Positions 1 to 60,935 of a DNA stretch of 60,935 nucleotides are shown here, piece after piece (position 1 is the stretch's first letter; each line of letters opens with the position of its first letter). A program made the translations under genes and the position numbers. Below the pieces are notes generated by a model. That model was given only the letters and a program-made list of their open reading frames with translations. It made no database searches and was not told the DNA's origin. The DNA is from Rhodothermales bacterium (GTDB taxonomy: Bacteria; Bacteroidota; Rhodothermia; Rhodothermales; Bin80): NCBI GenBank assembly GCA_022821875.1, contig JAJECV010000074.1:1-60935 (forward strand), read 5' to 3'.

Positions 1-1
1 C

Positions 2-415
2 GCAAGCGCGAAAGGAACGGTGGAGAATCCGGGCAGGAAGGTGAAACAGAAAGCAGGACTGAACCGCTCAATACTGGGAACAGGATGGGCAATACTGGAG
101 CAGTTCCTGCGGGAGCGAGGCGTGGTGATCAAGGTACCCCCGCATTATACATCGCAGACATGTAGTAAGTGTTCCTATGTGAACGCAAAGAATCGGCAAA
201 AGCAGTCCGAGTTTCTATGTCGGACGTGCGGGTACCAAGCGAATGCGGACTCGAATGCGTCCGTAAATATCCGGGAGTCGGGGATGGCGTCCTGGCACGA
301 ATTGTGCCGAACGGGTTGTGGAGCCTATGTAAGACCTGTCCTTGCGGAGCGCAAGCCTGCAACCGGGCAACGGGTGATGAAGCACCAAAGAGACTATGCA
401 GTAAGTTGTTACTGA
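2..415 (+). CDS. tnpB: TnpB (IS200/IS605 OrfB) RNA-guided nuclease, C-terminal part, cut by window edge
   Basis: The reading frame is open from the first bases of the window, so the gene begins outside it; only the last ~137 residues are present. They contain the family's conserved KAGLNRSIL segment, the four-cysteine zinc ribbon (TCSKC then CRTCG) and the ADSNASVNI motif that carries the last RuvC catalytic aspartate. TnpB is the RNA-guided DNA endonuclease of IS200/IS605 elements, which promotes retention of the element at its donor site. The C-terminus looks intact, so the protein may be active if the missing part is. The stop codon lies inside a small hairpin that probably belongs to the right end of the element. 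No tnpA is visible. Confidence 0.9.
   Translation, partial: ASAKGTVENPGRKVKQKAGLNRSILGTGWAILEQFLRERGVVIKVPPHYTSQTCSKCSYVNAKNRQKQSEFLCRTCGYQANADSNASVNIRESGMASWHELCRTGCGAYVRPVLAERKPATGQRVMKHQRDYAVSCY
399..414 (+). repeat. Small perfect hairpin at the tnpB stop codon, probable IS right-end structure
   Basis: CAGTAA, a GTTG loop and TTACTG form a perfect 6-bp stem that includes the tnpB stop region. IS200/IS605 ends carry subterminal hairpins recognised as single strands, and the omega-RNA of TnpB is known to overlap the tnpB 3' end and the right end. That this hairpin is the right-end structure is an inference from position; the exact element boundary cannot be fixed here. Confidence 0.4.
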
Positions 416-437
416 TAGATATAATTCCCAACAATAA

Positions 438-2294
438 TTGTCCGCTGCTTTGACACGAACCCGATTTTTACTCTTTTGTTCTGCGGTTGTCTTTGTGCTG
501 TCGGTCCTGAGTTTTCAACTCTTTCGCCTGCAGGTGACCGAGCGTCAGGGCCTCTCTGAAATTGCACGCGGCAACGCACTGCGTGATATACGTGTACTTC
601 CGGCTCGCGGGCTGGTCTACGACCGTAACGGTACCCTCATGGTCCAGAATATGCCGACCTATACGATTTCTCTCGCATCAAGATACTTTGACCGAACCCG
701 CATACCGCTGCTGGCAGAGCATCTGGGTGTCCCTGAATCGGTCGTCAGCCTGCGTCTTGAGGAAGCGCAGGAGCATAATCCCTACCGGCTCTATCCCTCG
801 TTTACAAATGTTTCATTTGAACAGTATAGTCGCATCCTTGAGGATTCATACTGGCTGCCTGGTGTTGGATGGGAAATCAAACACCGGAGGCACTATTCGA
901 CCAATGTTCGTGCCTCACATGCACTGGGATATATCGGGGAAGTCAATCGGGAAGAACTCAATGCGATTGATCAGCAATCTGACTCGTCACTCTATCGGCA
1001 GGGAGATTTTCTGGGGCGAACCGGAGTTGAACGGGGATATGAACCCTGGCTGCGGGGAATCCCCGGAGTTGCCCGGCGCTGGGTAAATGTGTACGGGCTG
1101 GAGATCATGTCCTATGCACAGGGACAGGGAGATCAGCCCCCGCGAGGAAACTATGACCTTCACCTTACTCTGGACTATCGTGTTCAGGAACTTGCCGAAT
1201 CTCTCTTTGTCAATAAACGCGGTGCAGTGGTTGCACTAGATCCCAATGACGGGGGAATTATTGCACTGGTCAGCAAGCCGGATTATCCGCTCGAAATGTT
1301 CAATGAGGGTATCCAGAGCGATGCCTGGCAAGTTCTGGTTAATCATGATGAACAGCCCCTGTACAATCGGGCCACGATGAATTTAATGCCTCCAGGATCA
1401 ACCTGGAAACCGTTCATGGCGCTTTTGGCACTTTCAGAAGGTCTCCTCGGAGACGAAGGAGAGGAGGCAACGATTTTCTGTCCCGGTTACCATCCCTTCG
1501 GGCAGGGGCGTTTTTTTCGGTGTCTGGATGTACATGGTCATAAAAATGTTGTGCAGGCCCTGCAGAATTCGTGCAATACATTCTTTTTTGAGTTAGCCCA
1601 CAGGATGGATCTAGATGTCTTTAAAACGTATGCGAACCGGTTTGGCTTCGGTGTCGAAGCTCCGACTGATCTGCGAGAGCAGACCGCCGGATTTATCCCT
1701 GATTCGGCCTACTTTAACCGAACAGGGAGATATTGGGGAAAAGGATCTATCATGAACCTCGGTGTCGGCCAGGGAGATATGGGAGTTACGCCATTTCAAC
1801 TGGCCAGATATGCAGCTGCGCTGGCGAATGGGGGCACATTGCATGCACCTCATATGGTCTCTCATCTAGTGGAGCCGGAAACAAATGAACGGATAAAATT
1901 GCCTGCTATATCCGATCCATCTCATCTGGGGATTGATACGGCCTATGTAAATCTGGTACGCAGGGGGATGCGTCTGGTGATGGAGGCAGGAACTGGGCGA
2001 GCGTCCCAGATTCCCGGCATCCCGAGTGCGGGAAAGACGGGGACTGCGCAGGCCCCGGGCAATTTTACGGACCATTCGGTGTTTATCATGTTTGCACCCT
2101 TTGATCATCCCCGGATTGCTCTGGCCGTCCAGTGTGAAAATACAGGCGGGGGAAGTCTATGCGCGGCACCGATCGCCAGCCTTCTCGCAGAGATATATCT
2201 CAAAAGAGAGATCCCCCCCTCCTGGCAAACTGATATCCGAATGCAGCGTGCACTGTCCGCAACCAGCGAGTCCCTTATATCAACCGCTGAATAA
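438..2294 (+). CDS. mrdA: Penicillin-binding protein 2 (elongasome transpeptidase)
   Basis: Class B peptidoglycan transpeptidase of the rod-shape elongasome. A membrane anchor at about residues 8-28 is followed by the dimerisation domain (ARGLVYDRNG) and the transpeptidase domain: catalytic Ser321 in STWK, the SCN motif, and KTG starting at Lys533. Length (618 aa) is normal. The start is odd: the frame opens with TTG at 438 right after an in-frame TAA, there is no clear ribosome binding site, only seven residues precede the membrane segment, and the tnpB end lies about 20 bases upstream. The insertion may have replaced the native start. rodA follows after 3 bases, the usual partner arrangement. 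Confidence 0.95.
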   Translation: MSAALTRTRFLLFCSAVVFVLSVLSFQLFRLQVTERQGLSEIARGNALRDIRVLPARGLVYDRNGTLMVQNMPTYTISLASRYFDRTRIPLLAEHLGVPESVVSLRLEEAQEHNPYRLYPSFTNVSFEQYSRILEDSYWLPGVGWEIKHRRHYSTNVRASHALGYIGEVNREELNAIDQQSDSSLYRQGDFLGRTGVERGYEPWLRGIPGVARRWVNVYGLEIMSYAQGQGDQPPRGNYDLHLTLDYRVQELAESLFVNKRGAVVALDPNDGGIIALVSKPDYPLEMFNEGIQSDAWQVLVNHDEQPLYNRATMNLMPPGSTWKPFMALLALSEGLLGDEGEEATIFCPGYHPFGQGRFFRCLDVHGHKNVVQALQNSCNTFFFELAHRMDLDVFKTYANRFGFGVEAPTDLREQTAGFIPDSAYFNRTGRYWGKGSIMNLGVGQGDMGVTPFQLARYAAALANGGTLHAPHMVSHLVEPETNERIKLPAISDPSHLGIDTAYVNLVRRGMRLVMEAGTGRASQIPGIPSAGKTGTAQAPGNFTDHSVFIMFAPFDHPRIALAVQCENTGGGSLCAAPIASLLAEIYLKREIPPSWQTDIRMQRALSATSESLISTAE

Positions 2295-2297
2295 CGT

Positions 2298-3554
2298 ATG
2301 CGACAGTGGTACCGAAATCTTGATTTTGCAACGCTCCTGATCTGGGTGATGCTCTGCGCCTGTGGCCTGATTGCAATTTATAGTGCAACCCATGGCGAAG
2401 CGCAGGAATTTTTGCTGAATACCGTTCAGAACAGTTTTCAGCGGCAGATCCTGTGGCTGGTGATCTCCACCGTCGCCTTAGCGATCATTCTTTCTATGCC
2501 AATGCGTCTTCTGATTCGAATGGTTCCATGGATTTATCTGGTCACCATCGGACTTCTGGTTTTGGCGCTGCTGATTGGCCGTGAGGTGGGAGGGGCGCGT
2601 TCATGGATTTACCTTGGACCTGTCGGATTTCAGTCTGCCGAATTAGCAAAAGTCGGGGTTCTGCTTATGGCTGCGCTAGTGTTGGCATCACGTAGAAAAG
2701 AGAATTCCATCATGAATGCCGCAATGATTGCGGCCGGCGTTCTAGCCTTACCTGTCCTGTTGATTGTTCTCCAGAATGACCTTGGAACCGCACTTGTATT
2801 TGTGGGCCTTACGCCGGTTCTTGCACTCTGCAGCGGTATTCCGCTACGGATTGTTGGGCTCTTGATCCTGTTTCCCATTGCCGGGTATCTGGCTATACTC
2901 AGTTGGCAGGCTGCCCTGGGGTTTACCGTACTGGTCGGGATCATTGCATGGTATGGAACCCGCAGCCGGGTGTGGATGGCCGCGGGGGTGGTTGCCAGTG
3001 CCATGACCTTCGGCATTGCCACTTTTGCGCTGCAATATGTACTGCAGCCGCATCAGGTTGCCCGTATTGCCTCTTTTTCCAACCCTGAAGCGGATGAATA
3101 CCGCACGAATGTGGGGTTTCACCTTGTGCAGTCGAAAGCTGCCCTCGGATCCGGCGGATGGTTTGGATTGGGATTTCGGCAGGGAACCCAGACGCAGGGT
3201 CGCTATATTCCTGAGCAATCCACTGATTTTGTGTTCTCGGTCATTGGGGAAGAATGGGGATTTGTCGGCGGAATCCTGATTCTGCTGCTCTTTGCTGCAC
3301 TGATCCTTCGTCTGCTCTGGCTGGCACGGGCGATTGATCATCCTATCGGAAACCTTGTTGTTGCCGGGGTTGCCGGAATATTTTTGATCCATGTGTGCGT
3401 GAATATCGGGATGGTGCTTGGACTGCTGCCGGTGATCGGGATTCCCCTGCCTTTTCTATCCTATGGCGGTTCGGCCCTGTTAACCAATACTGCACTGCTC
3501 GGCATTGCTTTGGCGTGTTACATGAGGCGGGCTGAATTTGCGCTCTACTGGTAG
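2298..3554 (+). CDS. rodA: Rod-shape-determining SEDS glycosyltransferase RodA
   Basis: Integral membrane peptidoglycan polymerase of the SEDS family, 418 aa with about ten hydrophobic segments. The family signature near the C-terminus, PLPFLSYGGSALLTN, is present, as is the conserved central stretch GARSWIYLGPVGFQSAELAK. It starts 3 bases after mrdA and is certainly co-transcribed with it; RodA polymerises glycan strands that PBP2 cross-links during side-wall growth. No mreBCD genes are visible because the window begins at mrdA. Confidence 0.95.
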   Translation: MRQWYRNLDFATLLIWVMLCACGLIAIYSATHGEAQEFLLNTVQNSFQRQILWLVISTVALAIILSMPMRLLIRMVPWIYLVTIGLLVLALLIGREVGGARSWIYLGPVGFQSAELAKVGVLLMAALVLASRRKENSIMNAAMIAAGVLALPVLLIVLQNDLGTALVFVGLTPVLALCSGIPLRIVGLLILFPIAGYLAILSWQAALGFTVLVGIIAWYGTRSRVWMAAGVVASAMTFGIATFALQYVLQPHQVARIASFSNPEADEYRTNVGFHLVQSKAALGSGGWFGLGFRQGTQTQGRYIPEQSTDFVFSVIGEEWGFVGGILILLLFAALILRLLWLARAIDHPIGNLVVAGVAGIFLIHVCVNIGMVLGLLPVIGIPLPFLSYGGSALLTNTALLGIALACYMRRAEFALYW

Positions 3555-3559
3555 GATCA

Positions 3560-4690
3560 TTGCGTTCATCTCATTTTGACATTATCGTGATTGGATTGGG
3601 GGCAGCCGGGAGTGCGGCACTGTTTCATGTCGCCCGTTCCGGAGCTTCCGTGCTGGGGATTGATCGTTTTGTATCGCCACATGCGTACGGCTCTACGCAC
3701 AGTGAGAGTCGAATTATTCGCAAGGCCTATTCCGAGGGGATACAGTATTTGCCGCTCTTAAACCGGGCCTATACCCTGTGGTCCGAGTTGGAAAACGCAT
3801 CGGCAATCAAACTTATGCATCTGGGAGGGTGTCTCACGATTGGCCGGAAAGACGGTCAAATGGTTCAGTCCGCCTGGAAAAGTGCAGTTGCCGGCAATAT
3901 CCGTCACCAAATCCTGTCCTCGGATGAAGTACGCCGGCGCTATCCCGGCTATCACCTCCAGCCCGGTCAGGCTGCCCTGATGGATTTTGAGGCGGGCTAC
4001 ATTCAGCCGGAGCGCTGTGTGCGGACTCATTTACGACATGCGGCCATGCATGGTGCTCAGTGCCGGTTTGGAACTCCCGTTCAATCCTGCAGCGTCCGGC
4101 AGGACCATGTCATCGTAAAAACCGATCTGGATCGCTTTGCGGCATCACGGGTGATCCTGACAGCAGGTGCCTGGATGCAGGACTTCGCCCCGGTTCCCCT
4201 GATGATTGAGCGCGTGACCAATTCCTGGTTCCAGACGAACGGGTCGAACTTCGGGCCTGAACTGTGTCCGCCATTTATTATGGAGGAAGACAGTGGGCTG
4301 AAGAGTTATGGATGTCCTGATCTGGGTAGGGGAATCAAGATCGGTCTGCATCATGCCGGCCAACTCGCTGCACATCCCGGCGAGATTGACCGAACGATTG
4401 CGGCGGAAGATAAAATCCAGGCACACCGGATACTGAAAACCATCCTGCCGGAAGCGGCAGGAATATGCCGGAAAACGACGATCTGCATGTATTCCAATAC
4501 GCCGGATCAGCATTATCTCATTGACCGGATGTACGGAGACCATCAACACATCATTATCGGGAGTGCCTGCTCCGGTCACGGATTTAAAGCAAGTTCGGCG
4601 GTTGGGGAGTCACTGGCCGCACTGGCACTGGATCAGTCTCCGTCCGTTGATCTCTCACCGTTTAAATGGCGTTGGCCGACCAAGATCTAA
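3560..4690 (+). CDS. FAD-dependent amine oxidase of the monomeric sarcosine oxidase / N-methyltryptophan oxidase family
   Basis: 376 aa, the usual size of monomeric sarcosine oxidases, which demethylate or oxidise N-methyl amino acids with release of hydrogen peroxide. The N-terminal Rossmann motif GLGAAG (residues 12-17) binds FAD, STHSESRIIR matches the family's flavin-contact segment, and Cys309 in ICMYSNTPD is at the place of the covalent FAD attachment in known members, followed by CSGHGFKASS. The start is TTG at 3560, five bases after rodA, so the gene may be carried on the mrdA-rodA transcript although it has no obvious link to cell shape. The exact substrate cannot be told; a pipecolate- or sarcosine-type oxidase is possible. 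Confidence 0.85.
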   Translation: MRSSHFDIIVIGLGAAGSAALFHVARSGASVLGIDRFVSPHAYGSTHSESRIIRKAYSEGIQYLPLLNRAYTLWSELENASAIKLMHLGGCLTIGRKDGQMVQSAWKSAVAGNIRHQILSSDEVRRRYPGYHLQPGQAALMDFEAGYIQPERCVRTHLRHAAMHGAQCRFGTPVQSCSVRQDHVIVKTDLDRFAASRVILTAGAWMQDFAPVPLMIERVTNSWFQTNGSNFGPELCPPFIMEEDSGLKSYGCPDLGRGIKIGLHHAGQLAAHPGEIDRTIAAEDKIQAHRILKTILPEAAGICRKTTICMYSNTPDQHYLIDRMYGDHQHIIIGSACSGHGFKASSAVGESLAALALDQSPSVDLSPFKWRWPTKI

Positions 4691-4691
4691 G

Positions 4692-6437
4692 ATGAAAGAC
4701 TATCTCAGCGCAGCTCTTCAGCGCATTCTGACCAATATTGCGTCCGTGCCGGCAGATTTTGTGCCGGAGCTGTCCGTGCCCGCAAACCCGGATCACGGAG
4801 ACCTTGCCACCAATTGTGCGATGAAACTTGCCCGGCATTTGCGTCGACCTCCACGGGGTATTGCAGAAGAGATTGTCGCCGCATTCATGGCTGAGGAGCG
4901 GGATCCCTTCTATATAGACTCGGTTTCGGTGGCGGGAGGGGGCTTTATTAATTTTAAATGCTCCAACCGGTACCTGTACCGTGAACTGGGAGCCTGTCTG
5001 GAGCGGGGAGGGGATTTTGGCCGCTCGGATTCCGGCAGGGGAAAACGGGCGCTGGTTGAGTTTGTCAGCGCAAATCCTACCGGTCCCTTAACGGTGGGAC
5101 ATGGACGGAACGCCGTTTTAGGCGACACCCTTGCAAGTCTTCTGGAATGGGTGGGCTATGAAGTTACCCGTGAATACTATTTCAATGATGCCGGGCGGCA
5201 GATGCGTGTTCTGGGCGCTTCCGTACGAAGCCGGTACGAGGAGGTGACGGCCGAGGAGGACCAGCCGTTTGCGGATCTGCCCCGTGCCATCGGTCACCGG
5301 CAGACCTATCAATCGAAACAACTGGCGGGCGCGGGGAACAAGCCGGTCATCGTCCCCGACTCTTTTCCTGAAGACGGATATCTTGGTACGTATATCACGG
5401 AGATTGCCCGGAAGCTGGCAAAGAAGCACGGGATTGATCTGTTGGACCGCGAAGACAATGACATGTTTGAAACCGCAGCTCAATCGGTCATTTTCGGCGC
5501 AATCCGTACGACACTGGAGCATCTCGGTATCGCTATGGACAGCTATTTCAACGAAAAAAGCCTCTATGAGAGGGGGGCGGTTACGAAAACCCTGAATGCA
5601 CTGCGGGCACAGAATATGGTGTATGAAGAGGATGGTGCAATCTGGTTCAAGACCTCCAGTCTCGGCAAAGAATCGGACACAGTGCTGGTGAAGCGAACCG
5701 GGGAACCAACCTACCGCCTGCCCGATATTGCCTATCATGTTGACAAGATGGAGCGCGGCTTTGATATCCTGATTAACATATTTGGTGCGGATCACATTGG
5801 TACGTACCCGGATATCCTGCGTGGTCTGGAGGTGCTCGGATTTGACTCGACACGGGTCAAGGTGATGATCTACCAGTTCGTAACCCTGATTCGCGCCGGG
5901 CAGGAAGTGAAAATGAGTACACGCAAGGCGAATTTTGTTACACTGGATGAACTGATGGATGAGGTGACCCCTGATGTGACAAGGTATTTCTTTATCATGC
6001 GATCTGCTCAGAAGCATCTGGAATTTGATATTGACTTAGCACGGGAGGCCAGTGATAAGAATCCCGTTTTTTATCTTCAGTACGCCCATGCGCGTATCTG
6101 CTCCATCCTGAAGAAAGCTGCGGAGATCAACCTCATGCCGGATCCCGGTCCAGCCAGTCTGGCGCTCCTTGTTGAGGAATCCGAAATCGCTCTGATCAAA
6201 GAAATTATTCGTTTCCCGAGGGTGGTTTCCAGTTGTGCAGAGACATGTGAGCCGCACCGACTTGCGACCTATTTGCGTAGTGTTGCAGAGGCCTTTACCC
6301 GATTTTACCATTCATGTCGTATTCTTGGGGAAAAAGAAGGGATTGCAATGGCACGCATGGCCTTGGCGCAGGCGGCCAGGATTACCCTCCATAACGGCCT
6401 TTCAATCCTGGGAATCAGTGCCCCTGAGCGCATGTAA
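4692..6437 (+). CDS. argS: Arginyl-tRNA synthetase
   Basis: Class I aminoacyl-tRNA synthetase that charges tRNA-Arg; 581 aa. The N-terminal Add1 domain is followed by the HIGH-type motif VGHGRN in SANPTGPLTVGHG, the KMSK-type motif KMSTR, and the DALR anticodon-binding domain at the C-terminus. The start is taken at ATG 4692, one base after the stop of the oxidase gene; an open extension upstream to 4521 overlaps that gene and does not look like ArgS. All expected motifs are present and the gene looks complete. Confidence 0.97.
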   Translation: MKDYLSAALQRILTNIASVPADFVPELSVPANPDHGDLATNCAMKLARHLRRPPRGIAEEIVAAFMAEERDPFYIDSVSVAGGGFINFKCSNRYLYRELGACLERGGDFGRSDSGRGKRALVEFVSANPTGPLTVGHGRNAVLGDTLASLLEWVGYEVTREYYFNDAGRQMRVLGASVRSRYEEVTAEEDQPFADLPRAIGHRQTYQSKQLAGAGNKPVIVPDSFPEDGYLGTYITEIARKLAKKHGIDLLDREDNDMFETAAQSVIFGAIRTTLEHLGIAMDSYFNEKSLYERGAVTKTLNALRAQNMVYEEDGAIWFKTSSLGKESDTVLVKRTGEPTYRLPDIAYHVDKMERGFDILINIFGADHIGTYPDILRGLEVLGFDSTRVKVMIYQFVTLIRAGQEVKMSTRKANFVTLDELMDEVTPDVTRYFFIMRSAQKHLEFDIDLAREASDKNPVFYLQYAHARICSILKKAAEINLMPDPGPASLALLVEESEIALIKEIIRFPRVVSSCAETCEPHRLATYLRSVAEAFTRFYHSCRILGEKEGIAMARMALAQAARITLHNGLSILGISAPERM

Positions 6438-6638
6438 CTGTGAAAGGTCCGAGCAAATTCTTGAAGAAATCCGGGCTGGAGTCCCCAACCCAAGTGTCCT
6501 GTAAAATGATGAAACGATGGCGGTCACACCGCAAGGAAAATTCAATGCCGGGATGGGTTCAAAGGCTTCCCGGCAATGCGGAAATACAGCAGACTGCGGA
6601 TGAGATAGCGGGGAATAAAGATCTGATTGCGTAGCATT

Positions 6639-8033
6639 ATGCCTGCAGAATCTCCAGCACCGGGAAATTGTGCCAATTGGCAAAACCGTACGCTGTTTCA
6701 CGGCGATAACCTTTGGTTTCTGAGGGCCATGAACAGCGGGAGCGTAGACCTGATTGCGATTGATCCACCGTTCAACAAGGGGAAAGATTTCCATGCGACT
6801 CCTGACAGTCTTGCTGCCGGGGCACGCTTTCAGGACCGGTGGAGTTGGGAAAAGGATGTGCATCAGGAATGGATTGATCAATTGAAAGATGACTACCCCA
6901 GATTGATGGAAGCCATTGAATCCGCTCAACATGCTCATTCCGAGGGCATGGGTGCTTACCTATGCTTTATGGCAGTGCGGTTGCTGGAAATGCGACGTAT
7001 TCTGAAGCCAACAGGGAGCATATACCTTCACTGCGATCCGACTGCCAGCCACTATCTGAAGGCCGCTATGGATGCAATCTTTGGATACAGGCAGTTCAGG
7101 AATGAGATTATCTGGTGCTACAACGTTGGAGGGAAAAGCCGGCACCATTGGGGACGAAAACATGATGTGATTTTGTATTACACAAAAAGCCGGAAGTATC
7201 ACTTTGACGGGAAAGCTGCTGGCATACCTCGGGATACCGGAAAGAAGAGCTTTGGTGGACGAATTGGTACTGATAAAGATGGTCGTCCATATCAGGATAA
7301 AATTGTCCGTGCCACAGGCAAGATATATCGCTATTACCTTGATGAGCCAAAGATTCCAGAAGATTGGTGGACCGGAATAAATAGCCTCCAGTCAGGATCA
7401 AAAGAACGTCTGGGTTATCCTACCCAGAAACCACTTGCTCTGTACGAACGTATCCTCAAGGCATCCAGCAATGAGGGAGATATAGTCTTTGATCCATTTG
7501 CGGGATGCGCTACAACTCTTGTCGCTGCGGAGAGACTGGATCGCCAGTGGGTTGGCATGGATCTATGGGATGAGTGTAAAAACGTAATCGTACAGCGCTT
7601 GCGAAAGGAAGGGCTAATTCAGAATACGGATCATCCTGATGGCTATCTTTTTCCCAAGGACATTGTATTTACGGATCAGATTCCCGAACGGACTGACGAC
7701 AAAGAAGAAGCTGCTCCATTTCTACGCGTGAAAGTGCGCGTGAAGGAGCCGGAGGGGCCCCGCTGGTCACGCAGGCAGATGTATGACCATCTGTTAGAAC
7801 AGTATGGATGCAAATGCCAGGGATGCGACAGGGAATTTGATGATCCGCGCTATTTGCAATTAGACCATAATACGCCCCGCTCCGATGGAGGCATCAATCA
7901 CATCTCGAACCGTGTTCTGCTTTGCGGCCCCTGTAATCAGCTTAAGAGCAATATCTATACACTGTCGGGGCTTCGCAGAGAAAACAGGAGACGCGGCTAT
8001 ATGGCACCCGGCAAAGATACCCTGTTCCCGTGA
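6639..8033 (+). CDS. Beta-class DNA methyltransferase fused to a C-terminal HNH endonuclease domain
   Basis: About 464 aa from ATG 6639 (a TTG at 6627 is also possible). The N-terminal part is an amino-methyltransferase of the N6-adenine/N4-cytosine group: DPPFN (motif IV, residues 42-46) precedes DPFAGCATTL (SAM-binding motif I), the order typical of the beta class. Residues ~389-437 form an HNH domain with CQGC, LQLDHNTPRSDGG and LCGPCN, that is, a zinc-ribbon HNH with its DH pair and second cysteine pair. No separate restriction gene lies beside it, so this may be a one-protein modification-cleavage enzyme or a modification-dependent nuclease. It sits alone between argS and pheA, which suggests acquisition by transfer. 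Confidence 0.88.
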   Translation: MPAESPAPGNCANWQNRTLFHGDNLWFLRAMNSGSVDLIAIDPPFNKGKDFHATPDSLAAGARFQDRWSWEKDVHQEWIDQLKDDYPRLMEAIESAQHAHSEGMGAYLCFMAVRLLEMRRILKPTGSIYLHCDPTASHYLKAAMDAIFGYRQFRNEIIWCYNVGGKSRHHWGRKHDVILYYTKSRKYHFDGKAAGIPRDTGKKSFGGRIGTDKDGRPYQDKIVRATGKIYRYYLDEPKIPEDWWTGINSLQSGSKERLGYPTQKPLALYERILKASSNEGDIVFDPFAGCATTLVAAERLDRQWVGMDLWDECKNVIVQRLRKEGLIQNTDHPDGYLFPKDIVFTDQIPERTDDKEEAAPFLRVKVRVKEPEGPRWSRRQMYDHLLEQYGCKCQGCDREFDDPRYLQLDHNTPRSDGGINHISNRVLLCGPCNQLKSNIYTLSGLRRENRRRGYMAPGKDTLFP

Positions 8034-8154
8034 AACTGATGAAACCCGGTCATCGCCATAAGAACACTCCGCCCATACCAGAGCGGTGGGAAGCGGCGGA
8101 ACATCTGATACGAAACCGATCCGTACTCATGAAATTCTTTCAACCACCTGATCT

Positions 8155-9027
8155 ATGCCCCGAGCCATGAAAGTTGCATTTCAAGGAGAAATTGGTGCAT
8201 TCAGCGAGGAGGCGGCCGGCCGCCTGTATCCGGATTGTCGTGTCGTTCCGGTTCCTGCCATGGAGGATGTATTTCAGGCCGTTGAGGCCCGAACCGTTGT
8301 GCGCGGGATTATTCCCATTGAAAATTCCCTCTTCGGCAGTGTCCATATCAATTATGATCTTCTGCGTACACACCAGGTCAGGATTGCGGGGGAGGTCAAA
8401 CTGCGCATTCGTCATTTTCTGATGGCGAAGCCCGGTGTCCGGTTAGAGGGGATCCAGCGCGTTCTTTCGCATCCACAGGCGCTCGGACAATGTCAGACGT
8501 TTCTCAGGGAAAAACTCAGCTGGAGTGAGGTTGTCCCCACCTACGATACCGCGGGTGCGGCAAAGCTGATTGCTGCGGAAGCCGGTTTCACGAGTGCCGC
8601 AATCGGACCTGCAAGGGCGGCAAAGGAGTACGGCCTGGAGATTCTGGCAACCGATCTGCAAAGCCATACTCTCAACTATACGCGGTTTCTGGCCTTGGCA
8701 CCAAGAGATGCGGTGCGGCCGGCTCCCACAAAAAATCCACTGAAAACCTCCGTCGTGTTTGCCCTGAAGAAGAGCATACCCGGTGCCCTTTTTAAGAGCC
8801 TCGCTGTATTTTTTCTCCGTGAAATAGACCTGTACAAGGTGGAAAGCCGGCCGCTGATTGGCCGGCCGGGGGATTACCTTTTTTATCTGGATGTTGCAGG
8901 GGACAGTGCAGCCCCCCTGCTTCAGCGGGCGCTTGAGCATCTTGATGAACTCACCACCGACCTGCGTATCCTGGGATCCTATCCGCATGGAGAAACCTGG
9001 GACGGAGACCAGAAAAACCTGTCATAA
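8155..9027 (+). CDS. pheA: Prephenate dehydratase
   Basis: Converts prephenate to phenylpyruvate in phenylalanine synthesis. 290 aa counted from ATG 8155; an ATG at 8167 (MKVAFQGE) fits the family start equally well. The periplasmic-binding-like catalytic domain carries IPIENSLFGSV and the catalytic NYTRF (Thr176), and the C-terminal ACT domain carries the ESRP motif (KVESRPL) and the GDYLFYLD strand that bind phenylalanine for feedback inhibition. There is no chorismate mutase domain, so mutase activity must come from elsewhere. Confidence 0.94.
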   Translation: MPRAMKVAFQGEIGAFSEEAAGRLYPDCRVVPVPAMEDVFQAVEARTVVRGIIPIENSLFGSVHINYDLLRTHQVRIAGEVKLRIRHFLMAKPGVRLEGIQRVLSHPQALGQCQTFLREKLSWSEVVPTYDTAGAAKLIAAEAGFTSAAIGPARAAKEYGLEILATDLQSHTLNYTRFLALAPRDAVRPAPTKNPLKTSVVFALKKSIPGALFKSLAVFFLREIDLYKVESRPLIGRPGDYLFYLDVAGDSAAPLLQRALEHLDELTTDLRILGSYPHGETWDGDQKNLS

Positions 9028-9045
9028 CAACCTAAATCACGATCT

Positions 9046-11793
9046 ATGAACCCAATGTACCGCACCTGTTTTCTCCTGCTTATGTTGTCCCTGCTCTGCA
9101 TGAATGCCAATGCGCAGAAAAAAATGCTGGACCATACGGTATACGAAATCTGGAACAGCATTTCTGACCGGGGAATCTCACATGATGGTCAGTGGAGTTT
9201 CTATGAATACGGCCCTGAAAAGGGAGATGGAACCCTTGTGATCCGCAGTCTCACCGATGATGAGCTGTACAAGATCCCTAGAGGGAATACAACCCAATTC
9301 ACACATGATTCCCGGTATGCAGTGTATCTGATCTCCCCATCGGAAGATACGCTCAGGGCTGCCCGCAAGGCAGAGCTTGAGAAGGACGAGATGCCAAAGG
9401 ATACCCTTGGCATTCTAGATCTTGGAACGGGTACACATCAGTATGTCCCCCGTGTACAATCCTTTAAAATCCCTGACAACTTCACCAATGTGGTCGCGTA
9501 TCTTTCGGAAAAAACAGGAGCGGATTCTGTCGGCGAAGGCAATACCCTCCACATACATAACTTTGGAACTACGGATAAGACTAGTTTTATACAGGTCCAG
9601 GACTATCTGCTCTCACCAAACGGGGCCCATTTGGTGTATATCTTTGAGGGGAGGGATTCGCTGGATACCGGGCTGGTGCGGGTGGATCTTTTCTCTGGTG
9701 CCGCGGATACGCTCCTCGCTGGCGGGGGAGCCTATAAGCGCTTGACGTTTGATGAAGCCGGAGACCAGTTGGCGTTCCTGTCCAGTCGTGAGGGGGCTGC
9801 AGCGGACCCCGAAGAGTATGCACTCTACTACTGGCAGGCCGGTGCCGACAGCGTCCGTGCAGTGGCAACGGCAGCCAGCGATGCCGTTCCTGCGGGCTGG
9901 TGGATCAGTCCCCATGAAGATCCGTCATTTTCAGAAAATGGGATCCGTCTCTACTTCGGTACGGCCCCCAGGCCACTGTCTGAAAAAGAAGAGGACGACG
10001 AAGCTCCGGTTCTGGATATCTGGAACTGGCGCGATCCGCTTTTGCAACCCATGCAACTGGTGAATGCGAAGCGGGAAAAAGAACGCTCTTATCTGGCCGT
10101 TCTTCATTTAGATACGGGGCAGATCACGCAACTGGCACATAAAGGGATGCCGGATGTATCGGTGGGATCAGACGGGGATGCAGACATTGCCCTTGGCTGG
10201 TCAAGCTTGCCCTATCAGCAACAGATCAGCTGGGATTCCCCCAGAGCCTATGATACGTATGTGGTCAATGTGCTTGACGGTACGGGCACACTCGTTCTTG
10301 AGGGCGTTCAGTACCGCCCCTCTCTTTCCCCTGATGCGCAATATATTACATGGTGGGACCGGGATGGACGCAACTGGATGGCTCTTGCAGCAGATGGTGG
10401 AGAACCGGTCAATCTGACCGCATCCATGGATTCGCCGGTTCACAACGAAATCCATGACTGGCCGTATGCCCCTAATCCGTACGGAAGTGCGGGGTGGAGC
10501 AGCAGTGATCAGGAGTTTCTGTTTTATGACCGCCATGACATCTGGGCAGTGAACCCCGACGAGACCTCTGCACCGCGCAATGTGACAGGCGGGGTTGGCC
10601 GTGAGCGAAATCTGCAATTTCGCTATGTTGAACTGGATTCGGAAGAAGAATTCATTCCGGATCAACTCATGCTTTCGGCCTTGGATCTGGATACAAAAGC
10701 ATCCGGGTTCTATCGTATGGAACTTGATTCAAATGAAGTTCCGTCGGAGATGGTCATGATGGACAGGCGTTTTGGATCTCCTGAAAAAGCCAAAAACGCC
10801 GATCAGCTCCTCTTTACACGCGAGAGTTTTATCGAATCCAGGGACCTTTGGACGGGCAGCCTGGATCTGTCGGATATGGAGCAGGTGAGCAGGATTAACC
10901 CTCAGCAGTCTGATTACCGCTGGGGCACGGCTGAGTTGGTTCACTGGACATCGCTAGACGGGATTCCGCTCACGGGAATGTTATTTAAGCCAGACGGGTT
11001 TGATCCCTCAAGAGAATATCCGATGATGGTGTATTTCTATGAGAAGATGTCCAATGGTCTGCACCGGTACCGGCCCCCCGCCACGGCGCGTTCCTCTATC
11101 AGTTTCTCTTTTTACGTCAGCCGGGGTTATGTGGTTTTTGTGCCCGATATCCCCTACAAGGTAGGTTATCCAGGCGAGAGTGCCCTGAATGCGGTTGTCC
11201 CCGGGGTGACCATGCTGATCAATCAGGGTTTTGTCGATCCGGATCGCGTCGGGGTACAGGGACACAGCTGGGGAGGATATCAGATCGCCTATATGATTAC
11301 AGAATCTGACCTGTTTGCTGCTGCGGAAGCAGGAGCACCGGTGGTGAATATGACCAGTGCCTATGGCGGGATCCGGTGGGCCAGCGGCATGAGCCGCATG
11401 TTTCAGTATGAACGCACTCAAAGCCGGATTGGAGGCACTCTGTGGGAAACTCCGCTCCGGTATCTTGACAATTCTCCGCTATTTCAGGCGGACAAGATCA
11501 AAACCCCGGTTCTCATGCTTCACAACGATGACGATGGTGCGGTGCCGTGGTACCAAGGCATTGAATTTTTTGTGGCTCTGCGACGTCTGCAGAAGCCCGT
11601 CTGGATGCTCAACTATAACGGAGAAGGCCATGGCCTCTCCAAGTATCCCAATAAAAAGGACTTTGCTATTCGTATGCAGCAGTTCTTTGATCATTATCTC
11701 ATGGATGCACCTGCCCCTGTATGGATGACGGAGGGGGTTCCTGCAATCATGAAAGGGGAAACATTGGGGTTGGAGCCTGCCGATAACCGGTAA
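9046..11793 (+). CDS. Secreted S9 family (prolyl oligopeptidase type) serine peptidase
   Basis: 915 aa with an N-terminal signal peptide ending near NANA-QKK, so exported to the periplasm or surface. A long beta-propeller-like region (about residues 30-620, with repeats resembling WD/TolB blades) precedes an alpha/beta-hydrolase domain. The nucleophile is Ser741 in GHSWGGYQ, the acid is in NDDDGAVPW, and the histidine is in GEGHGLS: the S9 triad in the right order. Members trim short peptides in Bacteroidota-like organisms. It starts 18 bases after pheA, in the same direction. Confidence 0.92.
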   Translation: MNPMYRTCFLLLMLSLLCMNANAQKKMLDHTVYEIWNSISDRGISHDGQWSFYEYGPEKGDGTLVIRSLTDDELYKIPRGNTTQFTHDSRYAVYLISPSEDTLRAARKAELEKDEMPKDTLGILDLGTGTHQYVPRVQSFKIPDNFTNVVAYLSEKTGADSVGEGNTLHIHNFGTTDKTSFIQVQDYLLSPNGAHLVYIFEGRDSLDTGLVRVDLFSGAADTLLAGGGAYKRLTFDEAGDQLAFLSSREGAAADPEEYALYYWQAGADSVRAVATAASDAVPAGWWISPHEDPSFSENGIRLYFGTAPRPLSEKEEDDEAPVLDIWNWRDPLLQPMQLVNAKREKERSYLAVLHLDTGQITQLAHKGMPDVSVGSDGDADIALGWSSLPYQQQISWDSPRAYDTYVVNVLDGTGTLVLEGVQYRPSLSPDAQYITWWDRDGRNWMALAADGGEPVNLTASMDSPVHNEIHDWPYAPNPYGSAGWSSSDQEFLFYDRHDIWAVNPDETSAPRNVTGGVGRERNLQFRYVELDSEEEFIPDQLMLSALDLDTKASGFYRMELDSNEVPSEMVMMDRRFGSPEKAKNADQLLFTRESFIESRDLWTGSLDLSDMEQVSRINPQQSDYRWGTAELVHWTSLDGIPLTGMLFKPDGFDPSREYPMMVYFYEKMSNGLHRYRPPATARSSISFSFYVSRGYVVFVPDIPYKVGYPGESALNAVVPGVTMLINQGFVDPDRVGVQGHSWGGYQIAYMITESDLFAAAEAGAPVVNMTSAYGGIRWASGMSRMFQYERTQSRIGGTLWETPLRYLDNSPLFQADKIKTPVLMLHNDDDGAVPWYQGIEFFVALRRLQKPVWMLNYNGEGHGLSKYPNKKDFAIRMQQFFDHYLMDAPAPVWMTEGVPAIMKGETLGLEPADNR

Positions 11794-11872
11794 TTGTACC
11801 GTTGAAACCTGGAGGATTGGGATGTTAGTGATCCATCCGTCAGGAGTCGAATACTTCACGATGATTTCGGTT

Positions 11873-12391
11873 TTACGGGTTGGTATGGTAGTATTTCCTG
11901 GCTAACTGTCTGGGGAATTGGTGCCAGATAAACGTTCCTGCTCCGGGCACGGAGCATTCCCAGGTTTCAACCGGAAGATCAATCCTTACCATTGATGCAG
12001 TGGGGAATTCGCGCACCGCATGGTCTGACAGAAGTGCCGCTGTCATGGACCATGTGGGCTGATGTCCTACCATCATGACGGTTTGGAGGTGATCCGGGAT
12101 CTCTTGCAGGTAGTGGATCAAATCGCCGGGGGCAGCATGATACAGTGCACGCTCGTACTGGATGTCTGTGTTCCAGCCACCTGCTTTGCTGGCGATCCTA
12201 CAGGTTGAACGGGCGCGGACGGCGGTAGAGCAGAGGACAAGATCCGGCAGGGGTCCGCGTTCTGCAAGCCAGCGTCCCATCGCACCGGAGGCATGCCGGC
12301 CCCGCGGATTCAACGGCCGATCATGATCCTGTCCGTAGGTTGCTTTCCAGTCTGATTTCCCATGACGAAGAAGGAGGACGGTTTTAGACAT
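11873..12391 (-). CDS. sixA: SixA-type phosphohistidine phosphatase (histidine phosphatase superfamily)
   Basis: 172 aa from ATG (complement of 12389-12391); a TTG directly before it is possible. The signature LLLRHGKSDW with the catalytic histidine is at the N-terminus, followed by DRPLNPRG and, later, VGHQPTW with the second catalytic histidine. SixA enzymes remove phosphate from histidine on phosphotransfer proteins; the real substrate here is unknown. The start lies 3 bases past the stop of the DUF4389 gene, so the two are co-transcribed. It ends head to head with the S9 peptidase gene, without a visible terminator. Confidence 0.9.
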   Translation of the reverse strand: MSKTVLLLRHGKSDWKATYGQDHDRPLNPRGRHASGAMGRWLAERGPLPDLVLCSTAVRARSTCRIASKAGGWNTDIQYERALYHAAPGDLIHYLQEIPDHLQTVMMVGHQPTWSMTAALLSDHAVREFPTASMVRIDLPVETWECSVPGAGTFIWHQFPRQLARKYYHTNP

Positions 12392-12394
12392 CAA

Positions 12395-12967
12395 CTAGCT
12401 CTCCCATGATAAGGATGGGTATTGATCGGTTGTCAACATCAAACTGTAAACATATACGCGGAGGATCCACCGCAACATGCCGAAGGGAAATTTAAACAGC
12501 GTCTGTGGATAACGCTCCGTGCATACGATGAACCCCCAGGCCACAGGTGTGATCAGCCACACCAGCATGAAAGAAAACAAAAGGAGTGCACAAAAGTGTG
12601 GAAAGATGAGCAGCCACTTCACCAGAGGCAGTAAGCGGCTCAACTTCGTATTCTTATCAGGATAATCAACCTCTATTTGAATCCCGCCCATCTCGCTGAA
12701 CGATGGATATTCGTTGGTCAGCAGCAACAGGTATGCAAAAAGTCTGAACTTAAATCGGGAGATACTCAGATTAAACGCAAACAGCCATCTAGGATATTGG
12801 TCAAAGAACATGATGGAAAGGCAGGCCAGAACATAGCTTAAAGGTATAGTGAGCACAAGAATCAGAAAGACAATCACTGCCGGCACAGCAAGAAACAGGC
12901 GAAAGATGGCGCTCCACCGACTCTGATGGTCCAGATAGGGGATTTTAAGGTTTAAAGGATATTCCAT
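12395..12967 (-). CDS. DUF4389 integral membrane protein
   Basis: 190 aa with about four hydrophobic segments. It contains two similar halves, each ending in a Y-x-LxLT-x-x-YPS motif (YLLLLTNEYPSFS and YSLMLTTDQYPSLS), which is how DUF4389 proteins are built. The function of the family is not established. sixA follows within a few bases, so both are made from one message. Upstream are about 220 bases without a gene. Confidence 0.82.
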   Translation of the reverse strand: MEYPLNLKIPYLDHQSRWSAIFRLFLAVPAVIVFLILVLTIPLSYVLACLSIMFFDQYPRWLFAFNLSISRFKFRLFAYLLLLTNEYPSFSEMGGIQIEVDYPDKNTKLSRLLPLVKWLLIFPHFCALLLFSFMLVWLITPVAWGFIVCTERYPQTLFKFPFGMLRWILRVYVYSLMLTTDQYPSLSWES

Positions 12968-13185
12968 GAATTCGGTTCAACACATGAATAAAGTTCTACC
13001 GTAATTGGTTCGGAATGATTAAATCTTCTCGGCTTCACCGACCAACATAACTTCATATCTGTCGATTCACAACGATGCCGGTAGAACCATCCTAAATTGA
13101 AGGAACAACGAAAAAATTCCAGACAAAGTCCGCTCAAATTAGCGGAGGGGAGGGGAAAGTAGAAATGCAGATCCGTGAAGACCAT

Positions 13186-13945
13186 TTATTTTGCACCATC
13201 CTTAAACTCTGAGATTGTACGCATCAGGCGTGAGGCGGTTCGCATTACAGGCCAGAGGTGACCCAGTTTATGCGACAGGTCTACATAAGTGGCATCGCCA
13301 CAAAAATATGTTAGCATTGCATGCCACAGCAGAGGCTTTGACCTCTCAATCCTGTGGAAGATGCCGGGCCAACGGTAGAATAGATCGTGCAATATTTTCG
13401 CGGCCCTGATATCGGAAAAGATGTCTTTTTCAAGATTCTGCTGATAGGCTCCCAGACTAGTATTGTTGTTGAGGTGACGGGCGATACCCGCCGGTGCAAT
13501 TTGTGCGGAATAGACGGCCGCGAAGATGCCCTCCCCTGTCAGAGGATCCACCAGACCTGCAGCATCGCCAATGAGAACGACATTCCCGCTTACAACGGCC
13601 GAGGTCTCATGTCGCTGGGGCAGGTGGTGTCCGCGCAGGCCCCATAACGCTTCGGGGGCATGGCCGTAGAATTTAACCAGTTTTTGTAGTTCAGTGCGCA
13701 GTTTTGGTCCAACATGCGTATAGCCCCCCACTCCAATATTGAGATGATCACCCTTTGGAAGGATCCACCCGTAGCCCCCGTCCATGCTGCCGAAATCGAT
13801 ACCAATTGCTTGGACCACTTGTCTGGGACACCACCGTCTTCTGGACTGATATTGTCTTCTAATGCAATGCTGTGATTGTGTTTTGGCAGGTTGATGCCGC
13901 ATAGTCTGGCAGTTACTCCGTTGGCACCGTCCGCCGCCACTGTCT
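13186..13945 (-). pseudogene. Decayed geranylgeranyl-reductase-family FAD oxidoreductase
   Basis: The 3' two-thirds of a GGR-type flavoprotein can be read: IGIDFGSMDGGYGWILPKGDH, then NVVLIGDAAGLVDPLTGEGI, the second FAD motif. The preceding segment VAADGANGVTARLCG is in a different frame (about 13850-13940), so there is at least one frameshift near 13800-13860. Upstream of it are in-frame stops, and no GxGxxG FAD-binding N-terminus is found before uppS. The gene is therefore 5'-truncated and frameshifted. Living members saturate isoprenoid chains of quinones or lipids; here that function appears lost. Confidence 0.8.
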
Positions 13946-14163
13946 AGCGTCAACTAAGAATGAGTTTTGCCACAGGATGCGAATTGCCTCGTTCAACTCG
14001 GCCATGCGGCAGGCATTTCCGGATGTTTGCTAATCCAATATTTCTCTTATGATCTTTGCTCTGGATCTGTCAGTGTGCCGTCAGTCATCAAAATTTTCAA
14101 AATTCTAGTCCGGCAGGCTGGCATACATGCATGCAGGGAACGTATACCTGATGAATCGGACTC

Positions 14164-14871
14164 TCAGACGGACACTGAACCAAAGCGGCGCTGCCGCTTC
14201 TGGAATGCATACAATGCAGTATCCAGTTTGGTGCCGTCAAAATCCGGCCAGTAATCCGGCGTAAAGTAGAGTTCCGCATAGGCACACTCCCAGAGCAGAA
14301 AATCACTCAGGCGCTGCTCCCCGCCGGTTCGTATGAGAAGATCTACGTCCGGCACGGGACTGTCCGCATTGTATGCCCGCATGAGCGCCTGCAGAAAATC
14401 CCCATTCCCGTTATTTCTGATATGCTGTGCTGCCCGGGTCAGAGAGTCCCGGGCAGAATAGTCAAGGGCTAGGCGCAGGTGCAGTGCGGTGCCATGTATG
14501 GTGCGGGCCTCTGCCCTCTGAACGGCCTGCAGCACAGGATCTGGAAGGCGGTCACGCCGGCCAATGATGCTGAGCCGGATATTCTGCCGGACACAGCGAG
14601 CCGCCTGACTAGGCAGTTGGGCGGCCAGAATCCGCATCAGCGCCCTGACCTCGCTCTGGGGGCGCTGCCAGTTATCGGACGAAAATGCATACAGCGTCAG
14701 GGTATGAATCTGCCGCTGAACGGCCGTCTCCACGGTTTCCCGGAGTGATCGAATTCCTGCATGATGCCCGGCGGTACGCGGCAAACCGCGCTCGGTCGCC
14801 CATCGGCCATTCCCGTCCATGATAATGGCAACATGCATTGGATTCTCTATACTTTCCTGATCTCTTGTCAT
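14164..14871 (-). CDS. uppS: Undecaprenyl-diphosphate synthase (cis-isoprenyl transferase)
   Basis: 235 aa. It makes the C55 lipid carrier for cell-wall synthesis by adding isopentenyl units to farnesyl diphosphate. Asp19 of IIMDGNGRWA is the catalytic, magnesium-binding residue; FSSDNWQRP and the C-terminal DLLIRTGGEQRLSDFLLW are the other family blocks, and YTPDYWPDF-like TPDYWPDF closes the site. The start is supported by AGGAG seven bases upstream of ATG, one of the few clear ribosome binding sites in this window. The decayed GGR gene, also isoprenoid-related, lies downstream. Confidence 0.95.
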   Translation of the reverse strand: MTRDQESIENPMHVAIIMDGNGRWATERGLPRTAGHHAGIRSLRETVETAVQRQIHTLTLYAFSSDNWQRPQSEVRALMRILAAQLPSQAARCVRQNIRLSIIGRRDRLPDPVLQAVQRAEARTIHGTALHLRLALDYSARDSLTRAAQHIRNNGNGDFLQALMRAYNADSPVPDVDLLIRTGGEQRLSDFLLWECAYAELYFTPDYWPDFDGTKLDTALYAFQKRQRRFGSVSV

Positions 14872-14948
14872 ACTATTTCTCCTGAATTACAATACGCTGC
14901 CTGAGGCCAAATGCGGTGCAGGTGCACATCCTTCGCTGCATCTCCATG

Positions 14949-15308
14949 TTAATTTGAAAAGTTGTTCTGATCAGCAGTTACAGATCGAGCCACCTGGAGC
15001 ATGTGCTCCATTTGCTCTATATACGCAAGAAGGGCCTCATTCCCTTTGGGGGTCAAACGATATTCTGTGTGGGGCATCCTGCCCTGAAAAGATTTGATGC
15101 ACTCAATATATCCTGCTTTCTCTAATTTTTGTGTATGGCGACTCAGATTGCCATCCGACGTGCTGAGGAGGATTTTCAGATCTCTGAAGCTAAGCGTTTC
15201 GCCTGCTGCCAGCGCACTCACGATCCCAAGCCGCACGCGTGCGTGAATCAGGGGGTCCAGATTTTTTCGCAGTACTCTCATGGAGTTGAAAAAAATTTTA
15301 TCCCCCAT
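14949..15308 (-). CDS. Winged-helix transcriptional regulator
   Basis: 119 aa from the ATG at 15308, which overlaps the 3' end of the membrane-protein gene; an open extension upstream lies inside that gene and is not expected to be translated. The fold is a MarR/ArsR-like winged helix: LDPLIHARVRLGIVSAL, then SFRDLKILLSTSDGNLSRHTQKLEKAGYI and the wing region YRLTPKG. Small regulators of this type are often paired with a membrane protein gene of unknown function, as here. It probably represses its own operon through the inverted repeat upstream of the pair. Confidence 0.87.
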   Translation of the reverse strand: MGDKIFFNSMRVLRKNLDPLIHARVRLGIVSALAAGETLSFRDLKILLSTSDGNLSRHTQKLEKAGYIECIKSFQGRMPHTEYRLTPKGNEALLAYIEQMEHMLQVARSVTADQNNFSN

Positions 15309-15906
15309 ATTTCCGTGCGATATACAACCCGAACCCAATATGCAGCCCTCCGAAGCTGAGTGCAAGCAGCAGATGCATCCAGACAGGTGGAAGAAAGAGA
15401 GAGAGGATTCCCATCATCATAAAGCAAATCCCCAGAACAGGGATGATTCGCACACTGCTTGTCCCCCCCGTAATCGTACCTGCACCATAAAACAGAAGCC
15501 ATAATGTGGCCAGAAGATCCTGATTCCCCGCCTGCCACAGGGCAACGGTAAACAGAAGTCCAGCCACCATGGAGGGAGCAAGTGTCAAAATATATTTGCG
15601 TCCCGGGCCACTGGTGAGGGACACCCCGCATTTGCGTGCTTTTCTGCGCAGCGTCCAGATGGCAATGGTTACTGCAACGACTGCTTCAATAAACCAGATC
15701 AGCAGTGTTCCGTCCGGAGTCGACTGGAGCGAGGCAATCCAGGACGCAAGCAACGCCGTAACTCCGACCGTCACCATACCCCATCCGGGGACTGCCGTGA
15801 AGGAAGCGGAACGCTCCATCACATCGCGAATATATCGCAGATGCTCACTTGCCTGATTCTGGGGGCTCTCTTTTCGGCTCTGGACTGGCCCGTATTCTAT
15901 GCGCAT
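15298..15906 (-). CDS. Conserved membrane protein paired with the winged-helix regulator
   Basis: 202 aa with about five or six hydrophobic segments (for example GWGMVTVGVTALLASWIASL and VLGICFMMMGILSLFLPPVW). The motif LRYIRDVMERSASFTAVPGW near the N-terminus is typical of a family found next to small winged-helix regulators. No enzymatic motif is seen and the function is unknown. Its last codons overlap the regulator start (ATG at 15308, TAA at 15298-15300), so the two genes are translationally coupled. A 7-bp inverted repeat lies just upstream. Confidence 0.75.
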   Translation of the reverse strand: MRIEYGPVQSRKESPQNQASEHLRYIRDVMERSASFTAVPGWGMVTVGVTALLASWIASLQSTPDGTLLIWFIEAVVAVTIAIWTLRRKARKCGVSLTSGPGRKYILTLAPSMVAGLLFTVALWQAGNQDLLATLWLLFYGAGTITGGTSSVRIIPVLGICFMMMGILSLFLPPVWMHLLLALSFGGLHIGFGLYIARKYGG

Positions 15907-15926
15907 AAGACGTATACACTGAAAAG

Positions 15927-15950
15927 TACTTTATGTTGCAAAGTAAAGTA
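15927..15950 (-). promoter_or_regulatory. Probable operator upstream of the membrane protein/regulator operon
   Basis: TACTTTA and TAAAGTA form a perfect 7-bp inverted repeat separated by 10 bases, starting 20 bases before the membrane-protein start. The inner bases also read ACTTT...AAAGT. Its size and place fit a dimer of the winged-helix regulator encoded in the same operon; binding is inferred, not shown. Confidence 0.5.
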
Positions 15951-16157
15951 TTTTTTCGCCTCCATCCACGAAAAAGTTTCGCAGGTGCCTCCTGGCGAGG
16001 TCTCCAGTCAGGCCCTTATATGAGCATGAATCTACTTTCTAAATACCGTCTCCAATGATGATCAGAGGAATAATGCAGGCTCTCCCGTATCGATTAATTT
16101 TTCCAGAGGACTGAGTTCGTTCCCGAGAGGTCTTTTCACGGGTTGAGCGTTTCGTTT

Positions 16158-16201
16158 GGGAATTATACCCATGAGTAACAACTCTCATGGGTATAATTCC
16201 C
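16158..16201. repeat. Perfect 18-bp-stem hairpin left of the HTH-array operon
   Basis: The arms 16158-16175 (GGGAATTATACCCATGAG) and 16184-16201 are exact reverse complements with an 8-base loop. The right arm is followed by CTATTTTTAG, so it could stop transcription, but the stem is AT-rich and unusually long for a terminator. It could instead be the end structure of a mobile element; related sequence (GAATTAT, then ACTCATGGATATAA) occurs at 19594-19614 on the far side of the operon, and TATAATTCCC recurs at 420-429 beside the tnpB end. Confidence 0.65.
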
Positions 16202-16313
16202 TATTTTTAGAAGTTCATGGACAGTTAAGCACGAACATCCACCATCACCCCCGTATCACACTGTCGGAACCCACGCCCACAATGTCTGTTCCACAGGTAG
16301 ACATCTGAACCCC

Positions 16314-16523
16314 ATGACCGACAGCCCAAAGCCCAAAACCAGCGCTGGCAGACTCTGGCCCCGCCGGATCCCCGCCGAACTGACCAATCGCACCGCTGCC
16401 GGGAACCCGTCATGTTCCAAAGCGGAAGCCAAAAACCGTCCAGTGACCATTCTATATCCACGGAAGCCCGAAGCAGGCCTTCGACTGCGCAATGGGAGCG
16501 AAGCGCTCCGTTGCCGTCTGTAA
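16314..16523 (+). CDS. Small hypothetical ORF at the head of the HTH-array operon
   Basis: 69 codons from ATG 16314, rich in Arg, Lys and Pro, ending 31 bases before the zinc-finger/HTH/HNH gene. No ribosome binding site, domain or similarity is recognised. It is listed because it fills the space between the hairpin and the operon and points in the same direction; it may equally be non-coding leader sequence. Confidence 0.25.
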   Translation: MTDSPKPKTSAGRLWPRRIPAELTNRTAAGNPSCSKAEAKNRPVTILYPRKPEAGLRLRNGSEALRCRL

Positions 16524-16554
16524 GGTCAGCCGGGATAAGATGTGACCCATTCCG

Positions 16555-17358
16555 ATGAGCCCACAGGAAGCAGAGATTCTGTACAGGCAAAACAACCCGC
16601 CGTCTCTGGAAGAACTGGCCGCAAGGAAGGAAGCCGCCCGTAACGACAAGGCAGAGGTAAAGGAGAGGGAGAAACGGATGCGTACCTGCATTGAATCAGG
16701 ATGCAACAACCGGACTTCGCCTCCGCCCCGTCAGAATTATCACACCATGAGCATGGAGTTCAGAATGACGTTAGACCCGTACTATCACCTATGCAGGCCA
16801 TGCTACGCAAAATGGCTTTGCCGTAACGCCCATCTGGAGACCGAACACGCAGGGGGCAAGCGGGAGCGTAACCGACAGATCGTTCAGCAGATCACCAGTG
16901 GAGTAAGCCGGGCGGATGTCGCCAAAGCGTTCGGAACGACAAAGGCTTACATGAGCCGGATATGCGTGAGGGCGGACAAAGGAGCCGAAGACCTTCGCAG
17001 GCAGGAATGCAGCGCCCGCAGCACCGAGATCGTTGAATGCGTCCAGACGGGGGAAACCACCGCAGCGGTTGCCAAAGAGTTCGGACCGGCATGGGAAACC
17101 GTACAAAGAATTTGCCAGAGGGCTGGACGGAGTGTGGCAGACCGCTCTCAGGAGACTGAGCCAACAACCCCCGCATACCTGCAGAGATGCATACAAAAAG
17201 GGGCAGATCGCCAGCCCCGAGGGAATGAAGCACTACGGAGGGAGTTGTACCTCCATCGGGACGGGCTTTGCGGCATCTGCGGTCAGCCTATGGCGCTGGA
17301 AGGAACCCACATTGATCACATCATGCTGCGAACCAAGGGAGGAACCAATGATTGGTAA
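16555..17358 (+). CDS. Zinc-finger, two helix-turn-helix units and HNH nuclease; HNH end interrupted
   Basis: 267 aa to the first stop. Order: four-cysteine zinc site (Cys45, Cys50, Cys80, Cys83), HTH unit 1 (~105-140), HTH unit 2 (~155-192), then an HNH domain starting DGLCGICGQ (Cys239, Cys242) and THIDHI (His252, Asp254, His255). The reading stops with TAA right after GGTNDW. The expected continuation is still in the DNA: NLQLTH in the +1 frame, then TCNLIKSYKI back in the first frame, which runs to a TGA at 17446-17448 overlapping the next ATG. So the natural gene probably ended at 17448 and has suffered two small indels within ~30 bases. The two HTH units belong to the same family as those of the next three genes. 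Function unknown; the domains point to site-specific DNA cleavage. Confidence 0.7.
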   Translation: MSPQEAEILYRQNNPPSLEELAARKEAARNDKAEVKEREKRMRTCIESGCNNRTSPPPRQNYHTMSMEFRMTLDPYYHLCRPCYAKWLCRNAHLETEHAGGKRERNRQIVQQITSGVSRADVAKAFGTTKAYMSRICVRADKGAEDLRRQECSARSTEIVECVQTGETTAAVAKEFGPAWETVQRICQRAGRSVADRSQETEPTTPAYLQRCIQKGADRQPRGNEALRRELYLHRDGLCGICGQPMALEGTHIDHIMLRTKGGTNDW

Positions 17359-17444
17359 CCTTCAGTTAACACACCAACCTGCAACCTCATCAAGTCATAC
17401 AAAATTCCGTATGTTTGCGGTGCCGGCACGGAGGGGGAAGAGGG

Positions 17445-18371
17445 ATGACTAGGCAGGAACGAAACCGGCAGATCGTGGAAAGGATCAAGGCAGGCGAACC
17501 CACAAAGGCCGTGGCCAGAAAATTCAAAATGACTTCGGTCAACGTCCGTACCATCTGCCGGAAGGCGGGCATTCGAAAGTACAAGCAACGCCATGATCGT
17601 TCCGCAAAACAGAAACGCAACGAGGAGATCGTTCTCCGCGTCAAGGCGGGGGAAGCCATGGCAGACATTGCCGCCGAGTTCGGGCTGAACCGCGGTTATG
17701 TCCGCGACATCTGCTGGAGGGCTGGAGTCAGCATGCAGGAAAAAGTTCAGCGGGAACGGAAGGAACGGAACGCCGAGATAGTGCACCGCGTTCATGCAGG
17801 GGAAACCTGTGCCGCCGTTGCCAGAGAGTTCGGATTGTCGGCAGGCAGCGTCAGCCACATCTGCCGGGAGGCGGGAGTCAGCCTCCATGCCCGGAGCAAA
17901 GAACAAACCCAGGCCCGGAACGCTGAGATCGTCCGCAGAGTTAAGGCAGGGGAAAGCCTCACGGACACCGCCAAAGCGTTCGGGCTGAAACCCGTATACA
18001 TCGAATTCATCTGTCGGAATGCAGAAGTCAACGGCTGGGGATTGCGGAGGAACCGCAACCGGGAACGGAACCAGCACAGGGAGCGCGATGCTGACATCGT
18101 TCGCAGGATCAAAGATGGCGAAAGTCAGGCATCCATTGCTAGGGAGTTCGGTCTGAAGCCGCACACAGTTCAACACATCTGCCGGAAGGCGGGCATCCGT
18201 CCGCGGGCGCGGTTGAACGACAAAGAGCAACTCCAGACGCGGAACGCCGAGATCGTTCGCAGGGTCAAGGCAGGGGAAACCAAAACCGCCGTGGCGGAGG
18301 CGTTCGAGTTGAAACCGCTCTACATCGGCTTCATCTGCCGGGAGGCGGCAAAGGCGGAGGAAGACGGATGA
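17445..18371 (+). CDS. Six-unit helix-turn-helix array protein A
   Basis: 308 aa made almost wholly of six HTH units beginning near residues 6, 58, 108, 158, 214 and 266. Each follows the plan RNAEIVRRVKAGE, a short variable stretch, VAxEFGL, then the putative recognition helix and ICRxAG. Recognition-helix segments are TSVNVRTIC, NRGYVRDIC, SAGSVSHIC, KPVYIEFIC, KPHTVQHIC and KPLYIGFIC: the Val/Ile and IC stay, the other positions vary. Linkers are basic (QRERKERNAE, RNRNRERNQHR). No catalytic domain is seen. The start is ATG 17445 behind a GGGGGAAGAGG ribosome binding site; it overlaps by ATGA the restored end of the HNH gene, and its own stop overlaps the next ATG the same way. The units resemble resolvase/sigma-4-type HTHs. 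Inferred role: modular sequence-specific DNA binding. Confidence 0.8.
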   Translation: MTRQERNRQIVERIKAGEPTKAVARKFKMTSVNVRTICRKAGIRKYKQRHDRSAKQKRNEEIVLRVKAGEAMADIAAEFGLNRGYVRDICWRAGVSMQEKVQRERKERNAEIVHRVHAGETCAAVAREFGLSAGSVSHICREAGVSLHARSKEQTQARNAEIVRRVKAGESLTDTAKAFGLKPVYIEFICRNAEVNGWGLRRNRNRERNQHRERDADIVRRIKDGESQASIAREFGLKPHTVQHICRKAGIRPRARLNDKEQLQTRNAEIVRRVKAGETKTAVAEAFELKPLYIGFICREAAKAEEDG

Positions 18372-18652
18372 CGGGTGCGGAGCGGGAACAGCTGGCCGGC
18401 ATGATCCTTGAACGGTTCCGGGCGGGAGACACCGTGGTGCAGATCGCAGAGGAACTCGGCATCGCGGACGCGGAACGCATCTGCAAAAAGGAACCGATCG
18501 TCACCGGGAGGCAGCAGGGGGAGCGGATCGCGGAGATTGCCCGCCGCATTGAAACCGGCGAAAACAAGGTTAAACTGTCGAACCAGCGCAACACGGCATG
18601 GGCTGCCGTTGCGCGGATCGGACTGCAGGCGAAGCGAGGGAAGACGGCATGA
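18368..18652 (+). CDS. Short protein with two degenerate helix-turn-helix units
   Basis: 94 aa. Unit one reads ILERFRAGDTVVQIAEELG, then a recognition helix two residues short (IADAERIC). Unit two reads IAEIARRIETGENKVKLS and ends AWAAVARIGLQAKRG, so both framework ends are recognisable but the middle is divergent. The start overlaps protein A's stop by ATGA and its own stop overlaps protein B's start by ATGA, so it is translated as part of the chain. It may be a shrunken array, a partner subunit or a regulator of the operon; nothing distinguishes these. Confidence 0.65.
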   Translation: MTGAEREQLAGMILERFRAGDTVVQIAEELGIADAERICKKEPIVTGRQQGERIAEIARRIETGENKVKLSNQRNTAWAAVARIGLQAKRGKTA

Positions 18653-19575
18653 CCAGAAAGGAACGGAACGCTGAAATAATCCGCCGAGTTCAGGCGGGGG
18701 AAAACAAGGCCGACCTTGCCGATGAATTTGGATTGAGCGAAGGCACGGTCACCGGCATCTGCTACGCCGGGGGAATCACCGGCAAAGAGAAACACCGGGA
18801 GCGCAACCGGCAGATCGTGGAACGCGTCCAGAAAGGGGAAAGCACCCATGCAGTTGCCGCTGAGTTCGAACTGGGGCAGCCAGCCGTTGCCCACATCTGC
18901 AGGCAGGCGGGCATAAATTCCAGGAATGAACGGAAAAAACGGGAGGAACGTCAGGCACAGGAACGCCGGGAGCGCAACCGGCAGATCGCAGAGCGGATCA
19001 GTGCGGGGGAAACCCTCGCCGGCCTTGCCAGAGAGTTCGGGCTGACTAGGGAGCGCGTGCGTCAGATCGGAAGGAACGCGGGAATCAGCGTCCGGGCAAT
19101 GAAGCGGGAACGGAACGCGGAGATCGTGGAGCGGATCAGGGCAGGCGAAACTACCGCCGCCGTTGCCCGAAAGTTCGGTCTGTCCACGAATCACGTGACT
19201 CACATCTGCAGGCAGTCTGGCACCAGCGTTCACGCCATGAGCCGGGAACGGGAGCGGAGTAAACATCGGGAGCGGGATCAGGAGATTGTCCGCAGGGTCA
19301 AAATAGGAGAAACCCAGGCCGCCCTTGCCAGAGAATTCGGACTGCCGCCGCACCGAGTCAGCCGCATCTGCCGGGAGGCGGGCATCCGTCCGCGGGGACG
19401 GCTGAATGACAAAAAGCAACTCCAGGCCCGGAACGCCGAGATCGTCCGCAGAGTCAAAGAGGGAGACCCCCTCGCTGCCGTTGCAAAGAGGTTCGGACTG
19501 AAGCCGCCCTACGTTGACTTCATCTGCCGGGAGGCGGCGAACCGGAAGAAGAGGCAAGCCCGGCAGTCCAAATAA
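18649..19575 (+). CDS. Six-unit helix-turn-helix array protein B, paralogue of A
   Basis: 308 aa, exactly the length of protein A, again with six HTH units (starting near residues 6, 52, 109, 155, 209 and 261). Recognition segments: SEGTVTGIC, GQPAVAHIC, TRERVRQIG, STNHVTHIC, PPHRVSRIC, KPPYVDFIC. The N-terminus (MTRKERNAEI against MTRQERNRQI) and the unit 5-6 junction (AGIRPRGRLNDKKQLQ against AGIRPRARLNDKEQLQ) show that A and B arose by duplication, while the inner units have drifted or been shuffled. Starts at ATG 18649 inside the stop of the 94-aa gene. No nuclease or other enzyme motif. Inferred to bind an extended DNA site different from that of A. Confidence 0.8.
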   Translation: MTRKERNAEIIRRVQAGENKADLADEFGLSEGTVTGICYAGGITGKEKHRERNRQIVERVQKGESTHAVAAEFELGQPAVAHICRQAGINSRNERKKREERQAQERRERNRQIAERISAGETLAGLAREFGLTRERVRQIGRNAGISVRAMKRERNAEIVERIRAGETTAAVARKFGLSTNHVTHICRQSGTSVHAMSRERERSKHRERDQEIVRRVKIGETQAALAREFGLPPHRVSRICREAGIRPRGRLNDKKQLQARNAEIVRRVKEGDPLAAVAKRFGLKPPYVDFICREAANRKKRQARQSK

Positions 19576-19600
19576 TTAAGAGTTCCCTTTAAGGAGAATT

Positions 19601-19663
19601 ATGTGCACTCATGGATATAAACCAGTTTCAAAACTCAATGGCCCGGCTCCTTTGATCCTCTGA
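19601..19663 (+). CDS. Possible 20-residue leader peptide before the D-threonine-aldolase-like gene
   Basis: AAGGAG lies five bases before an ATG at 19601; the frame runs 20 codons to TGA at 19661-19663, two bases before the start of the next gene. The spacing suggests translational coupling. No similarity is recognised and it could be the remains of a sequence broken by the neighbouring element. Confidence 0.3.
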   Translation: MCTHGYKPVSKLNGPAPLIL

Positions 19664-19665
19664 TC

Positions 19666-20811
19666 ATGCGTAGTACTCCGGACAATTTAGCAACCCCGTG
19701 CGTACTCATTGATGAGAGGCGCATGGAAGCGAATCTTGCACAAATGGCCGCAAGGACAATGTCCGTCTCCCTGCGCCCCCACACGAAAACTCATAAATCC
19801 GTCGAACTTGCAGAACGTCAACTCAGGCACGGTGCCTGTGGAATCAGCGTGGCGAAAGTCAGTGAAGCGGAGAGATTTGTTGAGCATGGCTTTGAGGATG
19901 TACGCATTGCCTATACCGTGGTAGGTCAGAGGCAGCTTGAACGCCTGATCAAACTTGCACACCAAGCCCGTATTTCTTTTTGTATTGACAGCAGAGAAGG
20001 GGCAGCGCGGGCCTCCGATGCCTTTCGAAAAGTGGATATTTCTGTTGATGTGCTCCTGGAAATTGATACGGGTTATCATCGTTGCGGTGTCCCCTATGAC
20101 GGGAATGAGATAGTTGCTCTTGCCTCGGAAATTCAGAAACTGAAAGGGCTGAATCTATGTGGAATTCTGACACATGAGGGAAATGCATACGTTCAAGATC
20201 CTTCAAATCGGGCCGCAGTCATGGCCCGGACACGTGACCGAATGCTTGAGGTTGCGATCAAGTTGCATAAAGCCGGGTGCATTCACCCATCCTCCTTTGA
20301 AATCAGTATCGGCTCTACCCCCTCCATCCATCTTTTTGAAAATCGACTGAAAGATGGCTTCCAGATTACGGAGGTGCGCCCAGGTAATTATATTTTTAAC
20401 GACCGAATGCAGGTCGAACTTGGAGTTTGTTCGCTGGATGCCTGTGCATTGACGGTTCTTTCCACGGTCGTGAGCCGACACCGCACTGCCCAGGGTACCG
20501 AGCGTTTCATTCTGGATGCAGGACGAAAGATACTCACTAGCGACACACTGCAGAACAGATCCGACTACGGCTGTATCCTGTATAACCCCCGTGTCCGTGC
20601 AGCCCATCCTCATGCAAAAATTACGGGGCTTTCAGAGGAGCACGGCTGGGGCGAGGTGCAGGGAGGGAGTACCCTGCAAATTGGAGATCGTGTACAAATC
20701 GTCCCGAATCATGCGTGTGTGGTCGTGAACACGGTGGACCAGATGTTTCTTGTTCACGAAGACTCAATGGTTTCAGAGATCCCTGTAGATGCACGCGGCT
20801 GTGTCATATAA
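19666..20811 (+). CDS. PLP-dependent D-threonine aldolase / D-serine dehydratase family enzyme
   Basis: 381 aa with the alanine-racemase-like TIM barrel of fold-type III PLP enzymes. RPHTKTHK near the N-terminus carries the PLP lysine (Lys41), VLLEIDTGYHRCGV and EISIGSTPS are family blocks, and the C-terminal PNHACVVVN supplies the His and Cys that bind the metal in D-threonine aldolase and DSD1. Such enzymes cleave beta-hydroxy D-amino acids to glycine plus aldehyde, or dehydrate D-serine. The start agrees with the usual family N-terminus (NLATPCVLIDERRMEANL). It stands alone after the HTH-array operon. Confidence 0.88.
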   Translation: MRSTPDNLATPCVLIDERRMEANLAQMAARTMSVSLRPHTKTHKSVELAERQLRHGACGISVAKVSEAERFVEHGFEDVRIAYTVVGQRQLERLIKLAHQARISFCIDSREGAARASDAFRKVDISVDVLLEIDTGYHRCGVPYDGNEIVALASEIQKLKGLNLCGILTHEGNAYVQDPSNRAAVMARTRDRMLEVAIKLHKAGCIHPSSFEISIGSTPSIHLFENRLKDGFQITEVRPGNYIFNDRMQVELGVCSLDACALTVLSTVVSRHRTAQGTERFILDAGRKILTSDTLQNRSDYGCILYNPRVRAAHPHAKITGLSEEHGWGEVQGGSTLQIGDRVQIVPNHACVVVNTVDQMFLVHEDSMVSEIPVDARGCVI

Positions 20812-21296
20812 ATTTAAAAATATCCATTTATTTTGCTGTCGGGTTGTTGGTTCAGGGAAGCCTTCAAAGTCAAGATCCGGTCCCATAAGATAGAGGCAAC
20901 CCAAGCAGAGAACCGGTCCGGTTTGTCTAGGTGTCTAGGGACAGTAATCAAGATTCAGGGCTTTGCAAGTTTGTCGCCAGTCACCGGGCAAACCAAAAGC
21001 ATTCAGAATGGATCCTGTTTTCGCGCCCGCCCGGCAAATGCCTGTCCAACTCCGCTAGACACCACCTCAGGTTGTGCCGGCGGAGAAACTCTCCCTGATG
21101 CATCCTTCATAGCCGCCAGTTTGATTTTAACTCATCACAGGGAACTCGCATCTAAAACATTCGGATGTTGTCTGGACAGATGCCAGAACTTTTGTTAAAT
21201 ATTTGCGGAGGTAATGGCTTGCGGATTGGAGCGGAACGCGGGATTCCTGCTTCCTGCCTTCATGTCCGAATCGTCAGTCAGACAAATACTCTCCGC
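20812..21296. other. Gene-poor stretch between two stop-facing genes
   Basis: 485 bases between the ends of the D-threonine-aldolase-like gene and the convergent Calx-beta gene. Open frames here (for example 20833-21198, plus strand) have no recognisable domain and no ribosome binding site. No clear terminator hairpin or RNA gene is seen. Confidence 0.4.
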
Positions 21297-24200
21297 CTAC
21301 TTCAGCAGTGTCATGATCTTCACGGCCCTCTCCTTTTCGGTTTGCAGAACATAGATGTACGTATCACTGGCGAGTCCCGATCCGTCAAACAGGACGCTGT
21401 GATGTCCCGCCGGCTGTGTACCATCCACCAGTGTCCGCACCCGTTGCCCTAGCATGTCATATACCGCAAGTAGAACATGTTGCGTGTTTGTAATCGAAAA
21501 TTCGATGGCAGTGGAGGGATTGAATGGATTTGGATAATTCTGCTCCAGAGAGAAGTCGGACGGAATCACATCCTCCAGCGATTCGATGGAGGTTCTTGTG
21601 CCTGCATCTGTGATCCTGACCTCCATAGAGGCCTGTGGCCCTGCCAGAATTCCCGGAGGTAAAGGTCCGAGTGCCACCGTGAATGTCTCGTCATCAAGGT
21701 CGTCATCCACAGATGTCATAATTGCGCCGGTCCCGCTCAAATTGTCCGGGTTGATGACGATAGAGGTGAGTGTGCTGTAGTCGTCCCCCTCGGCGGTGCC
21801 CGGGGTGAACACAAGCGGAATCGTTACCGCGCCGGCGACCATCTTCGTTAAAGTGGCCGTTGCGGTCACGGCATCGCCTTCGGCCACTGGATTTGGAGAG
21901 GCGGATAATGTAACCGTTGCATCGTTGTTGGTGATCGTCAGCGTATGCACATCTACACTTCCTAAATCATACCCTGTACCGCTTGCCAGCGTGAGTATAA
22001 TGGTCTCACTGTCCTCCGCCAGACTGTCATCTGCAATCGCAATCACGATACTTGCGGCAGTCGCACCTGCGGCGACTGAAACGGCCCCTGAACCGTCAAT
22101 CGTATAGTCGGCCCCTTCGGTTGCGGTGCCGCCCGGTTTATAGTTCAAGGTGAAATTCTCCTCCGGCACCGCGCTGAGTCGCACGGTCAGGCTGTAGGCA
22201 CCCACATCTTCAGCCACGCTGGCCGAAGCCGAAAGGAAGGTAACTTCGGGCTTAAGCGTAAATACGGGAGGTGTCCCGTCATTGTCCGTGATGGTCAGCG
22301 TATATTCGTTTGCATGCCCCACCTCATATCCCGTGCCGTCTGCAAGTGTTAAGATGACCGTCTCATTACGCTCCTCTTCGTCATCATCGGCAATCGTTAC
22401 CGGGATGTTCACCGAAGTGGCATTTGCTTGGACCAAAACGGTTTCGGGAGACGTATAGTCCGTATTACGCTGTGCCGTGCCACCCAGGTTGTATTTGAGG
22501 GAGAAATCCTCCGCTGGTGCAGGGTGGATGCTTACCGTCACATTCCGGGTACCCACACCTTCCCCCACACTTGAAGAGGTTAGAGCAAATGCAACCTCCG
22601 GGAGCATCGCCTCGTCATTATCGGTAATCGTCAGGGTGTAGGTGCCTGCAGTGCCTACTGTATATTCCGGACGAGTCTCCAGTGTCAGAATTATCGTCTC
22701 GTCATCTTCTTCTAGATCATCATCAAGAATCCTTACCGGAATATTCACCGAGACCGCATTCGCGTCCACGGGAATGGATTCGTCGATGCGGTAGTCCGTG
22801 TCCTGCTGTGCAGTGCCTTCCAGAGTGTACGCCAACATGAATCCCGCGGCGGATGCAGGGCGGATATTTACGGTCACATTGTGGCGGGTGCCGATACCTT
22901 CGTTCACATGATCCGAATCGGACGCAAAAGTAATCTCTGGCAGCATCACTGCGTCATCGTCCAGAATCACCAAGGTATATTCACGATCACCCCCCACATC
23001 ATACCCTGTACCACCGGTCAGTGTCAAAATCACCGTCTCATCAGGTTCCACAATGTTATCATCGGTAATGGCAATCGGAATATTCACTGAGGTCTCGTTC
23101 GCAGCCACGGGAACGCTTTCTGAGCCGGTATAGTCGGTGTTACGGATTGCCGTGCCGCTGAACCGGTAGTTTAAGGTCAGCCCTCCTGCAGGCGCAGCCC
23201 CGCTCAGGCTTACCGTTATGTCATGGGAACCAATACCTTCCCCTGCGCTGGCCGAAGTGGAGGCGAAGGCAACTTTTGGCAGTGCTGATCCATCGTTGTC
23301 CGTAATGGTCAGTGTATGTTTACTGCTCTTTCCCACGGTATACCCTGTGCCGTTTATCAGTGTTAGGATTACCATCTCGTCATTCTCCTCATCGCTGTCA
23401 TCGGTGATGGTTATCGGGATATCCACCGAGGTCGCCTTTGCGTCCACTTTAACAGTCCCTGAGCCGGTGATGCGGTAATCGGCTCCCTCCAGTGCCGTGC
23501 TCCCGTCCAGACTGTAGTTTAGCGTGAGGTCTGCTGCGGGGGCGGGACGAATATTTATGCTCACATTCCGTGTACCGCCTGCTTCGCCTATACTGCCTGA
23601 TATGGAAGTGAAGGTGACCTCCGGAGTATCGTTGTCGGTGATCGTCAGAGTGTGGACGTTTTGCATTCCGACCGTATAGCCCGGGTTATCCGTCAGCGTC
23701 AGGATAATGAACTCGTCATCATCATCCACACTGTCATCAATAATTTTTACCGGAATGTTTACCGAGGCTTCACTAGCGGCTACTTTGATGGTTCCAGAGC
23801 CGGTAATACTGTAATCGGTTCCTTCGGTCGCCGTACTGCCTGCCAGACTGTAGTTTACGGTGAATTCCTCTGCGGGCACAGGATCAATGCTGATGGTCAC
23901 ATTCTGTGTATCCTCTCCTTCGGCGACACTGCTTGCGGGTAAGGCAAAAACAACCTCCGCGGTTTCATCATTGTCGGTGATCGTTAAAGTATGGGTTTTT
24001 GTGCTTCCAACCGTGTAGCCCGTACTTTCTGACAGTGTTAGGATGACCGTTTCGGCCTCTTCATCCATACCATCATCCGTAATCTTTACCGGAATGTTCG
24101 CAGAGGCTACACCTGCTTCCACATCAAGTGTCCCTGAGTTAACAATGCTGTAGTCCGTTCCTTCGGTTGCCGTACTCCCGGCGGCCAAACTGTATCTTAA

Positions 24201-26177
24201 TGTGAGGTCTGTTGCGGGTGCAGGACTGATATTGACCGCCACATTCTGTGTATCGTCCCCCTCGCCCACGCTGCTTGAAGGCGAAGCAAAAACAACCTCT
24301 GGTGTTACATCATTGTCGGTGATGGTCAGTGTATGGGTTTTTGCGCTTCCGACTGTGTACCCCACACCACTCGTTAGTGTTAAAATCACCCTCTCGCTTT
24401 CCTCCTCATCGAGGTCATCAATAATTGTTATCGGAATGTTCACCGAACTCATTCCAGCGGGTACGAAAACGCTTTCTGAGCCTGTATAGTCAGTGTTGCG
24501 GGTTGCCGTACCAGCGAAACCGTAGTTCAAGGTTAATCCCCCCGCGGGCGCGGCACTACTGAGATTTACCTTCACCTTGTGGGTGCCGGCATTTTCGTCC
24601 ACCGTACCTGAGTCCGAGTCGAAAGTGACTACCGATGGCGGATGATCATTGTCCGTAATGCGCAGCTCATGTTCATCCCAAGTTCCCACCGTGTATCTTG
24701 CACGGGATGTTAGCGTAACGATGACTGTCTCGGTACGCTCAACATCATTGTCATCAATAATTGTTATCGGGATGTCCACCGAACTCACTCCAGCGGGTAC
24801 GGAAACGCTCCTGGAGATGATGTAGTCTTTGTCTGGTATCGCATTCCCCCCCTCCGAAGTATAAAACAATGTAAAGCCGGTCTCCGGCACAGGATCAATT
24901 GTCACCTCGATCTCATAAGGAATGCCGGTACCTTCGTTCACACTGCCGGTGGCCAGGCGGAACGCAACCTCCGGCTTATCCCTGTCCGTAATTGTCACCT
25001 CAACGGTTGCCGTTTCTCCATCATAAATACCCGGTCCACGGCTTGTAAGAGTCAGTGGGACCCGGTCATCTATCTGGTCTGGATCGGTATCTGCCGTTAG
25101 TGTCACTATTTTCTCCATCCCGTAGTCTGTTTGCGTAAAGGTTAGGCTGGATGGATCCGGGGGCGTAGTTGCCAAGTCGGACATCTCATGCCCGGTAATT
25201 GTCACGGTCACATCCCCCGTAGGTGCTGCTAACAGTTTGACCGCAAAGTCCTTTGTGGATCCTTCCTGCATAACCACTGATTCCGGCGCATCAATCGGAG
25301 AGTCATCGTCAATGATCGTCACTGCCAATTCTGTAAAATGATAGACGAAAGGGCTTGAAATTGAGAAATAGTCTCTGAAAACAATCACACCTGTCTCATC
25401 GTCAAAATCATCATCTTCCTTTGCGAGCAGCGAAGCGGTCTTCTCTGTTATCCCCTCATTCTCACGAAACGATATGCTCCGTATCGTTCGTCGAAGAGGT
25501 CTGCCGTTAATGGAGGTTATTTTCCATGCTTCAACATGCCCTTTCATGACTTCATCAGGGACGATAACCGCATCAGCGGAGTTGTAGTTCTCACCTTCCT
25601 TAATTCGCAGTGTAAATTCATGCGACTCTCCCTCAATAATTTGGATCGGATCTGGTGGAACAACCTCGTAGCCGCCCTCATCGTCCACGACGCAGAATTC
25701 TGTGCTTGGTTTTTGCGGCGTACCGGTAGGGTTGCCGTCACTGTCTAGGGCGGAGATTGTTAAGTGGTTGGTCGGAAGTGCGCCCGAACAACCACCTATA
25801 CCATCATCGTCATCATTCACATTGAGTTGTATGGTTTTCCATTCATCAAAGTCATCCGGCCCAAAGACGATGTTAATCACCGAACCGGAAGCCGTTCCAT
25901 GAGTCGCTGTCATTGTAGCATAGAGATTGACGGTCATGTCTATCTTGATCGTCAATCCATGAGTCCTGAATCGTTCATTCAGTCCCTGTGCAGGCCGCAT
26001 CCTGAAAGAAGCCGCTTCGCCTTCGTTCATCGACCACCAAAAAAGCGGCACATCATTGAGTGATCGGTCCGTGAGTCCGCTGACCATTTGCACCTCAACG
26101 GACTGTGCAAAAACCGCAGGCTGCAGAAGGATGGCCCAAAATGCCAGAATCACACCTGCCCGCCTAAAACTGAGCAT
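21297..26177 (-). CDS. Giant secreted Calx-beta repeat protein with type IX secretion sorting domain
   Basis: About 1626 aa from ATG 26177, whose first residues form a signal peptide ending near AVFAQS. After a divergent N-terminal region (~450 aa with two or three weak Calx-beta-like domains) come nine well-kept tandem Calx-beta domains of about 100 residues. Each opens with VxFxSxSxSVxEG and closes HTLTITDND, the acidic ends being the calcium sites. A last degenerate domain (TLSASPNPVAEGD) precedes the C-terminal sorting domain, which begins FSLEQNYPNPFNPST and ends IMTLLK, the signal for type IX secretion and surface attachment. Probably an adhesin or surface stalk. The frame remains open upstream to 26288 through a run of nine Cs, so a longer N-terminus is conceivable. 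Confidence 0.92.
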   Translation of the reverse strand: MLSFRRAGVILAFWAILLQPAVFAQSVEVQMVSGLTDRSLNDVPLFWWSMNEGEAASFRMRPAQGLNERFRTHGLTIKIDMTVNLYATMTATHGTASGSVINIVFGPDDFDEWKTIQLNVNDDDDGIGGCSGALPTNHLTISALDSDGNPTGTPQKPSTEFCVVDDEGGYEVVPPDPIQIIEGESHEFTLRIKEGENYNSADAVIVPDEVMKGHVEAWKITSINGRPLRRTIRSISFRENEGITEKTASLLAKEDDDFDDETGVIVFRDYFSISSPFVYHFTELAVTIIDDDSPIDAPESVVMQEGSTKDFAVKLLAAPTGDVTVTITGHEMSDLATTPPDPSSLTFTQTDYGMEKIVTLTADTDPDQIDDRVPLTLTSRGPGIYDGETATVEVTITDRDKPEVAFRLATGSVNEGTGIPYEIEVTIDPVPETGFTLFYTSEGGNAIPDKDYIISRSVSVPAGVSSVDIPITIIDDNDVERTETVIVTLTSRARYTVGTWDEHELRITDNDHPPSVVTFDSDSGTVDENAGTHKVKVNLSSAAPAGGLTLNYGFAGTATRNTDYTGSESVFVPAGMSSVNIPITIIDDLDEEESERVILTLTSGVGYTVGSAKTHTLTITDNDVTPEVVFASPSSSVGEGDDTQNVAVNISPAPATDLTLRYSLAAGSTATEGTDYSIVNSGTLDVEAGVASANIPVKITDDGMDEEAETVILTLSESTGYTVGSTKTHTLTITDNDETAEVVFALPASSVAEGEDTQNVTISIDPVPAEEFTVNYSLAGSTATEGTDYSITGSGTIKVAASEASVNIPVKIIDDSVDDDDEFIILTLTDNPGYTVGMQNVHTLTITDNDTPEVTFTSISGSIGEAGGTRNVSINIRPAPAADLTLNYSLDGSTALEGADYRITGSGTVKVDAKATSVDIPITITDDSDEENDEMVILTLINGTGYTVGKSSKHTLTITDNDGSALPKVAFASTSASAGEGIGSHDITVSLSGAAPAGGLTLNYRFSGTAIRNTDYTGSESVPVAANETSVNIPIAITDDNIVEPDETVILTLTGGTGYDVGGDREYTLVILDDDAVMLPEITFASDSDHVNEGIGTRHNVTVNIRPASAAGFMLAYTLEGTAQQDTDYRIDESIPVDANAVSVNIPVRILDDDLEEDDETIILTLETRPEYTVGTAGTYTLTITDNDEAMLPEVAFALTSSSVGEGVGTRNVTVSIHPAPAEDFSLKYNLGGTAQRNTDYTSPETVLVQANATSVNIPVTIADDDEEERNETVILTLADGTGYEVGHANEYTLTITDNDGTPPVFTLKPEVTFLSASASVAEDVGAYSLTVRLSAVPEENFTLNYKPGGTATEGADYTIDGSGAVSVAAGATAASIVIAIADDSLAEDSETIILTLASGTGYDLGSVDVHTLTITNNDATVTLSASPNPVAEGDAVTATATLTKMVAGAVTIPLVFTPGTAEGDDYSTLTSIVINPDNLSGTGAIMTSVDDDLDDETFTVALGPLPPGILAGPQASMEVRITDAGTRTSIESLEDVIPSDFSLEQNYPNPFNPSTAIEFSITNTQHVLLAVYDMLGQRVRTLVDGTQPAGHHSVLFDGSGLASDTYIYVLQTEKERAVKIMTLLK

Positions 26178-26201
26178 AAATCTATCTAAGGGGTGAAAAA
26201 A

Positions 26202-26210
26202 GGGGGGGGG
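26202..26210. repeat. G9 homopolymer tract 25 bases before the Calx-beta start
   Basis: Nine consecutive Gs on the plus strand (Cs on the coding strand), 25 bases upstream of the chosen start and in the open extension of the frame, where it would encode Pro-Pro-Pro. Tracts of this length are prone to slipped-strand changes; a phase-variable expression role is inference. Confidence 0.6.
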
Positions 26211-26372
26211 TAGTAAACCACATAAAACCGGTCGGCTTAAGCGAAAACCAGAGTATACAAAATTCCAAAGACAATAGTTACTCGTCAAAGCATTCCATCC
26301 CAGACAGCGGAGGATTATTTGGAAATTTCCATGAAGTCACGATCCAGAACTGAATTCAAATCAGTCCGAATT

Positions 26373-26408
26373 CATTCGATGTGCATGAACGTTCATGCAC
26401 ATCGAATG
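26373..26408. repeat. Perfect 36-bp palindrome without a loop
   Basis: The arms 26373-26390 and 26391-26408 are exact reverse complements, centred on GAACGTTC. It lies between the divergent Calx-beta and alcohol-dehydrogenase genes, 45 bases before the latter's ATG. It could be an operator for a dimeric repressor or a cruciform-forming site; a loopless palindrome is a poor terminator. Confidence 0.8.
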
Positions 26409-26452
26409 TTAAAGCCGTTTATTCTTGGGGAAGCGCCAAAAAGATTAGAATC

Positions 26453-27499
26453 ATGCAGGCCGTTATGAAGGTCGCACCGGGGATCGGACATATTGCCGTA
26501 TCGGACATTCCAGAACCCGACCCCGGCCCAAATCAGGTTAAACTCAAGGTACACGCTGCCGGTCTTTGCGGGACAGATTTACATATTTATCATGATGAGT
26601 TCAAGGCCTGCCCGCCGGTTGTTCTCGGACATGAAGTCGCCGGAGAGATCGTGGAAGTCGGCAAAGACGTTCCTCAGCGGCTCCTAGGAGCGAGGGTAAC
26701 CTCCGAGACCTATTTCCACACATGTAACGTCTGTCGCTATTGCCGGGATGGACATGCCAATCTCTGCCGGGACCGGCAGTCCATTGGCTCGGCAGTGAAT
26801 GGGGGATTTGCAGAATATCTTGTTGTCCCCGCTCAGAATGTGCACCGGCTCCCCGAACACATCTCCTACCGCGAAGGGGCAATCACCGAACCACTGGCCT
26901 GCGTGGTGCACGGGGTGTTACTCGCAGCACCGACGGTACGGGCGGGGGATCTGGCTGTCATTGCCGGACCGGGTGCTATTGGTCTTTTGACTCTGCAGAT
27001 CCTTAAAGCCAGCCGCGCAACGGTGGTGGTTCTGGGGACCGGTGCAGATCAAGACCGTTTAACTTTGGCGCGTGACCTTGGAGCAGATTATGTTGCCAAT
27101 GTGGAAACAAGAAACATTCACGAACTCATTCAGGATGTATCCCTCCAGGGGCTTGGGGCGGATGTCGTCTACGAATGCTCGGGGGCAGGGACGGCAGCCC
27201 AGCAGCTGCTGCACCTCGTGCGCCGCCGTGGACGCTATGTACAGGTTGGTCTGTTTGGTAAATCTGTGGCATGGGATCTGGATCAGGTATGCTACAGGGA
27301 GCTCACGGTGACCGGCAGCAATGCATCTACACCGGAGTCATGGATCCGCGCAATTCATCTGCTCCAGAATGGCACCGTCAAAACCGGCCCGCTCATCACG
27401 CATGACTTTACTCTCTCGCAATGGGAGCATGCATTTCAGGTTTTTACCCAAAAAAGTGGAGTGAAAGCATTATTCCGGCCGCATTTTGACCGGATTTGA
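26453..27499 (+). CDS. Zinc-dependent medium-chain alcohol/polyol dehydrogenase
   Basis: 348 aa from ATG 26453. Cys39 (GLCGTD) and His60-Glu61 (LGHEVAG) bind the catalytic zinc; Cys91, Cys94, Cys97 and Cys105 form the structural zinc lobe ([15 protein letters not shown]). The Rossmann motif GPGAIGLL binds NAD(P). The pattern resembles sorbitol, threonine and related dehydrogenases, which oxidise secondary alcohols of sugars or amino acids; the substrate is not evident. A perfect 36-bp palindrome upstream may control it. An open extension to 26381 runs through the palindrome and is unlikely to be coding. Confidence 0.88.
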
Positions 27500-27570
27500 A
27501 AAGCTTTCTGTTGATTTTCCTTAAATTACTGTTCTGTACAATTGCTGCTTGATCATCTTCGCACTATTTC

Positions 27571-28824
27571 ATGGCTGATCCGTCGCTGGGACTTATTGGA
27601 CTAAGCTACAGGGCTGCCCCCGTAGAAATCCGGGAAAGTCTTACCCTTCTCCCGCAGCGAAAACTTGAATTTTTTGATACCGCACGGACATCCTTTGACG
27701 GGTTGGCGTTATTGTCCACCTGTAATCGCGTAGAGTTTTATGGTCATGCGAATGGATCTGAACAGGCCACAGATGCATTGTATACACTCCTGCAGCGTTC
27801 CTTTGATCTGTCCGCGGCGGAGTCCTGTCTCTATTGGAAACAAAGTCAAGAGGTGTCTCGCCACCTGATGCGTGTTGCCTGTGGACTCGACTCAATGGTT
27901 ATGGGAGAGTCGCAGATTCTGGGGCAGGTGCAGGACTGTCTTCTGGATTCCGAGGCGGCCTCGCTTGCAAGCCCTGCACTGACCACCGTATTTCAGGCGG
28001 CCATCAAGACCGGAAGGCGTGCACGCACGGAAACCGCTCTGGGAAAACTCCCGGTCAGTGTTGCCTCGGTAGCCATTGAGCGTATCCTTCTGGAGGCGGG
28101 TCCATTAGACAATCTGCATGTTGCGGTCATCGGTACCGGTGAGATGGGGAGTCTGGCAGGGAAAATTCTCCGAAAAAAAACGATCCGGCAACTCACCTTT
28201 GTAAATCGCAACCATGAGCGTGCAAAAGCGCTCGCAGTTGCCGCCTGTGCCCAGGCAGTCCCCATGGAAGAACTTCGGGAAGCGGTCTCCGATGCCGATG
28301 TGGTGATCAGTGCAACGGATGCGCCTCACATCATCCTCGGCCCCGAACATATTACATCTCGTGAAAACCGGCCGCTGCTGCTGGTTGACCTGGCGGTGCC
28401 CCGGGATATTGATCCGTTCCTGAATGAACTGCCAAAAGTAACCCTGCTGGATATTGATCATCTGAAAAATGGAATCGCCCGGTCAAAGACCGCTCGGCTG
28501 GCGGAGGTACCCCAGGTAGAAAAAATTATTGAAAAGGAACTGGACATTCTGGATCAGCGCCTCCAGATGCTGAACGTGGAACCGATCATCACCGACCTGC
28601 GCAGAAAAGCCGAATCCATCCGCCAGACTGAACTGGTCCGAATGCTCAATGAACTCGGGCCGCTTGAAGCGCAGACCGTAGAAAAGCTTGAGCATTTTTC
28701 CAACACACTGGTCAAAAAACTGCTTCATGATCCGACACTCCATCTAAGGTATGGAAGTACGGAACTGGATCCGGGTACCGTCCGTCAGCTTTTCGGCCTG
28801 AAGGAATCTCCATCCACGAAATGA
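27571..28824 (+). CDS. hemA: Glutamyl-tRNA reductase
   Basis: First committed enzyme of the C5 route to 5-aminolevulinate; reduces glutamyl-tRNA to glutamate-1-semialdehyde. 417 aa. Catalytic Cys51 sits in LLSTCNRVEFYG, and GLDSMVMGESQILGQV and the NADPH-binding VIGTGEMGSL follow; the C-terminal dimerisation domain is complete. It heads an eight-gene heme operon and its TGA overlaps the hemC ATG. The partner aminotransferase gene (hemL) is not in this window. Confidence 0.97.
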   Translation: MADPSLGLIGLSYRAAPVEIRESLTLLPQRKLEFFDTARTSFDGLALLSTCNRVEFYGHANGSEQATDALYTLLQRSFDLSAAESCLYWKQSQEVSRHLMRVACGLDSMVMGESQILGQVQDCLLDSEAASLASPALTTVFQAAIKTGRRARTETALGKLPVSVASVAIERILLEAGPLDNLHVAVIGTGEMGSLAGKILRKKTIRQLTFVNRNHERAKALAVAACAQAVPMEELREAVSDADVVISATDAPHIILGPEHITSRENRPLLLVDLAVPRDIDPFLNELPKVTLLDIDHLKNGIARSKTARLAEVPQVEKIIEKELDILDQRLQMLNVEPIITDLRRKAESIRQTELVRMLNELGPLEAQTVEKLEHFSNTLVKKLLHDPTLHLRYGSTELDPGTVRQLFGLKESPSTK

Positions 28825-29726
28825 CGCGGCCATTAAGAGTCGGTACGCGCCGCTCTTTGTTGGCCCGAACTCAGACCGATCATGTTCTGCAGCTTTTGAG
28901 GGCATCCCATCCCCGGCTGGACATTATTGTCCAAACGGTTTCTACGCTTGGGGATCAGACTATCGGTCCCCTCCCTGCTTCAAAACCAGGGGTCTTCACC
29001 GGTGCACTGGAAACAGCGCTCCTTAACCGGACCATTGATTTTGCGGTTCATTCCATGAAGGATCTTCCCATTGATCGTCCGCAGGAATTGGTGATTGCTG
29101 CCATTGCGCATCGAACGACCGCGTTTGAAATGGTCGTGACCCTCTCCGGCCGGACCATTTTTCAATTGCCTGTGGCGGCCACAATCGGGACTTCCAGCCT
29201 CAGACGGAAAGCCCAGTTGCAGGCGATTCGGCCTGACTTCATCGTTACCCCTGTGCGGGGCAACATTGACACCCGGGTTCAAGAGGTGCTGGACCGAAGA
29301 ATTCATGCGGTTGTGCTCGCAGAGGCGGGCCTGCAACGACTGGAGATTCCCCGAAAGTACACACAGCGGATCCCCATGCGTTATATGCTTCCCGCCCCGG
29401 CACAGGGAGCGCTGGCGGTCGAGTGCAGGAAAGATGATTCCGACATGATCCGCATCCTGGCATCCATCAACTGCCCGGCAACCTGGGCTGCGACTGCAGC
29501 CGAACGGGCATTCCTGAAAACCGCCGGAGGTGGCTGCTCCATTCCGATCTCAGCCTATGCAGAGACGAAAAACAAAGAGATCCACCTGCTTGGGGAGGTC
29601 CGGTCTCCAAATGGGAGCCGCCAGATCTCCCTGTCGGGAAGCGGGGAGGATGCGGTAGTTCTGGGATGTCAATTAGGAGAAAAGGCGAATCATATGGGAG
29701 CTCAGGAATTACTGCAGCATGGATAG
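28821..29726 (+). CDS. hemC: Porphobilinogen deaminase (hydroxymethylbilane synthase)
   Basis: Joins four porphobilinogen units into hydroxymethylbilane. 301 aa. RVGTRRSLLARTQT is the N-terminal signature, FAVHSMKDLP and TSSLRRKAQL line the active site, and Cys239 in AGGGCSIPI carries the dipyrromethane cofactor. The start overlaps the hemA stop by ATGA and the end overlaps hemD by eight bases, so translation is coupled along the operon. Confidence 0.97.
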   Translation: MTRPLRVGTRRSLLARTQTDHVLQLLRASHPRLDIIVQTVSTLGDQTIGPLPASKPGVFTGALETALLNRTIDFAVHSMKDLPIDRPQELVIAAIAHRTTAFEMVVTLSGRTIFQLPVAATIGTSSLRRKAQLQAIRPDFIVTPVRGNIDTRVQEVLDRRIHAVVLAEAGLQRLEIPRKYTQRIPMRYMLPAPAQGALAVECRKDDSDMIRILASINCPATWAATAAERAFLKTAGGGCSIPISAYAETKNKEIHLLGEVRSPNGSRQISLSGSGEDAVVLGCQLGEKANHMGAQELLQHG

Positions 29727-30462
29727 TTCTCTTGCAGGAAAACGGATTGTCATCACACGTCCGGCGCACCAGTCAGGTTCAATGTGTCAGATGCTTGAAG
29801 CACACGGAGCTGTCATTGTGGAATTCCCCGCCATTCGCATTGAACCCGCATCAAATCCACAGCCCTTACTGCATGCACTCAGCGAGTTGTCTACCTTTGA
29901 CCGGGTCATTTTTACCAGTGTGAACGGGGTCGCACATACCTGGCAACACCTGCAGTACCCCTGGCCCGATTCCGTACATGTTGCCGCAATCGGACCTTCC
30001 ACTGCTGCTGCACTCCGTGCTCACGGGGTCACCCCGGACTTTGTCCCGTCCGAGTATGTTGCGGAAGCACTTGCCCAAGGGCTTGGATCCGTTCGGGGGC
30101 AATCCATCCTTCTTCCACGTGCTTCCAGAGTTCGTCCTGCGTTGGCAGAACTGCTGCGCGGCGGCGGGGCAGCAGTGACCTGCGTAACCGCCTACGAAAC
30201 CCATGTGAACCACCCCCCAGGTGCGGCGTACGCCGCACTTGCAGGCGGTGTGGATGCGGTCACCTTTACCAGTGGCTCAACGGTTGACGGGTTTGTCGCG
30301 GTTGCGCCAGAATCCATGACCTCTGTCACTGCAGCCTGCATCGGCCCGATTACGGCTCAGGTCGCAGCGGATGCCGGATTCAAGGTTGCCGTTGTAGCAA
30401 AAACATATACCACCGAGGGACTCGTGATTGCCTTGGAAGAATACTTTGAAGAACACAAATAA
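29719..30462 (+). CDS. hemD: Uroporphyrinogen-III synthase
   Basis: Closes and inverts ring D of hydroxymethylbilane to give uroporphyrinogen III. 247 aa with the loose conservation usual in HemD: LAGKRIVITRP at the start, FTSVNGV and VTFTSGSTVDGF in the two domains, and AACIGPITAQVAADAGF near the end. Identification rests on these and on its place between hemC and hemB. It begins inside hemC (ATGGATAG) and overlaps the start of hemB. Confidence 0.92.
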   Translation: MDSSLAGKRIVITRPAHQSGSMCQMLEAHGAVIVEFPAIRIEPASNPQPLLHALSELSTFDRVIFTSVNGVAHTWQHLQYPWPDSVHVAAIGPSTAAALRAHGVTPDFVPSEYVAEALAQGLGSVRGQSILLPRASRVRPALAELLRGGGAAVTCVTAYETHVNHPPGAAYAALAGGVDAVTFTSGSTVDGFVAVAPESMTSVTAACIGPITAQVAADAGFKVAVVAKTYTTEGLVIALEEYFEEHK

Positions 30463-31432
30463 ACATAAACGCCCAAGACGATTGCGCGTCACCGGTGCCA
30501 TGCGCCGAATGGTGCAGGAGACCCGGTTGTCTCCTGCAGATTTTATCTATCCTGTTTTTGTGACCCATGCGCAGGAGGGCCCGATCAAAGGAATGCCGGG
30601 TATCTTCCGGTATACCGTAGAGGGCGCTTTGGAGGCAGCACGGGAGGCGGAAGAAGCGGGGGTGAGCGGGATTCTTCTTTTTGGGATCCCTGAATTCAAG
30701 GATGCCACCGGGACCCCGGCCCTGTCTGCATCGGGAGTCATACCGAAAACCCTCCAGGCACTCAAGAATGCCGGGGTGAGGCTCGTTCTCATGACCGATG
30801 TCTGCATCTGTTCCTACACCTCCCACGGGCACTGTGGTGTGATTCAGGATGGCAGGGTGTCCAACGACGATACGCTACCCATCCTTGCCGAAATGGCCCG
30901 TATTCATGCAGACAGTGGAGCAGATGTTGTTGCGCCTAGTGCAATGATGGATCATCAGGTGAGCGCCATCCGAAATGGACTGGATTCGGCGGGCCATCAG
31001 GATGTATCCATCCTTTCCTACAGTGTCAAGTATGCATCCGCCTTCTATGGACCGTTCCGCGATGCCGCGGGTGGAGCACCGCAGTTTGGAGATCGAAAAA
31101 CCCATCAGATGGATCCCTGCAATACACAGGAAGCCTTACAGGAAGTTGCTCTGGATATTAAGGAGGGAGCAGATATGATTATGGTGAAACCCGCGCTGGC
31201 CTATCTTGATGTCATTCGCCAAATTCGTAACCGCTGGCCCCAGATGCCGCTGATGGCATATAATGTAAGTGGAGAATACGCGATGCTGAAAGCCGCTGCT
31301 TCACAGGGCTATGTGGATGAATCCGCTGCCACCCTTGAAGTTCTGACCGGTATCCGCCGAGCCGGAGCTCAGACGATGATTACCTATCATGCGCTGGAAG
31401 CGGCTCGCTGGCTAAATCATTCCATACTGTAA
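30446..31432 (+). CDS. hemB: Delta-aminolevulinic acid dehydratase (porphobilinogen synthase), zinc type
   Basis: Condenses two aminolevulinates to porphobilinogen. About 328 aa if the start is TTG 30446, which has GGAAG nine bases upstream; a TTG at 30428 and an ATG at 30500 are the alternatives. The cysteine cluster DVCICSYTSHGHC is the zinc-dependent variant, and the two catalytic lysines are in SYSVKYASAFYGPFR and MVKPALAYLD. The start lies within the end of hemD, and the next gene starts right after its stop. Confidence 0.96.
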   Translation: MKNTNKHKRPRRLRVTGAMRRMVQETRLSPADFIYPVFVTHAQEGPIKGMPGIFRYTVEGALEAAREAEEAGVSGILLFGIPEFKDATGTPALSASGVIPKTLQALKNAGVRLVLMTDVCICSYTSHGHCGVIQDGRVSNDDTLPILAEMARIHADSGADVVAPSAMMDHQVSAIRNGLDSAGHQDVSILSYSVKYASAFYGPFRDAAGGAPQFGDRKTHQMDPCNTQEALQEVALDIKEGADMIMVKPALAYLDVIRQIRNRWPQMPLMAYNVSGEYAMLKAAASQGYVDESAATLEVLTGIRRAGAQTMITYHALEAARWLNHSIL

Positions 31433-32170
31433 ATGGCCATTGATATACAGGAAAATCGAAAGGTCGGAGTGGATCTTCGGGAAAAAGGAAAGGATGCAGA
31501 GGGATGCACCATTTATCATGATGGCCGATTGTACATACAACTCCTGGTTTTCACGGGATTTAATGTACCTCCCAGGATTCTGATTTCTCAGATGGAGAGA
31601 GCCGGTTTCTGTGGTGCGTTGTACTCCAGTCTCCATGACCCTGGCGGGGTTGGCCTGTTGACGGTTGCCGAAGATCCCCGGTTTTTCGTGACCGAACTTC
31701 AATCTTTCCTGCAGGATAGCGGGTTTAAGTACTTACAATGCCGCACCGACTGGACGATGATCGGTCGCACCTATGCAATTGGGTATGAAAATGATCTGGT
31801 GGAGACTTTGTTTGACCGCCCAAGGCGGTATGTCTGCAATCCCGCGTGGCCGTGGGCGATCTGGTATCCGCTTCGCCGTTCGGGTGATTTTGAACACTTA
31901 AATGCGGAGGAGCGCCGAAAAATTCTTATGGAGCACGGCGGGATCGGGCTTGCGTACGGGCGCAGTGACCATGCCCATGATATCCGCCTTGCCTGCCATG
32001 GGCTGGACCAAAGTGACAACGATTTTTTGGTGGGGCTTCTGAGCAAGGATTTACACCCGCTGTCGGCGATTATCGAACGGATGCGCAGGACTCAGCAGAC
32101 CTCACGCTACCTGAGCAGTCTGGGTCCTTTCTTTGTCGGGCATGCGCTCTGGCAGTCTTCCGCTTCCTGA
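31433..32170 (+). CDS. Chlorite-dismutase-family protein, probable coproheme decarboxylase (HemQ/ChdC)
   Basis: 245 aa, the size of HemQ. The C-terminal half has the family blocks NPAWPWAIWYPLRR, RKILMEHGGIGLAYG with His168 at the place of the proximal heme ligand, CHGLDQSDNDFLVGLL, and GPFFVG. It starts at the base after the hemB stop and stands among heme genes, so coproheme decarboxylase, the last step of the coproporphyrin-dependent route, is the likely role rather than chlorite detoxification. The conserved active-site tyrosine of ChdC was not assigned with certainty. Confidence 0.85.
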   Translation: MAIDIQENRKVGVDLREKGKDAEGCTIYHDGRLYIQLLVFTGFNVPPRILISQMERAGFCGALYSSLHDPGGVGLLTVAEDPRFFVTELQSFLQDSGFKYLQCRTDWTMIGRTYAIGYENDLVETLFDRPRRYVCNPAWPWAIWYPLRRSGDFEHLNAEERRKILMEHGGIGLAYGRSDHAHDIRLACHGLDQSDNDFLVGLLSKDLHPLSAIIERMRRTQQTSRYLSSLGPFFVGHALWQSSAS

Positions 32171-32198
32171 CCGGATAGAACCTCGAAACGTTTCTTTC

Positions 32199-33213
32199 AT
32201 GACTGGACATAAACGATTTCTGTCTGCATGCCGCGGCGAATCGGTAGACTGCACCCCGATCTGGATCATGCGGCAGGCCGGCCGGTATCTGCCGGAGTAT
32301 CGTGCACTGCGGCGGCAGCATTCTATGGAAACTGCGATCCAGACCCCCGAACTTGCCGCCAAAATCACCCTTCTCCCTTTGCAGCACTTTGAGTTGGATG
32401 CGGCCATTATTTTTTCGGATATTCTACCTCCGTTGGCGGGGATGGGATTGGAGCTTGCGTTTGTCCCCGGCCATGGCCCCTCCATTGCGAACCCGCTCCG
32501 AACTCCCAAAGCCGTCGATATGCTTCGGGTTCCTCCCGCCCGCGAAACTATGGCCCCGACGCTGGATGCAATCCGGCTTGTCCGTCCGGAACTGGATGCA
32601 CAGGGCCTGGCCCTGATCGGGTTCGCAGGGGCCCCTTTTACCATGGCCAGTTATGCAATTGAAGGCGGGGCTACACGCAATTTTGCGCACACGAAGCAAT
32701 TCATGTACCATCAGCCGGCGGCCTGGGATCGGCTCATGATCAAACTCTCCAGCTTAACCATTGACTACCTCGGTGCACAAATTCAGGCCGGTGCCGACTG
32801 TGTACAACTCTTTGATTCATGGGTCGGGGCACTTAGCCGATACGATTATGAGCGTTATGTTCGACCCTATAGTCATCGTGTCCTCTCGGCGGTTGAATCG
32901 AAAGGCCCCGTGATTCATTTCAGTACGAATACAGGCCCCTATCTGGAGTCGGTCGCAGAGGCGGGCGGTCATGTGATCGGAGTGGACTGGCGAATCCCCA
33001 TCGATGAAGCGTCTCGGCGGGTGAACAGACCCGTCATGGGAAATTTAGACCCCTGCACGCTCCTCGGCCCGTGGCGTGAACTGTTCCCCCATGTCCGGGA
33101 TGTAATGCAGCGTGTGGCAGGATGCCCCGGCCATGTCTTTAATCTTGGACACGGGATTCTGCCGCAAACCCCCCTCGAAAATGTAAAGCGGCTAGTGGAC
33201 TGCGTACACAGCT

Positions 33214-33230
<17 letters not shown>
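32199..33230 (+). CDS. hemE: Uroporphyrinogen decarboxylase
   Basis: Removes four carboxyl groups from uroporphyrinogen III to give coproporphyrinogen III. 343 aa from ATG 32199 (MTGHKRFL), which matches the family start; an open extension to 32133 overlaps the preceding gene. PIWIMRQAGRYLPEY is the diagnostic N-terminal block, IIFSDIL carries the catalytic aspartate, and GFAGAPFTMASY and NLGHGILP follow. Its stop overlaps the start of hemH. Confidence 0.97.
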
Positions 33231-34181
<951 letters not shown>

Positions 34182-34185
<4 letters not shown>

Positions 34186-35525
34186 GCCGTGTCGTGATCA
34201 TCGGGGGCGGTATTACGGGGTTGAGTGCTGTCTGGGCGCTGCGTCAATCTCCCCATCCTCCCGAAATTGTACTTCTGGAAGCAGGTGAGCGGCTAGGGGG
34301 ATGTATCTATACGGAACATTTTAACGGGTTCCTGATGGAGCATGGGCCGGATGTATTTCTGGCTCGCAAGCCGGAGGCTGAGCAGTTATGCAAGGCACTG
34401 GGGCTCTCCCTTCAGAAGCCAAACGAAAAGCAGCGGGGCGCGTACCTGAGACGGGGGCGGGAATTGTATCCCGTGCCCGAGGGCATGAGTGGTCTGGTGC
34501 CGGGCCGGATCAGGCCGCTTCTTCGTTCGCCACTGATCAGTATTCAGGGAAAGTTGCGCATACTTGCTGAACTGCTCATCCCGCCAAAGGCGGATGGGGC
34601 AGATGAATCGGTTGCGGACTTCTTCAGCAGACGGTTTGGCAGGGAAGCTTTCCTTAATCTGATTGAACCGCTCCTTGGTGGATTAGCCGGGGGGCATGCC
34701 CAGGAACTCAGTGTGAAGGCACTCCTGCCGCATATCGTGAATATTGAATCCCGGTATGGGAGCATCCTCCTTGGAATGGACCGAACATCAGTTCAGCATC
34801 CCACGGTCTCCCTTTTAAGTCTTCCTGATGGACTAAGTTCAATCATTCATGCACTGGTTGCAGGCAATGAAGACCGGATCTGCACTGGACACAGGGCGAA
34901 GGATATAACCAGAACCGATACGGACTGGAAGATCAGCATAGAGGGACATGCTTCCCTGTCGGCGACCCATGTCATTCTAGCCGTACCTGCCTGGAGTGCG
35001 GCAGATATAATTCGTACTGCAGTCCAGGAATTGAGCGAACTCCTTCGGCAGGTTCCCTATCATGCAGGCACCATGGTCCATTTGGCCTACCGCCGGACCG
35101 ATTTGTCCAGGCCGCTGAACGGATATGGTCATCTGGTTGCTGCAAGTCCGGGCACTTCGGTCGCCGCATGCACCTGGAGCGGGAACAAACTTGCAGGACG
35201 TGCCCCGGACGGGCATCTGCTGTTCAGGCTTTATCTGCGCACCACAAAACTGACCGACAGTGCTGTACTTGCACAGGCATGTGCAGAGATGCATCAGGCG
35301 TTGGGGATCACATCGGATCCCCAGTTTACCCGGGTGTATCGTTTCCCCAGAGCACTCCCGCAGTATACGATTGGACATCTAGAGCGGATCAGGAAAATTC
35401 GTCAGATCCTGGATTCGCATTCGGGTCTCCATCTTGCGGGAAATTATCTGGATGGCGTGGGCATTCCAGACTGCATCCGCAGTGGAACCCATGCCGCGCA
35501 GAAGATCCTCAGCGGGAAAAGCTGA
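34182..35525 (+). CDS. hemG: Porphyrinogen oxidase, HemG/HemY (PPOX) flavoprotein
   Basis: 447 aa FAD enzyme that aromatises protoporphyrinogen or coproporphyrinogen. The N-terminal VVIIGGGITGLSAVWAL binds FAD, LGGCIYTEHFNGFLMEHGPDVFL is the PPOX block after it, EPLLGGLAGGHAQELS lies mid-protein, and LAGNYLDGVGIPDCI closes the FAD site. It starts by ATGA overlap in hemH and ends the operon. Known coproporphyrinogen oxidases of this family are named CgoX; the context favours that use. Confidence 0.93.
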
Positions 35526-35671
35526 GTTGAGCATCCCCCAGACTAATTTGGTGTCGAACACGGAGGATATTGAACCAGAAGGTGGGCTCCCTGACTGTTA
35601 AGGACAGACCGTATCACACCCTAACACGGCTATGCAATCTGAACTCTTACTGGAAGCAGACGGACGAATTT

Positions 35672-37708
35672 TTATGCGCCGGGGATAGGATTTCTAATTT
35701 CGTTAATGCGAAATTTGAGGTTTTTTCTTGGTGCACAGGATGGAAATGGATTGATCTTGAGTTCCCTGTTTTCCGGGGCCAACTCCATCTTAAAGTGGTA
35801 TGCAAGGAGCATGATGTTTACGGCTAACTGTAGATCCGTTTGGCGCTGCCCAGGGCAGGTATGAGTCCCTAGACCATATGGTGCATAGGCGCCGGGCTGC
35901 TTATGCTCTGCACGATCCGGCAAATAGCGATCAATATCAAATTTGTCTGGATCTTTGTAAAGATTTGCATCGTAGTGAGGTGCGGTGCTGCCAATGAGCA
36001 CCCGCGACTCTGGAGGAATTTCATAACCGTCATAGGAGCATCGGTTCACTACTCCTCTGATCTGCCATGGTATCACGGGATACATACGGGTGGTCTCCAT
36101 GATAAGACGGTATGTAATGTCGGCATTTCTGAAGCAAAAATCTTTTTCTTCAGGGATATGTCCATTGCCGAAAAGTTTTTTTGCTTCCTGATAGACACCA
36201 TCGTATATCTCCGGGTTCTTCAGCATACAGTAGAGTACAAAGGCAATAGCTGCCCCCATGTATATACTTGCGACCATGATGGAGACGAACGAGAAGGTTA
36301 AATCTGTTTCTGACAGAAGTTGGGGATCATTTCTGTGTAACTCCATAAACTTGTCTGGAATATCAACGGGCTGTCCCTTTCGCTGCCCTGGCGTGTGTGA
36401 GGCAATGATCATCTCCCTGAGTTCAGTTACCCGCTTTCGGTAACGCCTCATTCTAGGCGTTCGCATCATGAATGGGGGTAAACCGCCTGCCACTCGCGTA
36501 ATCAATGCACGATGTTCGTAGTCTAGCAACTCTTCGGAGAAATGGGTACAGTCTACACTTGTGGACAGGTTTGAGACCTGAGCACTGGCCAACGTTCTGA
36601 GTGCAGGGGTCATCGAGAAGACATCCCCCTTTTTCCATTCTTTTATGGAGGATCTGTTATGACGGTACAACTCTGGTAGACGGTTTCCAAGTGCAGAACG
36701 GGCATAGGCTCCTTTTATCGTCTTGCGCATTCTATAATGATCTGCGCCGTCGGATCCTGGCAAGGTTGTAGTAGAACCGAATTCGCTCTCAAGATCCCCG
36801 ATATACTCCTTGGTTCGAAAGTAAAATCGGGAATGTTTGTGGACCCACTGGTTGGCATCCGCTCCCATCACAGCATAAAGAGGGAACCCCTTCATTTTGA
36901 AGGGCATTTTCACGACGGATCCATATTTAGCATGGATACGCTGTAATCCCTTCGCAATATGTCCATCGAGGAAGTCTCGCTGGCGAAAAATATCAACTAC
37001 TTTAACATTCGGAATGGGTTTGATCGGGGCGGCCTTCCGCCTAGGCTGGACGGTGCTGTTCTCAACCGCTGCAGCAACCGTTCGGCCCACGAGATCAAGT
37101 TTGGCAAGTAATTCAATCCGATCCTCTGCATCCTGATAGTCTTCCTCTTCAAGCAAAAACTTGAACCCCTCTATTACATGCATTAAGGCAATTAAAATTG
37201 CATCTCTCGGGTCGGGAATGTTTGTCCTGAATATTACATCAAAGATTCTTGCCTTTGCTTCTCGCTGCATGACTGACACGCTGGGGTAGGTGCCCGTCCG
37301 CAAAACTGATTTGCTAAGACTGAAAAACCTGCCAAGTTCGCGATTCAGGATCCCCTTTTCTACCAGGCTGTCCAGCGTAGCACTAACGATTTGATCCGAT
37401 CTGATTGAAATTCGTTCAATCCAGTACTGTGAGTCGTGAACTTCCCCCTTCTCCTTAGACTCTGTGATTTCCTGCAGTGCAAGATCCAACAGTTCATCTC
37501 CGGTCGGGGTAGGGTCAGACAAATAAAGTGCATTTAAGTCTGTATCAATTCGGTTCCTGAGTGCAAGATCGGCAATGATCGTTCCTGCCATGGTACAGGC
37601 GAAACTCCAGCCGGGCGCAATTTCCAGATAGCCGGTTTTCTCGTTCAGCATGAGAAGAATTAATTCTTCTGCAAGGCTAATTTCAAAGGAACGGGTGTCT
37701 GTGCTCAT
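35672..37708 (-). CDS. GOLPH3 (GPP34)-domain / cytochrome P450 fusion protein
   Basis: 678 aa from ATG 37708; the frame is open to 37822 but the extension is not domain-like. Residues ~7-225 resemble the GPP34/GOLPH3 fold: LAEELILLML, SFACTMAGTIIADLALRNRI, PTGDELLDLAL, YWIERI, LVEKGILNRE. Residues ~245-670 are a cytochrome P450 with the ExxR helix (Glu538-Arg541, METTRMYP) and the heme loop PYGLGTHTC with Cys618. The I-helix reads MGAAI (484-488), so the usual acid-threonine pair for oxygen activation is missing. GOLPH3 binds phosphoinositide lipids in eukaryotes; here it may hold the P450 at a membrane. Transcribed toward the end of the heme operon, downstream of the Rieske gene. Confidence 0.88.
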   Translation of the reverse strand: MSTDTRSFEISLAEELILLMLNEKTGYLEIAPGWSFACTMAGTIIADLALRNRIDTDLNALYLSDPTPTGDELLDLALQEITESKEKGEVHDSQYWIERISIRSDQIVSATLDSLVEKGILNRELGRFFSLSKSVLRTGTYPSVSVMQREAKARIFDVIFRTNIPDPRDAILIALMHVIEGFKFLLEEEDYQDAEDRIELLAKLDLVGRTVAAAVENSTVQPRRKAAPIKPIPNVKVVDIFRQRDFLDGHIAKGLQRIHAKYGSVVKMPFKMKGFPLYAVMGADANQWVHKHSRFYFRTKEYIGDLESEFGSTTTLPGSDGADHYRMRKTIKGAYARSALGNRLPELYRHNRSSIKEWKKGDVFSMTPALRTLASAQVSNLSTSVDCTHFSEELLDYEHRALITRVAGGLPPFMMRTPRMRRYRKRVTELREMIIASHTPGQRKGQPVDIPDKFMELHRNDPQLLSETDLTFSFVSIMVASIYMGAAIAFVLYCMLKNPEIYDGVYQEAKKLFGNGHIPEEKDFCFRNADITYRLIMETTRMYPVIPWQIRGVVNRCSYDGYEIPPESRVLIGSTAPHYDANLYKDPDKFDIDRYLPDRAEHKQPGAYAPYGLGTHTCPGQRQTDLQLAVNIMLLAYHFKMELAPENRELKINPFPSCAPRKNLKFRINEIRNPIPGA

Positions 37709-38150
37709 TTTCAATTTACGGGTAACATTTGGAATGTATGTTTGAAGAAATAACGGAAATAACAACATGGTGAGGCTCTTGCAAAACGAATAATCCAGAT
37801 TAAAAAGCACTCCTGATTGCACTCAGGTGAACCAAAACTTTCAAGATCGGGAGTTTTGCAAGATGCTCCAGTAATTTGTGACAGTCTTCGATCAGACCAA
37901 GGAAAACGGGATAAGAGCGCCTCCAGAAGAATCTCCGCCTGCCCGATTGCTGCTAAGATACGGATACCCCGTCTGTTCAGATCACATCTGTCAGAATACT
38001 CAATGGATGACAATTGGCTTTTGTTTGAATCGGTCACTTCTATGTGTAAACCTTGTTGAGGTTCCAGGTTTGCTTTTTCCGCAAAACCCCCCTTGATTGG
38101 GAAGATTTCGACAATAGGGTAGTCATTTTATTTGTTTTGTGGATCAGTGG

Positions 38151-38181
38151 ACCCATTCCGGATACTTTGCCCGGAACGGGT
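38151..38181 (-). terminator. Hairpin downstream of the Rieske oxygenase gene
   Basis: Arms 38151-38161 and 38171-38181 pair over 11 bp around a 9-base loop; read as minus-strand RNA the single mismatch becomes a G-U pair. It lies about 260 bases past the Rieske stop. There is no U run after it, so it may be a processing or pausing structure rather than a true terminator. Confidence 0.35.
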
Positions 38182-38322
38182 CCTGCTCACTGAAGCCATG
38201 ATCATGGTTAAGGGCAGGGGTTCAGAATTTCAAGGGATTCACTTCATTTGGGTAATACGGATGTGTGCACATTTTTCAGATCATCTCGTGCCAGGCTCCC
38301 AATCTTGAAGATTTTTGTTGAT

Positions 38323-38336
38323 CTGGGTGCACCCAG
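38323..38336. promoter_or_regulatory. Perfect 14-bp palindrome CTGGGTGCACCCAG
   Basis: A self-complementary 14-mer about 615 bases upstream of the P450 start and just past the Rieske stop. It might bind a dimeric regulator; position gives only weak support. Confidence 0.25.
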
Positions 38337-38440
38337 GAACATTTTTAGCATGGATGATTGGTTTTTCAAGAACTTCATTCATTCGTTTCACCAACGATTT
38401 TTCGGTCGTACCATATTCTAACAGCTGAATTCCTGAGGAA

Positions 38441-39436
38441 TTATGATGGGTAGAATTGTCTGCAATAGCGGCGATATCTTCCGATTTCGCCATCTGACTT
38501 GGACAATCGCGGCTGTGTGGCATATCTCTTGTTCTGCCAGATAAAGACATCATCCATTACCTCCTTCTTGTGAAAAAACAGAACCAACCTGTTCATGAGG
38601 CTGGTTCGAAAACTCACTGGCAGAAATCCCATTCCAATAATTGCCCGCTTCGGTTTGCGCAACTGCCTCACCTGCGTGGCCAGCACGACATCAACATATT
38701 TTCCATCTACCGGAGTCGTAAACATGTAGAATTTGATGTGCATATCAATGGATCTTTCGTGGATGGTCACATTAGAGACACCAAGCCCATAGATCTCCGC
38801 TTTTGCACAGACATTAAGTTGGATTTTCAGCCCACCCACATTCTGGAATCGAGCGAGTTCAAAATGGCTCCGAAGGTAATGCCCATCTATTTTCAGCGGT
38901 TCCATTCGCTTCACATTTTCAAAGCCGTGCACATATCGTAAATGTGCCAAGTCTACGGAGTTTTCCGTCGTTTCCTGAGGGTGTCCGGGGAATCGAATGG
39001 TTTCAAATGCAAGATCCGTCCAGTCCCCCTTGCTCTTCTGATGCTCCGGCAGGTTCCATTGCGGGGGACGTCCATTAATTCCCCACCAGGCAAAGATCAT
39101 CCCGTTCATCTCCCACATGTCATAGAGCTTTAACTTCGCCGTTTTCGGGGGTGGAGCGAAAGGAGTAGAGACACAACTGCCACCTGGTTCAAACTCAAAT
39201 CCATGGAAAGGACAGACCAGACGGCCGTTTCGTACGCGTCCCCCAGATTCAGGGCCCAAATCTGCACCCAGATGCGGACAGAATGCATCCGCCACACAGA
39301 CATCACCCGCGTCATTGCACCAGACAATAATTTCCTCCCCCATCCAGATCTTACGGATTAACTTCTTTTCAAGCAGATTCTTTCGACTGGTCACGAAGTA
39401 CCATCCCTCGGGAAATGACGGGATTTGGTTGAGCAT
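38441..39436 (-). CDS. Rieske non-heme iron oxygenase, steroid (DAF-36/KshA)-like
   Basis: 331 aa. The start is ATG 39436, preceded by GGAGGTGA at ideal spacing. The Rieske [2Fe-2S] site is Cys53-x-His55 and Cys75-x2-His78 (CPHLGADLG, CPFHGFEF). The mononuclear iron ligands are Asp162, His165 and His170 in VDLAHLRYVH, with a later Asp in EVMDDVFIW. The ending IWQNKRYATQPRLS and GRYRRYCRQFY resembles cholesterol 7-desaturases (DAF-36/Neverland) and bacterial steroid oxygenases. It needs a reductase, not found here. Substrate unproven; an isoprenoid or sterol-like molecule is plausible given the P450 and efflux neighbours. It is divergent from the first RND system. Confidence 0.88.
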   Translation of the reverse strand: MLNQIPSFPEGWYFVTSRKNLLEKKLIRKIWMGEEIIVWCNDAGDVCVADAFCPHLGADLGPESGGRVRNGRLVCPFHGFEFEPGGSCVSTPFAPPPKTAKLKLYDMWEMNGMIFAWWGINGRPPQWNLPEHQKSKGDWTDLAFETIRFPGHPQETTENSVDLAHLRYVHGFENVKRMEPLKIDGHYLRSHFELARFQNVGGLKIQLNVCAKAEIYGLGVSNVTIHERSIDMHIKFYMFTTPVDGKYVDVVLATQVRQLRKPKRAIIGMGFLPVSFRTSLMNRLVLFFHKKEVMDDVFIWQNKRYATQPRLSKSDGEIGRYRRYCRQFYPS

Positions 39437-39614
39437 GCTCACCTCCATAGGAACTGTACAGATTTTTCAGATTTTAACATGGCGGTACAGAAAAGTCAGC
39501 AATGAAACGATTTCCCCAAATTTTTGTTTGCTGCAGGTTCAGAAGGACAAATTCCCTTAATTTTCAGCATATCTGGAAAATATAGCAAAGTTCGATCAAA
39601 CCTGAATCATCGCA

Positions 39615-40799
39615 ATGGGCAAGAAACTTACTTTTGTCGTCGCCGCCGCCATCCTCATTGGATGTATAGCCGTGGCTGCCGTTCTTATTGCCCAAAGACC
39701 TGAAACGGCCCGTCAGGCAGTTCCGTCACGTATCCCGTTTGTGAGCACAGCCACTGTAACCAACGGAGAAGGGCCGATTCCAGTCTATGGCGGAGGCATC
39801 GTTCGCGCACATGCTGAAGTGAATGTGACCGCAGAGGTCTCTGGAAGGATCGTATGGGTGAATCCTGCATTCCAGAGCGGCGGACAGATTCCCGAAGGCG
39901 ACATCCTGTTTCGGGTTGATGATGCCGATTATTTGGGTCAGGTAGATCGTGCGAAGGCAAATGTAGCCGCCCAGAAGGTAGAATTGATGCGTGTGACCGC
40001 GGAGGCCGATCTGGCCAAAATTCAATTCGAAAACCGGGAGGGAAACCAAGATCCAGAGCTTCCCGGCCCTCTGGCTCTGTGGGAACCGCAAATAGAAGCC
40101 GCCCGATCTGCACTGAAACGAGACCGGACAGATCTTGCAGAAGCTGAATTGCGCCTTTCCCGCACCGCCATTTACAGTCCCTTCTCTGCGGCAGTAGTCA
40201 GCGAATCCGTGGCGGTGGGAGAATTTGTGACAGCAGGTCAAAGTGTCGGACACCTGTATGCGGTTGATGCGGTGGAAGTTGTGGTACCGCTTCCAGACGA
40301 GAGCGCAGCGCTGATACCGGATCTCTGGAAATTGGAGCCTGGGACGAACAGCAGGCGGATCACCGCCCGCGTGAGCGCTCAGTATGGAAATAATGTGTAC
40401 TTATGGACGGGCTATGTTGATCGTGCCGAGGCAGCTCTGGAGCAAGAGACACGTACAATTGAAGTAGTCATTCGGGTACCGGCCCCGTTCACATCCGGCC
40501 GGGCCGTGAATCCTGCGCCATCCAATAATCCCCCGCCCCTGTTGGTCGGGAAGTTTGTGGAGGTCGAAATTGACGGGGCCGCCCCGGAACCGTATTTTAG
40601 AATCCGGCGCTCAGCACTCAGACCCAACAATGAGGTCTGGGCTGTGCTTGATACCAGGATCCGTCGGGTTCCGGTACAGGTGCTGCAGCGCTCGAAGGAT
40701 GAGGTTTTTGTGACGGGAGAACTGGCGGAAGGGCAGGCAGTCGTAGTCAGTGGAATTCAGACTGCCATTGACGGTATGACGGTGCGGACTGGATTATGA
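39615..40799 (+). CDS. RND efflux periplasmic adaptor subunit (first system)
   Basis: 394 aa membrane-fusion protein. An N-terminal hydrophobic anchor (FVVAAAILIGCIAVAAVLIA) is followed by the lipoyl-type half motif VNVTAEVSGRIVWV, a coiled-coil hairpin, the second half YSPFSAAVVSESVAVGEFV, and a beta-barrel domain. It links the inner-membrane pump to an outer-membrane channel. The pump gene starts by ATGA overlap in its stop codon. No outer-membrane factor accompanies this pair, so it may share the one at 45.6 kb. Confidence 0.92.
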   Translation: MGKKLTFVVAAAILIGCIAVAAVLIAQRPETARQAVPSRIPFVSTATVTNGEGPIPVYGGGIVRAHAEVNVTAEVSGRIVWVNPAFQSGGQIPEGDILFRVDDADYLGQVDRAKANVAAQKVELMRVTAEADLAKIQFENREGNQDPELPGPLALWEPQIEAARSALKRDRTDLAEAELRLSRTAIYSPFSAAVVSESVAVGEFVTAGQSVGHLYAVDAVEVVVPLPDESAALIPDLWKLEPGTNSRRITARVSAQYGNNVYLWTGYVDRAEAALEQETRTIEVVIRVPAPFTSGRAVNPAPSNNPPPLLVGKFVEVEIDGAAPEPYFRIRRSALRPNNEVWAVLDTRIRRVPVQVLQRSKDEVFVTGELAEGQAVVVSGIQTAIDGMTVRTGL

Positions 40800-43700
40800 A
40801 CCGGCAAGTCTCCTATGGTAGTGAGCCGCCCGGGCCCATCGCCTACATGGCGGGCAACCGGATCACGCCCAATCTGTTGATGTTCGGCATCCTCGCCCTC
40901 GGTCTTGTATCCCTTGGTGGACTGGACAGGGAGGCCTGGCCAACGGTATCCTTCAATATAATTGAAGTCTTTATGGCCTATCCTGGAGCCTCCCCCGAAG
41001 AGGTGGAAGAATCTATTATCGCAAAGATTGAGGAGCAGGTTGAGACCCTCGAGGATGTCCGAACCATCCGGTCTCTGGCCGCCCCCGGAGCCGCATCCGT
41101 AAGAATTCAGTTCCGGAGCGGAACGGAGATCAGCGACATGATGGATGAAGTGCAGGCGGTGGTGGGAAAAATTCAGTCTTTTCCGGCCTCCTCCGAGCGT
41201 CCACAGTTCCGGGAAATGGACAACCGAAGCAGTGTGATCCGTCTGCTCCTTTTCGGGGATACCAGCGAGCGAGCACTGAAGGAACTAGCCTATCAGGTTA
41301 AAAAAGAATTAAAGGCTCTACCGGATGTATCTATTGTTGAGGTCAGCGGCACGAAGAAGGATGAAATCTCCATTGAAGTACCACTTACGACATTGCGTGC
41401 ACTCGGCTTAACTCTGGAAGATATTGCCCGTGCTGTGCGTCAGGGATCCCTTGATCTTTCGGCCGGCAGCATTGAGACGAGGGAGGCCGAAGTTCGTGTA
41501 CGGACCATGGGGCAGAATTATAATCAACTTGATTTTGAAGAGGTGGTGGTGATCGCTCAAAACGACGGTACTGCACTGCGTCTCCGAGACATTGCCACAA
41601 TTCAGGACGGCTTTGAAGATTCCAATATCATGGTTCGTCATCAGGGCATGCCAGCCGTTTTCGTTGAGATTTTTCGGGGAGAGGGAGAGAATGTGAAGAA
41701 AATTTCGGAAGCCGTAAATGAACATATTCAAGACACCATCCTGCCCTCATTTCCTGATGGGATTGGGATCAATGTCTGGAACGATGAATCCCCAATTTAT
41801 GCGGAGCGTGTTGACCTTTTGGTCCGGAATGGTCTTCTCGGACTCATGCTGGTATTTCTTGCACTGACTCTTTTTCTTGAGATCCGGCTTGCAATCTGGG
41901 TAATTCTCGGCCTGATCACTTCCGGGTTCGGGGCGCTGTCGATCATGCTTTGGTTTGATCTTGCGCTCAATACCCAGTCACTGTTTGCATTCGTTCTGGC
42001 GATTGGCATTATTGTAGATGATGCCATTGTTGTGGCAGAGCAAATTTATGCCCGCCGTATGACGGGACTCCCTGGAATCGTTGCGGCAATCCAGGGGACA
42101 CGAAGAATTAAGACGGCGTTAACCTTTGCAGTTTTTACATCCGTGGCCGCGTTCACTCCCCTGCTTTTCATTCCAGGTGGCATTGGAGAGATCTGGTTTG
42201 CATTACCGGTAATCATTATCGGAATGCTTTTTATTTCACTCGTTGAAGCTCTCTTCATTCTGCCAAGGCATCTAGTTCACCTGCCGGGGCCGGAGTGGAC
42301 ACCGTCCAGTGTAATTGACCGGTTCTTTTTCCGTACCCGGACCTTCGCAGATCAGTGGCTCAATCGGTTTCTGCAGGGCCCTCTGAATCGAGCACTTCAC
42401 TTTACCATGGATTCTCCCGCAATTATTGTGGCAGGGGCAATCGGCTTATTTGTACTTTGCATATCATTCGTGCCGGCAGGTATCATTCCGACAACCCTTA
42501 CCGAGGGAATTGAGGGAGATTTTGTCACGGCCTCACTTGAAATGCCGGAAGGCACACTTGCAGAACGAACACTGGAAGTTGCTCAGGAACTCGAGGCAGC
42601 CGGAAAGCGCGTGCTGGAGCGTCTGGATCAGCAAACTCCCGAAGGGACACCTTCGCTACTGGAGGGAGTGACGATTGTGGTCGGGCAGGGGCCCCGGGTG
42701 GAAGGCGGAGGGCTTAATCCGGCTCCTACGATGAATCCGCCCTCCAATATTGCCAGTGTAGAATTTAAACTGCTGGGGGCCCAGCACCGTGATCTGTCGA
42801 CCACGATGATCGTGCAGGCCTGGCGGGAGGAGGTGGGGGTTCTCCCCTATGTGCAGGGAATCGCATTCAGCGGAGAAGTTATTAATCTTGGAAATCCGGT
42901 GGAAGTCGTTCTCTCGCATCCAGATCCAGATCACCTCGCCAGCGCAGCCGACTCGGTTGTCAATGATCTGTACAGCGTGGCAGGCATCTTTGATATCCGG
43001 TCCGATCATACACACGGGATCGGGGAGATTCAACTGGAATTGCAACCAGCCGCGCGTACACTCGGCCTGACGGTTGAAGATCTTGCACAGCAGGTTCGGG
43101 CAGCCTTTTTCGGGGTAGAGACCGTGAGGCTGCAGCGGGGAGAGGAAGAAGTTCGTGTTTATACCCGGTTGCCAACCGGCGAGCGGGAAGCCATCACCGA
43201 TGTGGAGCGATACCTGATCCAAACCCCCACAGACAGGAAAGTGCCCATCAATCAAGTGGCTACGATTACAATGGGTACATCCTCTCCCGTGATTCAGCGC
43301 AAGGATGGACAACAAATTATCACCGTGACGGCCGATGTGAATGATGAGGTGATTTCCGGGGGGCAGGCCAATGAAATTCTGGAAGATACCTTCCTCGCAA
43401 AACTGACCAATGCTGATCCCGAGTTAACCTACTCCTTCGGTGGAGAACAGCAGGAGCAACTGGAGTCTCTGGATGCGTTGAATCGCGGATTCATCCTTGC
43501 GATGCTGGCAATATTCGCTCTGTTGGCGATTCCGTTACGATCCTATCGCAAGCCCTTTATGGTGATGGCCATCATCCCATTTGGACTGATTGGGGTGATC
43601 CTTGGTCATCTGATCCTTGCAATCCCGCTCAGCGCTGCTTCCTTTCTAGGATTTTTTGGACTCAGCGGGGTCATCGTGAACGATGCTTTGGTAATGATGG

Positions 43701-43975
43701 ATGCAATTGACCGGCGCATCCAGGCTGGCACTGCACCCAGGCAGGCAATCATTGGAGGAGCGAAGAGTCGCTTCCGTCCCATTATGCTGACTTCTGTGAC
43801 GACCTTTCTGGCCTTCACTCCGCTTATTCTGGAACCTGCGATTCAGGCACAGTTTCTGATCCCGTTTGCGGCATCACTTGGGATTGGTATCATGATTGCA
43901 ACCGGGCTTCTGATGCTGCTTCTGCCTGCGTTGATGGCGGTCTTTCTTCAAGTCAATTCCAGTCGTACCAACTAA
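40796..43975 (+). CDS. RND efflux transporter, HAE1/AcrB type (first system)
   Basis: 1059 aa proton-driven inner-membrane exporter. Twelve-helix layout with two large periplasmic loops; the proton-relay helix shows GIIVDDAIVVAEQIY, and FLGFFGLSGVIVNDALVMMD is the matching half in the second repeat. Translationally coupled to the adaptor upstream. It faces the MpaB-family gene, ending 55 bases from that gene's stop. Substrates are unknown. Confidence 0.95.
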   Translation: MNRQVSYGSEPPGPIAYMAGNRITPNLLMFGILALGLVSLGGLDREAWPTVSFNIIEVFMAYPGASPEEVEESIIAKIEEQVETLEDVRTIRSLAAPGAASVRIQFRSGTEISDMMDEVQAVVGKIQSFPASSERPQFREMDNRSSVIRLLLFGDTSERALKELAYQVKKELKALPDVSIVEVSGTKKDEISIEVPLTTLRALGLTLEDIARAVRQGSLDLSAGSIETREAEVRVRTMGQNYNQLDFEEVVVIAQNDGTALRLRDIATIQDGFEDSNIMVRHQGMPAVFVEIFRGEGENVKKISEAVNEHIQDTILPSFPDGIGINVWNDESPIYAERVDLLVRNGLLGLMLVFLALTLFLEIRLAIWVILGLITSGFGALSIMLWFDLALNTQSLFAFVLAIGIIVDDAIVVAEQIYARRMTGLPGIVAAIQGTRRIKTALTFAVFTSVAAFTPLLFIPGGIGEIWFALPVIIIGMLFISLVEALFILPRHLVHLPGPEWTPSSVIDRFFFRTRTFADQWLNRFLQGPLNRALHFTMDSPAIIVAGAIGLFVLCISFVPAGIIPTTLTEGIEGDFVTASLEMPEGTLAERTLEVAQELEAAGKRVLERLDQQTPEGTPSLLEGVTIVVGQGPRVEGGGLNPAPTMNPPSNIASVEFKLLGAQHRDLSTTMIVQAWREEVGVLPYVQGIAFSGEVINLGNPVEVVLSHPDPDHLASAADSVVNDLYSVAGIFDIRSDHTHGIGEIQLELQPAARTLGLTVEDLAQQVRAAFFGVETVRLQRGEEEVRVYTRLPTGEREAITDVERYLIQTPTDRKVPINQVATITMGTSSPVIQRKDGQQIITVTADVNDEVISGGQANEILEDTFLAKLTNADPELTYSFGGEQQEQLESLDALNRGFILAMLAIFALLAIPLRSYRKPFMVMAIIPFGLIGVILGHLILAIPLSAASFLGFFGLSGVIVNDALVMMDAIDRRIQAGTAPRQAIIGGAKSRFRPIMLTSVTTFLAFTPLILEPAIQAQFLIPFAASLGIGIMIATGLLMLLLPALMAVFLQVNSSRTN

Positions 43976-44030
43976 GTCTGCGGCGTTCTGCGAATTGCTT
44001 CTGGAATTCGACCGCTGAGGCTCCCCGTTA

Positions 44031-45233
44031 TTACCATTCCTGGGATAAAGCGTCCTTAACATGGGTTGGCAGTTCATAACTGATTCCTATGATTTCGTCA
44101 AACGAGGAAATTCCCAATAACTCCAAAAAATTTTTCCTCCTCATGAACTGGGTATCCTTGAGCATGCTCTCAAGGAATATGCGGCTACGGAACAACAGGA
44201 GTGCAATGAATCCGTTATAGTCCGGGAACTGCAGAGCATCTGCCCGCTTTCGCCCAATGAGGACCCGGGAAAGGGCGTACCCCAATTTGATCTGCTCTTC
44301 CGCCTCCTCTGCATTTTCAATTCCTACAACCAGGGGTACAGCACGGACCAGTTGATTGGCTACATAGACTGAGTCCTCATCCGGATACGGTTCACACAAC
44401 AGACCGATCTTGAAGATCTGCTTGGCCTCTTTTTTGTTCTCGTACAGGATGGCATCCGGGATCCCGAACAGGTACCCTACGTAGCGGAACGTGTCCATAA
44501 AACTTTCCTGCTCCTCCCTGCTGAATCGCACCCCCAGGAGCTTGGAGAAATGCAGAGTTCGCATGGAAAATACCGAAATGGCATAGCCTAGATGGGCGGC
44601 ACTCAAGGGATGCCCCCAAGCCTCGTGATCCCATTCATCGGAATGGTTAAGCAGGTAGCGCACCTTGGCATGAACGAAGCGGATGCGCAGGGTCATCTTG
44701 AATCCGTCGTTTGGCCGCAACATGCCGTCAGGATAAAACATTTCAAGTAGATGTCGGGAATTATAGCCTAGTCGCCGTTTGGTATTCTTTGAACCAACTC
44801 TTCCCGTGATCCGGAAAGACTTGGCTATCATCGTTGAAAACCCCTCCACAAGAACGCCTGCAACAAAAGCGGCAAGCACCAAGCCTGCATTTTTGTAGAC
44901 CACACGGCATGAAGGTCGAAATGATTCGTAGTTCAGCCAGGGTGGCTTCGTGTTGTCTACCTTGTGAAAGAATTCCCGCAAACTGTCGGGCGCTCCAACC
45001 AGAAACTCTTCCTTCTGCTCAATACCGGCCCGCACAAACCGGTTAAATTTATCCGGCTCCAATATGGACGAACATTCTTCCACGACTGGATCCAGCTCAG
45101 GATCACCAATGGTCGTATGATGAATATACAGATCAGCTAAGGCCCGGTTCTTTTGGAGTGCTTTTGCATAGCCTGGCTGATAATTGGCCGGAATAAAACT
45201 GGGGGGGGGAACCGCTTTGATTGAATTCAACAT
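44031..45233 (-). CDS. Oxygenase MpaB family (latex-clearing-protein-like) protein
   Basis: 400 aa. The conserved block RIRFVHAKVRYLLN, then EWDHEAWGHPLSAAHLGYAI is typical of the MpaB/Lcp-like (DUF2236) family, members of which cleave isoprenoid chains or polyisoprene using heme. A hydrophobic segment (GLVLAAFVAGVLVEGFSTMIA) lies in the first half. Activity is not established for most members. The N-terminus is MLNSIKAVPPPSF, whose three prolines are encoded by a run of nine Cs, a possible phase-variation site. It lies between the two RND systems and is transcribed against the first. Confidence 0.82.
   Translation of the reverse strand: MLNSIKAVPPPSFIPANYQPGYAKALQKNRALADLYIHHTTIGDPELDPVVEECSSILEPDKFNRFVRAGIEQKEEFLVGAPDSLREFFHKVDNTKPPWLNYESFRPSCRVVYKNAGLVLAAFVAGVLVEGFSTMIAKSFRITGRVGSKNTKRRLGYNSRHLLEMFYPDGMLRPNDGFKMTLRIRFVHAKVRYLLNHSDEWDHEAWGHPLSAAHLGYAISVFSMRTLHFSKLLGVRFSREEQESFMDTFRYVGYLFGIPDAILYENKKEAKQIFKIGLLCEPYPDEDSVYVANQLVRAVPLVVGIENAEEAEEQIKLGYALSRVLIGRKRADALQFPDYNGFIALLLFRSRIFLESMLKDTQFMRRKNFLELLGISSFDEIIGISYELPTHVKDALSQEW
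45201..45209. repeat. G9 homopolymer tract inside the start of the MpaB-family gene
   Basis: Nine Gs on the plus strand encode Pro-Pro-Pro at residues 9-11 of the minus-strand gene. A gain or loss of one base would shift the frame almost at the beginning and abolish the protein. Second tract of this length in the window. Confidence 0.7.
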
Positions 45234-45624
45234 TAGGATTTACCATGGTACATCGTCATTAAACTGTCACAGGGAACACAACCACATCCCAATTTATCTC
45301 AATGAAGAAATGAGCGGATCTTTTTTGATGAAAAGACTCTGGTTGGATGTTTAGCGACAAGTCTTTATCTACATGTCTAAGATTCCAGCAAGGTCATGTT
45401 TGACGGTTATTTTCAAGATCGGGATATGATCGATGATCACATCCCGTATCCCGCTTTATCACAGACTGAACAACTATGGGCTACATGTGTTCCCGTCAAA
45501 TCTCAGACGCTGGATGATTTTGTGCTCCTAATCCTTAATGCCCGGCCCACCGGATGCCTGTACTGTTGGAACATTGAACCGAGGGAAAGGTAACCCTGCT
45601 GTTCATTTTTCGGGTTTTATCCCT
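45234..45624. other. Divergent promoter region between the MpaB-family gene and the second efflux operon
   Basis: 391 bases between divergent genes. It contains the near-perfect inverted repeat at 45421-45445. No gene is recognised; an open extension of the outer-membrane gene begins at 45538 but lacks a signal peptide of its own. Confidence 0.45.
45421..45445. promoter_or_regulatory. Near-perfect inverted repeat, candidate operator of the second efflux operon
   Basis: GGGATATGATC, a GAT spacer and GATCACATCCC pair at 10 of 11 positions. It lies 180 bases upstream of the outer-membrane-factor start and 188 bases from the MpaB-family start. Repeats of this size bind TetR-like repressors near many efflux operons; no such regulator gene is present in the window, so the assignment is tentative. 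Confidence 0.4.
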
Positions 45625-47136
45625 ATGTCAATGAGGTATACATGTGGTGACCAAGCGTGTCCATTCGGGCATGTGCGTTCTTTGTTTGCAGCAGGCCTGC
45701 TTGCCGTGGTGATGTTTGCCGGTTGTTCAAGTGCACCGCATCTGGAGAATCCCGTACCGCCACTTCCTGAAAAATTTGAAGCCGCTGTACTTGCCGACCA
45801 GAATGCACAGCCCTACTGGTGGCATGGTTTCGGAGATCCACATCTGAATCGGTTGGTGGATTCTGTCATTGTACGAAATCTGGATCTTCGTTTAGCTGTG
45901 GCCCGCGTAACCCAGTTGCAAAATCAATTTCGCATTGCGCGGGCAGATCAGTTTCCGTCTGTGGAACTGTCTGCGCGGCGGGAGCAGCAGGATACTCCCT
46001 CCAATACAGGGATTGGGGGGCAGATCGGAGATCGCGTCAATGTGCCGGGAGGACCTGTATTTCCCGACCGGTTTGAAATTACGACGTACAGCGCCTCACT
46101 TGGGTTTGCCTATGAGATGGACTTCTGGGGGCGGGTGCGAGGCACGAAGAGGGCCGCCCTGCGGGAGTTTTTTGCGACGCAGTCGGATGCACGTACCGTA
46201 CTTCTGGGGATTATCGGGGAGACGATTACCACCTACTTTGAAATTGCCGCCCGGCAGCATACGCTCGAACTGACACAGGAAAACATAAATATCCTCGCAG
46301 AACGCGCGCAGATCCTGTCTGACCGGTACGAACGGGGATTGGCATCTCCTCTGGAATTCCATGCCGCCCGGCAAGACCTTCATGCTGCAAAAGCAGACCT
46401 GCCCGTTCTGGAAAGCCAACTGGATGCAGCCCGGGGGCAACTTGCCCTGCTTCTAGGGCGCTACCGAATGCCGATGGACACTTTGCTTGTTCCCGAAAAC
46501 GCCTATACCTATGCACTGGAGGACATACCGAGTGGACTGCCTTCCGATTTACTGCAGGAGCGTACGGATGTAGCTGCGGCATTTCAGCGTCTGGAAGCCG
46601 CCCGGGAGCGCATCGGAGTCGCACGCGCGGCCCGGTTTCCCAGTTTTTCATTGACAGGAGCGGCGGGTACCCAAAGCAGTGTACTGTCCGATATTGTTCA
46701 GACCAGCCAGAACTTCTGGCTTTTCAGTTCCGGCCTGACCGCTCCGGTATTCAATGCCGGAAAGATACGGGCGAATATCAAGGTCGCCTGGGCTCAGTAT
46801 GAGCAACTGGCTGCCCAATACGAGAAGACCGTATTGACGGCTTTCAGGGATGTAGAGGCATCGCTCGTACATTATGGAAAACTGAAGGAGCGCCATGCAT
46901 TTCTCTCCGCCGCCCGGACTTCGGCCCGTGACCGAGTCCAGATTCAGGAACTTCGCTATTTTCGGGGGACGGGCGATTATCTGGGGTTTCTGGATGCCCG
47001 GCGCAACCTTGTTAGGTCAGAAATGGCACTCACAGAATCCCGCCGCGCCTTGGCGGATGCCCGTTTAGCCGTGCATCGGTCTCTCGGCGGAACCTGGATT
47101 CACGAAGGCGAACCGGTTGATTCTGAAATCCCATAG
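45625..47136 (+). CDS. Outer-membrane efflux lipoprotein (NodT/OprM family)
   Basis: 503 aa from ATG 45625. The N-terminal signal ends in a lipobox (VVMFAGC), so it is acylated. Two TolC-like repeats follow: WWHGFGDPHLNRLVDSVI with LRLAVARVTQLQNQ, and later AAFQRLEAARERIGVARAARFPSFSLTG. Such proteins are the outer-membrane channel of tripartite pumps. It is first in the operon with the second adaptor and pump and may also serve the first pair, which has no channel gene. Confidence 0.92.
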   Translation: MSMRYTCGDQACPFGHVRSLFAAGLLAVVMFAGCSSAPHLENPVPPLPEKFEAAVLADQNAQPYWWHGFGDPHLNRLVDSVIVRNLDLRLAVARVTQLQNQFRIARADQFPSVELSARREQQDTPSNTGIGGQIGDRVNVPGGPVFPDRFEITTYSASLGFAYEMDFWGRVRGTKRAALREFFATQSDARTVLLGIIGETITTYFEIAARQHTLELTQENINILAERAQILSDRYERGLASPLEFHAARQDLHAAKADLPVLESQLDAARGQLALLLGRYRMPMDTLLVPENAYTYALEDIPSGLPSDLLQERTDVAAAFQRLEAARERIGVARAARFPSFSLTGAAGTQSSVLSDIVQTSQNFWLFSSGLTAPVFNAGKIRANIKVAWAQYEQLAAQYEKTVLTAFRDVEASLVHYGKLKERHAFLSAARTSARDRVQIQELRYFRGTGDYLGFLDARRNLVRSEMALTESRRALADARLAVHRSLGGTWIHEGEPVDSEIP

Positions 47137-47176
47137 AATCTTCTCTGACGCAATCATTTATGCACATAAAGCGGTC

Positions 47177-48343
47177 ATGGCTGGAAGAAGACTTGTACTT
47201 ATTGCAGGGAGCATCATCATTGGAGGTGCAATCGTCCTGACGGTTGTATTATCCCAGCGGCGTTCCGATACGCCGGAAACGGTATCGGAATCTGTTCTCC
47301 CGTTTGTTTCGACGGTTGTTCCCACCGTACAGGAGGGGCATGTTACGATACGCGGTAACGGAACCGTTCAACCACTTCGGGAAGTTACGCTGGTTGCCGA
47401 GGTCTCAGGAAGGATCACCTGGGTGGCAGAGGAATTTGTTACGGGGGGCACTTTCCGTCAGGGGCAGGAAATCCTCCGAATTGATTCCACAGATTATGCC
47501 AATGCTGTCACCGTGGCACGGGCCGAGGTTGTACAGCGACAATTTGATCTGCTGAGAGCCGAAGAGGAAATGAAAATTTCAAGACAGGAGTGGGATCGAC
47601 TGGAACGACGAACCGGCATACAAAGGCAGGTTGACAGCACAGAACTCGGCAGCCTTGTCTTCAAAGAGCCGCATCGGCAGGCGGCGGCCGCCCAGCTTCA
47701 GGGAGCGCAGGCACGCCTGCAGGATGCAGAGATACGCCTGAAAAGGACACGGATCACGGCTCCGTACAACGGACAGTTACGAAATAAGGGGGCGGATTTG
47801 GGGCAGTTCATAGGACCGGGACAGGTGGTCGGCTCCTTTTATGGAACAGATGCGGTCGAGATCCATGTGCCGATTGCAGGTCGGGAGATAACACTCCTTG
47901 GTGACGTGCTGGCCCGTGGAACTGCACATGCCAGACTTGTGGCCCGTAACCGCAGTGCAGAGTATGAATGGATGGGCATGATCCATCGCACGGAAGGGGC
48001 TCTGGATGCGTCCACGCGGACGCTCAACGTGATTGTCCGCGTGCAGCGGCCCTACGAAAGCAGTGATGTGCGTCCGCCTCTTCTTGTAGGCACATTCGTG
48101 ACTGCATACCTGGAAGGGCGACATTATGAGCGGTACTACACGCTGCCGCGCGAAAGTCTGAGAAACGGTGATGTCGTTTGGATTATCCGTGAAGACCGCC
48201 TCTATACGCAGCCCATTGAAGTGATTCAGGAAGTGGAGGACACGCTCTATGTTCTGAATGGAATCACAGGCGAAGACCTGATCGTCACCAATATGCTGGA
48301 TGTTGTGACCGACGGTATGCGCGTGCGAACCGAAATGGATTAG
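47177..48343 (+). CDS. RND efflux periplasmic adaptor subunit (second system)
   Basis: 388 aa from ATG 47177; a TTG at 47117 inside the preceding gene is a less likely start because the membrane anchor (LVLIAGSIIIGGAIVLTVVL) follows directly after ATG. Lipoyl halves VTLVAEVSGRITWV and ITAPYNGQLRNKGADLGQFI flank a coiled-coil hairpin. The sequence is related to the first adaptor, consistent with an old duplication of the system. Placed between the channel and the pump of the same operon. Confidence 0.92.
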   Translation: MAGRRLVLIAGSIIIGGAIVLTVVLSQRRSDTPETVSESVLPFVSTVVPTVQEGHVTIRGNGTVQPLREVTLVAEVSGRITWVAEEFVTGGTFRQGQEILRIDSTDYANAVTVARAEVVQRQFDLLRAEEEMKISRQEWDRLERRTGIQRQVDSTELGSLVFKEPHRQAAAAQLQGAQARLQDAEIRLKRTRITAPYNGQLRNKGADLGQFIGPGQVVGSFYGTDAVEIHVPIAGREITLLGDVLARGTAHARLVARNRSAEYEWMGMIHRTEGALDASTRTLNVIVRVQRPYESSDVRPPLLVGTFVTAYLEGRHYERYYTLPRESLRNGDVVWIIREDRLYTQPIEVIQEVEDTLYVLNGITGEDLIVTNMLDVVTDGMRVRTEMD

Positions 48344-48366
48344 TCAGAAGCATGTAGCCTGCCGAC

Positions 48367-51300
48367 ATGAAGAAAGCCATTGCCTATATGGCGCAAAATA
48401 GCGTCGCAGCGAATCTGCTCATGCTGCTGATTCTGTTCCTCGGACTTCTCAATGTATCAAGAATTCCGCAGGAAGTCTTTCAGGAAGCCAGTCTTGACGC
48501 GGTGGAAGTCCGCACAGAATACCGCGGTGCCTCCCCTGAAGAGGTCGAAGATGGGGTTGTACGGCGTATTGAAGAGGCGATTGAAGGCGTGGACGACATT
48601 GATCAGATTTCCTCCATTGCCGCAGAGAATGTCGGCGTAGTGACCGTAAGCCTGAAATTGGGTGCGGATGTGGATAAGGCCCTCAGCGATATCAAGAACA
48701 ATGTGGACCGCATCAATACATTTCCTGTTGAAGCAGAGCGCCCCGTGGTGCGGGAATTAACCAATCGCAGAAATGTTCTGCAGATTGCAATCTACGGGGA
48801 TGTCAGTGAGCACACACTCAAAGCACTGGCAGAGCAGATCAAGGATGGGTTGACTGCGCTTGACGAAATCTCGTTTGTGCGTTTGACGGGGGTACGGGAC
48901 TATGAAATCTCTATTGAAGTTTCGGAAGATGCACTGGCCGCCTATGGGCTGCGCCTTTCCGATGTGGCGGCGGCCGTGCGTCGCGGGAGTCTGGAATTAC
49001 CCGGTGGCAGTCTGGATACGCGCAGCGAAGAGATTCTGGTTCGCTCCAAAGGGCAGAACTATACGGCTGGAGATTTTGAGGAAATTATTGTTCTGGCGAG
49101 CCCGACCGGTGCCGCCGTCCGGGTTGCCGATCTCGCCACCGTCACAGATGGATTTCAGGATGCAGGCCTGATTGCACGATTTGGAGGGCAGCCGGCGGCG
49201 CTGGTATCGGTCTCCCGTACGGGTGATGAGCGGGTACTTGATATTGCGGAAGCCACGGAAGCGTATCTGACTGATTTTCGGAAGAGGGTACCCGAGGGGA
49301 TTTCCATAGATACCTGGCGGAATGAGCATTACTACCTCAAAAGCCGACTCAATCTTCTGATCAAAAATGGCATCGCCGGCTTCATACTTGTTACACTGGC
49401 TCTGGTCTTGTCCATGAATCTTCATTTGGCCTTATGGACATCGCTGGGGCTTCTGGTATCATTTATCGGGTCGTTCACAGTGATGGCGTTACTGGGAGTT
49501 TCCATCGACATGACCTCATTATTTGCGTTCATTGTTGCCATTGGAATTGTGGTTGATGATGCCATCGTGGTTGGTGAAAATATATTCAGGGAGCAGGAGC
49601 GTGGAGTTCCCCCCCTGCGTGCAGCAATTCAGGGAGCCACGCGTCTGTGTGCGCCTGTGACCTTCGCGGTTTTCACGACCATCGCAGCATTTTCACCGAT
49701 GCTGTTTGTACCGGGGTCAATGGGGAAGTTAATGCAGTCCATCCCGACGGTTGCCATTACGGTTCTGTTTTTTTCTCTGATTGAGTCCCTCTTTATTCTG
49801 CCGGCGCATCTCTCTCATATGAAGAGGAGGGAAAACCCCGGCAGGATGATGCAGCGGCTGGAATTGATTCAGTCTGCAACGACGCGGGGCCTGAACCGCT
49901 TTATACATGGTCCACTGGACCGGATGTTGCGATTCACCACACGGCGTTATGCCCTTGTACTGGCCAGTTCGGTGGTTGTGATCTGCCTTTCACTTGCTCT
50001 GGTTCGCGGGGGATTGATCCAGTTCATTTTTATCCCTGAAATTGAAGGGGAAGTTGTAACAGCACGTATCGAAATGCCTCTGGGCACCCCGGCCGAGCGA
50101 ACGCAGCAGATGGCTGAATTGCTGGAAGCGAAAGGGCATGAAGCCGCCGCCGATTTACAAACCACGCTTCCTGAGAATCACCCGCCTCTGGTGACCAATA
50201 CGATGACCATCGTCGGCGATCAGCCCTCCCTTGGATTGGATCCGATGGCGGCGGACCAACATACTATTGTCGAATCTCATCTGGGCGAGGTCAGCTTTGA
50301 ACTGGTCAGTGCAGAAATACGAAAGATCCCGGCACTCAGGTTTGAAGAGGTGTGGCGCGAAAAGGTTGGTGAGGTCTCTGGCGTAAACTCTCTCGTCTTT
50401 CAGTCTGCATTGATTTCGCTTGGAAGCAGCATCCGGGCCGAACTGACCGCGCCCGGCGTGGAGGCACTGGAGCAGGCGAAAACACGTTTTCGTGAAGAAT
50501 TGACGGGTATTGCGGGGGTTTCCAACATTGACGATGATCAGGACGGCGGAAAACGCGAAGTGCAGTTGGAATTGCTTCCGGAGTCGCGCCCCCTCGGGTT
50601 AACGTTTGAGGATATGGCCCAGCAGGTACGGAATGCCTTTTTTGGCGCTGAGGCTCTGCGTATTCAGAGAGGCAGAGACGATATTCGAGTGATGGTTCGC
50701 CTGCCCGAAGAGGAGCGCAATACGCCGGCAGACCTGCAGCGGCTCCGTATCCGAACCCCTGTCGGAGCCGAAATTCCTCTCAGCGAAGTTGCTGAAACAC
50801 GCTTTGGTACCGGACCATCCACCATCCATCGACGTGACCGCCGCCGCATTGTCACGGTTACCGCGGATGTGAACGAGGAACAGAACACCTTGAATGCCGT
50901 GATCGGCGAACTGGAATCGGCGGTCATTCCTGCCATTCAGTCCGATATTCCAGGCCTCCGCGTAAGTTTTGAAGGGGAGCAGCGGCAGCAGGCCGATGCG
51001 GTGGATGCACTGACGAGAGGATTTATTATCGCCTTATTTGTGATGTACGCGCTGTTAGCCATCCCTTTTCGATCCTATGTTCAGCCGTTCATCATTTTGG
51101 CCATCATTCCTTTCGGGTTTGTCGGGGCTCTGATCGGGCATATCGTTATGGGGCTGAATCTGAGTATGCTCAGTTTGTTTGGGATCACGGCATTGAGCGG
51201 GATTGTGATTAATGATTCGCTGGTGCTGATTCATTTTATCAATGAAAGAAGGCGGGAAGGGGTACCCATGGAAGAGGCGATCCGGGAAGGCGGGAAGGCA

Positions 51301-51519
51301 CGTTTTCGTCCAATCCTGCTCACTTCGGTCACCACCTTTCTGGGAGTTCTCCCTCTGATCCTTGAGCGGAGCACACAGGCACAGTTTCTCATTCCAATGG
51401 CCGTAAGCCTTGGGGTGGGTGTACTGTTTGCCACCGTTATCCTGATGATGCTGGTGCCGGCGCTCATGATGTTGCATCACCGTCTGGATCACTTACTTCG
51501 CCGTGAGCCTGCCGGTTAG
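48367..51519 (+). CDS. RND efflux transporter, HAE1/AcrB type (second system)
   Basis: 1050 aa. The proton-relay helix reads GIVVDDAIVVGENIF and the second half has LFGITALSGIVINDSLVLIHFI; the periplasmic porter domains are complete. It follows its adaptor after 23 bases. Overall layout equals that of the first pump, but the two are clearly diverged, so they probably export different compounds. Confidence 0.95.
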   Translation: MKKAIAYMAQNSVAANLLMLLILFLGLLNVSRIPQEVFQEASLDAVEVRTEYRGASPEEVEDGVVRRIEEAIEGVDDIDQISSIAAENVGVVTVSLKLGADVDKALSDIKNNVDRINTFPVEAERPVVRELTNRRNVLQIAIYGDVSEHTLKALAEQIKDGLTALDEISFVRLTGVRDYEISIEVSEDALAAYGLRLSDVAAAVRRGSLELPGGSLDTRSEEILVRSKGQNYTAGDFEEIIVLASPTGAAVRVADLATVTDGFQDAGLIARFGGQPAALVSVSRTGDERVLDIAEATEAYLTDFRKRVPEGISIDTWRNEHYYLKSRLNLLIKNGIAGFILVTLALVLSMNLHLALWTSLGLLVSFIGSFTVMALLGVSIDMTSLFAFIVAIGIVVDDAIVVGENIFREQERGVPPLRAAIQGATRLCAPVTFAVFTTIAAFSPMLFVPGSMGKLMQSIPTVAITVLFFSLIESLFILPAHLSHMKRRENPGRMMQRLELIQSATTRGLNRFIHGPLDRMLRFTTRRYALVLASSVVVICLSLALVRGGLIQFIFIPEIEGEVVTARIEMPLGTPAERTQQMAELLEAKGHEAAADLQTTLPENHPPLVTNTMTIVGDQPSLGLDPMAADQHTIVESHLGEVSFELVSAEIRKIPALRFEEVWREKVGEVSGVNSLVFQSALISLGSSIRAELTAPGVEALEQAKTRFREELTGIAGVSNIDDDQDGGKREVQLELLPESRPLGLTFEDMAQQVRNAFFGAEALRIQRGRDDIRVMVRLPEEERNTPADLQRLRIRTPVGAEIPLSEVAETRFGTGPSTIHRRDRRRIVTVTADVNEEQNTLNAVIGELESAVIPAIQSDIPGLRVSFEGEQRQQADAVDALTRGFIIALFVMYALLAIPFRSYVQPFIILAIIPFGFVGALIGHIVMGLNLSMLSLFGITALSGIVINDSLVLIHFINERRREGVPMEEAIREGGKARFRPILLTSVTTFLGVLPLILERSTQAQFLIPMAVSLGVGVLFATVILMMLVPALMMLHHRLDHLLRREPAG

Positions 51520-51776
51520 ATCGGTGTCTGACCCAGGTGGATTCTCCCGCCCTAATGTTCGCTGGTGATGATTCATCATTACAGATCTCATTTTTGCGTA
51601 CGGTCACCATATTTGCTGTTTCGGCACATGACAGGTTATTTTCTGAACCATTTTAACGGTCACCGAAAAAAATCTCAGGAACATTGAAAGAGCTCTCCTT
51701 GCGGTGTCTAGACACGCGGAGATGATTCTGTCGATATTTACCGTTATCTTAGTGCCGAACCGTAGACCAAGAACGT

Positions 51777-52553
51777 ATGTCTCATCCCGTTAAAATCGTC
51801 ACATGGAACGTGAACTCTGCACGTGCCCGACTCGTCAGGATTCTTGATTTCCTGGAACGACACAACCCGGATGTTGTCTGTCTGCAGGAAATCAAGGCCA
51901 CACAGGAAACCTTCCCCTATTCGGAAATTGAGGAAGCCGGCTATCAGGCATTCATCCACGGCCAGCCCTCCTATAATGGCGTAGCCATTCTTGCCAGGGG
52001 CATGGTGGATGAAATTCGGACGGGGCTGGATAACGAAGCGCGGGTGATCGCAGGCAGTGTCCATAACCTGCGGATCGTGAACATTTATGTACCCAACGGA
52101 AGGCGCATCGGGATGCCGAAGCATGCCTACAAACTTCGCTGGCTTGACAGACTGCGTAAGTTCCTGAATGCAGAGCGGGAGAAGCATAAAGAATTCATCC
52201 TGACAGGAGATTTTAATATTGCCTTTGATGATCTGGATGTGGCACATCCGGACAGTTGGCGGGATTCGGTTCTGTGCGATCCGGCGGCCCGCAAAAAGCT
52301 GGATACCTTTATGAATCAGTTTGCGTTATCGGATCTGCTGCGCAAACACGCCAAAGGTCCTGGTGTCTACACATGGTGGGATTTTCGTACACGAGGATTT
52401 GAGTGGAATGACGGGGTGCGGATTGACCATATTCTTGCAACCCCCAAACTCTCCAAACTCAGCAGGAATTCCTGGGTTGATGTCGAGGAACGTGATCTAG
52501 AGCGTCCATCTGACCATGCACCGGTCCTTACCCGACTTTTCCTGAACGCTTAG
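51777..52553 (+). CDS. xthA: Exodeoxyribonuclease III / AP endonuclease
   Basis: 258 aa Mg-dependent AP endonuclease and 3' exonuclease of base-excision repair. Family blocks: KIVTWNVNSARAR, VVCLQEIKA with the metal-binding glutamate, GVAILARG, LTGDFNIAF, and the C-terminal DHILATPKL and SDHAPVLTRL with the catalytic histidine. Stands alone between the efflux operon and the helicase gene, with about 250 bases upstream for its promoter. Confidence 0.95.
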   Translation: MSHPVKIVTWNVNSARARLVRILDFLERHNPDVVCLQEIKATQETFPYSEIEEAGYQAFIHGQPSYNGVAILARGMVDEIRTGLDNEARVIAGSVHNLRIVNIYVPNGRRIGMPKHAYKLRWLDRLRKFLNAEREKHKEFILTGDFNIAFDDLDVAHPDSWRDSVLCDPAARKKLDTFMNQFALSDLLRKHAKGPGVYTWWDFRTRGFEWNDGVRIDHILATPKLSKLSRNSWVDVEERDLERPSDHAPVLTRLFLNA

Positions 52554-52735
52554 CGGCATCAGCGTCGGAACCTGCAATGCTGAAATTTTAGAGGGGGCAT
52601 GAACTCTCATCCAGATTACAGAAAGTGAAGACCATCTGTACAGTAATGCCTGCCGACCATCTCCGCGATGGTTTCAGCATCGGAGAGGGCAATTAAGGGC
52701 ACTTCAAGTCGCACGTAAAAATCTGTACAAAAACC

Positions 52736-54676
52736 GTGGATTCCAATCTTGGAACATCTTTAAGTCAACTGACACCAATTCAGCGCCAGGCTGTCAACTG
52801 GGATAAAGGGGCGTTGCTGGTGCTTGCCGGGCCAAGATCCGGGAAAACCCAGGTACTGACCTGCCGGATCGCACGCCTGCTGGATGAGTCACGGGATCAG
52901 AGATTTCGTGTTTTGGCACTCACCTTTACCAATAAGGCGGCAGATGAGATGAAAGACCGCGTGCGTTCGTTTGTGCCCGAACTGGAAGACCGTGCGGACA
53001 TCTTCACCTTTCACAGTTTCTGTTCGAGTGTCCTGCGACAGCATGGTGCGCATATCGGATTAAAACCAGGCTTTAGAATCTATTCACGGAAAGAAGACCG
53101 GCAGGCACTGCTCCGCAATGCCATTCGTCGTGACTCCAGCCTGCATGAACATGAACCATGGCAGTTCCTGCCCTTGATTGATCGACTGAAATCGCAACTC
53201 ATTCGCCCGGAAGAAGCGGTATCGCATCTCAAAGCATCCGCGGGTTCGTCTATCGAAAATTCTCAATTTCCTGCCGCCGCCTATCGTCTGTACGAAGAGG
53301 AGTTGCGCCGCGCAAATGCCTTGGATTTCCATTCTCTGATTTTAGAAGCCCACAAACTACTCAAACACCCCGCGCTGGCCCGGTACTATCAGACAGTCTA
53401 TCGATATTGGCTCATTGACGAATTTCAGGACACGAACGATGCCCAGTACAAGCTTCTCAGATGCATGGCAGGCAATGACTTCCGGGAAGTATTTGCGGTG
53501 GCCGATGACGATCAGACGATCTATGAGTGGAACGGTGCCAATGTTCATAGAATTTCTGCACTGGTCTCGGACTTTGGCTGTGATTTGATTCAATTCCCTA
53601 CAAATTTCCGCTGTGCACCACAAATCGTTGAGGCGGCAAACCGCCTTGTGGTGTATAACGCCCAGCGTTTGGAAAACAAACAGCCATCTATATCGGTCCG
53701 GCAGGCTACAGAGGTTGAGTCCATTCAATGCCGCGTGTTTCCGACAGATCAGGAGGAAGTGGCTGGCATCACGAACGGAATTATTGCTATGGGGGATGAG
53801 GGCCGCAGCCGCACCGCGGTACTGGCCCGGAGCCGCTCCATGTTAGAATCTATGCACGATCGCCTTGAAGCGAAAGGAGTTCGTTCCGCAATGCTGATGC
53901 GAAGGGATGATTTTGTGTCCCCGAACATGAGGTGGATGATTGCCTGCCTTAGACAGATTAACCGTCCTCTGGATCGCCATAACCTGTCTACGCTGGCCAA
54001 TACTTTTGATGCGATCGCTCCAGTACCAATTGCTCCGGAGGACATTATTTCGCGTGCGGACGCGACAGGCATCTCCTATCTTTCCATCTGGGCGCAGGCC
54101 GCACGGAGGACTGATTTGCCTCCGCATATAGCAAAAGCCGTCAAACTAATCCTGAGTATTACCGACGGATCCCAAAAACTGAGTGCAGCGATTGATACGT
54201 TGGTTAAATTGTTCGGTGATGAAAACGCTGACTCCGGCTTACAGGATGATCTGAGTGCATGGAGAGAGCTCAGCAATAATGTTAATGTGCAGCTTGAATT
54301 ACCAACCCTTGATCAATTTTTACAGGAACTCGATCTTCGTTCTAAAAACCCCGCTCCACAATCTGAATCCGTGTCTTTGGCGACAATCCATGGTGCCAAG
54401 GGACTTGAGTTTGATACAGTTTATCTCATGGGGATGGCAGAGGGAATTTTTTCTTCCTGGCAAAGCATCCAGCAGAATAACAGAGGCTCTGCACTTGAGG
54501 AAGAACGCCGTGCATGTTTTGTTGCCATTACGCGGGCAAAAAATCAACTGGTTCTATCCCGATCAGATCAGTACAGGGGCTACTCAAAAGAACCGTCAAG
54601 ATTTCTTAGGGAGATGGGGATGCTGAACCGTGAAACGCCCCCGCCCGTAAGTGCACACATCACGGAACTCGCGTGA
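52736..54676 (+). CDS. UvrD/Rep-family superfamily 1 DNA helicase
   Basis: 646 aa from GTG 52736. Motif Q and Walker A are LTPIQRQAV and AGPRSGKTQVL (PR in place of the usual AG before SGKT), then LTFTNKAADEMKDR (Ia), FTFHSFCS, DEFQDTN (Walker B), DDDQTIYEWNGA (III), FPTNFRC (IV), SLATIHGAKGLEFDTVYLMG (V) and EEERRACFVAITRAKNQL (VI). All helicase motifs are present, but it is shorter than UvrD/PcrA (~720-750 aa). It is not next to a nuclease gene, so a repair role is more likely than a Gabija-type defence role. Confidence 0.9.
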   Translation: MDSNLGTSLSQLTPIQRQAVNWDKGALLVLAGPRSGKTQVLTCRIARLLDESRDQRFRVLALTFTNKAADEMKDRVRSFVPELEDRADIFTFHSFCSSVLRQHGAHIGLKPGFRIYSRKEDRQALLRNAIRRDSSLHEHEPWQFLPLIDRLKSQLIRPEEAVSHLKASAGSSIENSQFPAAAYRLYEEELRRANALDFHSLILEAHKLLKHPALARYYQTVYRYWLIDEFQDTNDAQYKLLRCMAGNDFREVFAVADDDQTIYEWNGANVHRISALVSDFGCDLIQFPTNFRCAPQIVEAANRLVVYNAQRLENKQPSISVRQATEVESIQCRVFPTDQEEVAGITNGIIAMGDEGRSRTAVLARSRSMLESMHDRLEAKGVRSAMLMRRDDFVSPNMRWMIACLRQINRPLDRHNLSTLANTFDAIAPVPIAPEDIISRADATGISYLSIWAQAARRTDLPPHIAKAVKLILSITDGSQKLSAAIDTLVKLFGDENADSGLQDDLSAWRELSNNVNVQLELPTLDQFLQELDLRSKNPAPQSESVSLATIHGAKGLEFDTVYLMGMAEGIFSSWQSIQQNNRGSALEEERRACFVAITRAKNQLVLSRSDQYRGYSKEPSRFLREMGMLNRETPPPVSAHITELA

Positions 54677-54714
54677 CAGAGGAGAGAGTTGCTGACTGAT
54701 TATTTCAGAGCGCC

Positions 54715-60057
<5,343 letters not shown>

Positions 60058-60371
60058 CTTACACTAAGTTGTTGAACAGGTCAAGATAATAGATTGTGGA
60101 GAAAGTGTAAAGTTCAGTCTGGTATACATGCGTTCCCTTGCGTGATGAGTGGGCTTTGGGCTGGCGAAAAATTAACATACCCTTAGACATTCTTTAGTTG
60201 TCGCTACTGTTTTTGGCCTCTTATGAGGAATTCAACGGATTTTCGTACGATTCAATGTCCATATCGTAACATTAATTTCTATATTCTCCTCCCTATACTA
60301 CCGTTTGATGCTCTGATTTGGATTGTCTTTTATATAATTGTATCTTTAATTTTTGACAAATCTGATTTCTC
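60058..60371. other. AT-rich intergenic region before the edge gene
   Basis: 314 bases between divergent genes, markedly richer in A and T than its surroundings, especially 60240-60370. No gene, hairpin or repeat is clear. Such a base change is common at the flank of an inserted element. Confidence 0.35.
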
Positions 60372-60935
60372 ATGGCTCAATCTACTTCTACAACCCAAAC
60401 CATCATCCACCTAATCCAGAAACAAACCGTGGTCACGTTTGACCAGATCCGTGCGGCGGTTGATCCAATGAGTGACCGTACGCTGTACCGTAAACTAGGC
60501 TCGGCTGGTTGCCGGTCCAGTTACTCTCACCGGGGGAGCTTCTACACACTCGACGAATGTGCAAAGTATGATACGGACGGACTCTGGTCCCATCATGGCA
60601 TTCATTTTTCGCTTCACGGCACCTTAAAGGATACGCTGGTGGCCTTGATCGAAGCGGCAAGTGCTGGCCGGTTTGCGCGGGATCTCAAAGCAAGCACGCA
60701 GGTGGAAGTCGCGCCTTGCCTGACTCTATTACACCAGACCGGGCGTGTGTCCCGAACCAAAATGGGAGACCATTATCTGTATTGTTCTAAAAATGCGGCC
60801 AGACGGCGACGGCAGGAACGCAATGCTCGCTCTCCGCTCTTAACGTGGGATGACCAACTCCAACTTGCAACCGATCAGTTTTACGGGACGCTGAACGAGC
60901 AACAACGACGTCTGTTTGCCGGGTTTTTGTCCCTT
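60372..60935 (+). CDS. Winged-helix protein of the insertion-sequence-associated type, partial at window edge
   Basis: 188 residues are visible from ATG 60372; the frame is still open at the last base. The N-terminal part (TVVTFDQIRAAV, DRTLYRKLGSAGCRSSYSHR, SFYTLDECAKYDTDGLWSHH) is the DNA-binding winged-helix seen in proteins that accompany or form the front of some transposases. The visible end, LNEQQRRLFAGFLSL, resembles the start of ISAzo13-like transposase regions. Identification as a transposase is tentative because the catalytic part lies outside. Confidence 0.55.
   Translation, partial: MAQSTSTTQTIIHLIQKQTVVTFDQIRAAVDPMSDRTLYRKLGSAGCRSSYSHRGSFYTLDECAKYDTDGLWSHHGIHFSLHGTLKDTLVALIEAASAGRFARDLKASTQVEVAPCLTLLHQTGRVSRTKMGDHYLYCSKNAARRRRQERNARSPLLTWDDQLQLATDQFYGTLNEQQRRLFAGFLSL

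Follow-up and report, generated by a model that had tools for sequence, protein, structure and literature searches.

In Methylococcus capsulatus, a sterol maker, CYP51 is fused to a C-terminal ferredoxin, and this bacterial P450 fusion is one of the known systems closest to the protein reported here, in which a GPP34 (GOLPH3-like) domain precedes the P450. In GOLPH3, a PI4P site (R90, R171, N172, R174) and a hydrophobic hairpin contact the bilayer, and an acidic face binds short basic tails of Golgi membrane enzymes (PMC12494035, PMC8421267); the hairpin inserts into the bilayer (PMC12494035). The role of GPP34 in bacteria is scarcely understood. SCO4440, the GOLPH3-like protein of Streptomyces coelicolor, also has a bacterial GPP34 domain but is unlike the fusion: it stands alone, adjoins a carboxypeptidase gene and is tied to peptidoglycan changes (PMC12402492), with no P450 attached. 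Bacterial sterol clusters with SMT, sdmA and sdmB have been described (PMC10070321); GPP34-P450 is absent from the text of that paper, in which P450, Rieske and Rhodotherm- do not occur.

The window (the whole stretch analysed, 60,935 nucleotides of a Rhodothermales draft genome of 3.68 Mb in 147 contigs) carries a gene for a GPP34-P450 fusion. The protein resembles GOLPH3 and Vps74 in the fold of the whole GPP34 domain and in its hydrophobic hairpin; unlike them, it lacks the PI4P-site residues, is far more acidic in this domain, is joined to a P450 and belongs to a bacterium without Golgi, COPI or PI4P system. The original prediction knew of no characterised example; none was found in the open-access literature and, as far as we can find, the fusion is undescribed. 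A fixed fusion to an enzyme offers a direct handle on the GPP34 domain outside the Golgi.

The fusion gene and its distribution

The gene (Table 1) starts with ATG at 37708 and ends with a stop at 35672. The prediction of a P450 joined to a GOLPH3-like domain was upheld for both halves by profile and fold: PF05719 was matched over profile positions 1–199 of 201 with 106.2 bits (curated cut-off 29.1 bits), a check of the N-terminal half that had been set beforehand and with which the structure search agrees, and the Pfam p450 profile over positions 15–449 of 462. The predicted borders (residues 7–225 and 245–670) were approximately right, the exact ones being those of Table 1. The model of the full protein (AlphaFold2, alignment of 23 fusions) had a mean pLDDT of 86.7 and a pTM of 0.74. 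No transmembrane helix was found in the fusion, whose most hydrophobic segment is either the I helix or a helix in the core of GPP34.

Table 1: Features of the locus in window coordinates (aa, residues of the fusion protein).
Feature	Position	Strand	Basis
GPP34-P450 fusion gene, subfamily A (678 aa)	35672..37708	-	profile; conservation in relatives
GPP34 (GOLPH3-like) domain, aa 12-216	37061..37675	-	Pfam PF05719, E 3.1e-30; GOLPH3 fold match, Z 18.8
Cytochrome P450 domain, aa 243-656	35741..36982	-	Pfam p450, E 8.5e-37; CYP46A1/CYP51 fold matches
Heme-thiolate loop YGLGTHTCPG with C618	35849..35878	-	G612, G614, H616, C618, G620 invariant
K-helix ExxR (E538-R541)	36086..36097	-	motif in alignment
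I-helix segment ASIYMG (aa 480-485), acid/alcohol pair absent	36254..36271	-	all 15 A and A' sequences
Predicted beta hairpin (aa 121-131, F128/F129), corresponding to the hairpin that GOLPH3 inserts into membranes	37316..37348	-	predicted strands, residue character; PMC12494035
Rieske oxygenase with KshA_C domain, conserved upstream neighbour	38441..39448	-	profile, locus comparison
MpaB/Lcp-type oxygenase (MPAB_Lcp_cat), near the fusion only in this species and in G004	44031..45233	-	profile, locus comparison
Deletion scar	13940..13944	.	L027 6284/10510 join at window 13944/13940, flanks 95% identical

Several other readings of the locus were rejected. The plus strand of the same interval is full of stops. 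A longer start (GTG at 37822, 716 aa), with a hydrophobic stretch as possible anchor, was discarded because a stop lies just upstream of the ATG in a 97% identical relative (Rhodothermales MAG, GenBank JAJECE010000071.1). Assembly error or chance join was excluded, since the full-length fusion recurs in genomes of the same genus and in single-contig genomes (G011, G039, G048). Phage origin was dismissed (no GPP34 matches in phages), as was plasmid origin (among plasmid records, none covers 80% of the fusion); no GPP34-P450 fusion was seen in plasmids or phages. The GPP34 model had no match in a viral structure library. The two-domain fusion is real, old and conserved.

The search for the same two-domain layout, proposed with the original prediction, returned some two dozen full-length fusions, all from two families (order Rhodothermales), with 23–97% identity. 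Among 59 relatives the full fusion was present in every genome of the same genus, in G011, G012 and G014 of the same family, and in four genomes of genus g20 (family f15); in G002 the B copy (see below) is whole and the A copy is a 79-aa piece, the end of the gene, at a contig edge. Searches for GPP34 (395 genomes of the phylum, 114 of the order, 245 of the class) added two more g20 genomes; the carriers amount to 19 of the 114 genomes of the order. No fusion was found outside Rhodothermales in the genomes of phylum and class, other phyla being hardly covered, and with absence thus weakly tested a restriction to the order is not claimed. A contig scan with single-protein patterns found just one relative (97% identical), as such patterns reach close relatives only. 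The other GPP34 proteins of the searched genomes were mostly stand-alone (220–340 aa). In annotated plasmid loci no stand-alone GPP34 gene adjoined a P450 gene (Rosetta-stone arrangement); the neighbours of stand-alone genes in Bacteroidota were read by eye only.

The maximum-likelihood tree separated, with full support, A (13 proteins, including that of the window) and two more distant A' proteins from B (8 proteins); A and B are two ancient subfamilies. Full-length A (or A') and B occur together in five genomes of the genus (G003, G004, G005, G007, G008), and the genome of the window has A only. At the position of the deletion scar (Table 1) the sister genome G004 carries an additional segment of about 4.2 kb. 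It contains genes for a sulfotransferase and a type B GPP34-P450, together with the beginning of a geranylgeranyl-reductase gene; the truncated remainder of the latter lies in the window at 13186–13953 (region 13096–13953), at a clean deletion. The A sequences of g20 group in the tree with that of G011 from the other family, so that transfer of the A-type fusion between families appears possible.

Sterol genes, neighbouring genes and the proposed role

The source genome has two P450s only, the fusion and a clear CYP51 (2.6e-97 to the M. capsulatus enzyme). The possibility that the fusion itself serves as CYP51 of this genome was rejected: its best CYP51 match reached 4e-14 with the single sequence versus 2.6e-97 for the other P450, and the AGxHTS-like I-helix motif of CYP51 is absent from it (ASIYMG instead). 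The CYP51 gene belongs to a complete-looking sterol cluster (L104:5369-14516, contig C62 of the source genome G000) that also holds SdmB (1e-90), SdmA (4e-124), an ERG24-type reductase (ERG4/ERG24, 1.7e-68), a homologue of sterol C-24 methyltransferase (SMT) and a 1156-aa protein in which squalene epoxidase is joined to oxidosqualene cyclase (OSC); these assignments were made by profile, several scores lying below the NCBIfam equivalog cut-offs. The same enzyme set is found in this genome, its relatives and the published clusters (PMC10070321). ORFs of similar length with the cyclase were also noticed in G002, G004, G005, G029 and G462; the open-access literature gave no match for a squalene epoxidase-cyclase fusion or for sterols of Rhodothermales.

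Of the 114 genomes of the order, 13 have SMT, 7 have strong OSC and 9 have strong ERG24; every one of these belongs to the 19 fusion carriers. The naive probability of the SMT co-occurrence, 6e-13, counts related genomes; counted by genus (2/2 within 5/49) p is about 0.009. The co-occurrence, seen in two genera, is not independent of descent. The gene for a KshA-type Rieske oxygenase lies upstream of the fusion, on the same strand, in all eight loci having one nearby, and strong matches to it were restricted, in the genomes searched, to carriers of A or A'. In G006 the Rieske, fusion and SMT genes share a strand and are separated by 218 and 265 bases; in G003, G006, G008 and G009 an SMT of a second type lies 0.3–6.3 kb from the A gene. 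In g20 the operon also includes a gene for a flavoprotein of the amine-oxidase family; no remnant of this gene was found in the Rieske-fusion gap. Sulfotransferase, acyltransferase and geranylgeranyl reductase are the neighbours of type B. Type B fusions (loci L024, L025, L026) directly precede an acyltransferase-3 gene, the start of which overlaps the fusion end in L024, and a sulfotransferase gene adjoins type B in G014 and G004. The MpaB/Lcp-type gene of the window sits between two RND efflux operons; enzymes of the MpaB/latex-oxygenase family cleave isoprenoid chains, and this one may be part of the same lipid theme.

The sterol-gene context supports the earlier suggestion of a lipid-like substrate. 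The reading preferred here, to which a probability of about 0.5 is given, is that the fusion is a P450 of the CYP51/CYP46/CYP120 kind that docks at the membrane and has sterols or related isoprenoids as substrates; docking, substrate class and reaction are all inferred. The N-terminal GPP34 domain would replace the transmembrane anchor of eukaryotic P450s, the P450 itself being soluble; it would rest on the inner membrane through its hydrophobic hairpin, without a PI4P pocket, and hold the P450 entrance at the bilayer or beside a membrane-bound partner. The substrate of the P450 would then be a sterol or an isoprenoid lipid closely related to sterols, and the co-conserved Rieske oxygenase would work alongside it; in some members of the group the flavoprotein and the sterol methyltransferase would also take part. 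Such a fusion would be a candidate for a new step in the bacterial synthesis of sterols, in organisms that have sterol methyltransferases of their own, and would bear on how alkylated steranes are used as fossils of eukaryotes (PMC10070321). A stronger form, speculative and, taken as a whole, improbable, is a branch of bacterial sterol tailoring that relies on a module of GOLPH3 fold. This module, independently of phosphoinositides, would dock a P450 that has given up normal O2 activation and catalyses an unusual step on alkylated sterols. If this stronger form is true, the eukaryotic task of GOLPH3, to hold lipid and sugar enzymes at the membrane, would have a bacterial counterpart fused directly to its client.

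On the choice of substrate this reading has a rival. G011, G012, G014 and the complete single-contig G039 keep the fusion without SMT, OSC or ERG24, so that their substrate, if it is a sterol, would have to be acquired. A lipid or isoprenoid other than a sterol, such as a carotenoid, a menaquinone, a squalene derivative or a fatty acid, is conceivable, the sterol link then being one of shared ancestry: squalene/phytoene synthases were found in all nine genomes tested, and the neighbours of type B agree with it. The SMT genes adjoining type A in four genomes, the Rieske KshA_C partner and the sterol-type fold of the P450 argue for the sterol.

P450 domain and its I helix

The best fold matches of the P450 half were CYP46A1 (Z 36.8) and Methylococcus CYP51 (Z 36.7; structures 6mcw and 7snm), with CYP184A1, CYP120A1 and CYP170A1 near; all best matches fall within about two Z units. 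The profile of the window subfamily gave CYP51 as first match (4e-28). The M. capsulatus fusion is among the best matches by structure and by profile. The best solved relatives act on sterols or terpenoids (CYP51, CYP46A1, CYP90B1, taxadiene hydroxylase, CYP120A1). CYP46A1, CYP90B1, CYP120A1, CYP184A1 and CYP170A1, which rank among the nearest solved structures, share the P450 fold at 16–21% identity and have no GPP34 domain; identity to CYP51 or CYP46A1 is 16–18%, which does not fix the substrate.

C618, E538 and R541 are invariant in the 23 fusions. The acid and threonine of the I helix are missing in 15/15 A and A' sequences, the segments being of ASIY[MLVG]G type. In type B the segment is GLDTT, GLHTT or closely similar (H or D kept; T next in 7/8), and CYP51 of the same genome reads AGQHTS; M. 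capsulatus CYP51, unlike the window fusion, keeps the H-T pair, and the source genome has its CYP51 separately. The acid/alcohol pair normally delivers protons for the activation of O2. As this pair is absent, the reaction of type A is probably atypical or substrate-assisted.

The same loss, with the heme motifs kept, would suit a type A protein that no longer uses O2 in the normal way and acts as peroxygenase, isomerase, dehydratase or regulatory sterol binder. This is a tenable, though tentative, proposal and is compatible with the membrane-docked sterol P450 preferred above. It is weakened by the example of P450eryF, where the threonine is missing from the I helix and the substrate itself assists hydroxylation.

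GPP34 domain and possible membrane docking

The GPP34 half, modelled alone (pLDDT 85.7, pTM 0.84), was superimposed on GOLPH3 (9qpq) with Z 18.8 (rmsd 2.9 over 198 residues) and on Vps74 with Z 18.3; matches to GOLPH3/Vps74 span Z 16.9–18.8, the next unrelated row has Z 4.5 and the rest do not exceed it. W81 was counted with the PI4P-site columns of GOLPH3. GOLPH3 W81, R90, R171 and R174 correspond to P32, A41, D105 and V108 in the window protein; the R90 column holds A, V or S in all fusions, and in the R174 column one R is kept in B-type sequences. By this alignment the GOLPH3-type PI4P-site residues are not conserved in the window protein.

The hairpin strands are predicted at residues 121–124 and 128–131, and the aromatic residues F128 and F/W/Y129 are kept among the fusions. 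The GPP34 domain has pI 4.3–4.8 versus 8.7–9.5 for the P450 domain in all 15 A and A' proteins. These data fit either hairpin docking without PI4P or an adaptor role in which an acidic face binds protein. The proposal that the domain places the P450 on a membrane is plausible from residue character: the aromatic hairpin is kept, the fusion lacks a transmembrane helix, and GPP34 occupies the position of the membrane anchor of eukaryotic P450s. The acidity of the domain does not favour binding of anionic lipids and would count against the preferred reading.

That acidity, beside a basic P450 domain, speaks for GPP34 as a protein adaptor and not a membrane binder, its acidic face holding a basic partner (the P450 domain itself, a protein of the redox chain or membrane enzymes with basic tails). 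Clients of GOLPH3 use basic tails on its acidic face (PMC8421267, PMC12494035); the hydrophobic hairpin tip is conserved too, the partner is hypothetical, and the adaptor is considered somewhat unlikely. Phosphoinositide reading as in eukaryotes, implied by the original prediction, may be set aside as highly improbable: the fold is the same and B-type sequences have R at the R174 column, but the site residues are replaced and the domain is acidic.

A further GPP34 fusion was noticed in G093, a distant member of the phylum (L052:1-2121; ORF of 963 aa), where the domain is N-terminal to a part that looks, by eye and not by profile, like a molybdopterin oxidoreductase; it would be a second GPP34-redox enzyme fusion in the phylum. 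Elsewhere in the window, ORFs of many short helix-turn-helix-like units occupy 16555–19575 on the plus strand, the first ending in an HNH-like part, and the AT skew jumps there to 0.24–0.27; at 6627–8033 a DNA methyltransferase and an apparent HNH nuclease tail (by eye) are combined in one protein.
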